44,896 nucleotides of DNA from a virus. The notes beneath the pieces were generated by a model. It was not told where the DNA came from. It saw only the letters and a list, made by a program, of their open reading frames with translations, and ran no database searches. Below are positions 1 to 44,896 of the stretch, one piece after another. A program made the translations under genes and the position numbers. The stretch lies in IMG/VR virus record IMGVR_UViG_3300021478_000052, positions 1 to 44,896 of that record. One strand, 5' to 3'. Every line of letters starts with the position of its first letter. Within the stretch, counting starts at the first letter, position 1.

Positions 1-68
1 ATGTCGGCAACCGAAAGGCCGAGCATCGTTTTAACCGTCGTGATGTAATCCGCGTTTAGCTTTATCAT
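1..68 (-). CDS. Small virion or tail-associated protein, N-terminal part (gene crosses the window ends)
   Basis: The start codon at 68 follows a strong ribosome site (AGGAAGGA), and the frame stays open to base 1. It begins MIKLNADYITTVKTMLGL. Continuing from base 1 to base 44896 on the same strand keeps the frame and reaches a stop at 44728, giving 78 residues. I therefore read this as the first 22 codons of one gene split by the arbitrary cut of a circular genome. It lies between the tail fibre and the endolysin, a place where small tail-fibre-associated proteins are often found. I do not recognise the family. There is no signal peptide, membrane segment or cysteine motif. Confidence 0.8.
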   Translation of the reverse strand, partial: MIKLNADYITTVKTMLGLSVAD

Positions 69-83
69 TCGGAAAATCCTTCC

Positions 84-2843
84 TCAGTGAACTACGCAAA
101 CCGGGTCGGGGTCGGCTCCGGTCCGGTACAAATCGCCCGCCGACAAGCCGCCCGCAATCGCCGCCGCGTTGTTGGCGTACACGGCGAGGCCTGTAACTTT
201 CAAATTTGCGAGGGTCAATTTCCCCGAAGCGTTCGCGGCGGTTCCGTTGCCGATGGCGAGGGAATTCGCGGCGAGGCGGGTAAACGCGACATCAAGAGTG
301 TTCGCGCCCGGACTGCCCCAACCGACAATATAATCCGTCGTCAGATATGTAACGCGGGAGTTTAGGTTGCTGCGGAGAATCGCCGACCCGCCGAACGCAA
401 AATCCAAAACGGAGTTGCTTGCAAATCCGATGGTCGCGCCACCTGTACCGCCCGCCGATTGAATCACACTCTCCGTATTAGTGGCAGCAATGAGCGCCGC
501 ACATTTCAGAGTTCCGCTCGCGTCCGCCGCCGTTCCATTTCCGATGGCGAGCACACCCGCAGCGGTGCGCGAGATACCGGTGTCAACTGAACTGCCGAAT
601 GCAATCAAGTTGAAATCGGGAGTGATGCGAATTCCAAGAGCGGCCCCGCTGAAATTGGTGAACCTATTCGTACCGACTGTTAGTGTAGTGTCCGACGGAC
701 TAGCGATTGTCAGCACGTTCGACGCTAAGGACAATGCGGCAATAGTACTTGCGGTAGATTGACAAAGAGTCAGTATCCCCTTCTGAGAACTGGGAACCCC
801 TAGAGCGACCGAAGCAACACCTGTGCTCCCCGCGTGTGCAATGGTCAACGTGCTAATACCGTTCAAGCCCGCCGCCAAGGAAGTTTGCAACGTCCAAGTG
901 TCCGCCGCTGAAACCGCGCCCGTCGCCCAATAGTTTGCAGAAAGGGTAAGCAGGGGCGAGGCGTTCGTCGAACTCACGGTTGCGACCGTCCCGTTCGTCA
1001 TCGACAACGCGCCGAGTTTCAGACTGCCGGTAAAGTCGCCCGCCGTTCCGTTGCCGATGGCAAGGGATGCCGCGCCGAGGCGGGAAAGACCCGTGTCGGC
1101 GGCAGTCGCTACCGTCGTAGAACCAGACCATCCGAGCACTCTGTCACTACGTGCGGTTAGTCCGTAGTTCGTTGTCGAGCCAATCCAGAGTTGAGCAACT
1201 CCCGCCACACTCCACACGACACTTATGCTTCCTGCTATGTAGGAGAACCCCGTCGTAGCATCTGCAATGAACGACAGCGAAGGCGCTCCCGCCGAACCAT
1301 TTCCAACGATAAGATTCGGCGCACTTACCTTTGCCGCGCCCGTGCTTCCCGAGTGCCCAATGGTAAGCGTGCTCGGGCCGTTGGTCCCGTTCGTGAGGAT
1401 GCTTTGGAACGTCCACAAATCTTCCGCCGACGCGGAGCCGTTCCAGAATTGCCCGCTTAGGCTACTGATCGGGCTTGATTGTGCAACGGTTGAAGTCGCG
1501 AGCGTTGGGTTTTGCAGCTTTTCCGAACCCGTGTTTATCGGGTTCGCAAGGGGCGAGAGCAACGCTTCCGCCGCGATTGCGCGGGCTTTCTCGACAGCGA
1601 CCGCCGCGTCGTCGTAAGCCGTCGTCGCGAGCTTGGTCGAATTGTCGAGGGCCGCCGGGGTCGGCGCGGTCGGCGTCCCGGTGAGCGCGGGCGAGGCTTT
1701 CGGGGCGAGCAAGGCTTCCGCCGTCGTCGCTCGCGTCGTCTCAACCGCGATTGCTGTCGTTGTAGCCGCCGCTTGCGCCGTGACCGCCGCGTCCGTGTAA
1801 GCGGTCGTTCCGATTTTCGTCGAGTTGTCGAGGGCGGCGGGCGTTGGCGCAGTCGGCGTTCCGGTCAATGCCGGGGACGCCTTCGGGGCGAGCAACGCGT
1901 CGGCGGTTGCTCGTGCTGTTGCTTCCGCTGTGACCAACGCGGAAGCGGTCGCGAGGGTCGAAGCGTCGCCCGTGCTCCGCGCTGTTGCTTCCGCCGACAG
2001 CGACGACGTTAGGGTTCCGAGGTCCGACGTGAGGCTCGCGATGTCCGCTTCGGTTAGAACGATTGCGCCCGTCCGGCCCGCGACGCTTGTCACCGCTTCG
2101 TAATTGTCGATTTTGTCCCACACTGTACCGTCGAACAAAATCAAATCGCCGACGTTCCAAGGGCCGTTTCCGTCGATGACGGTCGCCCCGGCGGTCGCGA
2201 CCTTATAGAAAAATCCTTGGGTCCCGACGCCGTTCGCGAGCGCGGGCGAGTTTGTCGTCGCGTTCCATGTTCCCTGATACTGCAAAGCGCCCGCGATGCC
2301 CGGCGGAATTTGCGCGAGCGGAACGTGTCCGGTTCCATCCAGCGATGCGTAACCGCTTGCCGCGCCCTTGTTGGCGGTTTTCTCCGTCGCTGCCAGGTCG
2401 GTCGTGAGGCTCGCGACATCGGCCTCGGCGAGCGTGACCGCGCCGGAGCGCCCGGCGACACTCGTCACGAGCGACGCGGGGTTTATGAGAATCGCCCACG
2501 CGCCGGACGTGAACGCGTACGCGCCCGCGTCGGCTTGGGACCATGCGAGCCAACCTTCGGCGGGCGTGTGAAATTCCCAATAACCGAGCGGCGTCGCCGG
2601 GTCGTCGGTCGTCCAAACCGCGACCGCGTTCGCGTGCCCGCTCCAAGCGCCTGTCGGCGAGGGTCCGACGATATAGCGGTCGCCGTTCGCGGGCGAGCCG
2701 GGCGGCGCTGTCAGCGTCCGGCTTTTCACCATGAGCAGAACGAGGGCATCGACGGCGCGAAGCAATTTTCGGAACGCTACATCATGTTGGTCGCCTGTCG
2801 CCGCATTGATGAGTAACCCGAGATTTGGGCCGTTGCTGATCAT
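84..2843 (-). CDS. Tail fibre protein with DUF2793 domain and internal repeats
   Basis: This 919-residue protein is probably the host-contacting tail fibre. Start at 2843 is chosen because GGAGGT lies upstream and the ATG overlaps the TGA of the previous gene (ATGA). Residues about 1-130 resemble DUF2793: a short ANDQH-like segment, then TAPPGSPANGDRY and a GYWEFHTPAEGWLAW block. The middle holds repeats: two copies of SVAGR(S/T)GA..L.EAD.ASLT, two of LLAPKASPALTGTPTAPTPA, and several of LAIGNGTA...SG.L. These are collagen-like or beta-structured spacers common in fibres. The C-terminus (AAAIAGGLSAGDLYRTG...DPVCVVH) is a conserved fibre ending. It is the last large gene of the tail module. 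The receptor cannot be told from sequence. Confidence 0.88.
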   Translation of the reverse strand: MISNGPNLGLLINAATGDQHDVAFRKLLRAVDALVLLMVKSRTLTAPPGSPANGDRYIVGPSPTGAWSGHANAVAVWTTDDPATPLGYWEFHTPAEGWLAWSQADAGAYAFTSGAWAILINPASLVTSVAGRSGAVTLAEADVASLTTDLAATEKTANKGAASGYASLDGTGHVPLAQIPPGIAGALQYQGTWNATTNSPALANGVGTQGFFYKVATAGATVIDGNGPWNVGDLILFDGTVWDKIDNYEAVTSVAGRTGAIVLTEADIASLTSDLGTLTSSLSAEATARSTGDASTLATASALVTAEATARATADALLAPKASPALTGTPTAPTPAALDNSTKIGTTAYTDAAVTAQAAATTTAIAVETTRATTAEALLAPKASPALTGTPTAPTPAALDNSTKLATTAYDDAAVAVEKARAIAAEALLSPLANPINTGSEKLQNPTLATSTVAQSSPISSLSGQFWNGSASAEDLWTFQSILTNGTNGPSTLTIGHSGSTGAAKVSAPNLIVGNGSAGAPSLSFIADATTGFSYIAGSISVVWSVAGVAQLWIGSTTNYGLTARSDRVLGWSGSTTVATAADTGLSRLGAASLAIGNGTAGDFTGSLKLGALSMTNGTVATVSSTNASPLLTLSANYWATGAVSAADTWTLQTSLAAGLNGISTLTIAHAGSTGVASVALGVPSSQKGILTLCQSTASTIAALSLASNVLTIASPSDTTLTVGTNRFTNFSGAALGIRITPDFNLIAFGSSVDTGISRTAAGVLAIGNGTAADASGTLKCAALIAATNTESVIQSAGGTGGATIGFASNSVLDFAFGGSAILRSNLNSRVTYLTTDYIVGWGSPGANTLDVAFTRLAANSLAIGNGTAANASGKLTLANLKVTGLAVYANNAAAIAGGLSAGDLYRTGADPDPVCVVH

Positions 2844-5491
2844 CCTTGGAAACCTCCGAATTCCATTCCGAAACACATCCCGAAGCCGCTCATCCAAAAC
2901 GACAGCGTTCGGGTTCTACCAACGAGCGCCCCATTAACGGGCTTGATTGTGAACACGACCGGACCCGTCTGGGTCGCCGCGAGCCTGGCCGCGAGCGTGA
3001 ACGCGTATGCGTTGCCCACTTGCGCGGCGAGGTTCACGATGAGAACGCCGCCGATTGTGACCGTAAGCGTGTAGTTGCCCTCGATGCCGCCGGGGAAACT
3101 GGGGTCGTCCTGGCGGATGATGCTTTGCCCCTGGTTCACGCGATGACGGTCGAGCCAAGAAAAATCAGCGTCGCCGAGAATCGAAACCGGATACCAAACC
3201 CCATTAACGAGCACGTCGCCCGGCGGGTAAGGCAATTGCGCCCGGCTTACAGTCGTCAGACTCACGCTCGCGACTTGCGACGGATCGGTCGTTCCGTACG
3301 AATTCGAGGGGAGCGCCTTCGCCGTGACGGTCACGTCCGCCGGGTACGTCGCGGGTTGGACGTACGCCGCGCCGTCGCCGAAGAACCAAACCAACGCGCC
3401 AGGCGCATGGTCGCCGGGAAGCGTGTCGAACAATCCGCGAGCGATGCCCACGACCGAATACGAGCCGTCGAGGTTCTCCGTCATCGCCGTAAAACGCATA
3501 ACCTCGTCGTCAATGAGGAAAAGATTCGAAGCGATGGCGTCGAGGTCCACGCCGGACGCCAGGACGAACCCGGTCGAATCTTCCGGCCCGGCCTTCGCGT
3601 GATAGGCGTCGCGGAGGTAACCGAGCGGGACGAACGCCTCGTCCTCATTCGTGAGCGCGAGGGGGCCGCCTGTCGAGGAATCGATGTCGCAATCGAGCGA
3701 GAGGCCGTCGCCTCGGGCCGCGAGCATGGCGACAAAACGCTGCGGCGAGCCGAGCAGCGCATAAGGCACTTCCATTAACGCCTCGGCCAGGGGCGCGGGC
3801 GGCGGGCCCGTCGGAGTCGGGTTGCTCCATCCCCCGCCGGAGAATGGCGGCGTGTACGCCGGGGACGCCATTCCGAACGCGTCCTCGATGGCGGTAATTT
3901 CGATTTCGCCTTTGGTCAGTTCGCCGTAGTTGATGCCAGCAATCCGGTAGGGAACGAGAGAGAACCCGAGCGCCGCATTCGAAAACCCGAACACGCCGCC
4001 GGTTCGGAAGTTCCAAGCCTTGCGCGTGGTTTTCAGACGGACCCGCCCGAACGGGTACGAGTGCGCCTTGAGTTCCCGCGCCGCGATGATTTGCGCGATG
4101 TTCTGATTCGACAACCCGAGAAAATCTTGCGTGTCGCTCGCGAGTTGCCCGCGAACCGCATAGTTTGCCGTTTCCTGCGCTTGAGCTGACCGGGGCGTGA
4201 AATTGAGAGAGCGGTCGCAAAATTTAACTTTGATTTCGTTCAGAGTCTCGTCCCATGTGATGCGCGAGAACTCCGGCGGTTCGAGACAATCGTCGTCGCC
4301 GATTTCGACGAGCGTCGTCGGGTCGTAATCGTCGCGGATAAGTTTCAGCGTCCAAAGGCCCGTCGCGGGGTCGGTATAGAGAACACCCGAGATGTGCCGG
4401 AGCACGTCCGAAAGAAACGAATCCGCGCTCCCTATCGTGTCGATTTGCAACGACATTCCCAAGCCTTCGAGCGCCAGAGTTGCCGCCGCCGCGATGAATG
4501 CGGCGGAATCGAAGCGAGCCGAGGGGATGCCGAGGCCATAGCGAACGCTAGTCATCATGTCGTAAATGATCCAGGCCGGGTTCGCATCGCCGCCGATGTC
4601 GCCGTTCCCTTGCGCGAGCGGGTCCGGGCAACGCTTGACGACGAACGCGAGCGGCGGGACTTGGTTCGACGTGCCGATATAGATTTGCGTGCAAACCGCG
4701 TGACAGTATCCGGCATAGGACGGGACGACGGACGCGCCCGGCAACTTCCCCAAGAGGTACGGGCAAGCGGGTTGCGTCTCGGTTCCGAGGTAAACCATCA
4801 CCAGGCCCGCCATCCCGCCGCCGCCTTTGTCGCCGCCGAACAGGTTCAACGCGTCCAAATAGACTTCCCAAATATCGTCTCCCACTGACGTCGGATGGTC
4901 GTAGTTGACCGCCTTGTCCTGCGCAAAAATCGCGGAGGGCGTCGAGACTGTAAACGAGAACTGATCGCCCGGAGCAAAGGGCGTCGTCGGTCCCGCGACG
5001 ATGAGCAGCGTCGTTACATACGCGGACGAGTAAGGCGTGCCGACGACGGCGACCCCGCCAGAAACGGGGAGCGCATCGGCGGGACGCTGCGTTGTTACGT
5101 TGAAGTGCGTCGCGTCAGTCGCGATGAGGACGACCGTAAAAGGGTCGGGGCCTGGCGTCGCCGTGCATTCGGAGATGTATCCGTCCCCTGCGCACTTCCC
5201 GACCATTCCGGAAATCGACCCGAGTTCGGCGAGCGAATCGACCGGGCCATGGCAAAGCATTAAATCCATGCCGATGTAATACCTGTACCCGACGGTCGTC
5301 TTAAACCCGACCGTCAACCAACCGCCATGCTTGAGCGGGGTCACGCGGAGGTCGCCGTACCAAACGACGTTCGGGGCCGCAAGTTTTACCGTCCCAAAAA
5401 CAACGGGAATGATCCTTCCTTCCTCTGCAGTGGGGAGCGTGAAATCGCCGAGTCCCGACGCGAGACTCTTCGCCTTTGAGGCGAGGTACAT
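2840..5491 (-). CDS. Tail tip / central fibre protein (lambda gpJ-like baseplate hub)
   Basis: A protein of at least 883 residues with the features of tail-tip proteins that close the distal end of siphophage tails. The motif IPVVFGTVKLAAPNVVWYGDL near the N-terminus is typical of this class (IPVVFGT followed by a W-x-DL). It is followed by beta-rich domains with GLGIPSARFD and an MRFTAMTENLDGSYSVVGIARG segment. It lies just before the fibre gene and just after a BR0599-type gene, the usual order. Start: ATG at 5491 has no ribosome site. The frame is open further upstream to a TGA at 5549-5551 and encodes a hydrophobic helix (FLWILVQLAAYIASTVLTM) like that seen at the start of many relatives, but without ATG, GTG or TTG. 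The true start may be CTG at 5533. Confidence 0.85.
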   Translation of the reverse strand: MYLASKAKSLASGLGDFTLPTAEEGRIIPVVFGTVKLAAPNVVWYGDLRVTPLKHGGWLTVGFKTTVGYRYYIGMDLMLCHGPVDSLAELGSISGMVGKCAGDGYISECTATPGPDPFTVVLIATDATHFNVTTQRPADALPVSGGVAVVGTPYSSAYVTTLLIVAGPTTPFAPGDQFSFTVSTPSAIFAQDKAVNYDHPTSVGDDIWEVYLDALNLFGGDKGGGGMAGLVMVYLGTETQPACPYLLGKLPGASVVPSYAGYCHAVCTQIYIGTSNQVPPLAFVVKRCPDPLAQGNGDIGGDANPAWIIYDMMTSVRYGLGIPSARFDSAAFIAAAATLALEGLGMSLQIDTIGSADSFLSDVLRHISGVLYTDPATGLWTLKLIRDDYDPTTLVEIGDDDCLEPPEFSRITWDETLNEIKVKFCDRSLNFTPRSAQAQETANYAVRGQLASDTQDFLGLSNQNIAQIIAARELKAHSYPFGRVRLKTTRKAWNFRTGGVFGFSNAALGFSLVPYRIAGINYGELTKGEIEITAIEDAFGMASPAYTPPFSGGGWSNPTPTGPPPAPLAEALMEVPYALLGSPQRFVAMLAARGDGLSLDCDIDSSTGGPLALTNEDEAFVPLGYLRDAYHAKAGPEDSTGFVLASGVDLDAIASNLFLIDDEVMRFTAMTENLDGSYSVVGIARGLFDTLPGDHAPGALVWFFGDGAAYVQPATYPADVTVTAKALPSNSYGTTDPSQVASVSLTTVSRAQLPYPPGDVLVNGVWYPVSILGDADFSWLDRHRVNQGQSIIRQDDPSFPGGIEGNYTLTVTIGGVLIVNLAAQVGNAYAFTLAARLAATQTGPVVFTIKPVNGALVGRTRTLSFWMSGFGMCFGMEFGGFQG

Positions 5492-5567
5492 CGTGAGGAC
5501 GGTCGAAGCTATGTAAGCCGCGAGTTGTACCAGTATCCAGAGGAAGACTCACCCGCCCACGCCGCCC

Positions 5568-6359
5568 CTATGTAAACGGCGTTGCAAAAGGATTTTTGTC
5601 GGGAATCCATTGGAACCCGGCGAAGTTTGCCGGGTTGTTGAATTTCGAAACGCATGTTCCGAAATCCCTCATGCATCCCGCGTACGCCGTCAACTCCGAG
5701 CCGACGGCAAGGCCCGGAACCGGGGCCATGAGCGTCAAGACTCCCCCGATTTGCAAGAGAATCATTCGGCGCTGTAATCCGAATTCGACGTATCCAGCGT
5801 TGAACCACCCGTCAGGCTTCGCGGCGCACGCGGGGACCGTGATCAGGTTCCCGGCAATGGCGGTCGCGCTCCCCGGCACGGCGAACAATTCTTTCGCGAC
5901 CTTGCAACCCGCATCAAACAGGAAATGGTTGCATTGCGTTTGGAACTGTTGTGAGGGGACAAGGTACTTCAGCACGTCGCTTTCCGGCATCGCCGTGAGT
6001 TCCGCGAAGTCCCCGAAGTTCGCCACCAGGACCCGGCCCGTGAAGATGACTGCGAACTCGCCGTCCGCGCCGTGCGTTCGGTAGATGACAACCGACATCG
6101 GAGTGTCGGGGATGTAGCTTTTGAACAATTGCGCGACCGGGTTCGTGAGAGGAAGCGTGATTTTGATTTGTCCGGCCTTCGCCTCGCCGGATTGCTGGAC
6201 GGCGGTCCGTTGCATGGTTTCAATCGCGAACGTTTCCCCCAGGTGCACGACGGCCTGGTCGCCCGAGGTGTAGAACCAACCTGCATCCTCGGTTTGAAAC
6301 GCGTATAGCTCGACAGGCTGCCCGGCGTTGCCGCTGGTTTCCCGCAACGCGTATGTCAT
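5568..6359 (-). CDS. Tail protein of the BR0599 / DUF2163 family
   Basis: This 263-residue protein matches the phage BR0599 family, found next to tail-tip genes in siphophages and gene transfer agents. The N-terminal half carries IYRTHGADGEFAVIFTGRVL and a DVLKYLVPSQQFQTQCNHFLFDAGCK segment with paired cysteines. The C-terminus has the family signature C..DF..C..KFNNP.NF.GFQWIPDKNPF. Relatives bind iron or zinc through these cysteines and sit in the tail-tip complex. Start at 6359 (not further upstream) is set by GGGAGGT and an ATGA overlap with the preceding gene. A gap of about 75 bases separates it from the annotated start of the tail-tip gene. Confidence 0.85.
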   Translation of the reverse strand: MTYALRETSGNAGQPVELYAFQTEDAGWFYTSGDQAVVHLGETFAIETMQRTAVQQSGEAKAGQIKITLPLTNPVAQLFKSYIPDTPMSVVIYRTHGADGEFAVIFTGRVLVANFGDFAELTAMPESDVLKYLVPSQQFQTQCNHFLFDAGCKVAKELFAVPGSATAIAGNLITVPACAAKPDGWFNAGYVEFGLQRRMILLQIGGVLTLMAPVPGLAVGSELTAYAGCMRDFGTCVSKFNNPANFAGFQWIPDKNPFATPFT

Positions 6360-6979
6360 GCCGGGACCTCCCTCGGTAGACTCACGAACGACAGAACCCC
6401 GCTCGCGACCTCGGTCGTCTGCCAAACGCACTCACCCGCGTCATCTGTCGCGAGCCGGGCGAAGGTTAAAAAGGAAATCAGGACCGACGCGTCGACGACG
6501 TTCCCGTCAAGCGGAGTTTCCAGCGTGAGCGATTCGAAGGGCCCACCGTCCCATGTGGCGTCGACGATGCGATGGAAATATTTCGCGGAGCCGTCCAGCA
6601 TCATGATCGCGATGTCGCGCCGGGCGAGGTTCCAGAATGAAAAGCGCGAATACCCGCACGCTTTGATTTCAAGGACGGACGCGCCCGCCGCGGCCGGAGC
6701 GTACAAGCGGAAATCGGCTTGCCAGGTCGGCAACCAAAAACCAACGAGCCGCCCTTTGCACGAGGCCAGGAACGCCCGGAACGCGAGGACCTCGGACCGC
6801 TGTTCGAACAGGTACGCAAGCGCATCCATCTCGAGGGTGGTCACACCGCTCCGGTCAATGACGGTTTCTTTCCCCGGACCGGGGTCGAGTTTTTGCAGCG
6901 ACCGCCGGAACGAATCTTTCGGATCCGCGATGGCGTTTGGCTCCGCGTCCCACACGGTCGCGCTTCGATACGTCGTCAT
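6356..6979 (-). CDS. Tail-tip assembly protein, probably upstream partner of BR0599
   Basis: A 207-residue soluble protein starting MTTYRSATVWDAEPN. It contains an AFLASCKGRLVGFWLPTWQADF segment and ends in a beta-rich stretch with ISFLTFARLATDD. Its place directly before the BR0599-type gene, linked by ATGA overlaps at both ends, is that of the DUF2460-like tail protein in many siphophages, but the sequence resemblance I can see is weak. It may form part of the distal tail or hub ring. I assign the role from gene order more than from motifs. Confidence 0.68.
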   Translation of the reverse strand: MTTYRSATVWDAEPNAIADPKDSFRRSLQKLDPGPGKETVIDRSGVTTLEMDALAYLFEQRSEVLAFRAFLASCKGRLVGFWLPTWQADFRLYAPAAAGASVLEIKACGYSRFSFWNLARRDIAIMMLDGSAKYFHRIVDATWDGGPFESLTLETPLDGNVVDASVLISFLTFARLATDDAGECVWQTTEVASGVLSFVSLPREVPA

Positions 6980-8025
6980 ACGACCTCAACCTCGAACACG
7001 ACCTCGGCCTCGACGGTTTCTTGGTTCTTGCGCAGCAGGTCCACTTTGTCGGCGAGCCGCCCGCGCCGGATCGGGACGACCCACGTCCGCCCGTCGGCGG
7101 CCCAGGCGTTTTGCAGCAAGCCGGAAAGCGACGCGCCCCCGACGACGAGCGCCGCGAGGGTCACAACTTCGACCGTGAGCGCGTCCCGCCATAGGACCGC
7201 GTATCCGCCTGGTGCAAACTCGCGCTCGCTCCAATCGAAGGAAATCGCGGCGTCGCCCGGCTCGACAGGGAGCAACAAGGGTTGCTTGTCGGGCCAAAAC
7301 GGAACCCCGAAAAGGTACTGTTGCCATGCCAGCAGCAAGCCCTCAAGGAATGCCGTTTCCCGGCCCGTGGGCAAGACTTTGAACTTTACGCGGGATCTTG
7401 GGAGGGTCCGCAATTGGACGCGCTGTTCGGCGTCCGTGAGGCCCTTCAGCACATCCGTTAACCAGACTTGGGGCGTCTCTGAGATTCCCGCGTCCCAATC
7501 CGCCTCGATGGAGAAAACCGCGAGCCGTTGCCCGAGGGCGACGAGCGTCGTCCCATCGAAGCCGGAAAACACGAAATCAAACGACTCGTCGATGACGGGG
7601 TCGCCCGCACCAGGGAACGTGAGAATCGCGGCGACGACCGACATCGCCGGGATGCCGACCGGGAACACGAAAGCCGGAACGACCGCCGACCCTGGTCCCG
7701 ATACCGTGATGCCGGACATAACCCGCGCGACAGCCCGGAACGTGTTCCGAATATCGACTTCGACTTCCTGTTGCGTAAAGACGCTGCCCAAGTTCGCGAC
7801 GCTCGGGGTAATGAGAATGCGCTCGAAGATGCGCCCGCCGATCTGTTCCTCGACCCATCCCGCCGAGTTGCGCCGAGCTGGTGCCGCAGGACTCCCTACC
7901 GCTCCGGAGCCGGATCGAGCGTTCCGAAGCCTCGCGAGCGCGGAGCCGGCCGCGGGCGTGAACCCGTGCGCCGTGTCGCTCGCGCTCATCCGCGAGAACG
8001 TTTCGAGATTGCCGTCCGTGTTCAT
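6976..8025 (-). CDS. Virion tail protein, unknown family
   Basis: A 349-residue protein. Residues 1-65 are rich in Ala, Gly and Ser and look disordered. From about residue 66 a beta-rich region begins (RIFERILITPSVANLG, then VEVDIRNTFRA), like the Ig-like repeats of tail proteins whose members contain LGNV-type and VEVWNA-type motifs. The C-terminus ends in EVEVV. Both ends overlap neighbours by ATGA. It lies between two other virion-like genes and the distal-tail genes, so a structural part of the tail tube end or tip is likely. No enzyme motif is visible. Confidence 0.6.
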   Translation of the reverse strand: MNTDGNLETFSRMSASDTAHGFTPAAGSALARLRNARSGSGAVGSPAAPARRNSAGWVEEQIGGRIFERILITPSVANLGSVFTQQEVEVDIRNTFRAVARVMSGITVSGPGSAVVPAFVFPVGIPAMSVVAAILTFPGAGDPVIDESFDFVFSGFDGTTLVALGQRLAVFSIEADWDAGISETPQVWLTDVLKGLTDAEQRVQLRTLPRSRVKFKVLPTGRETAFLEGLLLAWQQYLFGVPFWPDKQPLLLPVEPGDAAISFDWSEREFAPGGYAVLWRDALTVEVVTLAALVVGGASLSGLLQNAWAADGRTWVVPIRRGRLADKVDLLRKNQETVEAEVVFEVEVV

Positions 8026-8978
8026 ACTTTCTTAATTGCGTACCCGTATCCGTATCCAGGGAAAAGAACGTAATTGTCCGCACCGATGGAGAAAGTCCCC
8101 GCCGGGCCGAACCCATGCCCGACAGCGTTTGTTAAAAAGACGTTGGGAACCGAACCGAGCAGCGACGAGCCGCCCGCATCCCTCGCCGCGTAAATATCGA
8201 CCGGGACGAGCACGGCCTGCGAGTTGAGCAGCGACGGCGCGAGCCGGGCGTAACCTACCGCCCAGTCCGGGACATCGGTCGGCGGTCCCGCCGCCCCAAA
8301 TCCGGTGTAACAAATCTTTCCGGTCACGTTTTGCGCGGAGAGCGCACACCCGAGCCATTTCGAAACGAACGCATCCACGTCGGCGCGAACAAAACCGGTC
8401 GGCAATCCATTGACGCTAAAAGGACAATCGCCGAAGACGTTCGGGGTTGCGTCGTCCGTTTGGATTCCCGTGCGGTAGGTCTGGGCGAAAAAATACCGCC
8501 CGTCGCTCCATGCTCCCGCCTTCGCGAGCGCCGGACCCCAACCGAAGGCCGAGAAATTGAGCGACCGCCGTTCCAGCACGACGACAACGTTGTCGCTCGC
8601 GTCGGAGAATGCAAAAAAGCGCCCGTAAGGGGTTGGGAAATTAAGCGTCGACACGGCGACCATCGCCCGCATGGGCCGCACATCGTGCGGGCCGCCGGGT
8701 TGCGTCAAATAACTTTGGGCGGCGTCGTAGCTGTCGGATAGATACAGGAACAACCCATTGCAACCGATGACCGCATAGTCGGGAACCAAGTCACCGTCGC
8801 CGATGGCGGTTTGCAGATTCACATACACCGCGCCCTTGGATAAGTGCGCCCGCTTGCCCCCGGCGTTGCCGTTCACGGTCGGAACCATGTTCACGGTCCA
8901 ACCCAACCCCGCGAGCCAGGTCACGAGTTGCCCCACCAGGTCAATAATGTCGGTCGTCGTTCCCTGCAAAAATGCCAT
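8022..8978 (-). CDS. Virion structural protein, probably tail
   Basis: A 318-residue protein starting MAFLQGTTTDIIDLVGQL, with a good ribosome site (GAGGTTCT) six bases before the ATG. The N-terminal segment (LVGQLVTWLAGLGWTVN) resembles the opening of phage proteins that form part of the distal tail. The rest is beta-rich with many aromatic and glycine residues and no catalytic motif. It is similar in layout to the gene just upstream (8985-10124): both have a conserved helical start and an FF or YW core. Function assigned by position between tape measure and tip genes. Confidence 0.6.
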   Translation of the reverse strand: MAFLQGTTTDIIDLVGQLVTWLAGLGWTVNMVPTVNGNAGGKRAHLSKGAVYVNLQTAIGDGDLVPDYAVIGCNGLFLYLSDSYDAAQSYLTQPGGPHDVRPMRAMVAVSTLNFPTPYGRFFAFSDASDNVVVVLERRSLNFSAFGWGPALAKAGAWSDGRYFFAQTYRTGIQTDDATPNVFGDCPFSVNGLPTGFVRADVDAFVSKWLGCALSAQNVTGKICYTGFGAAGPPTDVPDWAVGYARLAPSLLNSQAVLVPVDIYAARDAGGSSLLGSVPNVFLTNAVGHGFGPAGTFSIGADNYVLFPGYGYGYAIKKV

Positions 8979-8984
8979 AGAACC

Positions 8985-10124
8985 TCATGCCAGTTTGACG
9001 GCGCAATAGTCGTGCTCCGTCGTTCTGAAAATGTTTTGCACGACGAGCCACTGGACGCGGTTGATCGTGACCGTGTTCTCTGAAACTTGGTTGTACCCGG
9101 TCACGAAGGCCACGCCGTCGGGCTCGCCGAAACAGTTCGGCGCGTCCTCTGTAAGCAGAATGGGAATGAGCGAATAGGAACCGTCGAGGTTCTCGCGCAC
9201 GGCGAGCGCCCCTTGCCCATAGGGCCACACGCCGCCCCCGCCTCCAAACGAGGCCGCGAACCCGCGCCAAACTCCATCGGGACGGCGCAACTTAAGTTGC
9301 GCCGGAATATCGTTCGCGGGGGTTTGCGAACCGAACGGAAACCCGATGTGCTCGTTTCCGTTGTAGGACCAACGCCAACGCCCATCGCCCACGGGCGGCG
9401 GACTGGCGGCCCAATTCATCGAGCCGCCGACCGCGAGCGGGTAAGGGAATTGCGACGGAGACGCGTACTCGTTGATGAGGCCGAGGTAAGCGAGTTCGTA
9501 ATTCGTCGAAACTTTGACGACGACGACGACCCGGCGACCGTTCGCAATGAACCAGTAAGGCAACGCGCCCACGCGCAGCAAGGGCAGAATCGTGTCGGTC
9601 ATCGCGCCAGGTTGGGTTGTGAAAGTCTGCGCGGATGAATACCCGTAGAACCCGCCGAGCCGGAGGTCGTCGTAATCGCCGCCCACATCGGAGAATCGAC
9701 TCGCGCCGACGAGGACGTTCCCGGTCCCGTCGTTGCCCGGTGCGGACCAAATGTACTCGGTGCTGGCGACCGATTCGAGAGCCGACCAGGGCGGCGTCAT
9801 GGCGAACGAAATCACGTCGCCCGCGATGAACGCCACGCCCCCGGCGGTGATCGTGAAATGCGCGACCGCCGAAACAAACGCGACGCCCACGGTCGCGACC
9901 CCGAGCGAACCAGACACGCTGCCAACGACGGCGAAGTGCGTCGCGTCGGTCGCTGTTGCCGTGATGGTTTCGACGACGCTCGCGGCTGTTCCGATTAGGG
10001 CCCCGATGGTTCCGTTCCCGGTCCCCGTGTATTGGGGATCGAGAGAATGCCCGAGGGTAAGGAACGCGTTCAACGCATCGAGCAACGCGCCGACGTTGGC
10101 GGCGCTTCCAGTCTGGACGGACAT
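8985..10124 (-). CDS. Virion structural protein downstream of the tape measure
   Basis: A 379-residue protein starting two bases after the tape measure stop. The N-terminus is an alpha-helical segment (GALLDALNAFLTLGHSL). It is followed by about 90 residues of Ala/Val/Thr/Gly-rich beta sequence of the decoration type (SVVETITATATDATHFAVVGS, similar to a stretch in the tail-tip protein around TDATHFNVTTQ). The rest carries RRVVVVVKVSTNYELAYLGL and a QFPYPLAVGGSM segment like those of virion proteins in many Caudoviricetes. The shared TDATHF motif with the tip protein suggests a common surface domain. Exact role unknown. Confidence 0.62.
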   Translation of the reverse strand: MSVQTGSAANVGALLDALNAFLTLGHSLDPQYTGTGNGTIGALIGTAASVVETITATATDATHFAVVGSVSGSLGVATVGVAFVSAVAHFTITAGGVAFIAGDVISFAMTPPWSALESVASTEYIWSAPGNDGTGNVLVGASRFSDVGGDYDDLRLGGFYGYSSAQTFTTQPGAMTDTILPLLRVGALPYWFIANGRRVVVVVKVSTNYELAYLGLINEYASPSQFPYPLAVGGSMNWAASPPPVGDGRWRWSYNGNEHIGFPFGSQTPANDIPAQLKLRRPDGVWRGFAASFGGGGGVWPYGQGALAVRENLDGSYSLIPILLTEDAPNCFGEPDGVAFVTGYNQVSENTVTINRVQWLVVQNIFRTTEHDYCAVKLA

Positions 10125-10126
10125 TG

Positions 10127-12790
10127 CTAACCCCTTACGCCGAGTGCGGCACCCGCCGCTTTGCGGTTCAAATCCAAATGTTTCACCAGGACCCGACCGA
10201 AGTCGGGATGGGCGCTGATGTGTTTCAAAACAAGCCCGTAATCGAGGCCAACGGTCATTTGCGCTTGCGGACTCGACTCGCGCCCCCCGGTAACGAAGCC
10301 GCCCTCGACGATGCCGCCTTGCGCAAAGCCGGGGTTCCGGGATCGCGCGAGGCGCGGAGTGACCAGGCCAGAGTTAATGGTCTGCAGCAACTCGCGAATG
10401 CCCGGCTGCTTCACAGCTGCAGCGCGCACCACGTATTCGCCTGTCGACGCCCAAATCGGAACGCTGTCGCTCGTTCCCGTGCCGGGCCCGTGGATCTCGC
10501 CCCCGGCCGCTTTTTCCGATCCCGCCAGTCCCGAGAGGAATCCCATAAACCCGCCGCCCCCGTCGTCACCGCCCGCAGAGGTCAGCTTTGCCTGCAGCTT
10601 CGCCTGGATCATCTTCATCATCAGCTGCTGGAACATCTGCGCCATGCTGGAGGCGACGTCCATCGCCAGGCCCTTCATGGCGTCGCCGAAATTCTTGGCT
10701 TCGAAAATCCCCTTGGTGAGGAATTTATTTAGGTCCTTGCCCAGGCTCTTCTCGAGCGCTGCGCCGACGTCCTTGCTGGAGGTCTTCACCTTGCGGAGCG
10801 CGGCGTCGGCATCATCGACCTTGACGCCGAACTGTTCTGTGTCCTTCACCAGTTCCGGAAGGCCGCTCTGCGTCGCGATCTTTTGCATTTCCGCGTAGAG
10901 TGCCTGCAGCGCGGGCAGTTCGTCCTTGTCGAGCTTGATCAACTCGCGGCGCTTTTCCGCCTGGGAGATCGCGCCCTTCTCAGCCTGGTCGTTGATTCGC
11001 TTGCGCGCATCTTCGAGGTGCCGGAGACTGTCCTCCGCTTCTTTCTCCGCCTGCTTGAAGTCGGCCTCGGCTTTCATGACCCGCTTGAACTCGTCGACCT
11101 TGCTGTCGATGTCCGACGTGTTCCCGCCCAGTTCCGTAAGCGCCTTGCGATACTTCTCGGCCTCGCGGTCGATAGCAGCGATTTCGGCGGCGTGCCCTTT
11201 TCCCTGTTTCTCAGCGAGCTTGTCCTCGAAGGCGAGCACTCCCTGGGCGAGCTTCACACGCTCCGCAGCCTCCTCCAGGACCATGGTTTCGATTGCGCCC
11301 TCGCGCTGGATGCGCTGCGCATCGGCCTTCGCCTGCAGTTCCACAATCGTCTTCTGGATCTCCAGGCGCTTCGCAGGGTCCGATTCGTTTTTCAGAGCAG
11401 CCTGCTGCGCCGCGATTTGCTTGTCGAGTGCCGCCTTTTCCTCGTCTGCCAGCGTCTTCGCGAGGGCGCGGCGAGTCGCGTAGTACTGCGTCACGGATTC
11501 GATGCCCAGGTTCCAGCGCTCTTTTTCAAACTCCGCCGCGGCCCGGTTCGTTTCCTTGTCGACCTCGAGGATCGCGCGCGCCTGCTCCATCTCGAGGCCG
11601 GTCTTGGCTCTTGCCAGGCGCTCCGCGGCGGAGATCTGCGCCGCGCTCCGGACCTCAACATCGTGCTCTGCTGCCTTGATCGCCCCGGCGGTCTTCTCCG
11701 ACTTTGCGGCCTCGTCCCCGGCGTTCATCGCATCGAATAGGGCTTTGCGCTCCTGCTTGAAATCCGCGATGGCCTGGGCGACGTCCTCCTTCTCCTCCGC
11801 CCTGATGCGTTTGAAATCGCGGAAGGGGTGCCAGCTGCCGAGCACCTTTCCCGCTGCGCGCGCGTCGGCAAACATGACGTCCATAACCTCGCGGGCCTTG
11901 GTCATGGCATACACAAACCCGAAGACTTCGTTCTTCGTGGTCTCGCCGATTTTCGTTCCCAACTCTTTGATCGAGTTCCCACCGTCCCTAGCACCGGTAG
12001 AGAACGACACCAGCGCTCCCGCGAGGCTCGTGATGGAAGGGAGCAGGCCTTCGGTGAATTGCATGGCCAGGCCCTGGCCCGCGAGCTTTAAATCGCCCAG
12101 AGTCTCTTCCGCTTCCTTCGCCTCCTTGATGGCGTTGTCGCTGAGCAGGTCACCGAACGACTGCAGCTTGTCTTTCAATTTGTCGAAGCCCTGCCCGCCC
12201 AGCTGGTCGATCACGGGGAGCAACTCGAGGCCGGCCTTCCCGAACAGGTCGGTCGTGATCTTCGCGCGCTGACTACCCGCGCTCATCTTCGCCAGGCCGT
12301 CGACGATCTTGTGCAGCTTCTCGTCCGTGGTTAGACCGTTCAACGCCTTGGCGGAGCCGAGAAGGATCTGTAGAGACGTGGTGGCTTTAGCGCTGCCCTG
12401 CTGCAGGTTCCCCATTGCTTTCGCGAACAGGCCCAGGCCCTTGCTGACCGTCTCCTGGCTCACATCCACGCGCTTAGCAGCCGCGGCCCACACCTGCAGC
12501 GACACCGCGGAGAGCCCAGTCTTCTCCTGCAGCTTTCCCATGCTCGCAGCAAAGTCGAGTGACCCCTCCACCGCGCCCTTGATGCCTTCGAAAGCGCGGA
12601 ATGCCGTCTCGTAGCCCAGGAATTCCGCGGCGAGCGAATGCGCTGCGTCCTTCAGCTGGTTGAACCCGGCACTCGCGTCGACCGCGCTCTGCTTGGATTT
12701 GCCAGCTTCTTGCTGCACGCGGCGGAACGCGTTGACGACTTCCTGCTGGCCCTCTGCGCTCAGTCGAACTCGGTAGTCTTTTGTCGGCAT
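10127..12790 (-). CDS. Tail tape measure protein
   Basis: An 887-residue tape measure protein that sets tail length and is thought to pass DNA into the cell. It starts MPTKDYRVRLSAEGQQEV. The N-terminal third has the usual helical pattern (MGKLQEKTGLSAVSLQVWAAAAKR), the centre (about residues 350-660) is a long Ala/Glu/Lys/Gln-rich coiled coil, and the C-terminus has the conserved GGEIHGPGTGTSDSVPIWAS segment with GEYVV, typical of lambda gpH-like proteins. By the usual rule of about 1.5 angstrom per residue, the tail would be near 130 nm if the protein is not cut. It directly follows the frameshift chaperone genes, as expected. Confidence 0.95.
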   Translation of the reverse strand: MPTKDYRVRLSAEGQQEVVNAFRRVQQEAGKSKQSAVDASAGFNQLKDAAHSLAAEFLGYETAFRAFEGIKGAVEGSLDFAASMGKLQEKTGLSAVSLQVWAAAAKRVDVSQETVSKGLGLFAKAMGNLQQGSAKATTSLQILLGSAKALNGLTTDEKLHKIVDGLAKMSAGSQRAKITTDLFGKAGLELLPVIDQLGGQGFDKLKDKLQSFGDLLSDNAIKEAKEAEETLGDLKLAGQGLAMQFTEGLLPSITSLAGALVSFSTGARDGGNSIKELGTKIGETTKNEVFGFVYAMTKAREVMDVMFADARAAGKVLGSWHPFRDFKRIRAEEKEDVAQAIADFKQERKALFDAMNAGDEAAKSEKTAGAIKAAEHDVEVRSAAQISAAERLARAKTGLEMEQARAILEVDKETNRAAAEFEKERWNLGIESVTQYYATRRALAKTLADEEKAALDKQIAAQQAALKNESDPAKRLEIQKTIVELQAKADAQRIQREGAIETMVLEEAAERVKLAQGVLAFEDKLAEKQGKGHAAEIAAIDREAEKYRKALTELGGNTSDIDSKVDEFKRVMKAEADFKQAEKEAEDSLRHLEDARKRINDQAEKGAISQAEKRRELIKLDKDELPALQALYAEMQKIATQSGLPELVKDTEQFGVKVDDADAALRKVKTSSKDVGAALEKSLGKDLNKFLTKGIFEAKNFGDAMKGLAMDVASSMAQMFQQLMMKMIQAKLQAKLTSAGGDDGGGGFMGFLSGLAGSEKAAGGEIHGPGTGTSDSVPIWASTGEYVVRAAAVKQPGIRELLQTINSGLVTPRLARSRNPGFAQGGIVEGGFVTGGRESSPQAQMTVGLDYGLVLKHISAHPDFGRVLVKHLDLNRKAAGAALGVRG

Positions 12791-12793
12791 TTT

Positions 12794-13461
12794 TCAGTCC
12801 TTCAAGATCTCGGGCGGCTCGGGCATCGGTTTATTGGTGCGGCCGCCCGCTGTCAGAATTGCCCAGAACACAAGTTCTAGTTCGAAGTCGTGACGCGCCT
12901 CTTTTCGGAGCGCGTCCAGGAACGCGTAAAGAGCCTCTTCAAGTGAGCAGCGAGCCAATGCCAGGTACCGGGTGGGATCGGGGCCTGCAAGAGTCCGGAT
13001 GAGATCACCCCAAGGGCTGAATCTATCGATGACGTCGCTGCTGGCCGGGGTGTTGCCGTTTCTTCCGTCGAAGCATCGTGCGAAACGGCGAATGAGAACA
13101 GCCCGGCCTGACAGAAACCCGCGAGCAGGGTCACCACAAGCTGGCGGATCTGCAGCTTGTCGTCGGGAGCGGTGAGCTTGCGGACGAAGGACGCGGTCGC
13201 GACACCAGTCAGCGGAATCCACTCTGGGTCAGCGATGTCCTCGGGAATGATGAAAGTGCCGACGAGATCGGACGCGTGGCCGGAGCTGATCACCTGCGAC
13301 ACGAGGCGCACGGCGAAGTCGTCGTAGCTCTCGCCCTCTTGCTGCGCTGCCCCGTCCAGCCCCGCTTGCGCCAGGAGTTGCATGACGGTGAAGTCGTGCT
13401 CCACCGTGGAATTTATGATTGCGCGGAATTTTCTCCCGCCAAGTTCGATGATCTCCGCCAT
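12794..13461 (-). CDS. Tail assembly chaperone, -1 frameshift fusion product (gpGT-like)
   Basis: This is the long product expected if ribosomes slip back one base at GGGTTTC (13120 down to 13114). It shares residues 1-116 with the short chaperone and then reads 106 residues in the -1 frame to a stop at 12794, giving about 222. The extension (SPWGDLIRTLAGPD..., EEALYAFLDALRKEARHDFELELVFW) looks like a folded helical domain and ends four bases before the tape measure start. Lambda gpG and gpGT work the same way, binding the tape measure and recruiting tail tube subunits. The coordinates cover a joined reading: 13461-13115 in one frame, 13114-12794 in the next. Confidence 0.8.
12877..13461 (-). 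CDS. Tail assembly chaperone, short product (gpG-like)
   Basis: A 194-residue protein starting MAEIIELGGRKFRAIINSTVEHDF, the sort of start seen in tail chaperones of this gene position. Up to about residue 116 the sequence looks conserved and folded. After the slippery site the zero frame becomes Thr/Pro/Ser-rich and then basic (TRSEKRRVTTSN), which reads like a weakly selected tail. Both products are expected, with the short one in excess. It sits after the tail tube gene and a small membrane protein, and before the tape measure, the usual position. Confidence 0.82.
   Translation of the reverse strand: MAEIIELGGRKFRAIINSTVEHDFTVMQLLAQAGLDGAAQQEGESYDDFAVRLVSQVISSGHASDLVGTFIIPEDIADPEWIPLTGVATASFVRKLTAPDDKLQIRQLVVTLLAGFCQAGLFSFAVSHDASTEETATPRPAATSSIDSALGVISSGLLQAPIPPGTWHWLAAHLKRLFTRSWTRSEKRRVTTSN
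13114..13120 (-). other. Candidate -1 ribosomal slippery heptamer GGGTTTC
   Basis: In the zero frame of the chaperone gene, codons 115 and 116 are GGT TTC, preceded by G, giving G GGT TTC. This fits the X XXY YYZ pattern for -1 slippage. After re-pairing as GGG TTT, the -1 frame is open from here to 12794 and carries the better-looking C-terminal domain. No other heptamer of this pattern in the right frame was found in the overlap between 13120 and 13020. Confidence 0.75.
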
Positions 13462-13515
13462 CGTTTTGGTTCTCCCTCTGCTATAGCTTTGCGGTTTCGC
13501 ACCTGGTGCGATCGC

Positions 13516-13534
13516 GCTCGCCGGCGAGCTCGCC
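13516..13534. repeat. Overlapping GC-rich palindromes before the chaperone gene's downstream neighbour
   Basis: GCTCGCCGGCGAGC (13516-13529) and GGCGAGCTCGCC (13523-13534) are perfect overlapping palindromes. They lie in the 171-base gap between the small membrane protein gene (13633-13824) and the chaperone start at 13461. No gene is seen in this gap. On the minus strand the palindromes are upstream of the chaperone and could be an mRNA hairpin or a weak terminator; there is no T-run directly after them. Confidence 0.4.
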
Positions 13535-13632
13535 TGGCGGGCGTTAAGGGCGCGTGTTTAAAGGGCGTTTCTCTCATTCGCTTGCAGCTAAGGTGCAGAG
13601 CCCCTGGGCTAGAAATCTAGATTGCTAGCAAC

Positions 13633-13824
13633 CTAGTGGAGCAGGCTGATGGCTTTCACCGGATAGGTCAGCAGGAACGCCAGCAGCCCAACCCAGAACA
13701 TTGCAAAGCCTGCCTTGTTCCACTTCATGTTCATCGGGCTCGGCGGTGGAGTGGTGGGAAGGCCGGTCAGCAGGAACAGCAGCAGCCCTGCCACGCAAAC
13801 AGCGAGAGCGAGATACATCGACAT
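13633..13824 (-). CDS. Small membrane protein within the tail cluster
   Basis: A 63-residue protein with two hydrophobic segments: LALAVCVAGLLLFLLTGL (about residues 4-21) and AGFAMFWVGLLAFLLTYPV (about 38-56), joined by a short Pro-rich loop. A good ribosome site (AGAGGTGA) precedes the ATG. It lies between the tail tube gene and the tail chaperones, where no membrane protein is needed for assembly. Possible roles are superinfection exclusion or an accessory holin. The hairpin at 13848-13870 lies just upstream. No family recognised. Confidence 0.7.
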   Translation of the reverse strand: MSMYLALAVCVAGLLLFLLTGLPTTPPPSPMNMKWNKAGFAMFWVGLLAFLLTYPVKAISLLH

Positions 13825-13847
13825 AGATCACCTCTGCGAACAAAACT

Positions 13848-13870
13848 GCGGGCCGGGGACACCGGCCCGC
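13848..13870 (-). terminator. Hairpin after the tail tube gene, likely partial terminator
   Basis: A perfect 9-bp stem, GCGGGCCGG / CCGGCCCGC, with a 5-base loop. On the minus strand it starts 17 bases after the tail tube stop and is followed by AGTTTTGTTC, a short T-rich run. This fits a rho-independent terminator or a structure that stabilises the upstream mRNA. Confidence 0.55.
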
Positions 13871-13886
13871 GGCCTACAGGAAAAAA

Positions 13887-14687
13887 CTACGCAGGGACGT
13901 ACACGGAGGACGGCAGCTGCCGGACCCGGTAGTAGCGCTGTCCCACGGGCTTCGTCGTGTCCACCTGGACCTTCCCCTTCAGCGTCGCCTCGCCGAACTG
14001 CTCGGCGATTAACTGCAGGTTTCCCTCGGGCATCAGCTGGATGTTCCAGATATCGAGGAGCATCTGCACTCCCGTGATCTGGTTGGCGGCGCTGCGATAG
14101 CGCAGCGCGCCGTAAGTCTCGATGGCACCCAGCCCGTACCACACTTTCCCTCCCGTCACTGCTGGAGCGGTCCCGACCCACGTGTACACCGCGGCAGCCG
14201 CTGTTCCCGTCGACGGAAACTTAATCATTCCGGTCGGGTAGTCGACGACGTAATCGACGCCCGCAAGTAGCGAGCCGACGCTGGTCACGTGCGGATTCAG
14301 GTAGCCAAGGTCGTACCATCGATCCAGAACAATCGCATTGCCGTTGTTGATCACTCCCGCGGAGATCGAGGCCGCGATAGCCTGCGTCCACGGCGCGGTG
14401 CTGCCCAGCATGGCCAGAGCAAAGTTCTCCGGGTCAAGCTCGGCGAGCTTCAGCGTGACGTCGATGTCGGCGCTCACGATGACGTTGGCGTATGTGCCGC
14501 GCGCGCCATCCATGCTCGATTTCTTTTCGAGGGACTTCACAACGGTGTTGAGTTCGAGCGAGTCGACGTCGCCCAGGTGACGGTACGAGCCGGTCGGAAG
14601 AAACGTGACCGGGTCGAACCGGTCCAACCAAACCTCGCCCGCGCCGAGGTATAGGTTTTGCGGATTTGGAGTCGGTTGCGTTGGCAT
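13887..14687 (-). CDS. Major tail (tube) protein
   Basis: A 266-residue protein with the traits of a tail tube subunit: it starts MPTQPTPNPQNLYLGAGEVW, has a LELNTVVKSLEKKSSMDGARGTY segment and alternating beta-strand sequence (VIVSADIDVTLKLAEL), and ends in a basic YYRVRQLPSSVYVPA. The phrase GAGEVWLDRFD...G.YRHLGDVDS..L is typical of tube proteins that measure change from a reference capsid value. It sits after the tail terminator gene and before the tail chaperones. It would be one of the most abundant virion proteins, which fits the hairpin that follows it. Confidence 0.85.
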   Translation of the reverse strand: MPTQPTPNPQNLYLGAGEVWLDRFDPVTFLPTGSYRHLGDVDSLELNTVVKSLEKKSSMDGARGTYANVIVSADIDVTLKLAELDPENFALAMLGSTAPWTQAIAASISAGVINNGNAIVLDRWYDLGYLNPHVTSVGSLLAGVDYVVDYPTGMIKFPSTGTAAAAVYTWVGTAPAVTGGKVWYGLGAIETYGALRYRSAANQITGVQMLLDIWNIQLMPEGNLQLIAEQFGEATLKGKVQVDTTKPVGQRYYRVRQLPSSVYVPA

Positions 14688-14722
14688 TGTGAAACCTCTT
14701 CGTGGTGCAAGATTTGAAAAAC

Positions 14723-15193
14723 TCAGCTACTAGCAGCCGGACCCATCCTTACCGTGGGATCGTTAGCCGCCGTGAGATAGCGAACCGCAAAATCGATAAG
14801 CAGAACACCGTAGGTCGCATCGCTTCCGGCCTCGTCCTCCCACTGGCTCTCTACTTCATCGATGCCGATGGCCAACCCGCCCAGGGATCGGTCCCCCATC
14901 AGGGTCTGGATTGCCAGTACGCGGAGAGGATCGGTCGGGGGCGGATCTCCAGCCGCCTCCAGTCGGACCATCAGGTGCAACTCCCGGTCAGCAATCGGGG
15001 AGGTACGCTTCGTAGCCGTGGGATAGGTAACTCGCTCGTTGCCCATCTTCACGTTGACGGCGGGAAGTTCGGACTGCTCAAACGGACGAATGCGCTGGTT
15101 GCAAACCAGAACGCCGGGCAGTCCCACGGTCAGAACTGCCGCAGCGTACTCGGTGATAAGTTCGCCTACCGATTTGGCTGGAGCGGGGCTCAT
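14723..15193 (-). CDS. Tail terminator / tail completion protein
   Basis: A 156-residue protein between head-joining genes and the tail tube gene, the position of the tail terminator (lambda gpU-like). The sequence has a helical start (SVGELITEYAAAVLTVGLPGV), a beta-rich core (ELPAVNVKMGNERV, DRELHLMVRLEAAG), and a closing YGVLLIDFAVRYLTA. This alpha-beta pattern with a mid-length DREL..MV.LEA segment is common in minor tail proteins of this size. It starts by an ATGA overlap with the small gene at 15190-15372. Confidence 0.65.
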   Translation of the reverse strand: MSPAPAKSVGELITEYAAAVLTVGLPGVLVCNQRIRPFEQSELPAVNVKMGNERVTYPTATKRTSPIADRELHLMVRLEAAGDPPPTDPLRVLAIQTLMGDRSLGGLAIGIDEVESQWEDEAGSDATYGVLLIDFAVRYLTAANDPTVRMGPAASS

Positions 15194-15372
15194 TTCTTCT
15201 TGTCGTCGGCGTCATCGTCCTTCAACTTGCTGGCCGAGCTTTTCTTTTTTCGGGTGTACGCGTCGCCCAGGTCCTTCATGCCATCGCTCCCGGCATGCTG
15301 CTGGGTGGCGCGCTCTGCGCGTTGCGCCCGGTTAAAGGCTTGCGGCGCGATGCCGCGGTTGACCATTCGCAT
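15190..15372 (-). CDS. Small basic/charged protein in the head-tail joining block
   Basis: A 60-residue protein starting MRMVNRGIAPQAFNRAQRAER and ending in a charged tail (SKLKDDDADDKKK). The start at 15372 is set by AGGAGG six bases upstream. A longer reading of the same frame exists but its N-terminal part looks like the shadow of the neighbouring gene. No family recognised. The position among head-tail completion genes suggests a minor virion or assembly role. Confidence 0.6.
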   Translation of the reverse strand: MRMVNRGIAPQAFNRAQRAERATQQHAGSDGMKDLGDAYTRKKKSSASKLKDDDADDKKK

Positions 15373-15380
15373 GTTGCCTC

Positions 15381-15695
15381 CTATGAAACCCGTAACAGCA
15401 ACTGAGAGAGAGCGCCGTCGCCCTCCATCAACCGCTTCCACACTTCGTACTGCACGCCGTCCACATTGCAGATGGAACCGCCGTCCAGGAACCCGAACAG
15501 CGTGGTCTGGACGTACACCCGGACCAGGCGCATCACCAGCGGAGCGCTGCTCGGACTGTCCAGCTTCAACTCGTCGGACTCCAGGCGGAGACACGGCCCC
15601 GTCACCGCGGGGCCGATCTCTGGCGTCGCCGTGATCACGTTGGGTGAATCGGCGAGCATGCCCGGAATATCCGAGTCGTTCCAAAAGACCTCCAC
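15381..15695 (-). CDS. Head-tail joining protein candidate
   Basis: A 104-residue protein, beta-rich, starting MEVFWNDSDIPGMLADSPNV and containing RLVRVYVQTTLFGFLDGGSI and a WKRLMEGDG segment. Size and place (after a SAP-like protein, before the tail terminator) fit a head-tail connector or stopper protein such as the gpFII type. No firm sequence signature is visible. Confidence 0.6.
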   Translation of the reverse strand: MEVFWNDSDIPGMLADSPNVITATPEIGPAVTGPCLRLESDELKLDSPSSAPLVMRLVRVYVQTTLFGFLDGGSICNVDGVQYEVWKRLMEGDGALSQLLLRVS

Positions 15696-15697
15696 GG

Positions 15698-16168
15698 CTA
15701 CGCCGCCGCTTCAGCCCGAAGTTTCTTTTTCAGAGCGGTGACCAGCTGGTGCTTGTTCCAATTGCTGTCGACGCGGAGCTGGTGCTGCTCGGCACACTCC
15801 AGCAGTTGAGCCTTGGTCATTCCGTCCAGGTCAATCCGGGGCTGCGATTCCTTGGAGTCAGCCCCTGCGACAGCTGTCGCCGTCTCCGGCGTGGGGAAAT
15901 GTGCGAGTCTTGCGACGCCGTCTGACGCCGGGGGAAGGACCCTCCCGTCGTCGCTGACGGGTTCGCAGCTGCTGGTGTATTGCTTCGGGATCTCGCCCTC
16001 GAACTCCACGACATGCCCCTTTTTGAAATGGTTTTCGAGGGTGGCCCTGTAGAGCCCATCCCCTAGCGGTTCCATGCAATGCTTCCGGTCGCGGGCGTCT
16101 TCGTCGGTGAGGCGCATAACGATGCCGGGCATGATGATCAGAGCCTGCGCGGTGACAATTGCCTTCAT
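15698..16168 (-). CDS. Head-region protein with C-terminal SAP/HeH-like helical domain
   Basis: A 156-residue protein. The start at 16168 follows GGAGGAAG. The N-terminal half (MKAIVTAQALIIMPGIVMRL...) is hydrophobic and then charged. The C-terminal segment (DGMTKAQLLECAEQHQL...NKHQLVTALKKKL) has the helix-turn-helix pattern of SAP, HeH or Rho-N-like domains, which often bind nucleic acid. Similar small proteins with this domain follow the capsid gene in many phages and probably help joining or DNA exit. Exact role unknown. Confidence 0.6.
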   Translation of the reverse strand: MKAIVTAQALIIMPGIVMRLTDEDARDRKHCMEPLGDGLYRATLENHFKKGHVVEFEGEIPKQYTSSCEPVSDDGRVLPPASDGVARLAHFPTPETATAVAGADSKESQPRIDLDGMTKAQLLECAEQHQLRVDSNWNKHQLVTALKKKLRAEAAA

Positions 16169-16202
16169 GACTTCCTCCAAAAATCGGCGTTGAAACGTGG
16201 AT

Positions 16203-16235
16203 GCTCCCGGCACCCCCTGTCAGAACGCCGGGAGC
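16203..16235 (-). terminator. Hairpin after the major capsid gene
   Basis: Perfect 9-bp stem GCTCCCGGC / GCCGGGAGC with a 15-base loop, 18 bases after the capsid stop on the minus strand. The following bases (ATCCACGTTTC) are only weakly T-rich, so it may protect the 3' end of the capsid mRNA or cause partial termination before the next gene at 16168. Confidence 0.5.
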
Positions 16236-16252
16236 CTACGTGCGAGCAGGAC

Positions 16253-17206
16253 TTAGACAAATGTGCTGAGCACCGCGCGCTGCCAGTATCCGTAGCCCAC
16301 GTTCCGGATCGCGGTCACACCGTACTGGTGCTTCCGCTCCTTGAACTCGAGCTCCGACCCTTCGGCGATGGCGTCGACGGTGATCGGTACTTCTTCCTGG
16401 CGAATCATCGACCGGATCGGAGAGTCGCTCGCGAACGTATAGAACGACATGCCCTGCGAGAGCAGGCGGGCGTTGACAGCGAGGTCAAACCCGTAGCCGC
16501 CTACGTTCACGATGGTGTTGGTGCGCGACGTGCCGCCATCGATGATGATGGGGTTCTTGAGAGCGGCGGCTGCTGGCGCAAACAGCTGCGGCCCAACGAT
16601 CACCATGAACTGGCGTGCGTTTTCGTTGATCGGTTCGCCCTGGTCATCCACAAACCCGGACATCTGCTGCACCGCGCTGAGGATCGCCGTCTCCATCTCA
16701 CCCGCGGTCGGGATCGCTCCGACCATGTCCGGACTGAGTTTGTTGGACTGCGCTCCGGAAGGCCCGCTGTCGTTGACGTGCAGTGTGTCGAAGAAGTACG
16801 CGCCGTCGTAGCAGAGGGTGGTTGGCCCTGCGATGAGCAGAGCGGTGAGCAGCTTTGCCCAGTGGGAGTTTGCGCGGCTCGCCAGTTCCTGCACGCGGGC
16901 CATGATCTGCCCGGTCTTGTCGCGGCGCATGTCGTCCACCAGGATCTCCAGCGTCGCCTCGAAAAGTTTGTTAGCGATGGTCATGCCTTGGACATTCAAG
17001 CCCTTGGCATGGCGACCGCCGATCCACTCGCGCATCGCGGGTGTCATGCCGAGCCAGCGGTAGGTCTCGGATTCTTGGTTGGACTCGAACGGAGTAGAAA
17101 TACTCGGCACCCACGACTGCCCTAAGTCCTGTTCAAGCGCTTGGTAGAACGAGCCGATGATCCCGCGGCTCCCTAGATCAGAAATTGTTGGTGGCACAGT
17201 GTTCAC
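16253..17206 (-). CDS. Major capsid protein (Mu gpT-like)
   Basis: A 317-residue major capsid protein. It resembles Mu gpT-type head subunits: YRWLGMTPAMREWIGGRH near residue 50, then LNVQGMTIANKLFEATLEILVDDMRRDKTGQIM, a classic E-loop and spine-like region of this family. The rest ends in AIRNVGYGYWQRAVLSTFV. It follows the decoration protein gene and protease/scaffold, and is flanked by strong hairpins on both sides. ATG at 17206 follows GAGGTG. It is expected to be cleaved or not depending on the scaffold system; there is no clear N-terminal prosequence. Confidence 0.9.
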   Translation of the reverse strand: MNTVPPTISDLGSRGIIGSFYQALEQDLGQSWVPSISTPFESNQESETYRWLGMTPAMREWIGGRHAKGLNVQGMTIANKLFEATLEILVDDMRRDKTGQIMARVQELASRANSHWAKLLTALLIAGPTTLCYDGAYFFDTLHVNDSGPSGAQSNKLSPDMVGAIPTAGEMETAILSAVQQMSGFVDDQGEPINENARQFMVIVGPQLFAPAAAALKNPIIIDGGTSRTNTIVNVGGYGFDLAVNARLLSQGMSFYTFASDSPIRSMIRQEEVPITVDAIAEGSELEFKERKHQYGVTAIRNVGYGYWQRAVLSTFV

Positions 17207-17241
17207 CTCGTCTCAAAAATTTTGTGCTGCGCGAACCTTGC

Positions 17242-17267
17242 CGCGGCCCTGGTTGCCCAGGGCCGCG
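17242..17267 (-). terminator. GNRA-capped hairpin between decoration and capsid genes
   Basis: A perfect 11-bp stem, CGCGGCCCTGG / CCAGGGCCGCG, with a 4-base loop. On the minus strand the loop is GCAA, a stable GNRA tetraloop. It lies 14 bases after the decoration gene stop and about 35 bases before the capsid start. No strong T-run follows directly, so it may be an mRNA stabiliser, an RNase barrier, or a partial terminator. Confidence 0.55.
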
Positions 17268-17280
17268 TTCTGAAAAACGA

Positions 17281-18117
17281 CTAGGACAGCGTGACGCCGG
17301 TGTTCTCGATCACCAGCCACGTCCCGCCTTGCGCCTCCAGGAGCACGTTGTTTCCGATGGCCGCGGCGAACGTGGCGATGTGAGTCGTCCCGTTGAAGCC
17401 GGTCGCCGGAGTCGTGACCGTGTGAGCGAAGGCAGTGTCGGACGTGATACGAAGGCGCTTGCCGTCGTCCACTCCCGCCACGGGCAGGGCCAGGGTCATG
17501 ACAGCAACCCCCGCCTTGGTGATGAGCGCTTCGGTGTAGGGCTGCGTCGGCGGTGCAATCGCGCCGCTCACCGCGTAAGGAGTGGCAGCGGCCTGAGCCA
17601 CGTCGTCCGCCACCAGGTCAGAGTCGAATGCGCTGTACTCCACCACGCAACGGGTGAGTGAATTGGAGACAGCGGCCTGGGTGAACTCACAGATGCGGCC
17701 GACAATGTAGGCCGCGCCTGATGCGCCCTTGAGGGTCGAGAAAGTGTTACTGGTCGAGCAATAGACGAGCGCGCCGATCCTCGTCGGCGAACCGGCTACC
17801 CACAGCACCACTTTGCCCTTGTCGTTGCAGCGGACGCGGATCGCCCCGGCAAGGCCGGTGCCAGGCGCATCGCCCACGAACTGAATCGCGCCCACGCGGT
17901 TGTCGCGGCGCTTGATGGCGAAACCGACGAATGTGCCAGCGCCTCCAGCCGTCTCCGGCAGGTTGGCGAGGCCCGGAGTAACACCGTCGACGATGACCGG
18001 TGCTCCTTGCCAGATGCAGACGTTGGCATCGATGGGATACTCCACAACGTTGCCAAGCTCGTAGTTCCTGACGCAATCGGCGGTCAGCGCGCCCTGTACT
18101 GGACTGTCCTGCGACAT
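17281..18117 (-). CDS. Capsid decoration / DUF2190-like head protein
   Basis: A 278-residue, beta-rich protein. The N-terminal part (LGNVVEYPIDANVCIWQGAPVIVDG..GLANLPETAGGAGTFVGFAIK) fits the DUF2190-like or head-decoration type, in which capped small beta domains bind the capsid surface. The C-terminus (LRITSDTAFAHTVTTP, ..NNVLLEAQGGTWLVIENTGV) resembles a second beta domain found in virion surface proteins. It sits between scaffold and capsid, the usual place for decoration protein (lambda gpD is between C/Nu3 and E). Confidence 0.75.
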   Translation of the reverse strand: MSQDSPVQGALTADCVRNYELGNVVEYPIDANVCIWQGAPVIVDGVTPGLANLPETAGGAGTFVGFAIKRRDNRVGAIQFVGDAPGTGLAGAIRVRCNDKGKVVLWVAGSPTRIGALVYCSTSNTFSTLKGASGAAYIVGRICEFTQAAVSNSLTRCVVEYSAFDSDLVADDVAQAAATPYAVSGAIAPPTQPYTEALITKAGVAVMTLALPVAGVDDGKRLRITSDTAFAHTVTTPATGFNGTTHIATFAAAIGNNVLLEAQGGTWLVIENTGVTLS

Positions 18118-18182
18118 GTGCCTTTCCTCCTGGTTCTGAATTTGTGAAGCCGGACCTCAAGGTCCTCGTGCTGAACCGCCGA

Positions 18183-18656
18183 CTACGCCGGTTTTTTGTT
18201 GAGAATTTTGACTCGCCCCGCCGCCTCCGCTTTGCAGAACGCGACATACGCGCCCTCGCTGGTGAACTCGCGGTGCAGTTTGGGATCGTTCTCCCAGTTC
18301 TTCTTCGCCACGGCAGTGACCTGCTCCGGAGACATCGTGGAGTCGATCTTCTGCGTTGTGCGCGCGGTGGTCTCGGCGGGAGAGTTGGGAGCTGGCTTCG
18401 GAGCGTCGGTATGCAGATCGGCGGCGACGCCTTTCAGCCTTTTTCCCTCAGCTGCGAGGATCTGGGCCGCGGCTTCCTGCCCCGTGGTCTTGCCGTCGTA
18501 TTTGAGCTTCGCCACCAGGTCCTCGTGGCCCGGCAGGATCGATCCCTGCTCTTCCACGGCCTGGATGCGTGCGCGCTCAGCGTTGCAACCTTCCTCGAAC
18601 GCCAGCTTGCGCATGGCCTCGATGTCGGCTGGCTGCGTTACTGCGGTCGTGCTCAT
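18183..18656 (-). CDS. Nested scaffolding protein inside the protease gene (Nu3-like)
   Basis: An in-frame ATG at 18656, codon 303 of the protease gene, follows a very good ribosome site (GGAGGT, 6 bases before). Translation from here gives a 157-residue protein starting MSTTAVTQPADIEAMRKLAF, rich in Glu, Ala, Lys and Thr, with helical segments that fit an internal scaffold. Lambda Nu3 is made from inside gene C in the same way. The two products share their C-terminus. Confidence 0.78.
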   Translation of the reverse strand: MSTTAVTQPADIEAMRKLAFEEGCNAERARIQAVEEQGSILPGHEDLVAKLKYDGKTTGQEAAAQILAAEGKRLKGVAADLHTDAPKPAPNSPAETTARTTQKIDSTMSPEQVTAVAKKNWENDPKLHREFTSEGAYVAFCKAEAAGRVKILNKKPA

Positions 18657-19562
18657 AGTGGAACCTCCATCGTGATTAGCAGCGCTGGCGCTGCGATTTG
18701 GATACAGCAATTGTTGCCGGTCGTCCTTCAGCTGCTGCAGGGCCTGCTGGGTCGTTCGCTTGCCGTCCACCAGCCCCACGTCGACGGCTTTCTGGCCAAT
18801 GAAAATCCGGCCTTCTGCCATCTCCGACAGAACCTTTTCAGGACTCACGCCAAGGTTGCGCGCGACGTCATCCACGAACACCGTGTAGATCTGGTCGACC
18901 TGGTTCTGAAGTTCGGCCCGGCCTTCCGGGGAGAGCGGTTCGTGCTCGCTCGCGATGCGTTTGTACTTGCCGGCCGAAATTTCCGTGACCTTCACGCCGC
19001 GGTTCGCCTCCGCCTTCGACATGTCGGTGTGCGCCGCCACCACGCCGATGGAGCCCACCTGCGCGGTGCCACTCGAGATGTACAACTCGTCGGCGGAGGA
19101 GCCGATCCAGTACGCGGCGCTGGCCATCATGCCCTCGCACACAGCGACGATGGGCTTTGTCCCGCGCGATTCGAAAATCTGATTGCAGAACTCCTGCGTC
19201 CCGCCCACCTCTCCACCAGGTGAATCGATCACCAGGAGAATCGAGTGGATCAGCGGGTCCTGCATGGCCTGGGAGAAGTCGCGCTGCAGCAACTGCGTCG
19301 ACGTCCCACCGCTGAAGGCGGACATTAGGTTCATGCGCTTGGCGAGCACGCCATTGATGGCGAGAATCCCGACGCCGCCATCAACCTCGAGCGTCCGGTA
19401 CTGGTTCTCCATCGGCCTGCCAATCTGCGCCTCAGCGGCCGCGATCTTGGCGGCGATATCCGACTTGTCTGCGTGCAGGTGGAATTCGTAGAGGTCGCGG
19501 ATCTCCGCGTACTTTTCAGGAGCGATGGCCCACGGGCTGTTCAGAACATCGATGATGGTCAT
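18183..19562 (-). CDS. Head maturation protease, S49 (SppA-like), with scaffold domain
   Basis: A 459-residue protein with an N-terminal serine-lysine protease (about residues 60-280) and a C-terminal scaffold-like region. The nucleophile is Ser148 in MMASAAYWIGS and the general base Lys199 in SAGKYKR; oxyanion-side DSPGGEVGG is at about 113-121. Its role is to cut scaffold and head proteins during capsid maturation, as with lambda gpC. The Glu/Ala/Lys-rich C-terminus after residue 303 is also made on its own from an internal start (see nested gene). ATG at 19562 overlaps the portal stop (ATGA). Confidence 0.92.
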   Translation of the reverse strand: MTIIDVLNSPWAIAPEKYAEIRDLYEFHLHADKSDIAAKIAAAEAQIGRPMENQYRTLEVDGGVGILAINGVLAKRMNLMSAFSGGTSTQLLQRDFSQAMQDPLIHSILLVIDSPGGEVGGTQEFCNQIFESRGTKPIVAVCEGMMASAAYWIGSSADELYISSGTAQVGSIGVVAAHTDMSKAEANRGVKVTEISAGKYKRIASEHEPLSPEGRAELQNQVDQIYTVFVDDVARNLGVSPEKVLSEMAEGRIFIGQKAVDVGLVDGKRTTQQALQQLKDDRQQLLYPNRSASAANHDGGSTMSTTAVTQPADIEAMRKLAFEEGCNAERARIQAVEEQGSILPGHEDLVAKLKYDGKTTGQEAAAQILAAEGKRLKGVAADLHTDAPKPAPNSPAETTARTTQKIDSTMSPEQVTAVAKKNWENDPKLHREFTSEGAYVAFCKAEAAGRVKILNKKPA

Positions 19563-21643
19563 GGTTTGCGCTCGTCCTCTCCGTCGCCTTTGGTTTCGTC
19601 GGCCTCCTCGTCCTCTACATCTTTCGAGGAGTCGTCGTCTTCTTCGGAACCCGCGCCGGGATCGCCCTTAGAACCCTCGGCGGCTTGTCCTTCACCAGGC
19701 GCGCGACTTTCAATTGCTTCATCCGTCACCTCACTCGCGACTGCGGCCTTACGAGCCGGGGCAGGGGCAGCGGGAGGGGTGTTCGCTGGTTTCGCTGCGC
19801 CCTGGCCCGGTGTCTGCGGGGCTGGTTTTGCTGGCGTAGCCGGAGAAGCACCTCCGCCGCCTGGTTGCCCGGCAGGAACTGGTTTCTGTCCTGGTTGACC
19901 TTGGGAGTCGGGAATCGTTTCTTCCGCGGTGGTGATCGTCTCGCGCTGCGCTGGCGGGCCCACCTGCGTGGTGCTGGTGATGAGGCCAGCCTTCACCGCG
20001 GCGGCGCGTTCCTTCGTCTGCTGCTTCAGGTTGTCGGTCCAGAGCCCGGCATTCAGCGCCATCGTCTCCTGGGCCAGCGTCGACACCCGGATCTCGAGGC
20101 GCTTCTGCGCAGCTTCGACTTCCTTGACCGGGTCGATCTGCATCGGCTGTTCGCCCAGCCACTGCGACTGCAGGTAGGCGGCGCGCATCGTCGAGTTTGC
20201 AAAATAGCCGGGCGCTTTGATGAGGCCATTGGAGACAGCCTCGTTCATCCACGCCTCATAGATCGGCTGGCAGTAGCTATCCGCAACCCATGTGCGTCTG
20301 TTCCGAAAAAAGCGCCACGCGTCGAGCAGGGCCGCGCGGCTCGCGGAATAACTCGCGGTGAAGTGTTTGATCAGGACCTCGAAGGGCAGGCCCAGGGCGA
20401 TGCCGATCTGGCGGAGGATCGACTGCACAAACAGGTCGTAACCGGCGTTGGGCCGGTTCGGATTCACGGTGGTAATGTCCTCACCAGGTCCAAGCTCGAT
20501 GATCGCGCCTGCTGCCAGGCCCACCTCGTCGTTCGTTAGGCCGGAGTTCGAGGATGTGGAGCCGGAATTCTGCCCGGTGAGGTTGGGCAGCATCGGGGCG
20601 ACGTCCTCGCTCTCTTCCGTCTTGATGAACACGGTCAGCATGGCTGCGACCACCGCGGCCATCACTTCGGCCTCGGTGTAGCGGTCCAGCTGCTTGATCG
20701 TTTCGATTACGGGAGTGAGGTACGGAATGCCGCGCGTTTGCCCAGGCCGGGTCTTGTCGAACAGGTGGATCACGTTGCGGTATTTCTGTTTCTCGCCGAA
20801 GGCCGCGTGCCTGTCCCATTCCTGCAGATTCATGCGGTCAATCGAACCGGGGTGCTTTCTCATGATGTGGTACGCGAGAGGCGCACCGTAGTCGTCCATC
20901 TCCACGCCGCCCGTGAGATTCGTGGTGTTGGCCTTGTTCTGCGGGTTGCTCAGACGGTCAGCCTCGATCAGCTGCAGGCGGAGTTTGTAGGGCGTGCGGT
21001 CGGACTTCACACTCAGCAGCAGACAGATCACGTCGCCGCTTTCGAGCGCTGAACGGAACGCGAGATTCTGCAGGCCGTAGAAATTCTGGGTGCGCGTGAT
21101 GTCGCACTCGGTGGACTCTGCCCAGAGCCGGAACGAGCGTTCTGTTTTTGACATCCACGCGGATGCCTCTTCCTCGGTCATCTTCAGCGTCTCTGCCTCA
21201 ACCGCGCTTTGCAGCTGCAGGCCGGGCCCGATGACGTTTTGACAGACCGTGCCGATTGCGCCGGTGGCGAGAGGGGCGTTTCGGATCAGATCGCGGGAGC
21301 GGTCGCGCAAGACGGGAAGATCGAAAATGATGTCAGAGTCGGCGCTGTTGGTGCGGGGCCGCCACTGCTGGGTCTGTCGGCGGTTGGCGCGCGCTCCGGT
21401 GTAGCCTCCGGCGTAGCTTCCGCCCTGGCCTCCGGACCAGCCGCCGCCCATGAACGGGCCGCCCCAGCCACCCATCGCGAGCAGCGCCTTGTCCTTCATG
21501 CGCTGCACGCCCCACTGTGGCGAGATGTACGAACGGAACCGTTCGTACAAATTGGGTCTGATCTGCTCGCGGATCGCGGCGAGCGCGGTAGCAGGGGTGA
21601 GCCGGGGAACTTCGCGGAGATTCATGCTGGGCTGCGCGCTCAT
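19559..21643 (-). CDS. Portal protein (lambda gpB-like)
   Basis: A 694-residue portal. It contains features of the lambda-type portal: RNNRDLIRNAPLATGAIGT-like segment (VLRDRSRDLIRNAPLATGA), SALESGDVICLLLS, the LIEADRLSNP motif, AFGEKQKYRNVIHLFDKTRPGQTRGIPYLTPVI, and FEVLIKHFTASYSASRAALLDAWRFFRNRR. The C-terminus (about 570-694) is a low-complexity Pro/Gly/Ala then acidic tail. The portal forms the dodecameric ring through which DNA enters and leaves. Overlaps gpW by ATGA and the protease by ATGA. Confidence 0.93.
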   Translation of the reverse strand: MSAQPSMNLREVPRLTPATALAAIREQIRPNLYERFRSYISPQWGVQRMKDKALLAMGGWGGPFMGGGWSGGQGGSYAGGYTGARANRRQTQQWRPRTNSADSDIIFDLPVLRDRSRDLIRNAPLATGAIGTVCQNVIGPGLQLQSAVEAETLKMTEEEASAWMSKTERSFRLWAESTECDITRTQNFYGLQNLAFRSALESGDVICLLLSVKSDRTPYKLRLQLIEADRLSNPQNKANTTNLTGGVEMDDYGAPLAYHIMRKHPGSIDRMNLQEWDRHAAFGEKQKYRNVIHLFDKTRPGQTRGIPYLTPVIETIKQLDRYTEAEVMAAVVAAMLTVFIKTEESEDVAPMLPNLTGQNSGSTSSNSGLTNDEVGLAAGAIIELGPGEDITTVNPNRPNAGYDLFVQSILRQIGIALGLPFEVLIKHFTASYSASRAALLDAWRFFRNRRTWVADSYCQPIYEAWMNEAVSNGLIKAPGYFANSTMRAAYLQSQWLGEQPMQIDPVKEVEAAQKRLEIRVSTLAQETMALNAGLWTDNLKQQTKERAAAVKAGLITSTTQVGPPAQRETITTAEETIPDSQGQPGQKPVPAGQPGGGGASPATPAKPAPQTPGQGAAKPANTPPAAPAPARKAAVASEVTDEAIESRAPGEGQAAEGSKGDPGAGSEEDDDSSKDVEDEEADETKGDGEDERKP

Positions 21644-21879
21644 GGCAGGGGTACCGCTCCACGAATGCGAATGCCGCCACGCTCCGCGCGCGCTTTCAGA
21701 ACAGGGATGCGCTTCTCCAGATACTCGATGGTGTCGCGGATTTCCTTCAGGTTTGCGCGAGTGAGAGAACGGCCGCCGATGGAATATGCCTGCTGCCCGC
21801 CCAAAATCTTCACCTCAGCATCGGTGAACGCGTCGTAGCGACGCAGCGCCTCGGTGAGTGGATCTGAGTAAGCAACCAT
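21640..21879 (-). CDS. Head-tail joining protein gpW
   Basis: A 79-residue gpW-like protein. It has the short helical start (LTEALRRYDAFTDAEVKI), the small beta-turn (QQAYSIGGRSLTRANL), and the second long helix (LKEIRDTIEYLEKRIPVLKAR), which together define the gpW fold. Lambda gpW sits between terminase large subunit and portal, as here. It fills the channel after packaging and serves in tail joining. Confidence 0.88.
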   Translation of the reverse strand: MVAYSDPLTEALRRYDAFTDAEVKILGGQQAYSIGGRSLTRANLKEIRDTIEYLEKRIPVLKARAERGGIRIRGAVPLP

Positions 21880-21954
21880 TGTCCCCGAGAATGCACGCTT
21901 TAAAAATTGCTGAACAGACGCAATTGTGAAGTGCGGGGCACGCGCGGAGCTTTT

Positions 21955-23859
21955 CTACTGCACTCCGCGGCTGCGGAATTTGCGCTTGCGGTCGGGGGCG
22001 AGAGAGGTCAGACCCTGCTTCGTGCGGTTGATGGCCTGCGCCAGGAATCCCAGGTCGCGGTAGGTGACCGGATCGCACACGTTCTGTAAGCAGAACAGCG
22101 CCGCATAGCAGTAAACAGTGAGGTCCAGCGCTTCGTTCCGGTTGTAGGTCTTCACATACACCAACTTGCGGGTGCGGGTTCGCTTGTCGCGGACGGTGAT
22201 CTTTTTCTCTCCCACCAGCTGCTCGAAAAACTCCTCGGTGACGCGCTCGTGGAAGTGGATATAGCCAGGACCAGGCTGCGGGATCTTCAGCCGAGAAAAA
22301 ACTCGGTCCTTCGCCGCATAGGTCGCGATGGTGAACAGGCGCACGCCGTGTTTCTTGGCCGTGGCCTCGGCAACCAGGCCAGGCTTCGACAGGTAGTCGA
22401 CGCCTTTGGTCGCGAACACGCGGCGACGCGCGCCCTGGCGCGGGAGCACGAAGTCGTAGACGGAATCCGCCTGCGAGCCGGAGTCGACGAAGGTGATCGC
22501 GGGCGTGAGCAGCGCGCCGCTCTGGTGCTGGCGCTGCTCGAGCAGAAAGTCGTCAGCCTGGTCCCACGTGCTCTCGAGGCCGGGATCATCCCAGATGATG
22601 CGGTGCTCGATGAGCCACGCCTCCTCGCCCGCCCCGAACCCAACTAATAAACACTCCAGCCGGTTCGCCTGCACGTCGATGGCTGCGACCAGGACCGCGC
22701 AATTCGCGGGCACCACCGCGGCATAAGGCTCCTGGCGCTTCAGCAGAGCGTTCGCGTTGAACGTCTCGCCCTGCTCCTCCCACGTTTCTCCCAGGCGAAG
22801 GTTGATGAAGGCTTTGAGCTTCTCCGGGTTCGCCTGCGCCTCCGTCCACTCGGTCGCGAGTTCGCCCCACACATCGTTGCGCCAGGCGGAGTACAGCGCG
22901 TTGATGTAGAAGCCCACGATGCTGCGCCGCTCGGGGAACTTCGCAACCCACTTCCCACCGGCCAGCATGCCGCGCTTGTAGCGCTCCTCAATGCCCTTGC
23001 GACAGCCGCGGCAGAGGAAACGAACGGAATCCAGAACAGGCTCGCCGTCCGCATCCTTTTCCCAGATGAGCAGGTACTCGCCTGTCTCCGGATCGCGCCA
23101 CAGCAACGGCTGCATGTGCCCGCAGAACGGGCATGGCACGTGGAACATCTGCTGGCTGCTGCGCTCGTAGTCGCGGTCGGCGCGGCTGAGGCCCTTGGGC
23201 TTCGCAGGCGTGGACCCTTTGAAAATCTTGGCCTCGGGATAAGTGTCGGTGCGGCGTACCGCGATTTCAATCGGGTCGCCTTCGCCGTCGACGTCCTCGG
23301 GATACGCGTCGAACTCGTCCAGGAGCAACACCGCGATGGGATCGCCGCGGATACCCTTCCCGGACTGCGCGCCGGTGAGCTTCAGGAACCCGCCGTCAAA
23401 CTCTTTCAGCAGCTGCGTGTTTCCGCCTTTGCGGGAGACGTTCTCTCGCACCTTTGAGCGGAGCGCCGGGCACGCCTCAATCATCGGCGCGATGCGTTTC
23501 CTCGAGTAGCCCTTGGCGTCGCCCTCCGCGGGCTGCACCATCAGCATCGCCCGCGGATCGTGGTCGATGAAATACCCGATAACGTTATTCAGAACACCGT
23601 CCGACCAGCCGATTTGCGTGCTCTTTTTGCAGACCACTTCGCGGACCTCGGGATCGAGGATCGCGTCCATCATGTCCACCTGGTACGGTTCGGAAACCCA
23701 GCGACCAGGCCGGTTGCTGGTGCCCTTCGGAAGGATGCGGTTCTCAGCGGCCCACTGGCTTATCTTCAGGAACGCCGGAGCCTTGAAGTACCCGCTTATT
23801 TTTTGGTCCGCCTGCCACAGCGCCGTCTGTTGCTCCGGCAGTAGAGTTACGGTCGCCAT
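21955..23859 (-). CDS. Terminase large subunit (GpA family)
   Basis: A 634-residue GpA-type terminase. The ATPase part has a Walker A-like CKKSTQIGWSD at about 78-88, Walker B AVLLLDEFD at about 176-184, and a coupling motif FKGSTPAKPKG. A zinc-like cysteine set CPFCGH...CRGC is at about 245-290. The C-terminal nuclease part has ITFVDSGSQADSVYDFV and a GVDYLSKPGLV segment. It packages DNA into the head and cuts concatemers. Overlaps the small terminase gene by 116 bases, as in other lambda-like phages. GpA type suggests cohesive ends. Confidence 0.94.
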   Translation of the reverse strand: MATVTLLPEQQTALWQADQKISGYFKAPAFLKISQWAAENRILPKGTSNRPGRWVSEPYQVDMMDAILDPEVREVVCKKSTQIGWSDGVLNNVIGYFIDHDPRAMLMVQPAEGDAKGYSRKRIAPMIEACPALRSKVRENVSRKGGNTQLLKEFDGGFLKLTGAQSGKGIRGDPIAVLLLDEFDAYPEDVDGEGDPIEIAVRRTDTYPEAKIFKGSTPAKPKGLSRADRDYERSSQQMFHVPCPFCGHMQPLLWRDPETGEYLLIWEKDADGEPVLDSVRFLCRGCRKGIEERYKRGMLAGGKWVAKFPERRSIVGFYINALYSAWRNDVWGELATEWTEAQANPEKLKAFINLRLGETWEEQGETFNANALLKRQEPYAAVVPANCAVLVAAIDVQANRLECLLVGFGAGEEAWLIEHRIIWDDPGLESTWDQADDFLLEQRQHQSGALLTPAITFVDSGSQADSVYDFVLPRQGARRRVFATKGVDYLSKPGLVAEATAKKHGVRLFTIATYAAKDRVFSRLKIPQPGPGYIHFHERVTEEFFEQLVGEKKITVRDKRTRTRKLVYVKTYNRNEALDLTVYCYAALFCLQNVCDPVTYRDLGFLAQAINRTKQGLTSLAPDRKRKFRSRGVQ

Positions 23860-24325
23860 TTCCCTCCTTGCTCAAGATCATCAGCATGTCGCGGCACTCG
23901 CGCTCGATGACGTCCTGGATGCCGCGCCGGTCCAGGCCCACCAGCATGCCCGAAAGACGCGACGGGAGTGCGAGCACGCGCTGGCGAATGGTGATCACCC
24001 ACCCGACCAGCAACTTCTCGTACACCGAGATCGGGATGCTCCTCCCGCGGCGCTCGAGCAGGTCCAGTTCGCTGAGGTCGGCCTGCGCCTTCAGGAGCCG
24101 GTGCCGCTCCACGCGGAGGTTGACGCCGCTGTTCCGTTCCTCCTCGGTGATCCCGCTGCGGTGCATCTGCCCATGCAGATATCGAACGTACCAGGCCAGG
24201 CAGCGCCCGACGTCGTACTGGCCCCTCGCCTCGTGCGGCATTCCCTTTGCGACCAGGCCCGCGATTGACTTGGGCTGCACATCCATCACTCGCGCGAGGT
24301 CCTCGAAGGAGACGAGTTGCGGCAT
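23744..24325 (-). CDS. Terminase small subunit (Nu1-like)
   Basis: A 193-residue protein beginning MPQLVSFEDLARVMDVQPKSIAGLVAKGMPHEARGQYDV, a winged helix-turn-helix of the Nu1 type that binds packaging sites. It is followed by a long helical region (EERNSGVNLRVERHRLLKAQADLSELDLLERRG) and a segment that contacts the large subunit. It ends within the start of the large subunit gene. Starts three bases after the DUF3846 gene. Confidence 0.85.
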   Translation of the reverse strand: MPQLVSFEDLARVMDVQPKSIAGLVAKGMPHEARGQYDVGRCLAWYVRYLHGQMHRSGITEEERNSGVNLRVERHRLLKAQADLSELDLLERRGRSIPISVYEKLLVGWVITIRQRVLALPSRLSGMLVGLDRRGIQDVIERECRDMLMILSKEGNGDRNSTAGATDGAVAGGPKNKRVLQGSGVPEDKPVGR

Positions 24326-24328
24326 GCT

Positions 24329-24616
24329 TCACGACACCTCTCCCGTTCGGCACAGCAGAACATTCCCGACCACGGGATCGCGCGAGCCATACGCATAGAG
24401 CGCGCTCGCGGTAAGGTTGATGGGCAAGCCCAGCCGTTTCCCATCTTCGTTGCAGAACATCATCTCGAACTCGCCCTCGTAGCCATCCACGCTGCCGTGG
24501 ATCTTCAGCACTTCGATGTAGCCGCCGACGAAGTCCTGCAGTTCGGTGAGCGTGAACTCGCCGCCCAGGGGGAGCACGATCTCGATTCGTCCGTCCGCCT
24601 TCACAAGTAGCGCCAT
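24329..24616 (-). CDS. DUF3846-like protein
   Basis: A 95-residue protein with the DUF3846 pattern: LTELQDFVGGYIEVLKIHG, then FCNEDGKRLGLPINLTASALYAYGSRDPVVGNVLLC. Members occur in phages and plasmids of many bacteria, are small alpha-beta proteins, and have no known activity. It lies between an XRE-type regulator gene and the small terminase. Confidence 0.8.
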   Translation of the reverse strand: MALLVKADGRIEIVLPLGGEFTLTELQDFVGGYIEVLKIHGSVDGYEGEFEMMFCNEDGKRLGLPINLTASALYAYGSRDPVVGNVLLCRTGEVS

Positions 24617-24620
24617 GACA

Positions 24621-24863
24621 CTAAGCTACGCCTTCTGCTTTTTTCGGCCCTCGGAGGCGCACGTTCCCGACCGCGTCGAGTTCCCAAATTTCCTCGACGC
24701 GACAACCGAGGGCCGCCGCAATTTTTAAGGCGCTCGCCAACCGCAAGTTGTTACAGCGTTCGGTCTGAGCACGCCATAAAATATTGTGGGCGACGCCGAC
24801 GCGGGCGGACAATTCGCGCAACGACTCGACTCGCCGCGCTTGCGATAAGGGGTTCTCGCTCAT
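24621..24863 (-). CDS. XRE-family helix-turn-helix protein
   Basis: An 80-residue DNA-binding protein. The helix-turn-helix covers about residues 15-60: SLRELSARVGVAHNILWRAQTER..LRLASALKIAAALGC. It ends in a short basic tail. It precedes DUF3846 and terminase genes and may control late gene expression, though nothing in the sequence shows its target. Confidence 0.75.
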   Translation of the reverse strand: MSENPLSQARRVESLRELSARVGVAHNILWRAQTERCNNLRLASALKIAAALGCRVEEIWELDAVGNVRLRGPKKAEGVA

Positions 24864-24893
24864 TTGCGTTTTGCCTTTCTAGCGACTCTACGT

Positions 24894-25124
24894 CTACGCC
24901 TTCTGCTTTTTCGGCTCAGTGATCGTCATCGAAATGTCGACGTTGATGGTGGTCTCCACCTTCACCGTGAACCCATTCGCCTCGAGCGCGCGTTTGACTT
25001 TCAGCACCTTCTCGCTCGCGATTGCGACGTCGTACATGGCGAACGGATCGACCGGGGGCGGAGCGTTCGGGTCGGGCGGTACCGGTTTTACGGTGGGCGG
25101 CTTCAAGACGAGTTTCTTTGTCAC
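24894..25124 (-). CDS. Hypothetical protein with Pro-rich start
   Basis: A 76-residue protein with a GTG start at 25124, set by GGGGGAAG upstream and a GTGA overlap with the preceding gene. The first third is rich in Pro and Lys; the rest (VLKVKRALEANGFTVKVETTINVDISMTIT) has a helix followed by two beta strands. No family recognised. Confidence 0.6.
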   Translation of the reverse strand: MTKKLVLKPPTVKPVPPDPNAPPPVDPFAMYDVAIASEKVLKVKRALEANGFTVKVETTINVDISMTITEPKKQKA

Positions 25125-25465
25125 TTTTTCTTCCCCCGTGCGGCCTTTTTCTTCGCTGCGGCCTTCTTCACCATGTGCACCATGATGCTGCGGATTGCTT
25201 GCCTCATCCCCTCTTCCCGAATCTCGAAAAGAGTCGCACGAGGATGCCGGGCACAGTACCGCTTGATGGCGCGCTCACCTTCTTCGACTACGTCCGTGAT
25301 TCTGACCGTCGCGCTGACGAGCACCAGCATCGCCCCGAGCATCGCGTAGCTCGCGAACGCGCGCCGGTGTGTGACTTTCCTCAGATCCCAGTGCCTTGAT
25401 TTCGAGAGTCTCTTAACCGCTACCCAATCCACTACGTCTAGCGCGCGGGCATCGTGTCTTCTCAC
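25121..25465 (-). CDS. Hypothetical basic protein with a hydrophobic segment
   Basis: A 114-residue protein with a GTG start at 25465. It is basic, has a hydrophobic stretch (AFASYAMLGAMLVLVSATVRI, about residues 37-57) and a Lys/Ala-rich C-terminus (KKAAAKKKAARGKKK). A small 22-codon open frame with a strong ribosome site (25413-25481, ATG at 25481) overlaps its start in another frame and may couple its translation. Function unknown; the basic end may bind DNA. Confidence 0.5.
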   Translation of the reverse strand: MRRHDARALDVVDWVAVKRLSKSRHWDLRKVTHRRAFASYAMLGAMLVLVSATVRITDVVEEGERAIKRYCARHPRATLFEIREEGMRQAIRSIMVHMVKKAAAKKKAARGKKK

Positions 25466-25504
25466 AACTCTTTGTCTTCATGCGGTCTCTCCTGTGAGGG
25501 GCGC

Positions 25505-25756
25505 TCATGCGTCCCGCCATTGCTGTTCTGTTTTTGCTTGTTGCCATTCCTCCCAGGACCCTGCAGGCAGAAACAGCATGCCTTCTGCGTAAATGCGCCG
25601 CTGAGTGCGCAGCGTCGGCTGGAACTCCAGGAGCCTGACACGCTCCGCCTGCGCCATAGGCATCCTCACGAGCGGGAAGTCGTGGTACGTGGTGACCTCG
25701 AATCCTGCAGCCGTCAGTTCCGCGGAGATCATGCTCGTCCACTCGGGGAGCGTCAT
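25505..25756 (-). CDS. Hypothetical protein
   Basis: An 83-residue soluble protein starting MTLPEWTSMISAELTAAGFEV and containing a LLEFQPTLRTQRRIYAEGMLFLPAGSWEEWQ segment. ATG overlaps the stop of the gene upstream (ATGA). No family recognised. It may form a pair with the interrupted gene next to it. Confidence 0.6.
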   Translation of the reverse strand: MTLPEWTSMISAELTAAGFEVTTYHDFPLVRMPMAQAERVRLLEFQPTLRTQRRIYAEGMLFLPAGSWEEWQQAKTEQQWRDA

Positions 25757-26031
25757 GTGTTTTCCTCTAGGACCAACCCGCGTCCAGCCTCATGCACGGG
25801 GGCGATGGAGCACCAGGCCGAGGGAAGGAGCGAATATTCTGACTCCGTCAGAGCGCGTCGATAGTGAACTGCAAATTGCATCTGCTCAACCGATGACGGA
25901 AGTTGCCCGACTCCACCGAGAAGCAACTTTGCCACTTTGACCAGCACTCGCCTGGTAGATTCCGAAATCTGCGATACCGCAAGAGTCCTCTGCCTTCGCA
26001 TGTCGAGCACCGCAACCGAGGCGTGCCACAC
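25753..26031 (-). CDS. Hypothetical protein, downstream part of a gene split by an in-frame TGA
   Basis: A 92-residue frame with a possible GTG start at 26031 but no clear ribosome site. The same frame continues upstream through LDFNHGRP to a TGA at 26056-26058 and then through a 43-residue open segment that begins at the methyltransferase stop. The joined sequence (..WLSTIVTVNK, TGA, LDFNHGRPVWHASVAVL..) reads as one smooth protein, so this is probably the C-terminal two thirds of a single gene. It ends in an ATGA overlap with the next gene. No family recognised. Confidence 0.55.
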   Translation of the reverse strand: MWHASVAVLDMRRQRTLAVSQISESTRRVLVKVAKLLLGGVGQLPSSVEQMQFAVHYRRALTESEYSLLPSAWCSIAPVHEAGRGLVLEENT

Positions 26032-26055
26032 GGGCCGCCCATGATTGAAGTCGAG

Positions 26056-26187
26056 TCACTTGTTGACCGTGACGATTGTCGAGAGCCAGCGACCATCGAC
26101 GCACAGCCGCTCCCAGAACTTCGGCTGAATCGTCTCTTCCCCTCGAGCGCAAGGAGCTTGGTGAGCAACCGCGCATCGGCTGTTCAT
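26056..26187 (-). CDS. Upstream part (43 residues) of the TGA-split gene
   Basis: Starts at ATG 26187, which overlaps the methyltransferase stop (ATGA), and stops at TGA 26058-26056. It contains PKFWERLCVDGRWLSTIVTV. The stop is in frame with the larger downstream segment, so the natural product was probably about 144 residues. The TGA could be a true nonsense mutation, a sequencing error (for example TGG or CGA read as TGA), or, less likely, a readthrough site. Confidence 0.5.
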   Translation of the reverse strand: MNSRCAVAHQAPCARGEETIQPKFWERLCVDGRWLSTIVTVNK

Positions 26188-27512
26188 TTGCGTTTTGCCT
26201 TTCTGCCGGTGGAAATTTCCCAACGACGAACGATGACGTCGCAGAACTTCTCCTCGATCTCGATCAGCCGACTCTGCCGGCCTGATTTCTCGGCCGCCAT
26301 TAGCGTCGAGCCGGACCCGCCGAAGGGATCAAGCACCAGCTGGCCAGGCACACTGCTGTTATTCAGGAACCTGGTGATCAGGGAAACCGGCTTCATGGTG
26401 GGGTGTTCCGAGTTCGCGGAGGGCTTGGGGCAGTAGAGGACGCTGGTGGGAAGCTCCGCCACCTGCAGCTCGGCCCCGGAGAAGATGAACAGCCGGTCGC
26501 CGATCAGGATCTTCCACGCGCCCTCGGCGGTGCGCTCGACTGTGGCGTCGGGACCCAGGTCCTGCACCGTGGTCTGCTTGCGCCCGCCGTAGAATTTGTG
26601 CGTGCCGGTGGGTTTCCAGCCGTACAGCACCGGCTCGTGCTGCCACTGGTAGTCGGAACGTCCCATCACCAGGGAGTTCTTGCGCCAGATAAGACAACCC
26701 GAGAGCTTGAATCCAGCCTCCCGGAAGGTTCTCCGGAAATTCAAGCCCTCGGTGTCCGCGTGCGCGACGTAAATCGACGCGCCCCCTCTCGCACAGCGGA
26801 ACATTTGCTCAAAGGCACGGAGCAGGAACCCGCGGAACGCCTGGTCCTTCTGGTCGTCGCCCTTGATGGTGCCAGCGCCACCCTCGTACGCCACGTTGTA
26901 CGGAGGATCGGTGAAAATCAGGTCCGCGCGCGCATCGCCCATGAGCCGGTCGAGGTCCTGGGCCTTGGTTGCGTCCCCGCAGAGCAGTTTATGGTCGCCC
27001 AGGGTGATCAGGTCACCTTTTTTTGTTTCCGGAACAGCGGGAGCCGGGGGAACTACGTCCTCGTCGGCCTCCGGTACCAGGGAATCGGCGCTGAGGATCG
27101 CCAGGACCTCGTCCGTTTCAAATCCGGTGGGGATCAGATCGAAGTTCGCGGCCCGGAGGAGCTTCAATTCGGATGCGAGGAGCGGTTTTACCCATGTCGC
27201 CTCTTCGCCCGTGCGATTGTCGGCGAGCCGGTAGGCCCGCTCCTCGTCCGGCGTGAGGTTGTCGGCCACTCGCACCGGAGCTTCATGCATGCCCAGGCGG
27301 AGCGCAGCGCCGCGGCGCGTGTGTCCGGCCAGGATAACCCCCTTTTTGTTCACCACGATGGGCTGCTGCCAGCCGAACTTCGTGAGCGACGCCATGACCT
27401 TGTCGATAGCGGCCTCGTTGTCACGCGGATTGTTCGGGTAGGGGATGATCTTCTCGAGGGGCCAGACTTCAACCTTCCAGGTCTCGGCCTTCTTCGCGGC
27501 TGCTGTTACCAT
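26184..27512 (-). CDS. DNA methyltransferase fused to a ParB-like domain
   Basis: A 442-residue protein with two domains. Residues about 10-110 match the ParB/sulfiredoxin-like fold found in phage methyltransferases (KIIPYPNNPRDNEAAIDKVMASLTKFGWQQPIVV, GHTRRGAALRLGM). Residues about 180-440 form an N6-adenine or N4-cytosine methyltransferase of the beta order: TDPPYN (motif IV) comes first, then DPFGGSGSTL (motif I, SAM binding) near the end. It would methylate phage and perhaps host DNA. Start at 27512 follows AAGGAG. Overlaps the upstream gene by 44 bases. Confidence 0.9.
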   Translation of the reverse strand: MVTAAAKKAETWKVEVWPLEKIIPYPNNPRDNEAAIDKVMASLTKFGWQQPIVVNKKGVILAGHTRRGAALRLGMHEAPVRVADNLTPDEERAYRLADNRTGEEATWVKPLLASELKLLRAANFDLIPTGFETDEVLAILSADSLVPEADEDVVPPAPAVPETKKGDLITLGDHKLLCGDATKAQDLDRLMGDARADLIFTDPPYNVAYEGGAGTIKGDDQKDQAFRGFLLRAFEQMFRCARGGASIYVAHADTEGLNFRRTFREAGFKLSGCLIWRKNSLVMGRSDYQWQHEPVLYGWKPTGTHKFYGGRKQTTVQDLGPDATVERTAEGAWKILIGDRLFIFSGAELQVAELPTSVLYCPKPSANSEHPTMKPVSLITRFLNNSSVPGQLVLDPFGGSGSTLMAAEKSGRQSRLIEIEEKFCDVIVRRWEISTGRKAKRK

Positions 27513-27987
27513 TTTCAGAACACTCCTTATTATTAGGTCCTCGCCCGCTTTTGGATTTGGTGATCGGACCGGGCAGACAAACGTCCGACGTCGGGGCCGC
27601 AACTGGAACATGCCCGAACAGGGCGCGCTCCATCCACATCCCGGCACCAGGAATAGTCAGACCGAAGGGCCGGGAGCGCCGGTAGGCCCGGAAATCCTTG
27701 GCCTTTCCAAGCTCGACCAGTTCGCGCTGGATGAGCAGGGTCGCACCGATGCACTCAAGGAGCTTCGTTCCAGGCATTACCAGCTTCTCGCTGCCGTAGA
27801 ACTGGCTCTCCGGATCGGTCGCGTGACAGACCATGCCGGGAGCCTTGCCGGAGCGCAGACCGTTCCAGAGTCGCCGGAGATTCCGCAGCGTGTACCAGCC
27901 GGAGGCGTGGCGTTTCCGAAAGTTTGACCGGAGCCACGGGCAGGTGGAGCACGGGTTGATGCGTGGTGCCTGGCCGCGCTGGGTCAT
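27469..27987 (-). CDS. Hypothetical protein with CxxCPW motif
   Basis: A 172-residue protein whose start (27987) follows AAAGGTGA and overlaps the previous gene by ATGA. The first residues hold NPCSTCPWLRSNFRKRHASGWYTLRNLRRLW and later GMVCHATDP, a cysteine and histidine pattern seen in small phage and soil-bacterial proteins of the DUF6283 kind. These may bind zinc or an iron-sulfur cluster. The C-terminal 40 residues are Gly/Ser/Asn-rich and overlap the methyltransferase start. Confidence 0.65.
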   Translation of the reverse strand: MTQRGQAPRINPCSTCPWLRSNFRKRHASGWYTLRNLRRLWNGLRSGKAPGMVCHATDPESQFYGSEKLVMPGTKLLECIGATLLIQRELVELGKAKDFRAYRRSRPFGLTIPGAGMWMERALFGHVPVAAPTSDVCLPGPITKSKSGRGPNNKECSENGNSSREEGRDLEG

Positions 27988-28328
27988 CGCTTCACCTTTA
28001 GCGGCGCATTCCCCACAAACACTTTCGGGCTGGCGCACTTCGGACAGCAGACGTCCTTAAACCTTGATACCAGGGACAGCTGGATGGGCATGTAGAAGGC
28101 AACCCACTCGTGTGCGCACTCGCCGCAGTAAACGTGGAACTCGCGTGGCTTGTCGTTCGCCCCCCTCGCCCCACTCCGCAGAGCTTCTTCGGTAACCGCG
28201 CGCGTCCGCTCAGTGTGAATAGCGCGGTAAGTGCTGCCTTTGTCTTTGTCATAACGGCAGTCCTGTCCGACGGCGGCCTGACAAAACGGGCACTCGATAC
28301 TTAGTTCCAAAAACACGTACTCGTTCAA
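27984..28328 (-). CDS. Zinc-ribbon-like protein
   Basis: A 114-residue protein. A TTG start at 28328 follows GGAGGAAAGG. The N-terminal CPFCQAAVGQDC motif is typical of a small zinc-binding domain found in phage proteins, and two more cysteine pairs follow (VYCGECAHEW, VCCPKCASPK). It is probably a DNA- or RNA-binding or adaptor protein. Starts by overlapping the stop of the gene at 28325-28495. Confidence 0.65.
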   Translation of the reverse strand: MNEYVFLELSIECPFCQAAVGQDCRYDKDKGSTYRAIHTERTRAVTEEALRSGARGANDKPREFHVYCGECAHEWVAFYMPIQLSLVSRFKDVCCPKCASPKVFVGNAPLKVKR

Positions 28329-28495
28329 TTCCTTTCCTCCATGCGAAAAAATCTGCCCTTGCCTGTCGAGGGGTCGCGGTCGCCGTCACCGGCGAGCAGG
28401 CCGACGGCCTGGAAGGACCCGTCGAATACTGACAAGGCCCGTACCCACAGAACCCGCGCGAGTTGAGCCGCGCTCGCACACCACACCACACACAC
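28325..28495 (-). CDS. Small hypothetical protein
   Basis: A 56-residue frame that fills the space between two genes. A GTG at 28495 follows a weak AAGGTGG. It reads VCVVWCASAAQLARVLWVRAL and ends DPSTGKGRFFRMEERN, and its TGA overlaps the TTG start of the zinc-ribbon gene. The tight fit to both neighbours supports a real gene. No family recognised. Confidence 0.45.
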   Translation of the reverse strand: MCVVWCASAAQLARVLWVRALSVFDGSFQAVGLLAGDGDRDPSTGKGRFFRMEERN

Positions 28496-28497
28496 CG

Positions 28498-28812
28498 CTA
28501 CGATGAGCCCACCTTGTCACCAGCCGAGACGCGCACACCGTCCAGCGAGTTGAACTTGTATCCACGGGACAGGTACTCCACCAGCGCACCCGCATCGTTC
28601 CGCAACTCGTACAGGCGAGCAACGTCAGACTCGAATGCGACCAGCACGCCGAAGTTCGCGGGGTACTTGATCGGCTGAATGAACCCGCCGACGGACTGCG
28701 GACGCAATGTGATCGGATCAGCAGTTTTCATGCGCTCCAGATTGTCGGGCTCGATGACCAGCACCAGAAAAGAGCTTTTATCTTTCTCGTTATCGGCCTG
28801 CAGCAAGATCAT
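28498..28812 (-). CDS. Hypothetical protein
   Basis: A 104-residue soluble protein starting MILLQADNEKDKSSFLVLVIEPDNLERM. The core (IKYPANFGVLVAFESDVARLYELRNDAGALVEYLSRGYKF) has alternating strands and helices. It sits between small hypothetical genes of the accessory block. No family recognised. Confidence 0.6.
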   Translation of the reverse strand: MILLQADNEKDKSSFLVLVIEPDNLERMKTADPITLRPQSVGGFIQPIKYPANFGVLVAFESDVARLYELRNDAGALVEYLSRGYKFNSLDGVRVSAGDKVGSS

Positions 28813-28815
28813 GAA

Positions 28816-29043
28816 TTAAACCCAGCTTTCTAGAATTGCAGGATCATCATTTTCAGAACGGCCCAGGCAGAACAGCCCACGCAAGATGGCGCGTGCATCG
28901 TCCACAGAGTCCAGCACTAGCTCGACCGGGCTGGGAACGTTGCCATACCACGCACGCACCACGATACGGTTGGGGAAGTCGCGCGGGTTTCGATAGATCG
29001 CGAAGATCGGAGGAAACGCCGCTTTTGCTTCTTCCAGGTTCAT
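28816..29043 (-). CDS. Hypothetical protein
   Basis: A 75-residue protein starting MNLEEAKAAFPPIFAIYRNPRDFP. Its ATG overlaps the stop of an XRE-type gene (ATGA). Sequence VRAWYGNVPSPVELVLDSVDDARAILRG suggests a small alpha-beta fold. Small proteins of this size and composition are common in phage accessory blocks. No family recognised. Confidence 0.6.
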   Translation of the reverse strand: MNLEEAKAAFPPIFAIYRNPRDFPNRIVVRAWYGNVPSPVELVLDSVDDARAILRGLFCLGRSENDDPAILESWV

Positions 29044-29315
29044 GCAGTTGCGACCGCACGCTTTCTCGGCTTTGCTTTCGCGCCAGCATGGTGATTTTCG
29101 TATTGAGTCAGCATCTCGCCTCCGGATTTGAACCCGAACGCATCTGCGAGCGACGCCAACTGTGGAAGGTTCAATCTCGCTTCGCCGTGCTCGATTGCGA
29201 CACAGCGCGCGAGAGTCAACCCAGCTTTTTTTGCGAGTTGCCGGAACGAGAGGCCGCGAGCCTCTCTGGTCTTCCGAACGAAATCGGCGAACTTCATCTT
29301 GGAGAATCTGCGCAT
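29040..29315 (-). CDS. XRE-family helix-turn-helix protein
   Basis: A 91-residue protein with a helix-turn-helix at about residues 10-60 (FVRKTREARGLSFRQLAKKAGLTLARCVAIEHGEARLNLPQLASLADAF), clear XRE/Cro type. The basic C-terminus (GAKAKPRKRAVATA) may add DNA contact. Start could be either 29315 or the ATG at 29297; neither has a strong ribosome site. It may regulate the accessory operon or act as an antitoxin-like protein, but no toxin partner is visible. Confidence 0.78.
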   Translation of the reverse strand: MRRFSKMKFADFVRKTREARGLSFRQLAKKAGLTLARCVAIEHGEARLNLPQLASLADAFGFKSGGEMLTQYENHHAGAKAKPRKRAVATA

Positions 29316-29325
29316 TTTGTTTTCT

Positions 29326-29634
29326 CTATTTACGCTCCTTTTCTATTTTCAGAACTGCATCCATGACTTGAGCCGCGGTCAGCGCCCAGCCCTCGTACTG
29401 GAAAGCAGTGACCACAGCCCACTTAAAAGGCTGGTGGAGATGCACGGCTCGTTCATCGTCGCCCAGGCAATCGGCCAGGATCGCGAGAGCTAGTTGTGCA
29501 GGGCCTGAGCCGCCATAGCCCCACTCAAAACCGTCTGGCGAGTGCTTCCAGAGATCGAGGCGGAGGCGGAGATGTTTACCGTCGACCAGGACGACGGTGC
29601 GATTCTTCTCGCGTGAACCCGCGTAGATCTTCAT
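29326..29634 (-). CDS. DUF6166-like protein
   Basis: A 102-residue protein with the pattern MKIYAGSREKNRTVVLVDG..LRLRLDLWKHSPDGFEWGYGGSGPAQLALAILADCLGDDERAV, which closely follows the DUF6166 family: basic start, WGYGGSGPAQLALAILAD core and a conserved DxxxA turn. Members are common in phages and plasmids of Actinobacteria, Proteobacteria and Acidobacteriota; function unknown. Starts by an ATGA overlap. Confidence 0.78.
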   Translation of the reverse strand: MKIYAGSREKNRTVVLVDGKHLRLRLDLWKHSPDGFEWGYGGSGPAQLALAILADCLGDDERAVHLHQPFKWAVVTAFQYEGWALTAAQVMDAVLKIEKERK

Positions 29635-29828
29635 CGCTTTACCCTCTCCAACTCCTTCCGCTGGAATTCCACGAAGTCGGACCAAAGCGTCTCCGGGTCC
29701 GCCCAACCAACGCCCATTTCGTAACCGGGATGCGCCGCCGCGAGTTCCGCGTCCCGCGCACGGATGAAATCCTCGACCGTGTGAACCAAATGGATACACA
29801 GCGACGTTCGCGTCTCGTCTCGTGTCAT
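29631..29828 (-). CDS. Small hypothetical protein
   Basis: A 65-residue protein starting MTRDETRTSLCIHLVHTVEDFIRARDAELAAAHP and ending FVEFQRKELERVKR. It is highly helical. The start at 29828 overlaps the previous gene's TGA (ATGA), with GAGG upstream. No family recognised. Confidence 0.6.
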   Translation of the reverse strand: MTRDETRTSLCIHLVHTVEDFIRARDAELAAAHPGYEMGVGWADPETLWSDFVEFQRKELERVKR

Positions 29829-30070
29829 TGCATCGCCTCGCGCGCCGCCTTGTGACGTTCGTCCTGGCATTCCAGCACGTGCATCCTCCAGTTGATAAAC
29901 CAGTCGAGCGAACAATCCGCGGAGGCCAGGACAGCAATAATGTTCGGGTCGGACTCATCGAACGGGAAGTGTTCGCACTTCCACGAAAACAGAACACCGT
30001 CCGGGTGCTTGTAGACCACCAGCACCTTCGCATGCGGGTGGACGTCGAGATTGCAGTTCGTGCATTTCAT
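29825..30070 (-). CDS. Small zinc-finger-like hypothetical protein
   Basis: An 81-residue protein starting MKCTNCNLDVHPHAKVLVVYKHPDG, with Cys pairs (CTNC, and WKCEHFPF later) that may bind zinc. The start at 30070 follows GGAGGAATC and overlaps the upstream gene by ATGA. C-terminal half is helical (LDWFINWRMHVLECQDERHKAAREAM). Confidence 0.62.
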   Translation of the reverse strand: MKCTNCNLDVHPHAKVLVVYKHPDGVLFSWKCEHFPFDESDPNIIAVLASADCSLDWFINWRMHVLECQDERHKAAREAMQ

Positions 30071-30375
30071 GATTCCTCCACCTCCGCCTGGTGAAAACTC
30101 ATATCGTGATCGAACACTTCCTCGCGAAGCGCATGCAGGGGCACACGCATTTTGTCCAACGGAAACCCCATGCAAACTTCAGTGATCGTCACATTCTGCC
30201 CAAAGCAGCGGTCGCAAATGACGGAGATCGCTCCATCTGTGGGCAGATGACACTCGAGGCAGCCCCAGCCGGTACCCGGAACGGGCGCGAGCTTGGGATG
30301 CATCACGATGTTCCGCACGTTCTCCGTACCTTGGCAGGCGCAGCATTTTCCAAGATCGGGCTCGTCGCGTTTCAT
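30067..30375 (-). CDS. Cys-rich hypothetical protein
   Basis: A 102-residue protein with three cysteine pairs: KCCACQG at the start, GCLECH in the middle and ICDRCFG after it. This is a zinc-ribbon pattern, so a metal-binding or nucleic-acid-binding role is likely. It overlaps the genes on each side by ATGA. No named family recognised. Confidence 0.65.
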   Translation of the reverse strand: MKRDEPDLGKCCACQGTENVRNIVMHPKLAPVPGTGWGCLECHLPTDGAISVICDRCFGQNVTITEVCMGFPLDKMRVPLHALREEVFDHDMSFHQAEVEES

Positions 30376-30599
30376 GCGAAAGCCTCGTATGTGTCGAGGT
30401 ATTTGTCGAGCGAGTACTTCTCGACGAGCACCACCATCACAGGGCGGAGGAGGACGAAATTCTCTGGGTCCGCGCGCGTGACGGCCTCTGCAAAGGACAG
30501 GAGAAAACCTCCGTGCAGGCCGCGGCCGATGGAAACTTCCCTGAAGATGTGGAGCAGCTGAGCATCATCCCGCAATTGCGTATTGTACGCTGAACACAT
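30372..30599 (-). CDS. Hypothetical protein
   Basis: A 75-residue protein starting MCSAYNTQLRDDAQLLHIFREVSIGRG. Alpha-beta composition, with FLLSFAEAVTRADPENFVLLRPVMVVLVEKY. A gap of 47 bases before it holds a possible promoter (30609-30644), so this gene may begin a transcript. Confidence 0.6.
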   Translation of the reverse strand: MCSAYNTQLRDDAQLLHIFREVSIGRGLHGGFLLSFAEAVTRADPENFVLLRPVMVVLVEKYSLDKYLDTYEAFA

Positions 30600-30608
30600 G
30601 ATGCGTTC

Positions 30609-30644
30609 TGTTTACCACTAACCTGTTCCGATTTCAAGGGTCAA
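30609..30644 (-). promoter_or_regulatory. Possible promoter upstream of the small-gene operon
   Basis: On the minus strand TTGAAA (30637-30632) and TAAACA (30614-30609) are spaced by 17 bases, with TTGACC just upstream (30644-30639). This is the only gap of more than 30 bases in the block between 32.5 and 29.0 kb, so it is a plausible place for a promoter. The -10 match is only 3 of 6. Confidence 0.35.
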
Positions 30645-30646
30645 CG

Positions 30647-31306
30647 CTATTTGTAGGCCCGGTCGAACTGCTTCTCGAACTCCTGGTCGTAGACGCGCTC
30701 GGCGATGCCCAGAAAGTCGTAACGCCGATTGAGAGCAGGATGCTGAACGAACAGGTACATCGCGCGAATCACATCGCCGGTTTTCTGGAACAGGCCGCGC
30801 GGCGTCGTTCCGTGCGGGACGTTGGGCAGGGAGAAGATTCCTCCGTCCTGCTCGGACACCAGCTGAGTGGTGCCGTCCTTCAGAACGCGCGGGCGCATGT
30901 GGATCTTCGACAGCTGCAGCGCAGCGACCACGGGATCTGAGAACGAGGGGCGCGCGGCGGAGCCGGTGACCGGCACGCCCACGCTCTGGCCCTTCACCGG
31001 CTCTTTGAATCCGCCCTCAACAAACTGATCGAGCAGAGTGCGGTCCTTGTGATCGATGCCGATCTCGCCGTACACCTGCTGCGGCCCGATGCCCTTAAAC
31101 ACCTTCGCGAACGTGTAGATCTTGATCAGCCGATACATGAAGTCGTTTTTCCGGATGGTGAAGCGCCGGTCCAGTTCCGCACGCTCCTCGCGCTGGATCT
31201 CCAGCATGGTGCGGTTGATGGCTGTCGCGGTTGAATATGCCAGGCGTTTCGATTCTCGTAACGTCTTGGCCTCGAGGCCACGGATGTCGATATCGAACTT
31301 GATCAT
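30647..31306 (-). CDS. Virion-like protein, possible minor tail protein Z type
   Basis: A 219-residue protein starting MIKFDIDIRGLEAKTLRESKRLAYSTATAINRTMLEIQREERAEL. The N-terminal helix-rich segment (KRLAYSTATAINRTMLEIQ) and later FTIRKNDFMYRLIKIYTF are typical of the prophage minor tail protein Z family, which are virion proteins. Its place in the early block, away from the other structural genes, is odd. It overlaps its upstream neighbour by ATGA. It may have been acquired separately or have a different job. Confidence 0.55.
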   Translation of the reverse strand: MIKFDIDIRGLEAKTLRESKRLAYSTATAINRTMLEIQREERAELDRRFTIRKNDFMYRLIKIYTFAKVFKGIGPQQVYGEIGIDHKDRTLLDQFVEGGFKEPVKGQSVGVPVTGSAARPSFSDPVVAALQLSKIHMRPRVLKDGTTQLVSEQDGGIFSLPNVPHGTTPRGLFQKTGDVIRAMYLFVQHPALNRRYDFLGIAERVYDQEFEKQFDRAYK

Positions 31307-31503
31307 GGTTTCCCCTTCTTCAACGCCGCCGACTGCTCCATCGGTCGGTCGTACTTTATGTCGGCCAGGTACTGATAGAGCCCCGACCTGGAAATGCCCA
31401 GCAACTTCGCAGCCTCAGCGACGTTGCCGTTGCAACGCTCCAAGGCGTCGACGATGGCGCGCCGCTTGAGTTCCTCGAGCGTGAGTATCGGTTCCGGCAT
31501 CAT
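31303..31503 (-). CDS. Fis-type helix-turn-helix protein
   Basis: A 66-residue DNA-binding protein. The sequence LKRRAIVDALERCNGNVAEAAKLLGISRSGLYQYLADI matches the C-terminal helix-turn-helix of Fis and NtrC-type regulators. It is the only domain. The start at 31503 overlaps the TGA of the previous gene. It could bend DNA or regulate transcription. Confidence 0.72.
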   Translation of the reverse strand: MMPEPILTLEELKRRAIVDALERCNGNVAEAAKLLGISRSGLYQYLADIKYDRPMEQSAALKKGKP

Positions 31504-31718
31504 CGCGCCTTTCTGAAATCCTTGGCGTCTGGGCAGCTGGCCCAGTGCGCCTCGAGCAAGGTGGTGCTGCCTGGAGCCAGGGAGAACGGCATTCGCTTGC
31601 CGTTGGGCGTTTGGTACCAGCGGAGCATCGCGGAGCACGTGTGCCCAGTGCAGCGCGTGGCAAAACGGAACACATAGCCGCCGCTCACCAGTTCCGCCTC
31701 TGTGGCTGGAAACTTCAT
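31500..31718 (-). CDS. Hypothetical protein with paired cysteines
   Basis: A 72-residue protein starting MKFPATEAELVSGGYVFRFATRCTGHTCSAMLRWYQTPNGKRMPF. The CTGHTC motif and a later HWASCPD suggest a small metal-binding protein. The ATG at 31718 overlaps the TGA of the gene before it. Similar small proteins occur in phages next to DNA-modification genes. No named family recognised. Confidence 0.6.
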   Translation of the reverse strand: MKFPATEAELVSGGYVFRFATRCTGHTCSAMLRWYQTPNGKRMPFSLAPGSTTLLEAHWASCPDAKDFRKAR

Positions 31719-32113
31719 GGCTTCGCTTTCCGCAGTGCATTCCTGCTGGTGACCGCCTGGAACCCGTCCTCGAATTCCACAGCGCAGCTGTTCATCTTGC
31801 CGCGCACCAGGACCGCACAGCGCTGGCCTTTGCGACCCATCCGGCTCCATGCGTATCGATACGGGAACTCTGCAGCAGCGCGGCATCCAGGCACTTGATG
31901 CGACGCATCACCGCTCGCCTGCGATTGATCAGGTACCGCCTCTTGAGTCGCCGCTTCAGGACGTTCATGCTCTGCCTCCGAGTCTGCTATCAACTTCTCC
32001 GCGCGGTCGAGATCACCGCAGAACACTGCCCAGAACACGTAGTCGGCCAGAGTGAGCGAGCCGGGCGGATCGCCGGGACGTGTGAGGCCAGGACCGAACA
32101 TGCCGTAGCGCAT
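31715..32113 (-). CDS. Hypothetical protein with C-terminal basic domain
   Basis: A 132-residue protein starting MRYGMFGPGLTRPGDPPGSLTLADYVFWAVFCGDLDRAEKLIADSEAEHE. The C-terminal 40 residues (MGRKGQRCAVLVRGKMNS..EFEDG..AVTSRNALRK) form a compact basic unit like that seen at the end of many short phage proteins and may bind RNA or DNA. ATG overlaps the TGA of the upstream gene (TGATG). Confidence 0.6.
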   Translation of the reverse strand: MRYGMFGPGLTRPGDPPGSLTLADYVFWAVFCGDLDRAEKLIADSEAEHERPEAATQEAVPDQSQASGDASHQVPGCRAAAEFPYRYAWSRMGRKGQRCAVLVRGKMNSCAVEFEDGFQAVTSRNALRKAKP

Positions 32114-32268
32114 CACCAGATGAACCTTCCACAGACGCGACACCGAAAATGCCGCGGCGGTTTTGTCTGCCCGATGGCCACGTGGTTCCGCAGATCTTTG
32201 CAGCACGCCAGTTTTCGCAACTCTTTCCTCGCGATCTCCTGCCAGTTCACGCTGCGCCGCCGTCTCAT
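32113..32268 (-). CDS. Small zinc-finger-like protein
   Basis: A 51-residue protein starting MRRRRSVNWQEIARKELRKLACC and ending HFRCRVCGRFIW. It is strongly basic with Cys/His residues placed as in a zinc finger. It is joined to its neighbours by start/stop overlaps on both sides, which supports it as a real gene. No named family recognised. Confidence 0.58.
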   Translation of the reverse strand: MRRRRSVNWQEIARKELRKLACCKDLRNHVAIGQTKPPRHFRCRVCGRFIW

Positions 32269-32468
32269 GCGACCTTCCGGAGTCGACGCTGATACTCCGC
32301 CCAGCTGAGCACCTCGTCCGACTGGCCCGGCGTGGCGTGGTCGCGAGCATCGTCCACCGGCTTGCAGAAGTCGCGCTCGAACGCCACGCGCGAGGCCGGA
32401 TCGTCCAGCCGCGCGGAGCGCACGCGCTTAGCTTGTCCAATCGCAAAGTCATACTCGTTTCGGTTCAT
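32265..32468 (-). CDS. Small hypothetical protein
   Basis: A 67-residue protein starting MNRNEYDFAIGQAKRVRSARLDDPASRVAFERDF and ending WAEYQRRLRKVA. Helical and charged. The start at 32468 is set by an ATGA overlap with the replication-like gene. No family recognised. Confidence 0.6.
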   Translation of the reverse strand: MNRNEYDFAIGQAKRVRSARLDDPASRVAFERDFCKPVDDARDHATPGQSDEVLSWAEYQRRLRKVA

Positions 32469-33145
32469 GCCAGCTTGAACTCGGTGTTGGTGTTGAGGTT
32501 GGGGTTGCTGTTGCCCTTTCTTCGGTTTTGCCACTCGCGGAGTCTTTGCTTTTGCTCTTGTGCTCGTCGTTCCAATTCGGATCTAGGTGGAAGGTGGAAC
32601 GCGGACTCTGACTTTTTTTTTAGCTGCTCGAGGCTAGGGGTTCCTGCAGGAACCTTTTCCACAATTTCCACAGTTTCCACAGGCCCTACTACTGCTGATC
32701 CCTCTACAGAACCAACCACATGCACCGAACCATCTGCCTTCTGGCTCTCTGGCTTTCTGGCTTTCTGAGTAGTTCGAATCGAACTACCGTTTGAACTACC
32801 ATCCGTAGGGCTTTCCGTAGAAGTCTTTTGCCCGTAGCGCTTTTGCACGTTCGCTCTTGCCAGCGCGCTCTTCGCTTTTTCCTTTTCCATCCGCCGCGAA
32901 TAGAGCCGCCCGTCGCGCTCTTCGAAGTACGGTTGGTAGTACGGAACGCAGTTCAAAACGCGGTGCAGGGGCACCCGCGTCTTGCGCGAGATCTCCTCCG
33001 GCTCCGCCGGGCAGGAGCCCTCGATGCAGCAGACGCACCACATCTTGATCGCGAGGAGCATCGCGGAGTCGGGCGTGTTGTCGACGTCGGGGTCGGTGAG
33101 GAAATCCCGCGCCCAGAATTTGAACCAGGGATTCTCTGCCATCAC
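32465..33145 (-). CDS. Replication initiator-like protein (DUF1376-like)
   Basis: A 226-residue protein. The N-terminus (MMAENPWFKFWARDFLTDPDVDNTPDSAMLLAIKMWCVCCIEGSCP) matches the start of phage replication proteins of the DUF1376 type, with the pattern WFKF...DF..D. The next 60 residues contain a winged-helix-like region (EEISRKTRVPLHRVLNCVPYYQPYFEERDGRLYSRRM). The rest is a low-complexity linker (Ser/Thr/Val) and a basic C-terminal part. It would recruit the host replication machinery. It lies next to a winged-helix gene and a DUF1064 gene. Confidence 0.7.
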   Translation of the reverse strand: MMAENPWFKFWARDFLTDPDVDNTPDSAMLLAIKMWCVCCIEGSCPAEPEEISRKTRVPLHRVLNCVPYYQPYFEERDGRLYSRRMEKEKAKSALARANVQKRYGQKTSTESPTDGSSNGSSIRTTQKARKPESQKADGSVHVVGSVEGSAVVGPVETVEIVEKVPAGTPSLEQLKKKSESAFHLPPRSELERRAQEQKQRLREWQNRRKGNSNPNLNTNTEFKLA

Positions 33146-33405
33146 TTCACCACCCGGAGCTGGCGGAGGTCAGCCTGCAGGCGGCGCTTCAGAACCAGTT
33201 CGCTGAGCACATCCTCGAAGTCGTCGACGTTGGCCTCGACCGCACCGCCCAGGGGTACGGGATTGTTGGCGGATTCGTAATCAACCCAGCGCTGCGGGAG
33301 GGTCATGTAAGAGACGCCGCTCTCCGGTAGCACCAGGCCATCGGAGTCAGCATGGTGTTCTAAAAATCGCAACAGGCTTTCTGCTCGTTCGGTCAGTTCT
33401 GGCAA
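33142..33405 (-). CDS. Hypothetical protein
   Basis: An 87-residue protein reading PELTERAESLLRFLEHHADSDGLVLPESGV..MTLPQRWVDYESANNP. A TTG start at 33405 follows GGAGGTGTGAC; an in-frame ATG at 33423 is an alternative. Helical and acidic. Position between replication and nuclease genes suggests a replication role. No family recognised. Confidence 0.55.
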   Translation of the reverse strand: MPELTERAESLLRFLEHHADSDGLVLPESGVSYMTLPQRWVDYESANNPVPLGGAVEANVDDFEDVLSELVLKRRLQADLRQLRVVK

Positions 33406-33406
33406 G

Positions 33407-33763
33407 TCACACCTCCTCAACATCCCAGGCACCGCGAACCTTGCGGGCCAGATAAAACGTATGCATCTGGAAAATCTGCGCAGCCATTTTGATTTTGACT
33501 TTCGCGTCATCGGTAAAGAACCCTTTCGTCTCGTGGAAAGAGAGCAGCCCCGCGGCGTCGTAAACCGCGAAGTCCGGGGTGTACCTGAGATCGGGAGCGA
33601 GCTTCAGAGTGATCTGCTCGAAAAAGACGTGCGTGAATTCTCCGGCCAGGCGGCGAAGCTCGAGCGCGTTGTAGTAGTCAAGCTCGAGCCCATTCATCTC
33701 GCCGGTCTTGTGGCGCTTCAGGCGGCTCAAGTCGCCGCGGGCGTGTGGTGAGAACCGAGCCAT
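33407..33763 (-). CDS. DUF1064 nuclease-like protein
   Basis: A 118-residue protein matching DUF1064 (restriction endonuclease-like fold, found in phages). It starts MARFSPHARGDLSRLKRHKTGEMNGLELDYYNAL, then TLKLAPDLRYTPDFAVYDAAGLLSFHETKGFFTDDAKVKIKMAAQIF. E.....DF....E.KG is the PD-(D/E)XK-type core (PDF and ETKG). It may resolve recombination branches or cut foreign DNA. The start at 33763 is preceded by GGGAGG; it overlaps the previous stop. Confidence 0.82.
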   Translation of the reverse strand: MARFSPHARGDLSRLKRHKTGEMNGLELDYYNALELRRLAGEFTHVFFEQITLKLAPDLRYTPDFAVYDAAGLLSFHETKGFFTDDAKVKIKMAAQIFQMHTFYLARKVRGAWDVEEV

Positions 33764-34095
33764 CAGCATGCCTCCCAGACTCTGGCCTCGCGGCCCGTCG
33801 AAATCGTCTCGCGGCGGCCGGTGAACTTCACCAGGCCGAGCGTCACCAGTTCGCTGCGACGTGTTCTGATTCCGGATGGAGAGAACCGCACGTGCGGACC
33901 TTGGTCGGCCACGCGGAGCACCAGGCGCTCGTCGGTCATCGGGCCGAACTTCCGGAACAGTCCCAGGATGTACTGCTGTGACTCCCGGATGCCGCTCACA
34001 CGGTCAGCCGCGGCCTTGCTCGTTTCAGGATCGGTGCGCCGCGCATGGGCCCGCGGCTCCGCGCTGAACAGTCCGAGCTGTGCGTCTGTGTTCAT
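33763..34095 (-). CDS. Winged helix-turn-helix protein
   Basis: A 110-residue protein starting MNTDAQLGLFSAEPRAHARRTDPETSKAAADRVSG. Residues about 40-105 form a winged helix (QYILGLFRKFGPMTDERLVLRVADQGPHVRFSPSGIRTRRSELVTLGLV). Small proteins like this often sit next to DUF1064 and ERF genes. Start is uncertain: 34095 by similarity to relatives, or 34167 if the extra 24 residues are real; neither has a ribosome site. Confidence 0.68.
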   Translation of the reverse strand: MNTDAQLGLFSAEPRAHARRTDPETSKAAADRVSGIRESQQYILGLFRKFGPMTDERLVLRVADQGPHVRFSPSGIRTRRSELVTLGLVKFTGRRETISTGREARVWEAC

Positions 34096-34322
34096 AAAAA
34101 AGTCAGGAGGTTGTGGAAGGAAACCCTCGCCGTGAGCCGGGGCCGTGCTGTTTGGGTGTGAGTGCATTCACCCGTCAGGGACGACTACCCGATAAGGGGA
34201 CAGATCATTGGCCGGGCCGGGGCTGCGGTTGGTCTTCCCCTCTTCAGCCCCGACCGGCAAATGGCTCTGGCGATTCTCCGCCCACAAACCTCCTTCCACT
34301 CCGGTCAACTTGCCCCGGAATC

Positions 34323-34625
34323 CTATGCAGCAGGGCGAGCCACCACGCCCGCCCCGCCGACTCTTCCCTGGGACCTCTCGACTGCCGCACGCATGGCAAC
34401 GGGCGTGCGGCGTGGCGCGCGGCGCACCAGGGAAACTCTTAGAACAAACCCAGGCACGCGGAGAGCGCGCGCTCCATAGCCCAGGGCCACGCCGATGACC
34501 AGGCCCAGCAGAAACGCAGCGACCAGGCCCCCGAGCGTCCACATTCGAATGACGTGCAGGGGATGGGTGCTGAGGCCAGGAGTGGTACGCTTCTCGACCA
34601 CCATGCGTGCGCGATAGAACTGCAT
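34323..34625 (-). CDS. Membrane protein of unknown function
   Basis: A 100-residue protein starting MQFYRARMVVEKRTTPG, with one hydrophobic segment (TLGGLVAAFLLGLVIGVALGYGARAL, about residues 30-55), followed by a basic C-terminus. The ATG at 34625 overlaps the ERF stop, with GAGGAGG upstream. It lies between a recombination gene and a winged-helix gene. About 155 bases follow it without a clear gene. Confidence 0.6.
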   Translation of the reverse strand: MQFYRARMVVEKRTTPGLSTHPLHVIRMWTLGGLVAAFLLGLVIGVALGYGARALRVPGFVLRVSLVRRAPRRTPVAMRAAVERSQGRVGGAGVVARPAA

Positions 34626-35746
34626 CAGCGTCCTCCTCGAGGGAATAGCTCCTCGCGGGTCGGCTGGTGGGGCACTTCCCGTTTTGCCCCCTCATTTGAG
34701 GGAGCAGAACCGGACGCTACACCGGGCGTACCGTGTGGCGAGAGGATCGTCCGCGCCGCCTGCGTGCCCGATTTTGGATCTGGGGCACCCTGGACTACCT
34801 CCCCGGTGGCGATTCGAGCTCCTGCGGGAGCCTGGGGGCCCTCTTGTGGCGGTTTCGGGGCTGTGCTGGGCGGAACAGCGAGTAATTTCAAAATCGTCGG
34901 GCACAGCAATCCATCAGGGCCCTTCCCCATGTCGGCCTCGAACTCGATCAGCTTTCCCGTGGCCCCGGCGAGCTTCAACTCGATGTCGGTATTGCGGGCC
35001 CAGAAGCGAGCGCCCTTCACGAACACGTAGCTGCCGTCCTGGTGCGCCTCGGTCTTCTGCAGCATGCCGCTGATTTTCTTGGGCCAGACGTTCTCGACGC
35101 GCTGCGGCTGCTGCCGGTCGGCGCGCGAAGCACCGCGGGAGCGAGAGCCGTCCTCGGACTCGCCGCGGTCGTTGTCAGAGCTGCCGTCGCCAATCTGGAA
35201 CTGCGTGGCCAGGAAACTCTTCATCGCCGCGGTCGCGGCCTTCGCCAGGCTCTTGTCCTGGGCGTCGACGCCCACACCGGGCCAGGGGATCACTTCTTCG
35301 TAGCCGGTCTCCGCGTCCATGAACACCGCGGCGTACCAGATCGTCGCCTCGCGCTGCAGGTTGTTGCTTTTGCTCATGTACTCGCGCCACTTGATCTGGG
35401 GATCGGGAACCCACTTCAGGAACACGCCGTGCTTCGCCATCACCCGCCTGGTCACGGAGACGATGTCCTTGGCGCTCTGGTAGTCGTAACCCTGGTCTTT
35501 GTTGCGACCCGTTTTCGGAGCGTCCTCAATGTCGTCCAGGATCTTCGTGAGCTTTGTGGCTAGACGCGCCTTGAAGGTGCGGAGGCTCGCTCGCTCTGTT
35601 TCCCAGATCGCTGCCGGGATCTCGGGACCGCACTCTGAGCAGGCCCCCGGTGCCGGAGGGGCGTCCGACACCTGATGCCGCGGCGGTGGGGGGTCCGGCC
35701 AATCGCGGGGCGGCTCGACTTTCAGTACATCTCCACGAGTAGCCAT
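34625..35746 (-). CDS. ERF-family single-strand DNA annealing protein
   Basis: A 373-residue protein. Residues about 60-190 match the ERF superfamily: GYDYQSAKDIVSVTRRVMAKHGVFL, an IWYAAVFMDAETG segment and GVGVDAQDKSLAKAATAAMKSFLATQFQI. P22 Erf and relatives anneal complementary single strands in phage recombination. The N-terminus has a short Cys pair (CSECG), and the C-terminus is Pro/Gly/Ala-rich. It is flanked by a coiled-coil protein and a small membrane protein. Start TGATG overlaps the previous gene. Confidence 0.85.
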   Translation of the reverse strand: MATRGDVLKVEPPRDWPDPPPPRHQVSDAPPAPGACSECGPEIPAAIWETERASLRTFKARLATKLTKILDDIEDAPKTGRNKDQGYDYQSAKDIVSVTRRVMAKHGVFLKWVPDPQIKWREYMSKSNNLQREATIWYAAVFMDAETGYEEVIPWPGVGVDAQDKSLAKAATAAMKSFLATQFQIGDGSSDNDRGESEDGSRSRGASRADRQQPQRVENVWPKKISGMLQKTEAHQDGSYVFVKGARFWARNTDIELKLAGATGKLIEFEADMGKGPDGLLCPTILKLLAVPPSTAPKPPQEGPQAPAGARIATGEVVQGAPDPKSGTQAARTILSPHGTPGVASGSAPSNEGAKREVPHQPTREELFPRGGR

Positions 35747-36303
35747 CAGTTCACCGGAGCTTTCTCAGCGTCGGTGGTGGTGGTGCCCTCGGCGGCCGGC
35801 TGCGTTTTGTCTTTCCCTTTGCCCTTGAACTCAGCGAGGGCGGCCTTAGCCTTTTTGCCCTTGTCCGGGTTCTCGTCGTCGAACAGATTCTCCTGGCGCT
35901 CTTCTTCGGCCATCGCCTCGGTCGCCAGCAGCGTTCCGGTTTCAGGATGCAGAACGGATTTCTGCCCCACCTTGGGCGAGTTGTATTTGACCGGGCACTT
36001 CACCTCGCGCATCTCGTAGCCCAGATTGATCTGCTGCGCGAGCTTGTCGATGGACGCGCGGTGCGCCTTGATGTCGGCGTTGTACTGCGAGATTTCCTCG
36101 GCCTTGTCCGCCTCGGTTTCGTTGAGCCTGCCCACGGCCTGGGCCAGCTGGTCGCTGAGGACTGCTTTCTCGTTGAGCGTGAGGTCGACGCGGAGTTGTC
36201 GCAACACGTGGGTCGGGCGATGTTTGGTTACAGCCGGGGCCTTTTCAGCGACCTCGGCCACTACGCTCTCAGGCGGTAAGCTGGAATTCTTTTTCGTTGC
36301 CAT
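35746..36303 (-). CDS. Coiled-coil protein next to ERF
   Basis: A 185-residue helical protein starting MATKKNSSLPPESVVAEVAEKAPAV, with a coiled-coil stretch (LNEKAVLSDQLAQAVGRLNETEADKAEEISQYNADIKAHR, about residues 40-80) and a Thr/Ala/Lys-rich C-terminus. Start at 36303 follows GGAGGAGATC. It precedes ERF and may be its partner in recombination, as similar helical proteins flank recombinases in other phages. Confidence 0.65.
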   Translation of the reverse strand: MATKKNSSLPPESVVAEVAEKAPAVTKHRPTHVLRQLRVDLTLNEKAVLSDQLAQAVGRLNETEADKAEEISQYNADIKAHRASIDKLAQQINLGYEMREVKCPVKYNSPKVGQKSVLHPETGTLLATEAMAEEERQENLFDDENPDKGKKAKAALAEFKGKGKDKTQPAAEGTTTTDAEKAPVN

Positions 36304-36586
36304 GATGGATCTCCTCCTGGTGTTTCGGATCGAACAGACACTGCCGGAACGGTTGCCCTGGGAACGGCTCAACGAACGCAACACAGAAACAAAAACAGAA
36401 CTCGCAATCGCAGCACGTCGGCGCAAGCGTCGGGATCTCGTGCGACTTGCCGCTGCTGCCTCCGGACTTCGCGTAAGAGTGCGTGCGGGTGGGCAGATGA
36501 GAAATCCGCTTGCACCCGCAACGCCCGCATGGGTCGTCCGGATTCCCGCGCGTGCGCAGGAGCCGCTGCGCCTCTCGGAACTCCAT
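36269..36586 (-). CDS. Cys-rich hypothetical protein
   Basis: A 105-residue protein starting MEFREAQRLLRTRGNPDDPCGRCGCKRISHL, with a second Cys-rich block (CCDCEFCFCFC). It may bind several metal ions. The last residues overlap the start of the coiled-coil gene. No family recognised. Confidence 0.55.
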   Translation of the reverse strand: MEFREAQRLLRTRGNPDDPCGRCGCKRISHLPTRTHSYAKSGGSSGKSHEIPTLAPTCCDCEFCFCFCVAFVEPFPGQPFRQCLFDPKHQEEIHHGNEKEFQLTA

Positions 36587-36594
36587 CGCAGAGA

Positions 36595-36810
36595 TCACAC
36601 GATCTCCGGCCAGTCCCAGCATCCCGCGGTCGGACCCTGCTGCACGCTGGTCACGTACTGCGTGCCTGTGTTGTCCAGGAAAACCTGCATGTTTATCGTG
36701 GTCGGGCTGTGAACCTTCACCACGACGGCCGGGAGTTTGTCGCCGTGCGAGTTTTGATAAATCACGATGCGCCCTATCGTCGGGACGCGTGTCGCCTTTG
36801 CTTCTGCCAT
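36595..36810 (-). CDS. Hypothetical protein conserved in phages
   Basis: A 71-residue protein starting MAEAKATRVPTIGRIVIYQNSHGDKLPAVVVKVH, with GRIVIYQ..DG..LPAVV, a pattern I have seen in small phage proteins. The start at 36810 follows a strong ribosome site (AAGGAGC); a start at 36837 is also possible. A compact beta-rich fold is likely. Role unknown. Confidence 0.65.
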   Translation of the reverse strand: MAEAKATRVPTIGRIVIYQNSHGDKLPAVVVKVHSPTTINMQVFLDNTGTQYVTSVQQGPTAGCWDWPEIV

Positions 36811-36833
36811 TTCTCGTTGCTCCTTCTGGGCGT

Positions 36834-37130
36834 TCATTTCGGCTTCCTCAATTCAGAACGCTCCTCACCCACGGGGCCAAAAATGTCCTCGTAAGTGAGC
36901 ATCGTTCCGTCCGGGAGCGGCTGGCGTTTGGAATTGCAGATCAGTTCCTGCGCATACTTGAGCGACAGGGCTCGCCCGCGTTTCCAGTTGCGCACCGTGA
37001 ATTCAGAACAGACAATCGAGCGCGCCACCGTCGCGGTGCCCAGGTGATTGATCCAGGCGAGCAGCCGCGGAGTCGGGGTGCGTGGAGAGCGCGGCCAGGT
37101 CCGCCAGTAGGGTTTGGCTTTGCTCTTCAT
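36834..37130 (-). CDS. Cro/YdaS-like DNA-binding protein
   Basis: A 98-residue basic protein. Residues about 24-65 (LAWINHLGTATVARSIVCSEFTVRNWKRGRALSLKYAQEL) fit a helix-turn-helix of the YdaS or Cro type. The rest (LPDGTMLTYEDIFGPV) resembles a small recognition extension. It overlaps the methyltransferase by ATGA. A repressor or replication role is possible. Confidence 0.62.
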   Translation of the reverse strand: MKSKAKPYWRTWPRSPRTPTPRLLAWINHLGTATVARSIVCSEFTVRNWKRGRALSLKYAQELICNSKRQPLPDGTMLTYEDIFGPVGEERSELRKPK

Positions 37131-38017
37131 GCGGGCAGCCCCGATTTCTCCAGGGCGTCGCTTCGCACGATCGCGACGGCTGACTCTCTACCCGTATAGC
37201 GGATCCACGCGCGACGGATCGCCCCAGAGCCGGGGAATAAGTCGTCTAAGCGATCGGCACGCGACGCACCGAGCTGCCGGAACATCCACTCCGCAAAGGC
37301 TGGCGGCTTCATCCCTATCATCGCGCCGGGGAAGCGTCGGAATCGGCCGACCGCGACCAATCCGTCGCTTAGGTCCTGCACGACATCTACCCGTAACGGA
37401 CGGCCACCTGAGACGATTAGCGGCTCCCAAGAAACCAGAGCGCGGCGGCTTTTGGTGTGGCGCGGCCCCTTGAACCAGGCACAAATCCGTACTCCTCCTG
37501 GACAGAGCGACAGAACGTCGCGCAAGGCCTCGGACGACGTGGAGAGCGCCCACCCATCCGGATAGTTTTCCGTCAGCCGCTGCAGGAGCGACGCATGATC
37601 GACTTCCGTTTTTTCCGGATAAAGCGACGCCTTGCCGGGGTAGGGAGGATCGGCGTATGCGAAAACCATCGGGCGGTCTGTCGCCTCGGTACCAGCGCGA
37701 CACACACGAAACCGCCACGAGGACTGTCGACAGCGCTTGCCGCAAAACTTTGTATCCCGTCGCGACCTGGTAGGAAGGACAGATCGACACCAAATGCAGA
37801 GTCGCTCGTCGACGTCGGAGACGAGTACGGATCGCGCCCCAGGGGCAAGCGACGCGTCGCCTGGACCGGCGGGAGCGACGCCTCCAGCTGCTCCAAGCGA
37901 CACGTCGCCTGGGACCGGCGGGAAGCGACGGATATCTGCACAGGTACAGGGTTTCGCTTTCGATTTGCTTTTCAGAACGGCTCCGCGCGCGCCCTGGAGG
38001 ACGCAGGTGGAAGGCAT
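37127..38017 (-). CDS. DNA adenine methyltransferase with zinc-finger N-terminus
   Basis: A 296-residue protein. After a Gly/Ala-rich start come Cys pairs (CIWCRSVLPTRSRRDTKFCGKRCRQ), then the methyltransferase: FAYADPPYPGKASLY (motif IV), ALSTSSEALRDVLSLCP, GMKPPAFAEWMFRQLGA and LDDLFPGSGAI (motif I) near the end. The order of motifs IV then I is of the beta type. It probably methylates adenine in the phage DNA. Its N-terminal region contains two imperfect DNA repeats (37847-37880 and 37895-37930). Start weakly supported (38017). Confidence 0.8.
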   Translation of the reverse strand: MPSTCVLQGARGAVLKSKSKAKPCTCADIRRFPPVPGDVSLGAAGGVAPAGPGDASLAPGARSVLVSDVDERLCIWCRSVLPTRSRRDTKFCGKRCRQSSWRFRVCRAGTEATDRPMVFAYADPPYPGKASLYPEKTEVDHASLLQRLTENYPDGWALSTSSEALRDVLSLCPGGVRICAWFKGPRHTKSRRALVSWEPLIVSGGRPLRVDVVQDLSDGLVAVGRFRRFPGAMIGMKPPAFAEWMFRQLGASRADRLDDLFPGSGAIRRAWIRYTGRESAVAIVRSDALEKSGLPA

Positions 38018-38034
38018 CCCGTCGTGTCCTGGGA

Positions 38035-38236
38035 GGACACAACTGGACGCAACTCAGGGCCGCTTAAATGAATAACTTACAGGTGGGGCGTTTCTAAGTG
38101 ACAGAAACCAAACGGAGTCACGCCGCCCTGTTTGGCCAGAATTTAATCGCCTGATTAAATTCCAGCGAGTTAAACCCTAAGCGATTGAACAACTTGCAAA
38201 ACTGCCGGACACATCTGGACGCAACTCCGGGCGCTT
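38035..38236 (-). repeat. Imperfect direct repeat pair of about 30 bp
   Basis: Copy one is 38035-38065, copy two 38207-38236, identical except for two substitutions and one gap. Both read GGACAC then A/T, CTGGACGCAACTC, A/C and GGGC. Copy two is coding (end of the small gene 38177-38407), copy one is in the untranslated region before the methyltransferase. This looks like a duplication of a coding end. The 158-base gap between holds an inverted repeat. Confidence 0.55.
38139..38162. repeat. Perfect 10-bp inverted repeat
   Basis: GAATTTAATC (38139-38148) and GATTAAATTC (38153-38162) flank a 4-base loop. The AT-rich stem stands out in a GC-rich genome. It lies between the small gene at 38177-38407 and the methyltransferase start. 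It could be a terminator without a T-run, or an operator for a dimeric repressor. Confidence 0.5.
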
Positions 38237-38407
38237 GATCGTTCCGGTTATGCTGAACGTCACGCTGCCCGTGGGCCTACCTTCGGCGAACTCGTTGGTG
38301 ATTTCAAAACTGTCGACCGAGGAGTACTCAACCGTCATCTCTTCCCCGTTAAACAATTCCAGAACGAGCTTTGCGTGTTTCGCTTTTATGATCCCGCCGT
38401 CTGCCAT
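38177..38407 (-). CDS. Hypothetical protein after the integrase
   Basis: A 76-residue protein starting MADGGIIKAKHAKLVLELFNGEEMTVEYSSVDSFEITNEF. Beta-rich. The start at 38407 follows GGAGGGACGC and overlaps the end of the integrase gene. Small proteins at this site sometimes help excision, but this one has no helix-turn-helix. Function unknown. Confidence 0.62.
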   Translation of the reverse strand: MADGGIIKAKHAKLVLELFNGEEMTVEYSSVDSFEITNEFAEGRPTGSVTFSITGTIKRPELRPDVSGSFASCSIA

Positions 38408-39666
38408 TTGCGTCCCTCCAACTCGGACTGTACTGGCTTGCGGGAATCACCCGCAAAATCGAACGCCAGCTGCCCGTCCTCCGGCTTGCGGGGCGAACCG
38501 CAGACCGCAGTACCGAGCTTGTCCATCGCGTTCACTTCATCGGTTCCCAGAACATGAGTGTAAACCTTCATGGCCAGAGCACCACCGTCCTGATGACGGA
38601 GAGCGCTGCCCACTACACTCGGGGAAGCTCCAATCCCACCGGATGCTACATCTTGCCCGAGCACACTTGCTGCCGTGTGTCGGAACGCATGCAGGCTGCG
38701 CCCATTCCGCGGGATCTTCAGCCGTTCCAGAATCGGGTACAGAACATTCTGCCTTAGAGAAACCAAGGCAATGATCTTCCCGAGGCGCTCGCCGGGAAAC
38801 AGCAGCCCTAGTTTGTTGGGCCTCCACGTCGACCGCAGATACTCCTGGAGTATGGCTGCAACGTCGGGGGCTACCCGTTTCAATGACGGGTTGTTCCCCT
38901 TCGTGGTGGTGAGCGTTTCCGAGCCGTAGGCCGCACCGGAGTTGCTCTCCACAAGCACCGTTCCGTTTCTGAAATCGAAGTCACTCACCCTCAGAGCCAG
39001 GACCTCACCGGGGCGCAGAGCGAGAGCGCACTGCGTACGAAAGATCAGTCCGTAGAACGGCCCCGCCGCGTCGATGATGCGCAGGGTTTCCTCCAGAGTG
39101 AACAGCTTCAACTTCGTGGATTTGATCAGCTTCGGCACGACGATCCCGGCCCGATTGAATGCGACCGGATAATCCCAGCGCATCGCGCACGCCATCACGC
39201 CAGACAGCGTGCCGACGATGCCGCGAATTGCTGAGACTCCAAGCCCGCGTTCGATCAGTGAATGAACCATCCGCTGCACCGTCTCCGACTTGATCGCCGC
39301 GAGGGGCAGTTCCCCAAACCACGGCACCAGGTAAAGTCTCAGAATTGAGTTCGCCGTCACCAGGCCGCCCGCCTTCCGTGTTGCGTAGGCCGCGGGCAAC
39401 TTGTTGGTGATGAATTCTGAGAACGTGATTGTCGTGGACGGCTTGAACGTCGGGTTGTTTGCACCCGTGCTGAGTAATTCATCCGCCGCCCTTTGTGCCA
39501 TCGCCCTGGTCATGTCGGAGCACTTGCCAACCTGCTGCTTCCGACAAACCCTGACGCGTCGCCCGGTTCCGTTGACCACATCCTCGCGGAACCTGATCAC
39601 CCATCTTGCTCCCGGTCCAGTTCCCATCTGCTTCACGCTGGGCCGTTGATACCTTCTTCGAGCCAT
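38386..39666 (-). CDS. int: Tyrosine integrase
   Basis: A 426-residue tyrosine recombinase that inserts and removes the prophage. Catalytic residues seen: Arg218 (LALRPGEVLAL), Lys256 (LTTTKG), His326 and Arg329 (SLHAFRHTAAS), His358 (ALRHQD) and Tyr369 (KVYTHV). Residues about 75-165 form the SAM-like core-binding domain, and the first 50 are basic and would bind arm-type sites. The start at 39666 (MARRRYQRPSVKQMG) is chosen over a longer frame to 39804 because relatives start this way and the upstream part lies in the putative attP region. Repeated CGCTGGTT sites lie just upstream. Confidence 0.9.
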   Translation of the reverse strand: MARRRYQRPSVKQMGTGPGARWVIRFREDVVNGTGRRVRVCRKQQVGKCSDMTRAMAQRAADELLSTGANNPTFKPSTTITFSEFITNKLPAAYATRKAGGLVTANSILRLYLVPWFGELPLAAIKSETVQRMVHSLIERGLGVSAIRGIVGTLSGVMACAMRWDYPVAFNRAGIVVPKLIKSTKLKLFTLEETLRIIDAAGPFYGLIFRTQCALALRPGEVLALRVSDFDFRNGTVLVESNSGAAYGSETLTTTKGNNPSLKRVAPDVAAILQEYLRSTWRPNKLGLLFPGERLGKIIALVSLRQNVLYPILERLKIPRNGRSLHAFRHTAASVLGQDVASGGIGASPSVVGSALRHQDGGALAMKVYTHVLGTDEVNAMDKLGTAVCGSPRKPEDGQLAFDFAGDSRKPVQSELEGRKWQTAGS

Positions 39667-39784
39667 CGCAACCAGTTCTTTCTGGGAGCGTGACCCCGCT
39701 GGTTTGTCGTCACCAGCGTAACTCTTTTCAGAACACTTAGCGAGCACAGACATCGCGCAAAAGAAGCACCCGGTCGGTGCCAGA

Positions 39785-39983
39785 TTCGCTGGTTGGACAT
39801 GCACCGGGTGCCGTTCGCTGGTTTTTGCGCTGGTCTAACTTCGGGCCGTGGGCCGGGGACCTTGGAGTCGGGTCGGGGCCATCCGCTGGTTGTTTGTTCG
39901 AACGGGAGAACCTGTGCGCCCCAAATCTTAAAAGCGAAACGCGCGTTTCGTCCCGGTATCAGGTCAGCGCGATTAAACCAGCG
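39785..39983. promoter_or_regulatory. Candidate attP / integrase arm-site array
   Basis: CGCTGGTT occurs at 39787-39794, 39816-39823 and 39884-39891, and inverted at 39976-39983. The first two lie in a longer shared TTCGCTGGTT. A perfect 16-bp palindrome, CGAAACGCGCGTTTCG, is at 39935-39950. The 462-base gap between integrase (39666) and the MarR gene (40129) holds no supported gene. The repeated 8-mer next to an integrase start fits arm-type binding sites of an attP region, but the core cannot be located without the host junction. Confidence 0.5.
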
Positions 39984-40082
39984 TGGAAAATCGCGAGGGC
40001 GGGTACCAGAGTTTTGTTCGGACTTTGTACGCCCCCGAACGGAGCGGTGTCAATCCGCATCCTGTGGAAAGCGTGTGGAAAT

Positions 40083-40128
40083 TCGGAACACATCGTACGC
40101 AAAACACACGATACGCGCGGTGTTCCGA
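40083..40128 (-). repeat. Nested inverted repeat at the end of the MarR gene
   Basis: TCGGAACAC (40083-40091) and GTGTTCCGA (40120-40128) form a 9-bp outer stem, and ATCGT / ACGAT a 5-bp inner one. The structure starts directly after the MarR-type stop codon. On the minus strand ATTTCC follows. It may be a terminator, an operator or part of the attachment region. Confidence 0.45.
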
Positions 40129-40626
40129 TTATCGTGCTTTTTTCTTGCGGTCAGGTTTTGAGGACGGGGGAGGGCCCGCCGTTTCGATAACGGCCCTGGC
40201 CCAGGCCAGCAGATCGGAAATCTGTTTCGAGGTGGAGGGACGGAGGATATCGTGCCACACCTGCGCGCGCAGCTTGTTGATCGCGGCCAGGGTGCGCCTA
40301 CCTTTGGGAGTGAGCACGATGGTCGCCTCGCGGCGGCTCTCAGGACGGCGCTCGCGCTTCAGGTGCCCCGACCCTTGCTGGTCGTCCAGGCGGTCGATCT
40401 CCAGGACCATGACGTTCCGGTTGATGCCCAGGAGGTCGGCCATGTATCCCTGGCTCAGGGGCGGCTCAGAACTCGCGGCCTGAATGATCAGGGCCTCGCG
40501 CAGAGAAAGCCCAAGCCCCTCCATCACCAGGCGGTCGGCGCGTCGGTTGTTGATGCGCAGCACGGAGTCCAGGTGGAACTGCACCGAGTCCTTAAGGCCG
40601 GACGGGATGACTTTCTTTCCATTCAT
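40129..40626 (-). CDS. MarR-family transcription regulator
   Basis: A 165-residue protein with the MarR fold: dimer helices at both ends and a winged helix with LSLREALIIQAASSEPPLSQGYMADLLGINRNVMVLEIDRLDDQ and the wing HLKRERRPESRREATIVLTPKGRRTL. It is rare for phages to carry MarR proteins; here it may be the lysogeny regulator or sense a small molecule. The start at 40626 lies 26 bases from a 19-bp operator-like sequence that also precedes the gene at 42241, so it may regulate both. No ribosome site is seen, and a leaderless message is possible. Confidence 0.82.
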   Translation of the reverse strand: MNGKKVIPSGLKDSVQFHLDSVLRINNRRADRLVMEGLGLSLREALIIQAASSEPPLSQGYMADLLGINRNVMVLEIDRLDDQQGSGHLKRERRPESRREATIVLTPKGRRTLAAINKLRAQVWHDILRPSTSKQISDLLAWARAVIETAGPPPSSKPDRKKKAR

Positions 40627-40651
40627 ATGTCGGACGTAGGATACACCGGGA

Positions 40652-40670
40652 ACAGGCGGGCCTGCACCTA
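40652..40670 (-). promoter_or_regulatory. Operator-like site upstream of the MarR gene (copy 1)
   Basis: The sequence ACAGGCGGGCCTGCACCTA contains the palindrome CAGGC-GG-GCCTG. It is identical over 19 bases to 42253-42271. On the minus strand it follows TATAGG, a possible -10 element, so a bound protein would block the start of transcription. Confidence 0.6.
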
Positions 40671-40740
40671 TAAGACCACAAAAAAACAATTAGAAACAGA
40701 ACACTGAGGGTGTACGACTTTCGGAACAGGGCAGTAGCGC

Positions 40741-40917
40741 CTATTTAGAGTGCACCCTGGGGCGTACCACGATCTCGACGCGCAGCGGCGGTTCGGGCGC
40801 ACACACGTGCCGGGAGCGCAGGTACTCGGCCTCCTGCCAGGTGGCAGGGGCGTACTGCCGCGCGCAGTCGGGGCAGTACACAATCCAGAACGTGCCGAAC
40901 TTGGAAACGGTGACCAT
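40741..40917 (-). CDS. Small zinc-binding protein
   Basis: A 58-residue protein starting MVTVSKFGTFWIVYCPDCARQY, with CPDC and a later HVC that could hold a zinc ion. Only nine bases separate it from the gene upstream. Two longer frames overlap the same bases but read as shadow sequences. The Cys pattern and close spacing support this frame. No family recognised. Confidence 0.55.
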   Translation of the reverse strand: MVTVSKFGTFWIVYCPDCARQYAPATWQEAEYLRSRHVCAPEPPLRVEIVVRPRVHSK

Positions 40918-40926
40918 GCGCCACGC

Positions 40927-41247
40927 TCAAAATTGCTCCTTCAAAATCTGGACCAGGACCAGTACCACAGCACTCAGAACAGTACCGCGTTTTTCGTAGC
41001 TGGGCAACAGCCGCTCGATGAGTTCCAGGGTGCGCGGCGTAATGGCGTAGGTTTGAGACGCCACCGGCGAGCCGTTCTCCTCCACCTTCGGCTTGCGCCG
41101 CATGCGGACCAGAAGCTCGGTCCCGACTTGGATCGCGCGACCGTTCGAACCGAACTCCGGAGCAAGCTCCTCCAGCTTTCGGATGATGTCCACGGGAACC
41201 TTGAAGGTCTTATCGATCAGCGCCGGTTTCTTTTTCGCTTTCGGCAT
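40927..41247 (-). CDS. Ribbon-helix-helix-like DNA-binding protein
   Basis: A 106-residue protein starting MPKAKKKPALIDKTFKVPVDIIRKLEELAPEFGSNGRAIQVGTELLVRMRRKP. The pattern FKVP.DI..KLEELA....S.G.AI..G.ELLVRM fits a ribbon-helix-helix DNA-binding domain, which dimerises and binds operators. A second helical segment follows. The start at 41247 is set by GAGGAG upstream. It may control the regulatory block. Confidence 0.68.
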   Translation of the reverse strand: MPKAKKKPALIDKTFKVPVDIIRKLEELAPEFGSNGRAIQVGTELLVRMRRKPKVEENGSPVASQTYAITPRTLELIERLLPSYEKRGTVLSAVVLVLVQILKEQF

Positions 41248-41334
41248 TCGATATAATCTCCTCTTCCGAAGTGTGAGCCATCGCACGAGGAACCGAACCG
41301 GGGGCGTTCACCTCATCCGCGGGCGTCCTCGTTC

Positions 41335-41769
41335 TTACCAAGTCTTAACCCTAGTGACGTCGACGGTAAAGGTACTGACACCGCGCGCGCTCGTGAGCTG
41401 CCACTCAAATGGGAATACCGAGTGCGCCGGGATGTTGCTGATACTCGCAGGCCAAATGTCGTCGACAGAGAGAATGTTCCCAGCCTTGTCGTAGGTCGTG
41501 ACTTTGAGCTGGGCACCCACTGCCAGCGCGCAGTTGTTGAGCAGGCGGCCCGTGACGTGGATGCCCTGATCGCGGAGCTTGTCGACGGCGATATCCGCCA
41601 CGCCGCATGCCTGGGACCGAACCACCTGCGTGCCCGGCTCCGCCGCGGCGGTTCCGGTAACCGACTGAGCAGCTCTATACAGGACGAACGAAATGATCGC
41701 GATGGTCAGAAGCATCAAGACGATGGAACCGCCCCGACTTTGTTTTTTCTTGCCTGTAGCGATATTCAT
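41335..41769 (-). CDS. Membrane-anchored FxLYD-like protein
   Basis: A 144-residue protein with a short cytoplasmic start (MNIATGKKKQSRGG), one transmembrane segment (SIVLMLLTIAIISFVLYRAA, about residues 15-34) and an outer domain with a beta pattern (VTGRLLNNCALAVGAQLKVTTYDKAGNILSVDDIWPASISNIPAHSVFPFEWQL). This resembles the FxLYD domain of bacterial envelope proteins. In a prophage, such a protein would be placed in the host envelope, so lysogenic conversion or exclusion of other phages is possible. It overlaps the next gene by ATGA. Confidence 0.75.
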   Translation of the reverse strand: MNIATGKKKQSRGGSIVLMLLTIAIISFVLYRAAQSVTGTAAAEPGTQVVRSQACGVADIAVDKLRDQGIHVTGRLLNNCALAVGAQLKVTTYDKAGNILSVDDIWPASISNIPAHSVFPFEWQLTSARGVSTFTVDVTRVKTW

Positions 41770-41963
41770 AACAGCCTCCAGTTGGATGGTCCCACCACGG
41801 AACCCAGGGAGGTAGTTACCGATGTGCGCTGTTCGCGCTTCAGCTTTTCAGCGGCCAGGATGATCCGGCTCTGGGTGGTGGGCGGGAGCGACTCCCAGGA
41901 CCGGAGGTCGCCCGTCTGCGCCCGGTAGTTCGCGAGAGCCTGGTCGACGAAGTGAGTGTCCAT
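41766..41963 (-). CDS. Small hypothetical protein
   Basis: A 65-residue protein starting MDTHFVDQALANYRAQTGDLRSWESLPPTTQSRIILAAEKL. It is helical. It overlaps genes on both sides (TAATG and ATGA), so it belongs to the same transcript as the zinc-binding and FxLYD-like genes. No family recognised. Confidence 0.65.
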   Translation of the reverse strand: MDTHFVDQALANYRAQTGDLRSWESLPPTTQSRIILAAEKLKREQRTSVTTSLGSVVGPSNWRLL

Positions 41964-42241
41964 TACCGCACCCCCTGCGCGAGGATCGCCGCGTGCTGTT
42001 CCGGCGTTGGGTCGTAGAAGATCTGGAAGTCACAGTGCGGACCCACCAGCTTCTGGAACCCGACCGCTCCAACGTGCCCGCATTGCCACCAGCCGGAGAG
42101 GGCCAGATTGAGGAACAGCCTGGTGCCGCACGTGGGGCAGACACCAGTCGCGACCACCGCGTGCGCCTCGGCGAGACGCGCCATACGCTGCGCTTTCTCG
42201 CTTGCCCTCACTGCCGCCCGTTGTCCGTTGGTATTCTTCAT
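41963..42241 (-). CDS. Zinc-finger-like protein, first gene of the regulatory operon
   Basis: A 92-residue protein starting MKNTNGQRAAVRASEKAQRMARL. It has CPTCGTRLFLNLALSGWWQCGH, a zinc-binding pattern (two Cys, then Cys-Gly-His). An operator-like 19-bp sequence at 42253-42271, identical to that before the MarR gene, lies just 12 bases upstream of its start. It probably heads the transcript that runs to the MarR gene. Confidence 0.62.
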   Translation of the reverse strand: MKNTNGQRAAVRASEKAQRMARLAEAHAVVATGVCPTCGTRLFLNLALSGWWQCGHVGAVGFQKLVGPHCDFQIFYDPTPEQHAAILAQGVR

Positions 42242-42252
42242 GTCCCAAGGGT

Positions 42253-42271
42253 ACAGGCGGGCCTGCACCTA
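42253..42271 (-). promoter_or_regulatory. Operator-like site upstream of the regulatory operon (copy 2)
   Basis: The same 19 bases as 40652-40670, ACAGGCGGGCCTGCACCTA. It lies 12 bases before the start of the zinc-finger-like gene. On the minus strand the shared core TAGGTGCAGGCCCGCCTGT is followed by a base that differs and then CCC in both copies. Confidence 0.6.
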
Positions 42272-42305
42272 GCAAAGTGCCTGAAGTCACATACTACACG
42301 ATTAC

Positions 42306-42444
42306 CAGAACACATGATCACACAAACATACGGTGTGTTGGTTACTCCAGAACACGCCAGAGGAGCAGGGGCCTGCTGCCAACGTTACAAATTCAGAACA
42401 GATTACGCCGAAATAGGAGAGATTTCACGGTAGAAAACAGAACA
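42306..42444. repeat. Four CAGAACA heptamers spaced 42-46 bp
   Basis: CAGAACA occurs at 42306-42312, 42348-42354, 42394-42400 and 42438-42444, with steps of 42, 46 and 44 bases (about four helical turns). The gap from 42272 to 42581 has no supported gene. It holds these repeats, a 20-bp tandem repeat and a terminator. Regular spacing fits multiple binding of one protein (iterons, operators). Confidence 0.5.
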
Positions 42445-42469
42445 GCCAAGCAGAAGGACAGAAAGGACT

Positions 42470-42509
42470 TCCGGATTTCGTAACAAGTTTTCGGATTTCG
42501 TAACAGGAC
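42470..42509. repeat. Tandem repeat of a 20-bp unit
   Basis: Two adjacent units share the core CGGATTTCGTAACA (42472-42485 and 42492-42505), spaced exactly 20 bases. They are next to the terminator at 42519-42540 and follow the CAGAACA repeats. Possible protein binding or replication origin element. Confidence 0.5.
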
Positions 42510-42511
42510 GC

Positions 42512-42540
42512 AAAAACAGCCCTGGGAGATTCTCCAGGGC
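42512..42540 (-). terminator. Rho-independent terminator of the lysis operon
   Basis: On the minus strand: GCCCTGG stem (42540-42534), 8-base loop, CCAGGGC (42525-42519), then TG and TTTTT (42516-42512). It lies 42 bases after the stop of the last lysis gene, so transcription of the late operon ends here, before the regulatory block. Confidence 0.85.
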
Positions 42541-42581
42541 CGTGTGCCTTGAAAGAGCAGAGGGTACTGCCTGCACAGCTG

Positions 42582-42782
42582 TTAGGGGGAGGGCGTTTTG
42601 CCAGGGCTGAAGTAGTCTTCCTTCACCGAGTGTCCGAGTACGAAACCCATCAGCGTCGCCATGAACCCCAGGTAGGTGGGGTCCAGCCGATGGAGGAAGT
42701 GCATGACGTGCCCCGCCACAAAGAACGCGCCGCAGAACGCCGTCGTCCGACCAGCGAGAGCCGCCATGAGTTTCTGGAACAT
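42582..42782 (-). CDS. Small membrane protein, holin candidate
   Basis: A 66-residue protein starting MFQKLMAALAGRTTAFCGAFFVAGHVMHFLHRLDPTYLGFMATLMGFVLGHSV. It has two weak hydrophobic segments (about 13-30 and 35-49) and a soluble end. As the last gene of the lysis operon it may be a holin, but several other small membrane proteins in this cassette compete for that role. Confidence 0.6.
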   Translation of the reverse strand: MFQKLMAALAGRTTAFCGAFFVAGHVMHFLHRLDPTYLGFMATLMGFVLGHSVKEDYFSPGKTPSP

Positions 42783-42848
42783 ACCCCACGATGGACTGCG
42801 CCCGACCTCCCTGTCACCTTACGGGCGGACACTGCACCTGCGCGGAGC

Positions 42849-43061
42849 TTACAAGCCCAGCCGCTTAAGTTCGGTCTTCAGGCCGCCGCTCACATGTCTG
42901 TAGCACCGGTTGACCAGGCCCTTTGCATCCGCGTCCACCCTGCTGAATTCCATCAGGGTCGCGGCCAGGGCCTTCTGCTCCTCCGAGCGCCCAAAGTGAT
43001 GGCCCAGGGCGAACGCGATTCCTACGACGAACAGTCCGATGATGATGATCGTTCCGACCAT
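42849..43061 (-). CDS. Small membrane protein
   Basis: A 70-residue protein starting MVGTIIIIGLFVVGIAFALGHHFGRSEEQKALAATLMEF. The N-terminal hydrophobic segment (about residues 2-20) anchors it in the membrane, and the rest is a helical soluble tail with one Cys. Good ribosome site (GGAGGAAC). Possibly a holin partner or antiholin. Confidence 0.62.
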   Translation of the reverse strand: MVGTIIIIGLFVVGIAFALGHHFGRSEEQKALAATLMEFSRVDADAKGLVNRCYRHVSGGLKTELKRLGL

Positions 43062-43074
43062 TGCGTGTTCCTCC

Positions 43075-43317
43075 TCAGTGACGTGCGAATACCAGCCTTA
43101 ACAACTCCACTACCACCAGGGCCACAGCCGGGATCAGCGCCGCCCAGAACTTCCATTTCATGCTCTCCAACTCCCGGATCTTCGAGTGCGCCGCGTCGAT
43201 CTGTTCCTTCTCGTGGGCCTTTTCCCGCGCTTGCGCTTCCTTCAGCTGCTCGATCTCGCGCCAGAGCAGGAGCCGCTCCTCTTCCCACTTGCCCGACGAT
43301 GATTCCAGGAGATTCAT
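43075..43317 (-). CDS. Coiled-coil, C-terminally anchored membrane protein
   Basis: An 80-residue protein with a long charged helix (EEERLLLWREIEQLKEAQAREKAHEKEQIDAAHSKIREL, about residues 12-50) and a C-terminal hydrophobic segment (FWAALIPAVALVVVELLRLVFA). Such tail-anchored coiled coils occur in lysis cassettes and may work as a spanin or holin regulator. The start at 43317 overlaps the previous gene by ATGA. Confidence 0.65.
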   Translation of the reverse strand: MNLLESSSGKWEEERLLLWREIEQLKEAQAREKAHEKEQIDAAHSKIRELESMKWKFWAALIPAVALVVVELLRLVFARH

Positions 43318-43490
43318 CCGTCGCTTTCATCTTCCGGAGCGGCGGTCTTTACGGTTTGATCAGTGACCAGTTTCGATAGCTTTAGAAGTGCAGCCTTGGC
43401 TTCGTCGATCTTCCCCAACTCCATCAACCCGAGAATGTTCTGGATCGATTCCTGAATTTTGTGTGCGAGTGGGACGGTAACCTTCATCAT
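43314..43490 (-). CDS. Small helical protein in the lysis cassette
   Basis: A 58-residue frame starting MMKVTVPLAHKIQESIQNILGLMELGKIDEAKAALLKLSKLVTD. It is a helical, acidic-to-neutral protein with no membrane segment. It overlaps the next gene by ATGA. It is too short for common cut-offs but the codon pattern and overlap support it. Function unknown. Confidence 0.6.
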   Translation of the reverse strand: MMKVTVPLAHKIQESIQNILGLMELGKIDEAKAALLKLSKLVTDQTVKTAAPEDESDG

Positions 43491-43508
43491 GTTTGCGGGC
43501 CAATTTCC

Positions 43509-44237
43509 TTACTGCGCCGGGACGGGGATCGCCTCGGGCGCGGGCAGTGTGAGCTTCTTCGGCCGCTTCATTCCAAACGACACGATGCGAACGAACAGGC
43601 TCACGTGGGGTTGAGCGAGAGCGTAGGCCCGCGCGTAATGATCGTGCAGTTGTGACGCGTACAAGAACAGCGCGGTTCGTTCCGTTCGCAGCGCTGCGAT
43701 GTTCAGGTCTTGCGCCGCGGATTTCAGCTGCAGCGTGTCAACCTTGGCGGACAGATCGCTCATCTGGGCCTCGACCGGGGGGAGCTGCGCCAGGCGCACA
43801 TCGATCTCGCGCAACTCAGCCGGGTAGAACGTGGGGGCCACGTCGGTCGGCTGGCGCTTGGCCAGGCGCTGGGTGATATCGCCGAACAGCAGCGGGTCCG
43901 GGATCGCGGCCACTTGCGCGAGTGACGCGGTGACGCGGAGCCGGTCGCTGGCCAGGCGGGAGTCGAGGGCGGAGAGCCGGGCGTTCTGCGCCTGGATGGT
44001 TGCGATGGCGCTGGCCTCCGTTGCTTGCGCCGTCTTCATCTGCTCCTCGAATGCGTCGCGTTCCTTTTGCGCTTCCGACTTGTCGGCCTCGAGCGTCGCT
44101 TGCTGAGCTTTCAACGCCTCGTGCTCGATGCCCAGATGGTAGAGCCGGATTCCGGTGTAGCCCACCACTCCGATCAGCCCCGCGATAATCCAGGTGCGCG
44201 GACTGAGCGCTTTCAGGAACAGCCACAGGGATATCAT
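43509..44237 (-). CDS. Membrane-anchored coiled-coil protein, spanin-like
   Basis: A 242-residue protein with an N-terminal membrane segment (TWIIAGLIGVVGYTGIRLYHLG, about residues 15-36) and a long coiled coil (HEALKAQQATLEADKSEAQKERDAFEEQMKTAQATEASAIATIQAQNARL). This layout fits an inner-membrane spanin of the Rz type, which fuses the envelope at lysis, although it is longer than usual (150-190). It overlaps the endolysin by ATGA. No outer-membrane lipoprotein partner (lipobox) was seen. Confidence 0.65.
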   Translation of the reverse strand: MISLWLFLKALSPRTWIIAGLIGVVGYTGIRLYHLGIEHEALKAQQATLEADKSEAQKERDAFEEQMKTAQATEASAIATIQAQNARLSALDSRLASDRLRVTASLAQVAAIPDPLLFGDITQRLAKRQPTDVAPTFYPAELREIDVRLAQLPPVEAQMSDLSAKVDTLQLKSAAQDLNIAALRTERTALFLYASQLHDHYARAYALAQPHVSLFVRIVSFGMKRPKKLTLPAPEAIPVPAQ

Positions 44238-44698
44238 GCTGGCTCACAGTCGCATTCCACGGTGTCGCTCGCTTTGCCGACTGAGCGGAGGTACGCGCCG
44301 CGGACCCTGCGGTTTGCATTCTCGACGTGGGCCTGCACGTGGATGCAGGCGGGAGTGCCGGCCTGGTCGTGCTCCAGGATGACGTGATCGAAGGGCAGCT
44401 TCGATTCCAGACGCATCCAGTCGAAAATGAATTCGAGGGACGCGCTCGCTGAGGCAAGCGGACGGAAATCCGCGGCGCACTCGTCGTCCAGGTACTCGTG
44501 GAACGAGCCATGCACGCCGCCCACTGCTTCATTGTGCGCAGGGTTGCGGTAGCCGGAATCGATGATCAGCGGGCCGAACTGTTCGCGGATCGGTTCGAGG
44601 ATCTGAAGGCAGATGAACTTGGCATTCCCCACCACGCGCACCGGCTGGCCGACCACGCGAAGCTCGACGTCCGTGAAGTGTTCTGATAGCTGTTCCAT
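44234..44698 (-). CDS. Endolysin, M15-type D-Ala-D-Ala peptidase
   Basis: A 154-residue peptidase. Motifs: SGYRNPAHNEAVGGVHGSFHEYLDD, AADFRP and CIHVQ; probable zinc ligands His67, Asp77 and His120. The usual SxHxxGxAxD spacing between the first two ligands is lengthened by about three residues here (HEYLDDECAAD). It would cut the peptide cross-links of the cell wall in lysis. No signal peptide, so it needs a holin. The start follows AGAGGAGAC. Confidence 0.85.
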   Translation of the reverse strand: MEQLSEHFTDVELRVVGQPVRVVGNAKFICLQILEPIREQFGPLIIDSGYRNPAHNEAVGGVHGSFHEYLDDECAADFRPLASASASLEFIFDWMRLESKLPFDHVILEHDQAGTPACIHVQAHVENANRRVRGAYLRSVGKASDTVECDCEPA

Positions 44699-44727
44699 GG
44701 TCTTTGTCTCCTCTTGTTAACTGAAAA

Positions 44728-44896
44728 TCAGAACGCCGTCCCCGTAACCTTGCTCGAAGCGAGAATGAACTCGTCGAACTGCGCTTTGAGGCTCGCGATG
44801 ATGGCCCCCGCCGCCGGGCCAATGTTCCCGTTCCACATCCCATCGGTCGAAACGAACGAGCCGTCCGAGTTGAGCGTGAGTTGCACGGGGTCGAGG
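44728..44896 (-). CDS. C-terminal part of the gene that crosses the window ends
   Basis: Frame open from 44896 to the TGA at 44728, reading LDPVQLTLNSDGSFVSTDGMWNGNIGPAAG and ending SSKVTGTAF. Joined with codons 1-22 at 68-1, the codon across the junction is ATC and no stop or frame shift occurs. The result is a 78-residue protein between tail fibre and endolysin. This supports circular closure of the sequence. Family unknown. Confidence 0.8.
   Translation of the reverse strand, partial: LDPVQLTLNSDGSFVSTDGMWNGNIGPAAGAIIASLKAQFDEFILASSKVTGTAF

Follow-up and report, generated by a model that had tools for sequence, protein, structure and literature searches.

Temperate T7-like phages are among the closest parallels to the locus described here. 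In LUZ100 and Pasto a MarR-like gene lies directly upstream of the tyrosine integrase gene and on the same strand, and its product has been proposed to act via specific promoter sites (PMC10134795). MarR regulators of phages are described as uncommon (PMC10434257), and so far proposals, not proof, link them to lysogeny (PMC10134795). For the operator itself a comparison is offered by a MarR protein of Mycobacterium smegmatis with a proven operator, a 21-bp palindrome, with protection over positions -35 to -7 relative to the start codon of the regulator (PMC4143341), while the operators and stoperators of mycobacteriophage L5 offer a third comparison system (PMC6550527).

The window (i.e., the whole 44,896-nt stretch analysed here) resembles LUZ100 and Pasto in that a MarR-like gene is found directly upstream of an integrase gene, on the same strand. 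Unlike the T7-like phages, it encodes a portal of the lambda type together with the gene set of a long tail, and the part of the window's genes that was scanned revealed no T7-like RNA polymerase. In Pasto the MarR and integrase genes overlap, whereas here a 462-bp, attP-like gap lies between them, and the MarR protein shows no detectable similarity to that of Pasto; because this similarity is absent, the likeness is one of arrangement and not of membership. As in the autoregulating MarR of M. smegmatis, a palindrome of about 20 bp stands right before the regulator start codon, a close positional match, but the sequence differs, a second near-identical copy precedes another gene, and binding here is predicted. 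The likeness to L5 concerns only the motif TGTTCYG, which is short, asymmetric, present in several copies and mostly oriented with transcription; stoperators are numerous oriented intergenic copies spread across the genome and bound by one repressor, the motif here is seen clustered near the regulator, and the palindromic repeat has just two copies. Here a MarR protein of a phage is accompanied by a candidate operator that is specific, conserved and present in two copies, which makes the idea of MarR-controlled lysogeny reducible to a simple binding and reporter test, and the genes behind one of the copies form a short list of those that may act with MarR. The features concerned are as follows.

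42516-42543, minus strand: intrinsic terminator that follows the lysis genes and is kept in the diverged relative
42306-42444, minus strand: four TGTTCTG motifs (42306, 42348, 42394, 42438) that lie upstream of site 1 and represent another candidate family of operators
42250-42269, minus strand: site 1, GGTGCAGGCCCGCCTGTACC, a 20-bp imperfect palindrome holding most of the repeated 19-mer
41963-42241, minus strand: zinc-ribbon-like protein of 92 aa with cysteine pairs, whose gene opens the block behind site 1
40741-41963, minus strand: rest of that block, small genes at 41766-41963, 41335-41769, 40927-41286 and 40741-40917
40697-40728, minus strand: TGTTCTG (40697-40703) and TGTTCCG (40722-40728), upstream of site 2
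40649-40668, minus strand: site 2, GGTGCAGGCCCGCCTGTTCC, a 20-bp imperfect palindrome before the MarR gene
40129-40626, minus strand: MarR-family regulator of 165 aa, encoded immediately upstream of the integrase and candidate binder of both sites
39667-40128, no strand assigned: MarR-integrase gap with TGTTCYG motifs, ACCAGCG repeats (probable attP arm sites) and a promoter-like pair
38386-39666, minus strand: tyrosine integrase (Pfam 3e-6; phrog_1 4.7e-43)

A conserved pair of palindromes

The palindrome pair is real, conserved and operator-like, and as a switch it would be of a normal, known sort; what the original prediction made of it is supported in part. The 19-mer ACAGGCGGGCCTGCACCTA occurs exactly at 40652-40670 and 42253-42271, with no third copy in the window when up to three mismatches are allowed, and the number of such repeats expected by chance is zero (100 dinucleotide-preserving shuffles). 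With one mismatch the repeat extends to 23 nt (40648-40670 and 42249-42271). All the relevant genes are on the minus strand, and so the useful reading is TAGGTGCAGGCCCGCCTGT. The 19-mer forms the core of an imperfect palindrome of 20 bp with the minus-strand consensus GGTGCAGGC-CC-GCCTGTWCC, the full element on the coding strand being GGTgCAGGC-CC-GCCTGtACC. The original prediction had placed two exact 19-mers, with a palindromic CAGGC-GG-GCCTG core, just upstream of gene starts at 40626 and 42241; both copies and both minus-strand ATGs are indeed there, and the core is a true inverted repeat, within a palindrome longer than the one first described. Its arms pair at eight of nine positions at 42250-42269 and seven of nine at 40649-40668. 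The core is intact nowhere else in the window, but with up to one mismatch it is found at three places in total against 2.6 expected, so that the core alone is unremarkable and it is the long exact repeat that is remarkable. Site 1 occupies -28 to -9 before the 42241 start codon, with 8 nt between its end and the ATG, and site 2, which ends 22 nt before its ATG, occupies -42 to -23 relative to the start codon of the MarR gene (40626). A weak candidate for a third site, within the MarR gene at 40566-40585, was rejected, its score falling within the range of shuffled sequences.

Two further contigs emerged when IMG/VR was scanned with the 19-mer and the sequences of four proteins, the same two with each protein (MarR, zinc-ribbon protein, 40927-41286 protein, integrase). 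One of these, the twin contig 3300050821_006770 (L005), is identical over 6762 bp, belongs to the same phage and was left out as an independent comparison. The other, IMGVR 3300021478_000138 (L006), is a diverged relative, in which the MarR protein is 65%, the zinc-ribbon protein 85% and the integrase 79% identical, and which keeps both copies of the site ahead of the same two genes. Site 1 of the relative (2495-2514) matches at 20 of 20 positions, against 46% identity in its upstream DNA; site 2 (4966-4985) reads GGTGCAGTCCCGGCTGTTCC and is 85% identical, against 44% upstream as aligned, with positions 8/13 changed from G/C to T/G. Conservation extends to the DNA from each site to its ATG (about 91%). 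Since both copies have been kept although identity in the upstream non-coding DNA is as low as about 45%, the site is under constraint; the two sites are a clear footprint of it, as read from one independent comparison. In all four sites, those of the window and those of the relative, the dyad is broken by a G/T pair at positions 4/17.

The IMG/VR scans yielded only two independent phages with the site, and two distant zinc-ribbon relatives (L131 and L132) are without it. Bacterial genome contigs searched with a variant-tolerant 20-mer gave 44 matches from unrelated phyla, one per stretch; each fell inside a long open frame and away from any homologues of the block, and a host regulon was rejected as unlikely on these grounds. 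A scan of bacterial genome contigs with a MarR alignment found no relative. The bacterial genomes yielded no site of this kind beside homologous genes.

The MarR-family gene and the DNA around the integrase

The AlphaFold model of the 40129-40626 protein has a mean pLDDT of 67 (70-87 in the core), and its top Foldseek matches all belong to the MarR family, the best being 2a61 (E 2.6e-6, TMq 0.57); the modelled protein has the winged-helix fold of the MarR type. NCBIfam gave four weak MarR-type matches (1.2e-5 to 1e-3), all below the curated cut-offs, the Pfam family MarR_2 matched at 0.043, also below its cut-off, and a comparison with 50,697 phage records produced only two matches, weak and unannotated. 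Assignment to the MarR type, already made in the original prediction, is therefore supported by the modelled fold, with weak agreement from sequence.

Between this gene and the integrase, the 39667-40128 gap is well conserved in the diverged relative and contains ACCAGCG repeats in both orientations; it looks like an attP with arm sites. A promoter-like TTGACA-18-TACAAA can be read on its minus strand, from 40053 down to 40024, and further TGTTCYG stretches are found at 40084-40127 and 39729-39735. The gap also holds the palindrome CGAAACGCGCGTTTCG, and a 20-nt inverted repeat, 90% complementary, brackets the integrase gene (38373-38392 and 39925-39944).

Transcription units and probable promoters

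The genes downstream of the two sites had been described as two regulatory genes, which is half right: the MarR gene fits, but the 42241 gene encodes a zinc-ribbon-like protein for which family-model searches, including NCBIfam, found no family above cut-off. The conserved terminator at 42516-42543 sets the block starting at 42241 apart from the genes upstream and makes it a transcription unit of its own. In the diverged relative a second terminator-like hairpin (4910-4935) is found about 30 bp before site 2. Because terminators precede the site 1 region and the relative's site 2, both sites stand where new transcripts would start, and a promoter is probably to be found in the gap holding each site, most tightly delimited for site 2 of the relative. 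A strict sigma-70 scan found no promoter at either site. By eye, site 1 is located between TTGGCA and TACCTT (spacer 17) in the relative and between TTGCTA and TACCCT (spacer 16) in the window, and TACCTT or TACCCT is followed by the ATG after 6 nt; site 2 has no recognisable -35. In both phages there is no Shine-Dalgarno sequence before the 42241 gene or the MarR gene, while many neighbours have one, and this fits transcripts whose start is downstream of the site, at the ATG or close to it; the conserved flank between site and ATG is likewise as expected of a core promoter. Taken together, this suggests that the sites are inside core promoters from which transcription begins at the start codon or close by. 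A 17-nt direct repeat, TTYCGGATTTCGTAACA, in two copies 20 nt apart (42469-42505), also stands between the terminator and the TGTTCTG cluster; it is not kept as a pair in the relative.

A proposed mechanism and its alternatives

The sites themselves, their conservation and placement, the MarR fold and the upstream terminator are direct observations, and from these we infer the promoter positions, the binder, its repressing action and the link to lysogeny. In the model that we favour, and to which we give about an even chance, the 20-bp imperfect palindrome would be the operator of a dimeric regulator and would overlap the core promoters of two transcription units running in the same direction, the MarR gene and the 42.24-40.74 kb block; the regulator is most likely the MarR-family protein of the phage itself. 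The bound repressor would block RNA polymerase at both promoters, and the MarR gene and the block would be repressed in step. MarR is the most likely binder, but its binding and the co-regulation of the two promoters are put forward as a candidate arrangement. Against the operator model we count the asymmetric conservation of the element (positions 4/17 in all sites and 8/13 in site 2 of the relative), the negative outcome of the strict sigma-70 scan, the lack of a -35 at site 2 and the small number of independent phages with the site (two), and against MarR as the binder the presence of other HTH proteins in the phage.

The module probably serves the lysogenic programme, being next to the integrase and attP-like DNA. 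The suggestion that this is the phage's lysogeny switch is plausible by analogy, given that an integrase and attP-like repeats are adjacent and that T7-like phages provide a MarR-integrase precedent; we hold back from it since other HTH genes are present and since TGTTCYG is more numerous than the palindrome at the same promoters, and conserved. A more elaborate scheme, which we consider rather unlikely, would have lysogeny controlled in two layers, on the basis of a MarR-type repressor, in a phage with all its genes in one direction; the shared palindrome would tie the repressor gene to the neighbouring small-gene block, and many oriented, stoperator-like TGTTCYG motifs at the block, repressor and integrase promoters would form the second layer.

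If the palindrome is a DNA operator, its binder need not be MarR. Cro/C1-type HTH proteins are encoded at 29040-29315 (2.5e-9) and 24621-24863 (1.4e-5) and a Fis-type HTH protein at 31303-31740 (1.1e-12), and the 40927-41286 protein has a possible ribbon-helix-helix pattern, recognised by eye and seen as strand-helix twice in a low-confidence model too poor to use. None of the Cro/C1- or Fis-type genes adjoins a copy of the site, however, while the MarR gene does, and a host protein is disfavoured by the scatter of the bacterial matches, so that we regard another regulator as unlikely, if worth keeping in mind. It is also conceivable, though improbable in our view, that the element acts in RNA, as a hairpin (8-bp stem, CCCG loop) in both 5' leaders that would control translation or mRNA stability and may involve binding of a phage protein. 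The pairs that break the dyad, G-T at 4/17 and T-G at 8/13 in the relative, would be G-U wobbles in RNA, and the hairpin is predicted to form at both site 1 copies and imperfectly at site 2 of the window; yet its folding is little better than that of shuffled sequences (z -1.65, -1.70 and -0.48), site 2 of the relative folds otherwise (z 0.03), Rfam has no match, and neither gene has a Shine-Dalgarno sequence for a hairpin to mask.

The TGTTCYG motifs raise the question of whether they are the real lysogeny operators, TGTTCYG serving as main operator of immunity, and the palindrome an accessory (e.g., for an activator, or for autoregulation only). Although chosen after inspection of the sequence and with enrichment computed in the regulator region only, the motif is found nine times in 916 bp of non-coding DNA (three gaps) against 0.43 expected, and seven times in the relative against 0.33, mostly in one orientation, on the gene strand. 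It precedes the block, the MarR gene and the integrase, and includes strongly conserved stretches; the TGTTCTG nearest site 1 is conserved in the relative. But there are many other genomic copies in coding sequence, which codon use may explain (CAGAACA occurs 26 times on the plus strand of the window and seven times on the minus); we find it doubtful that the palindrome is secondary to these motifs. Least probable is a coding origin, in which a GTG start would give an MQARLY/F N-terminus or a leader peptide. In both phages the site 1 sequence GTG-CAG-GCC-CGC-CTG-TAC shares the frame of the 42241 gene, and among the similar stretches from bacterial genomes several read, by eye, as VQARLF inside proteins. 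In site 2 of the relative, however, a 1-nt deletion just behind the element shifts the frame, so that no peptide is shared and the coding reading fails there, and the 20-mer of site 1 is unchanged although the 42241 gene is 81% nucleotide-identical between the two phages.

Two further observations concern the genome as a whole. The twin contig spans both ends of the window (positions 1 and 44,896), with about 105 nt between them; the genome is therefore probably circular or circularly permuted, of about 45.0 kb, and the window nearly complete. In the protein encoded at 26184-27647, a DNA methyltransferase part comes after a ParB-like one (phrog_498, phrog_620).
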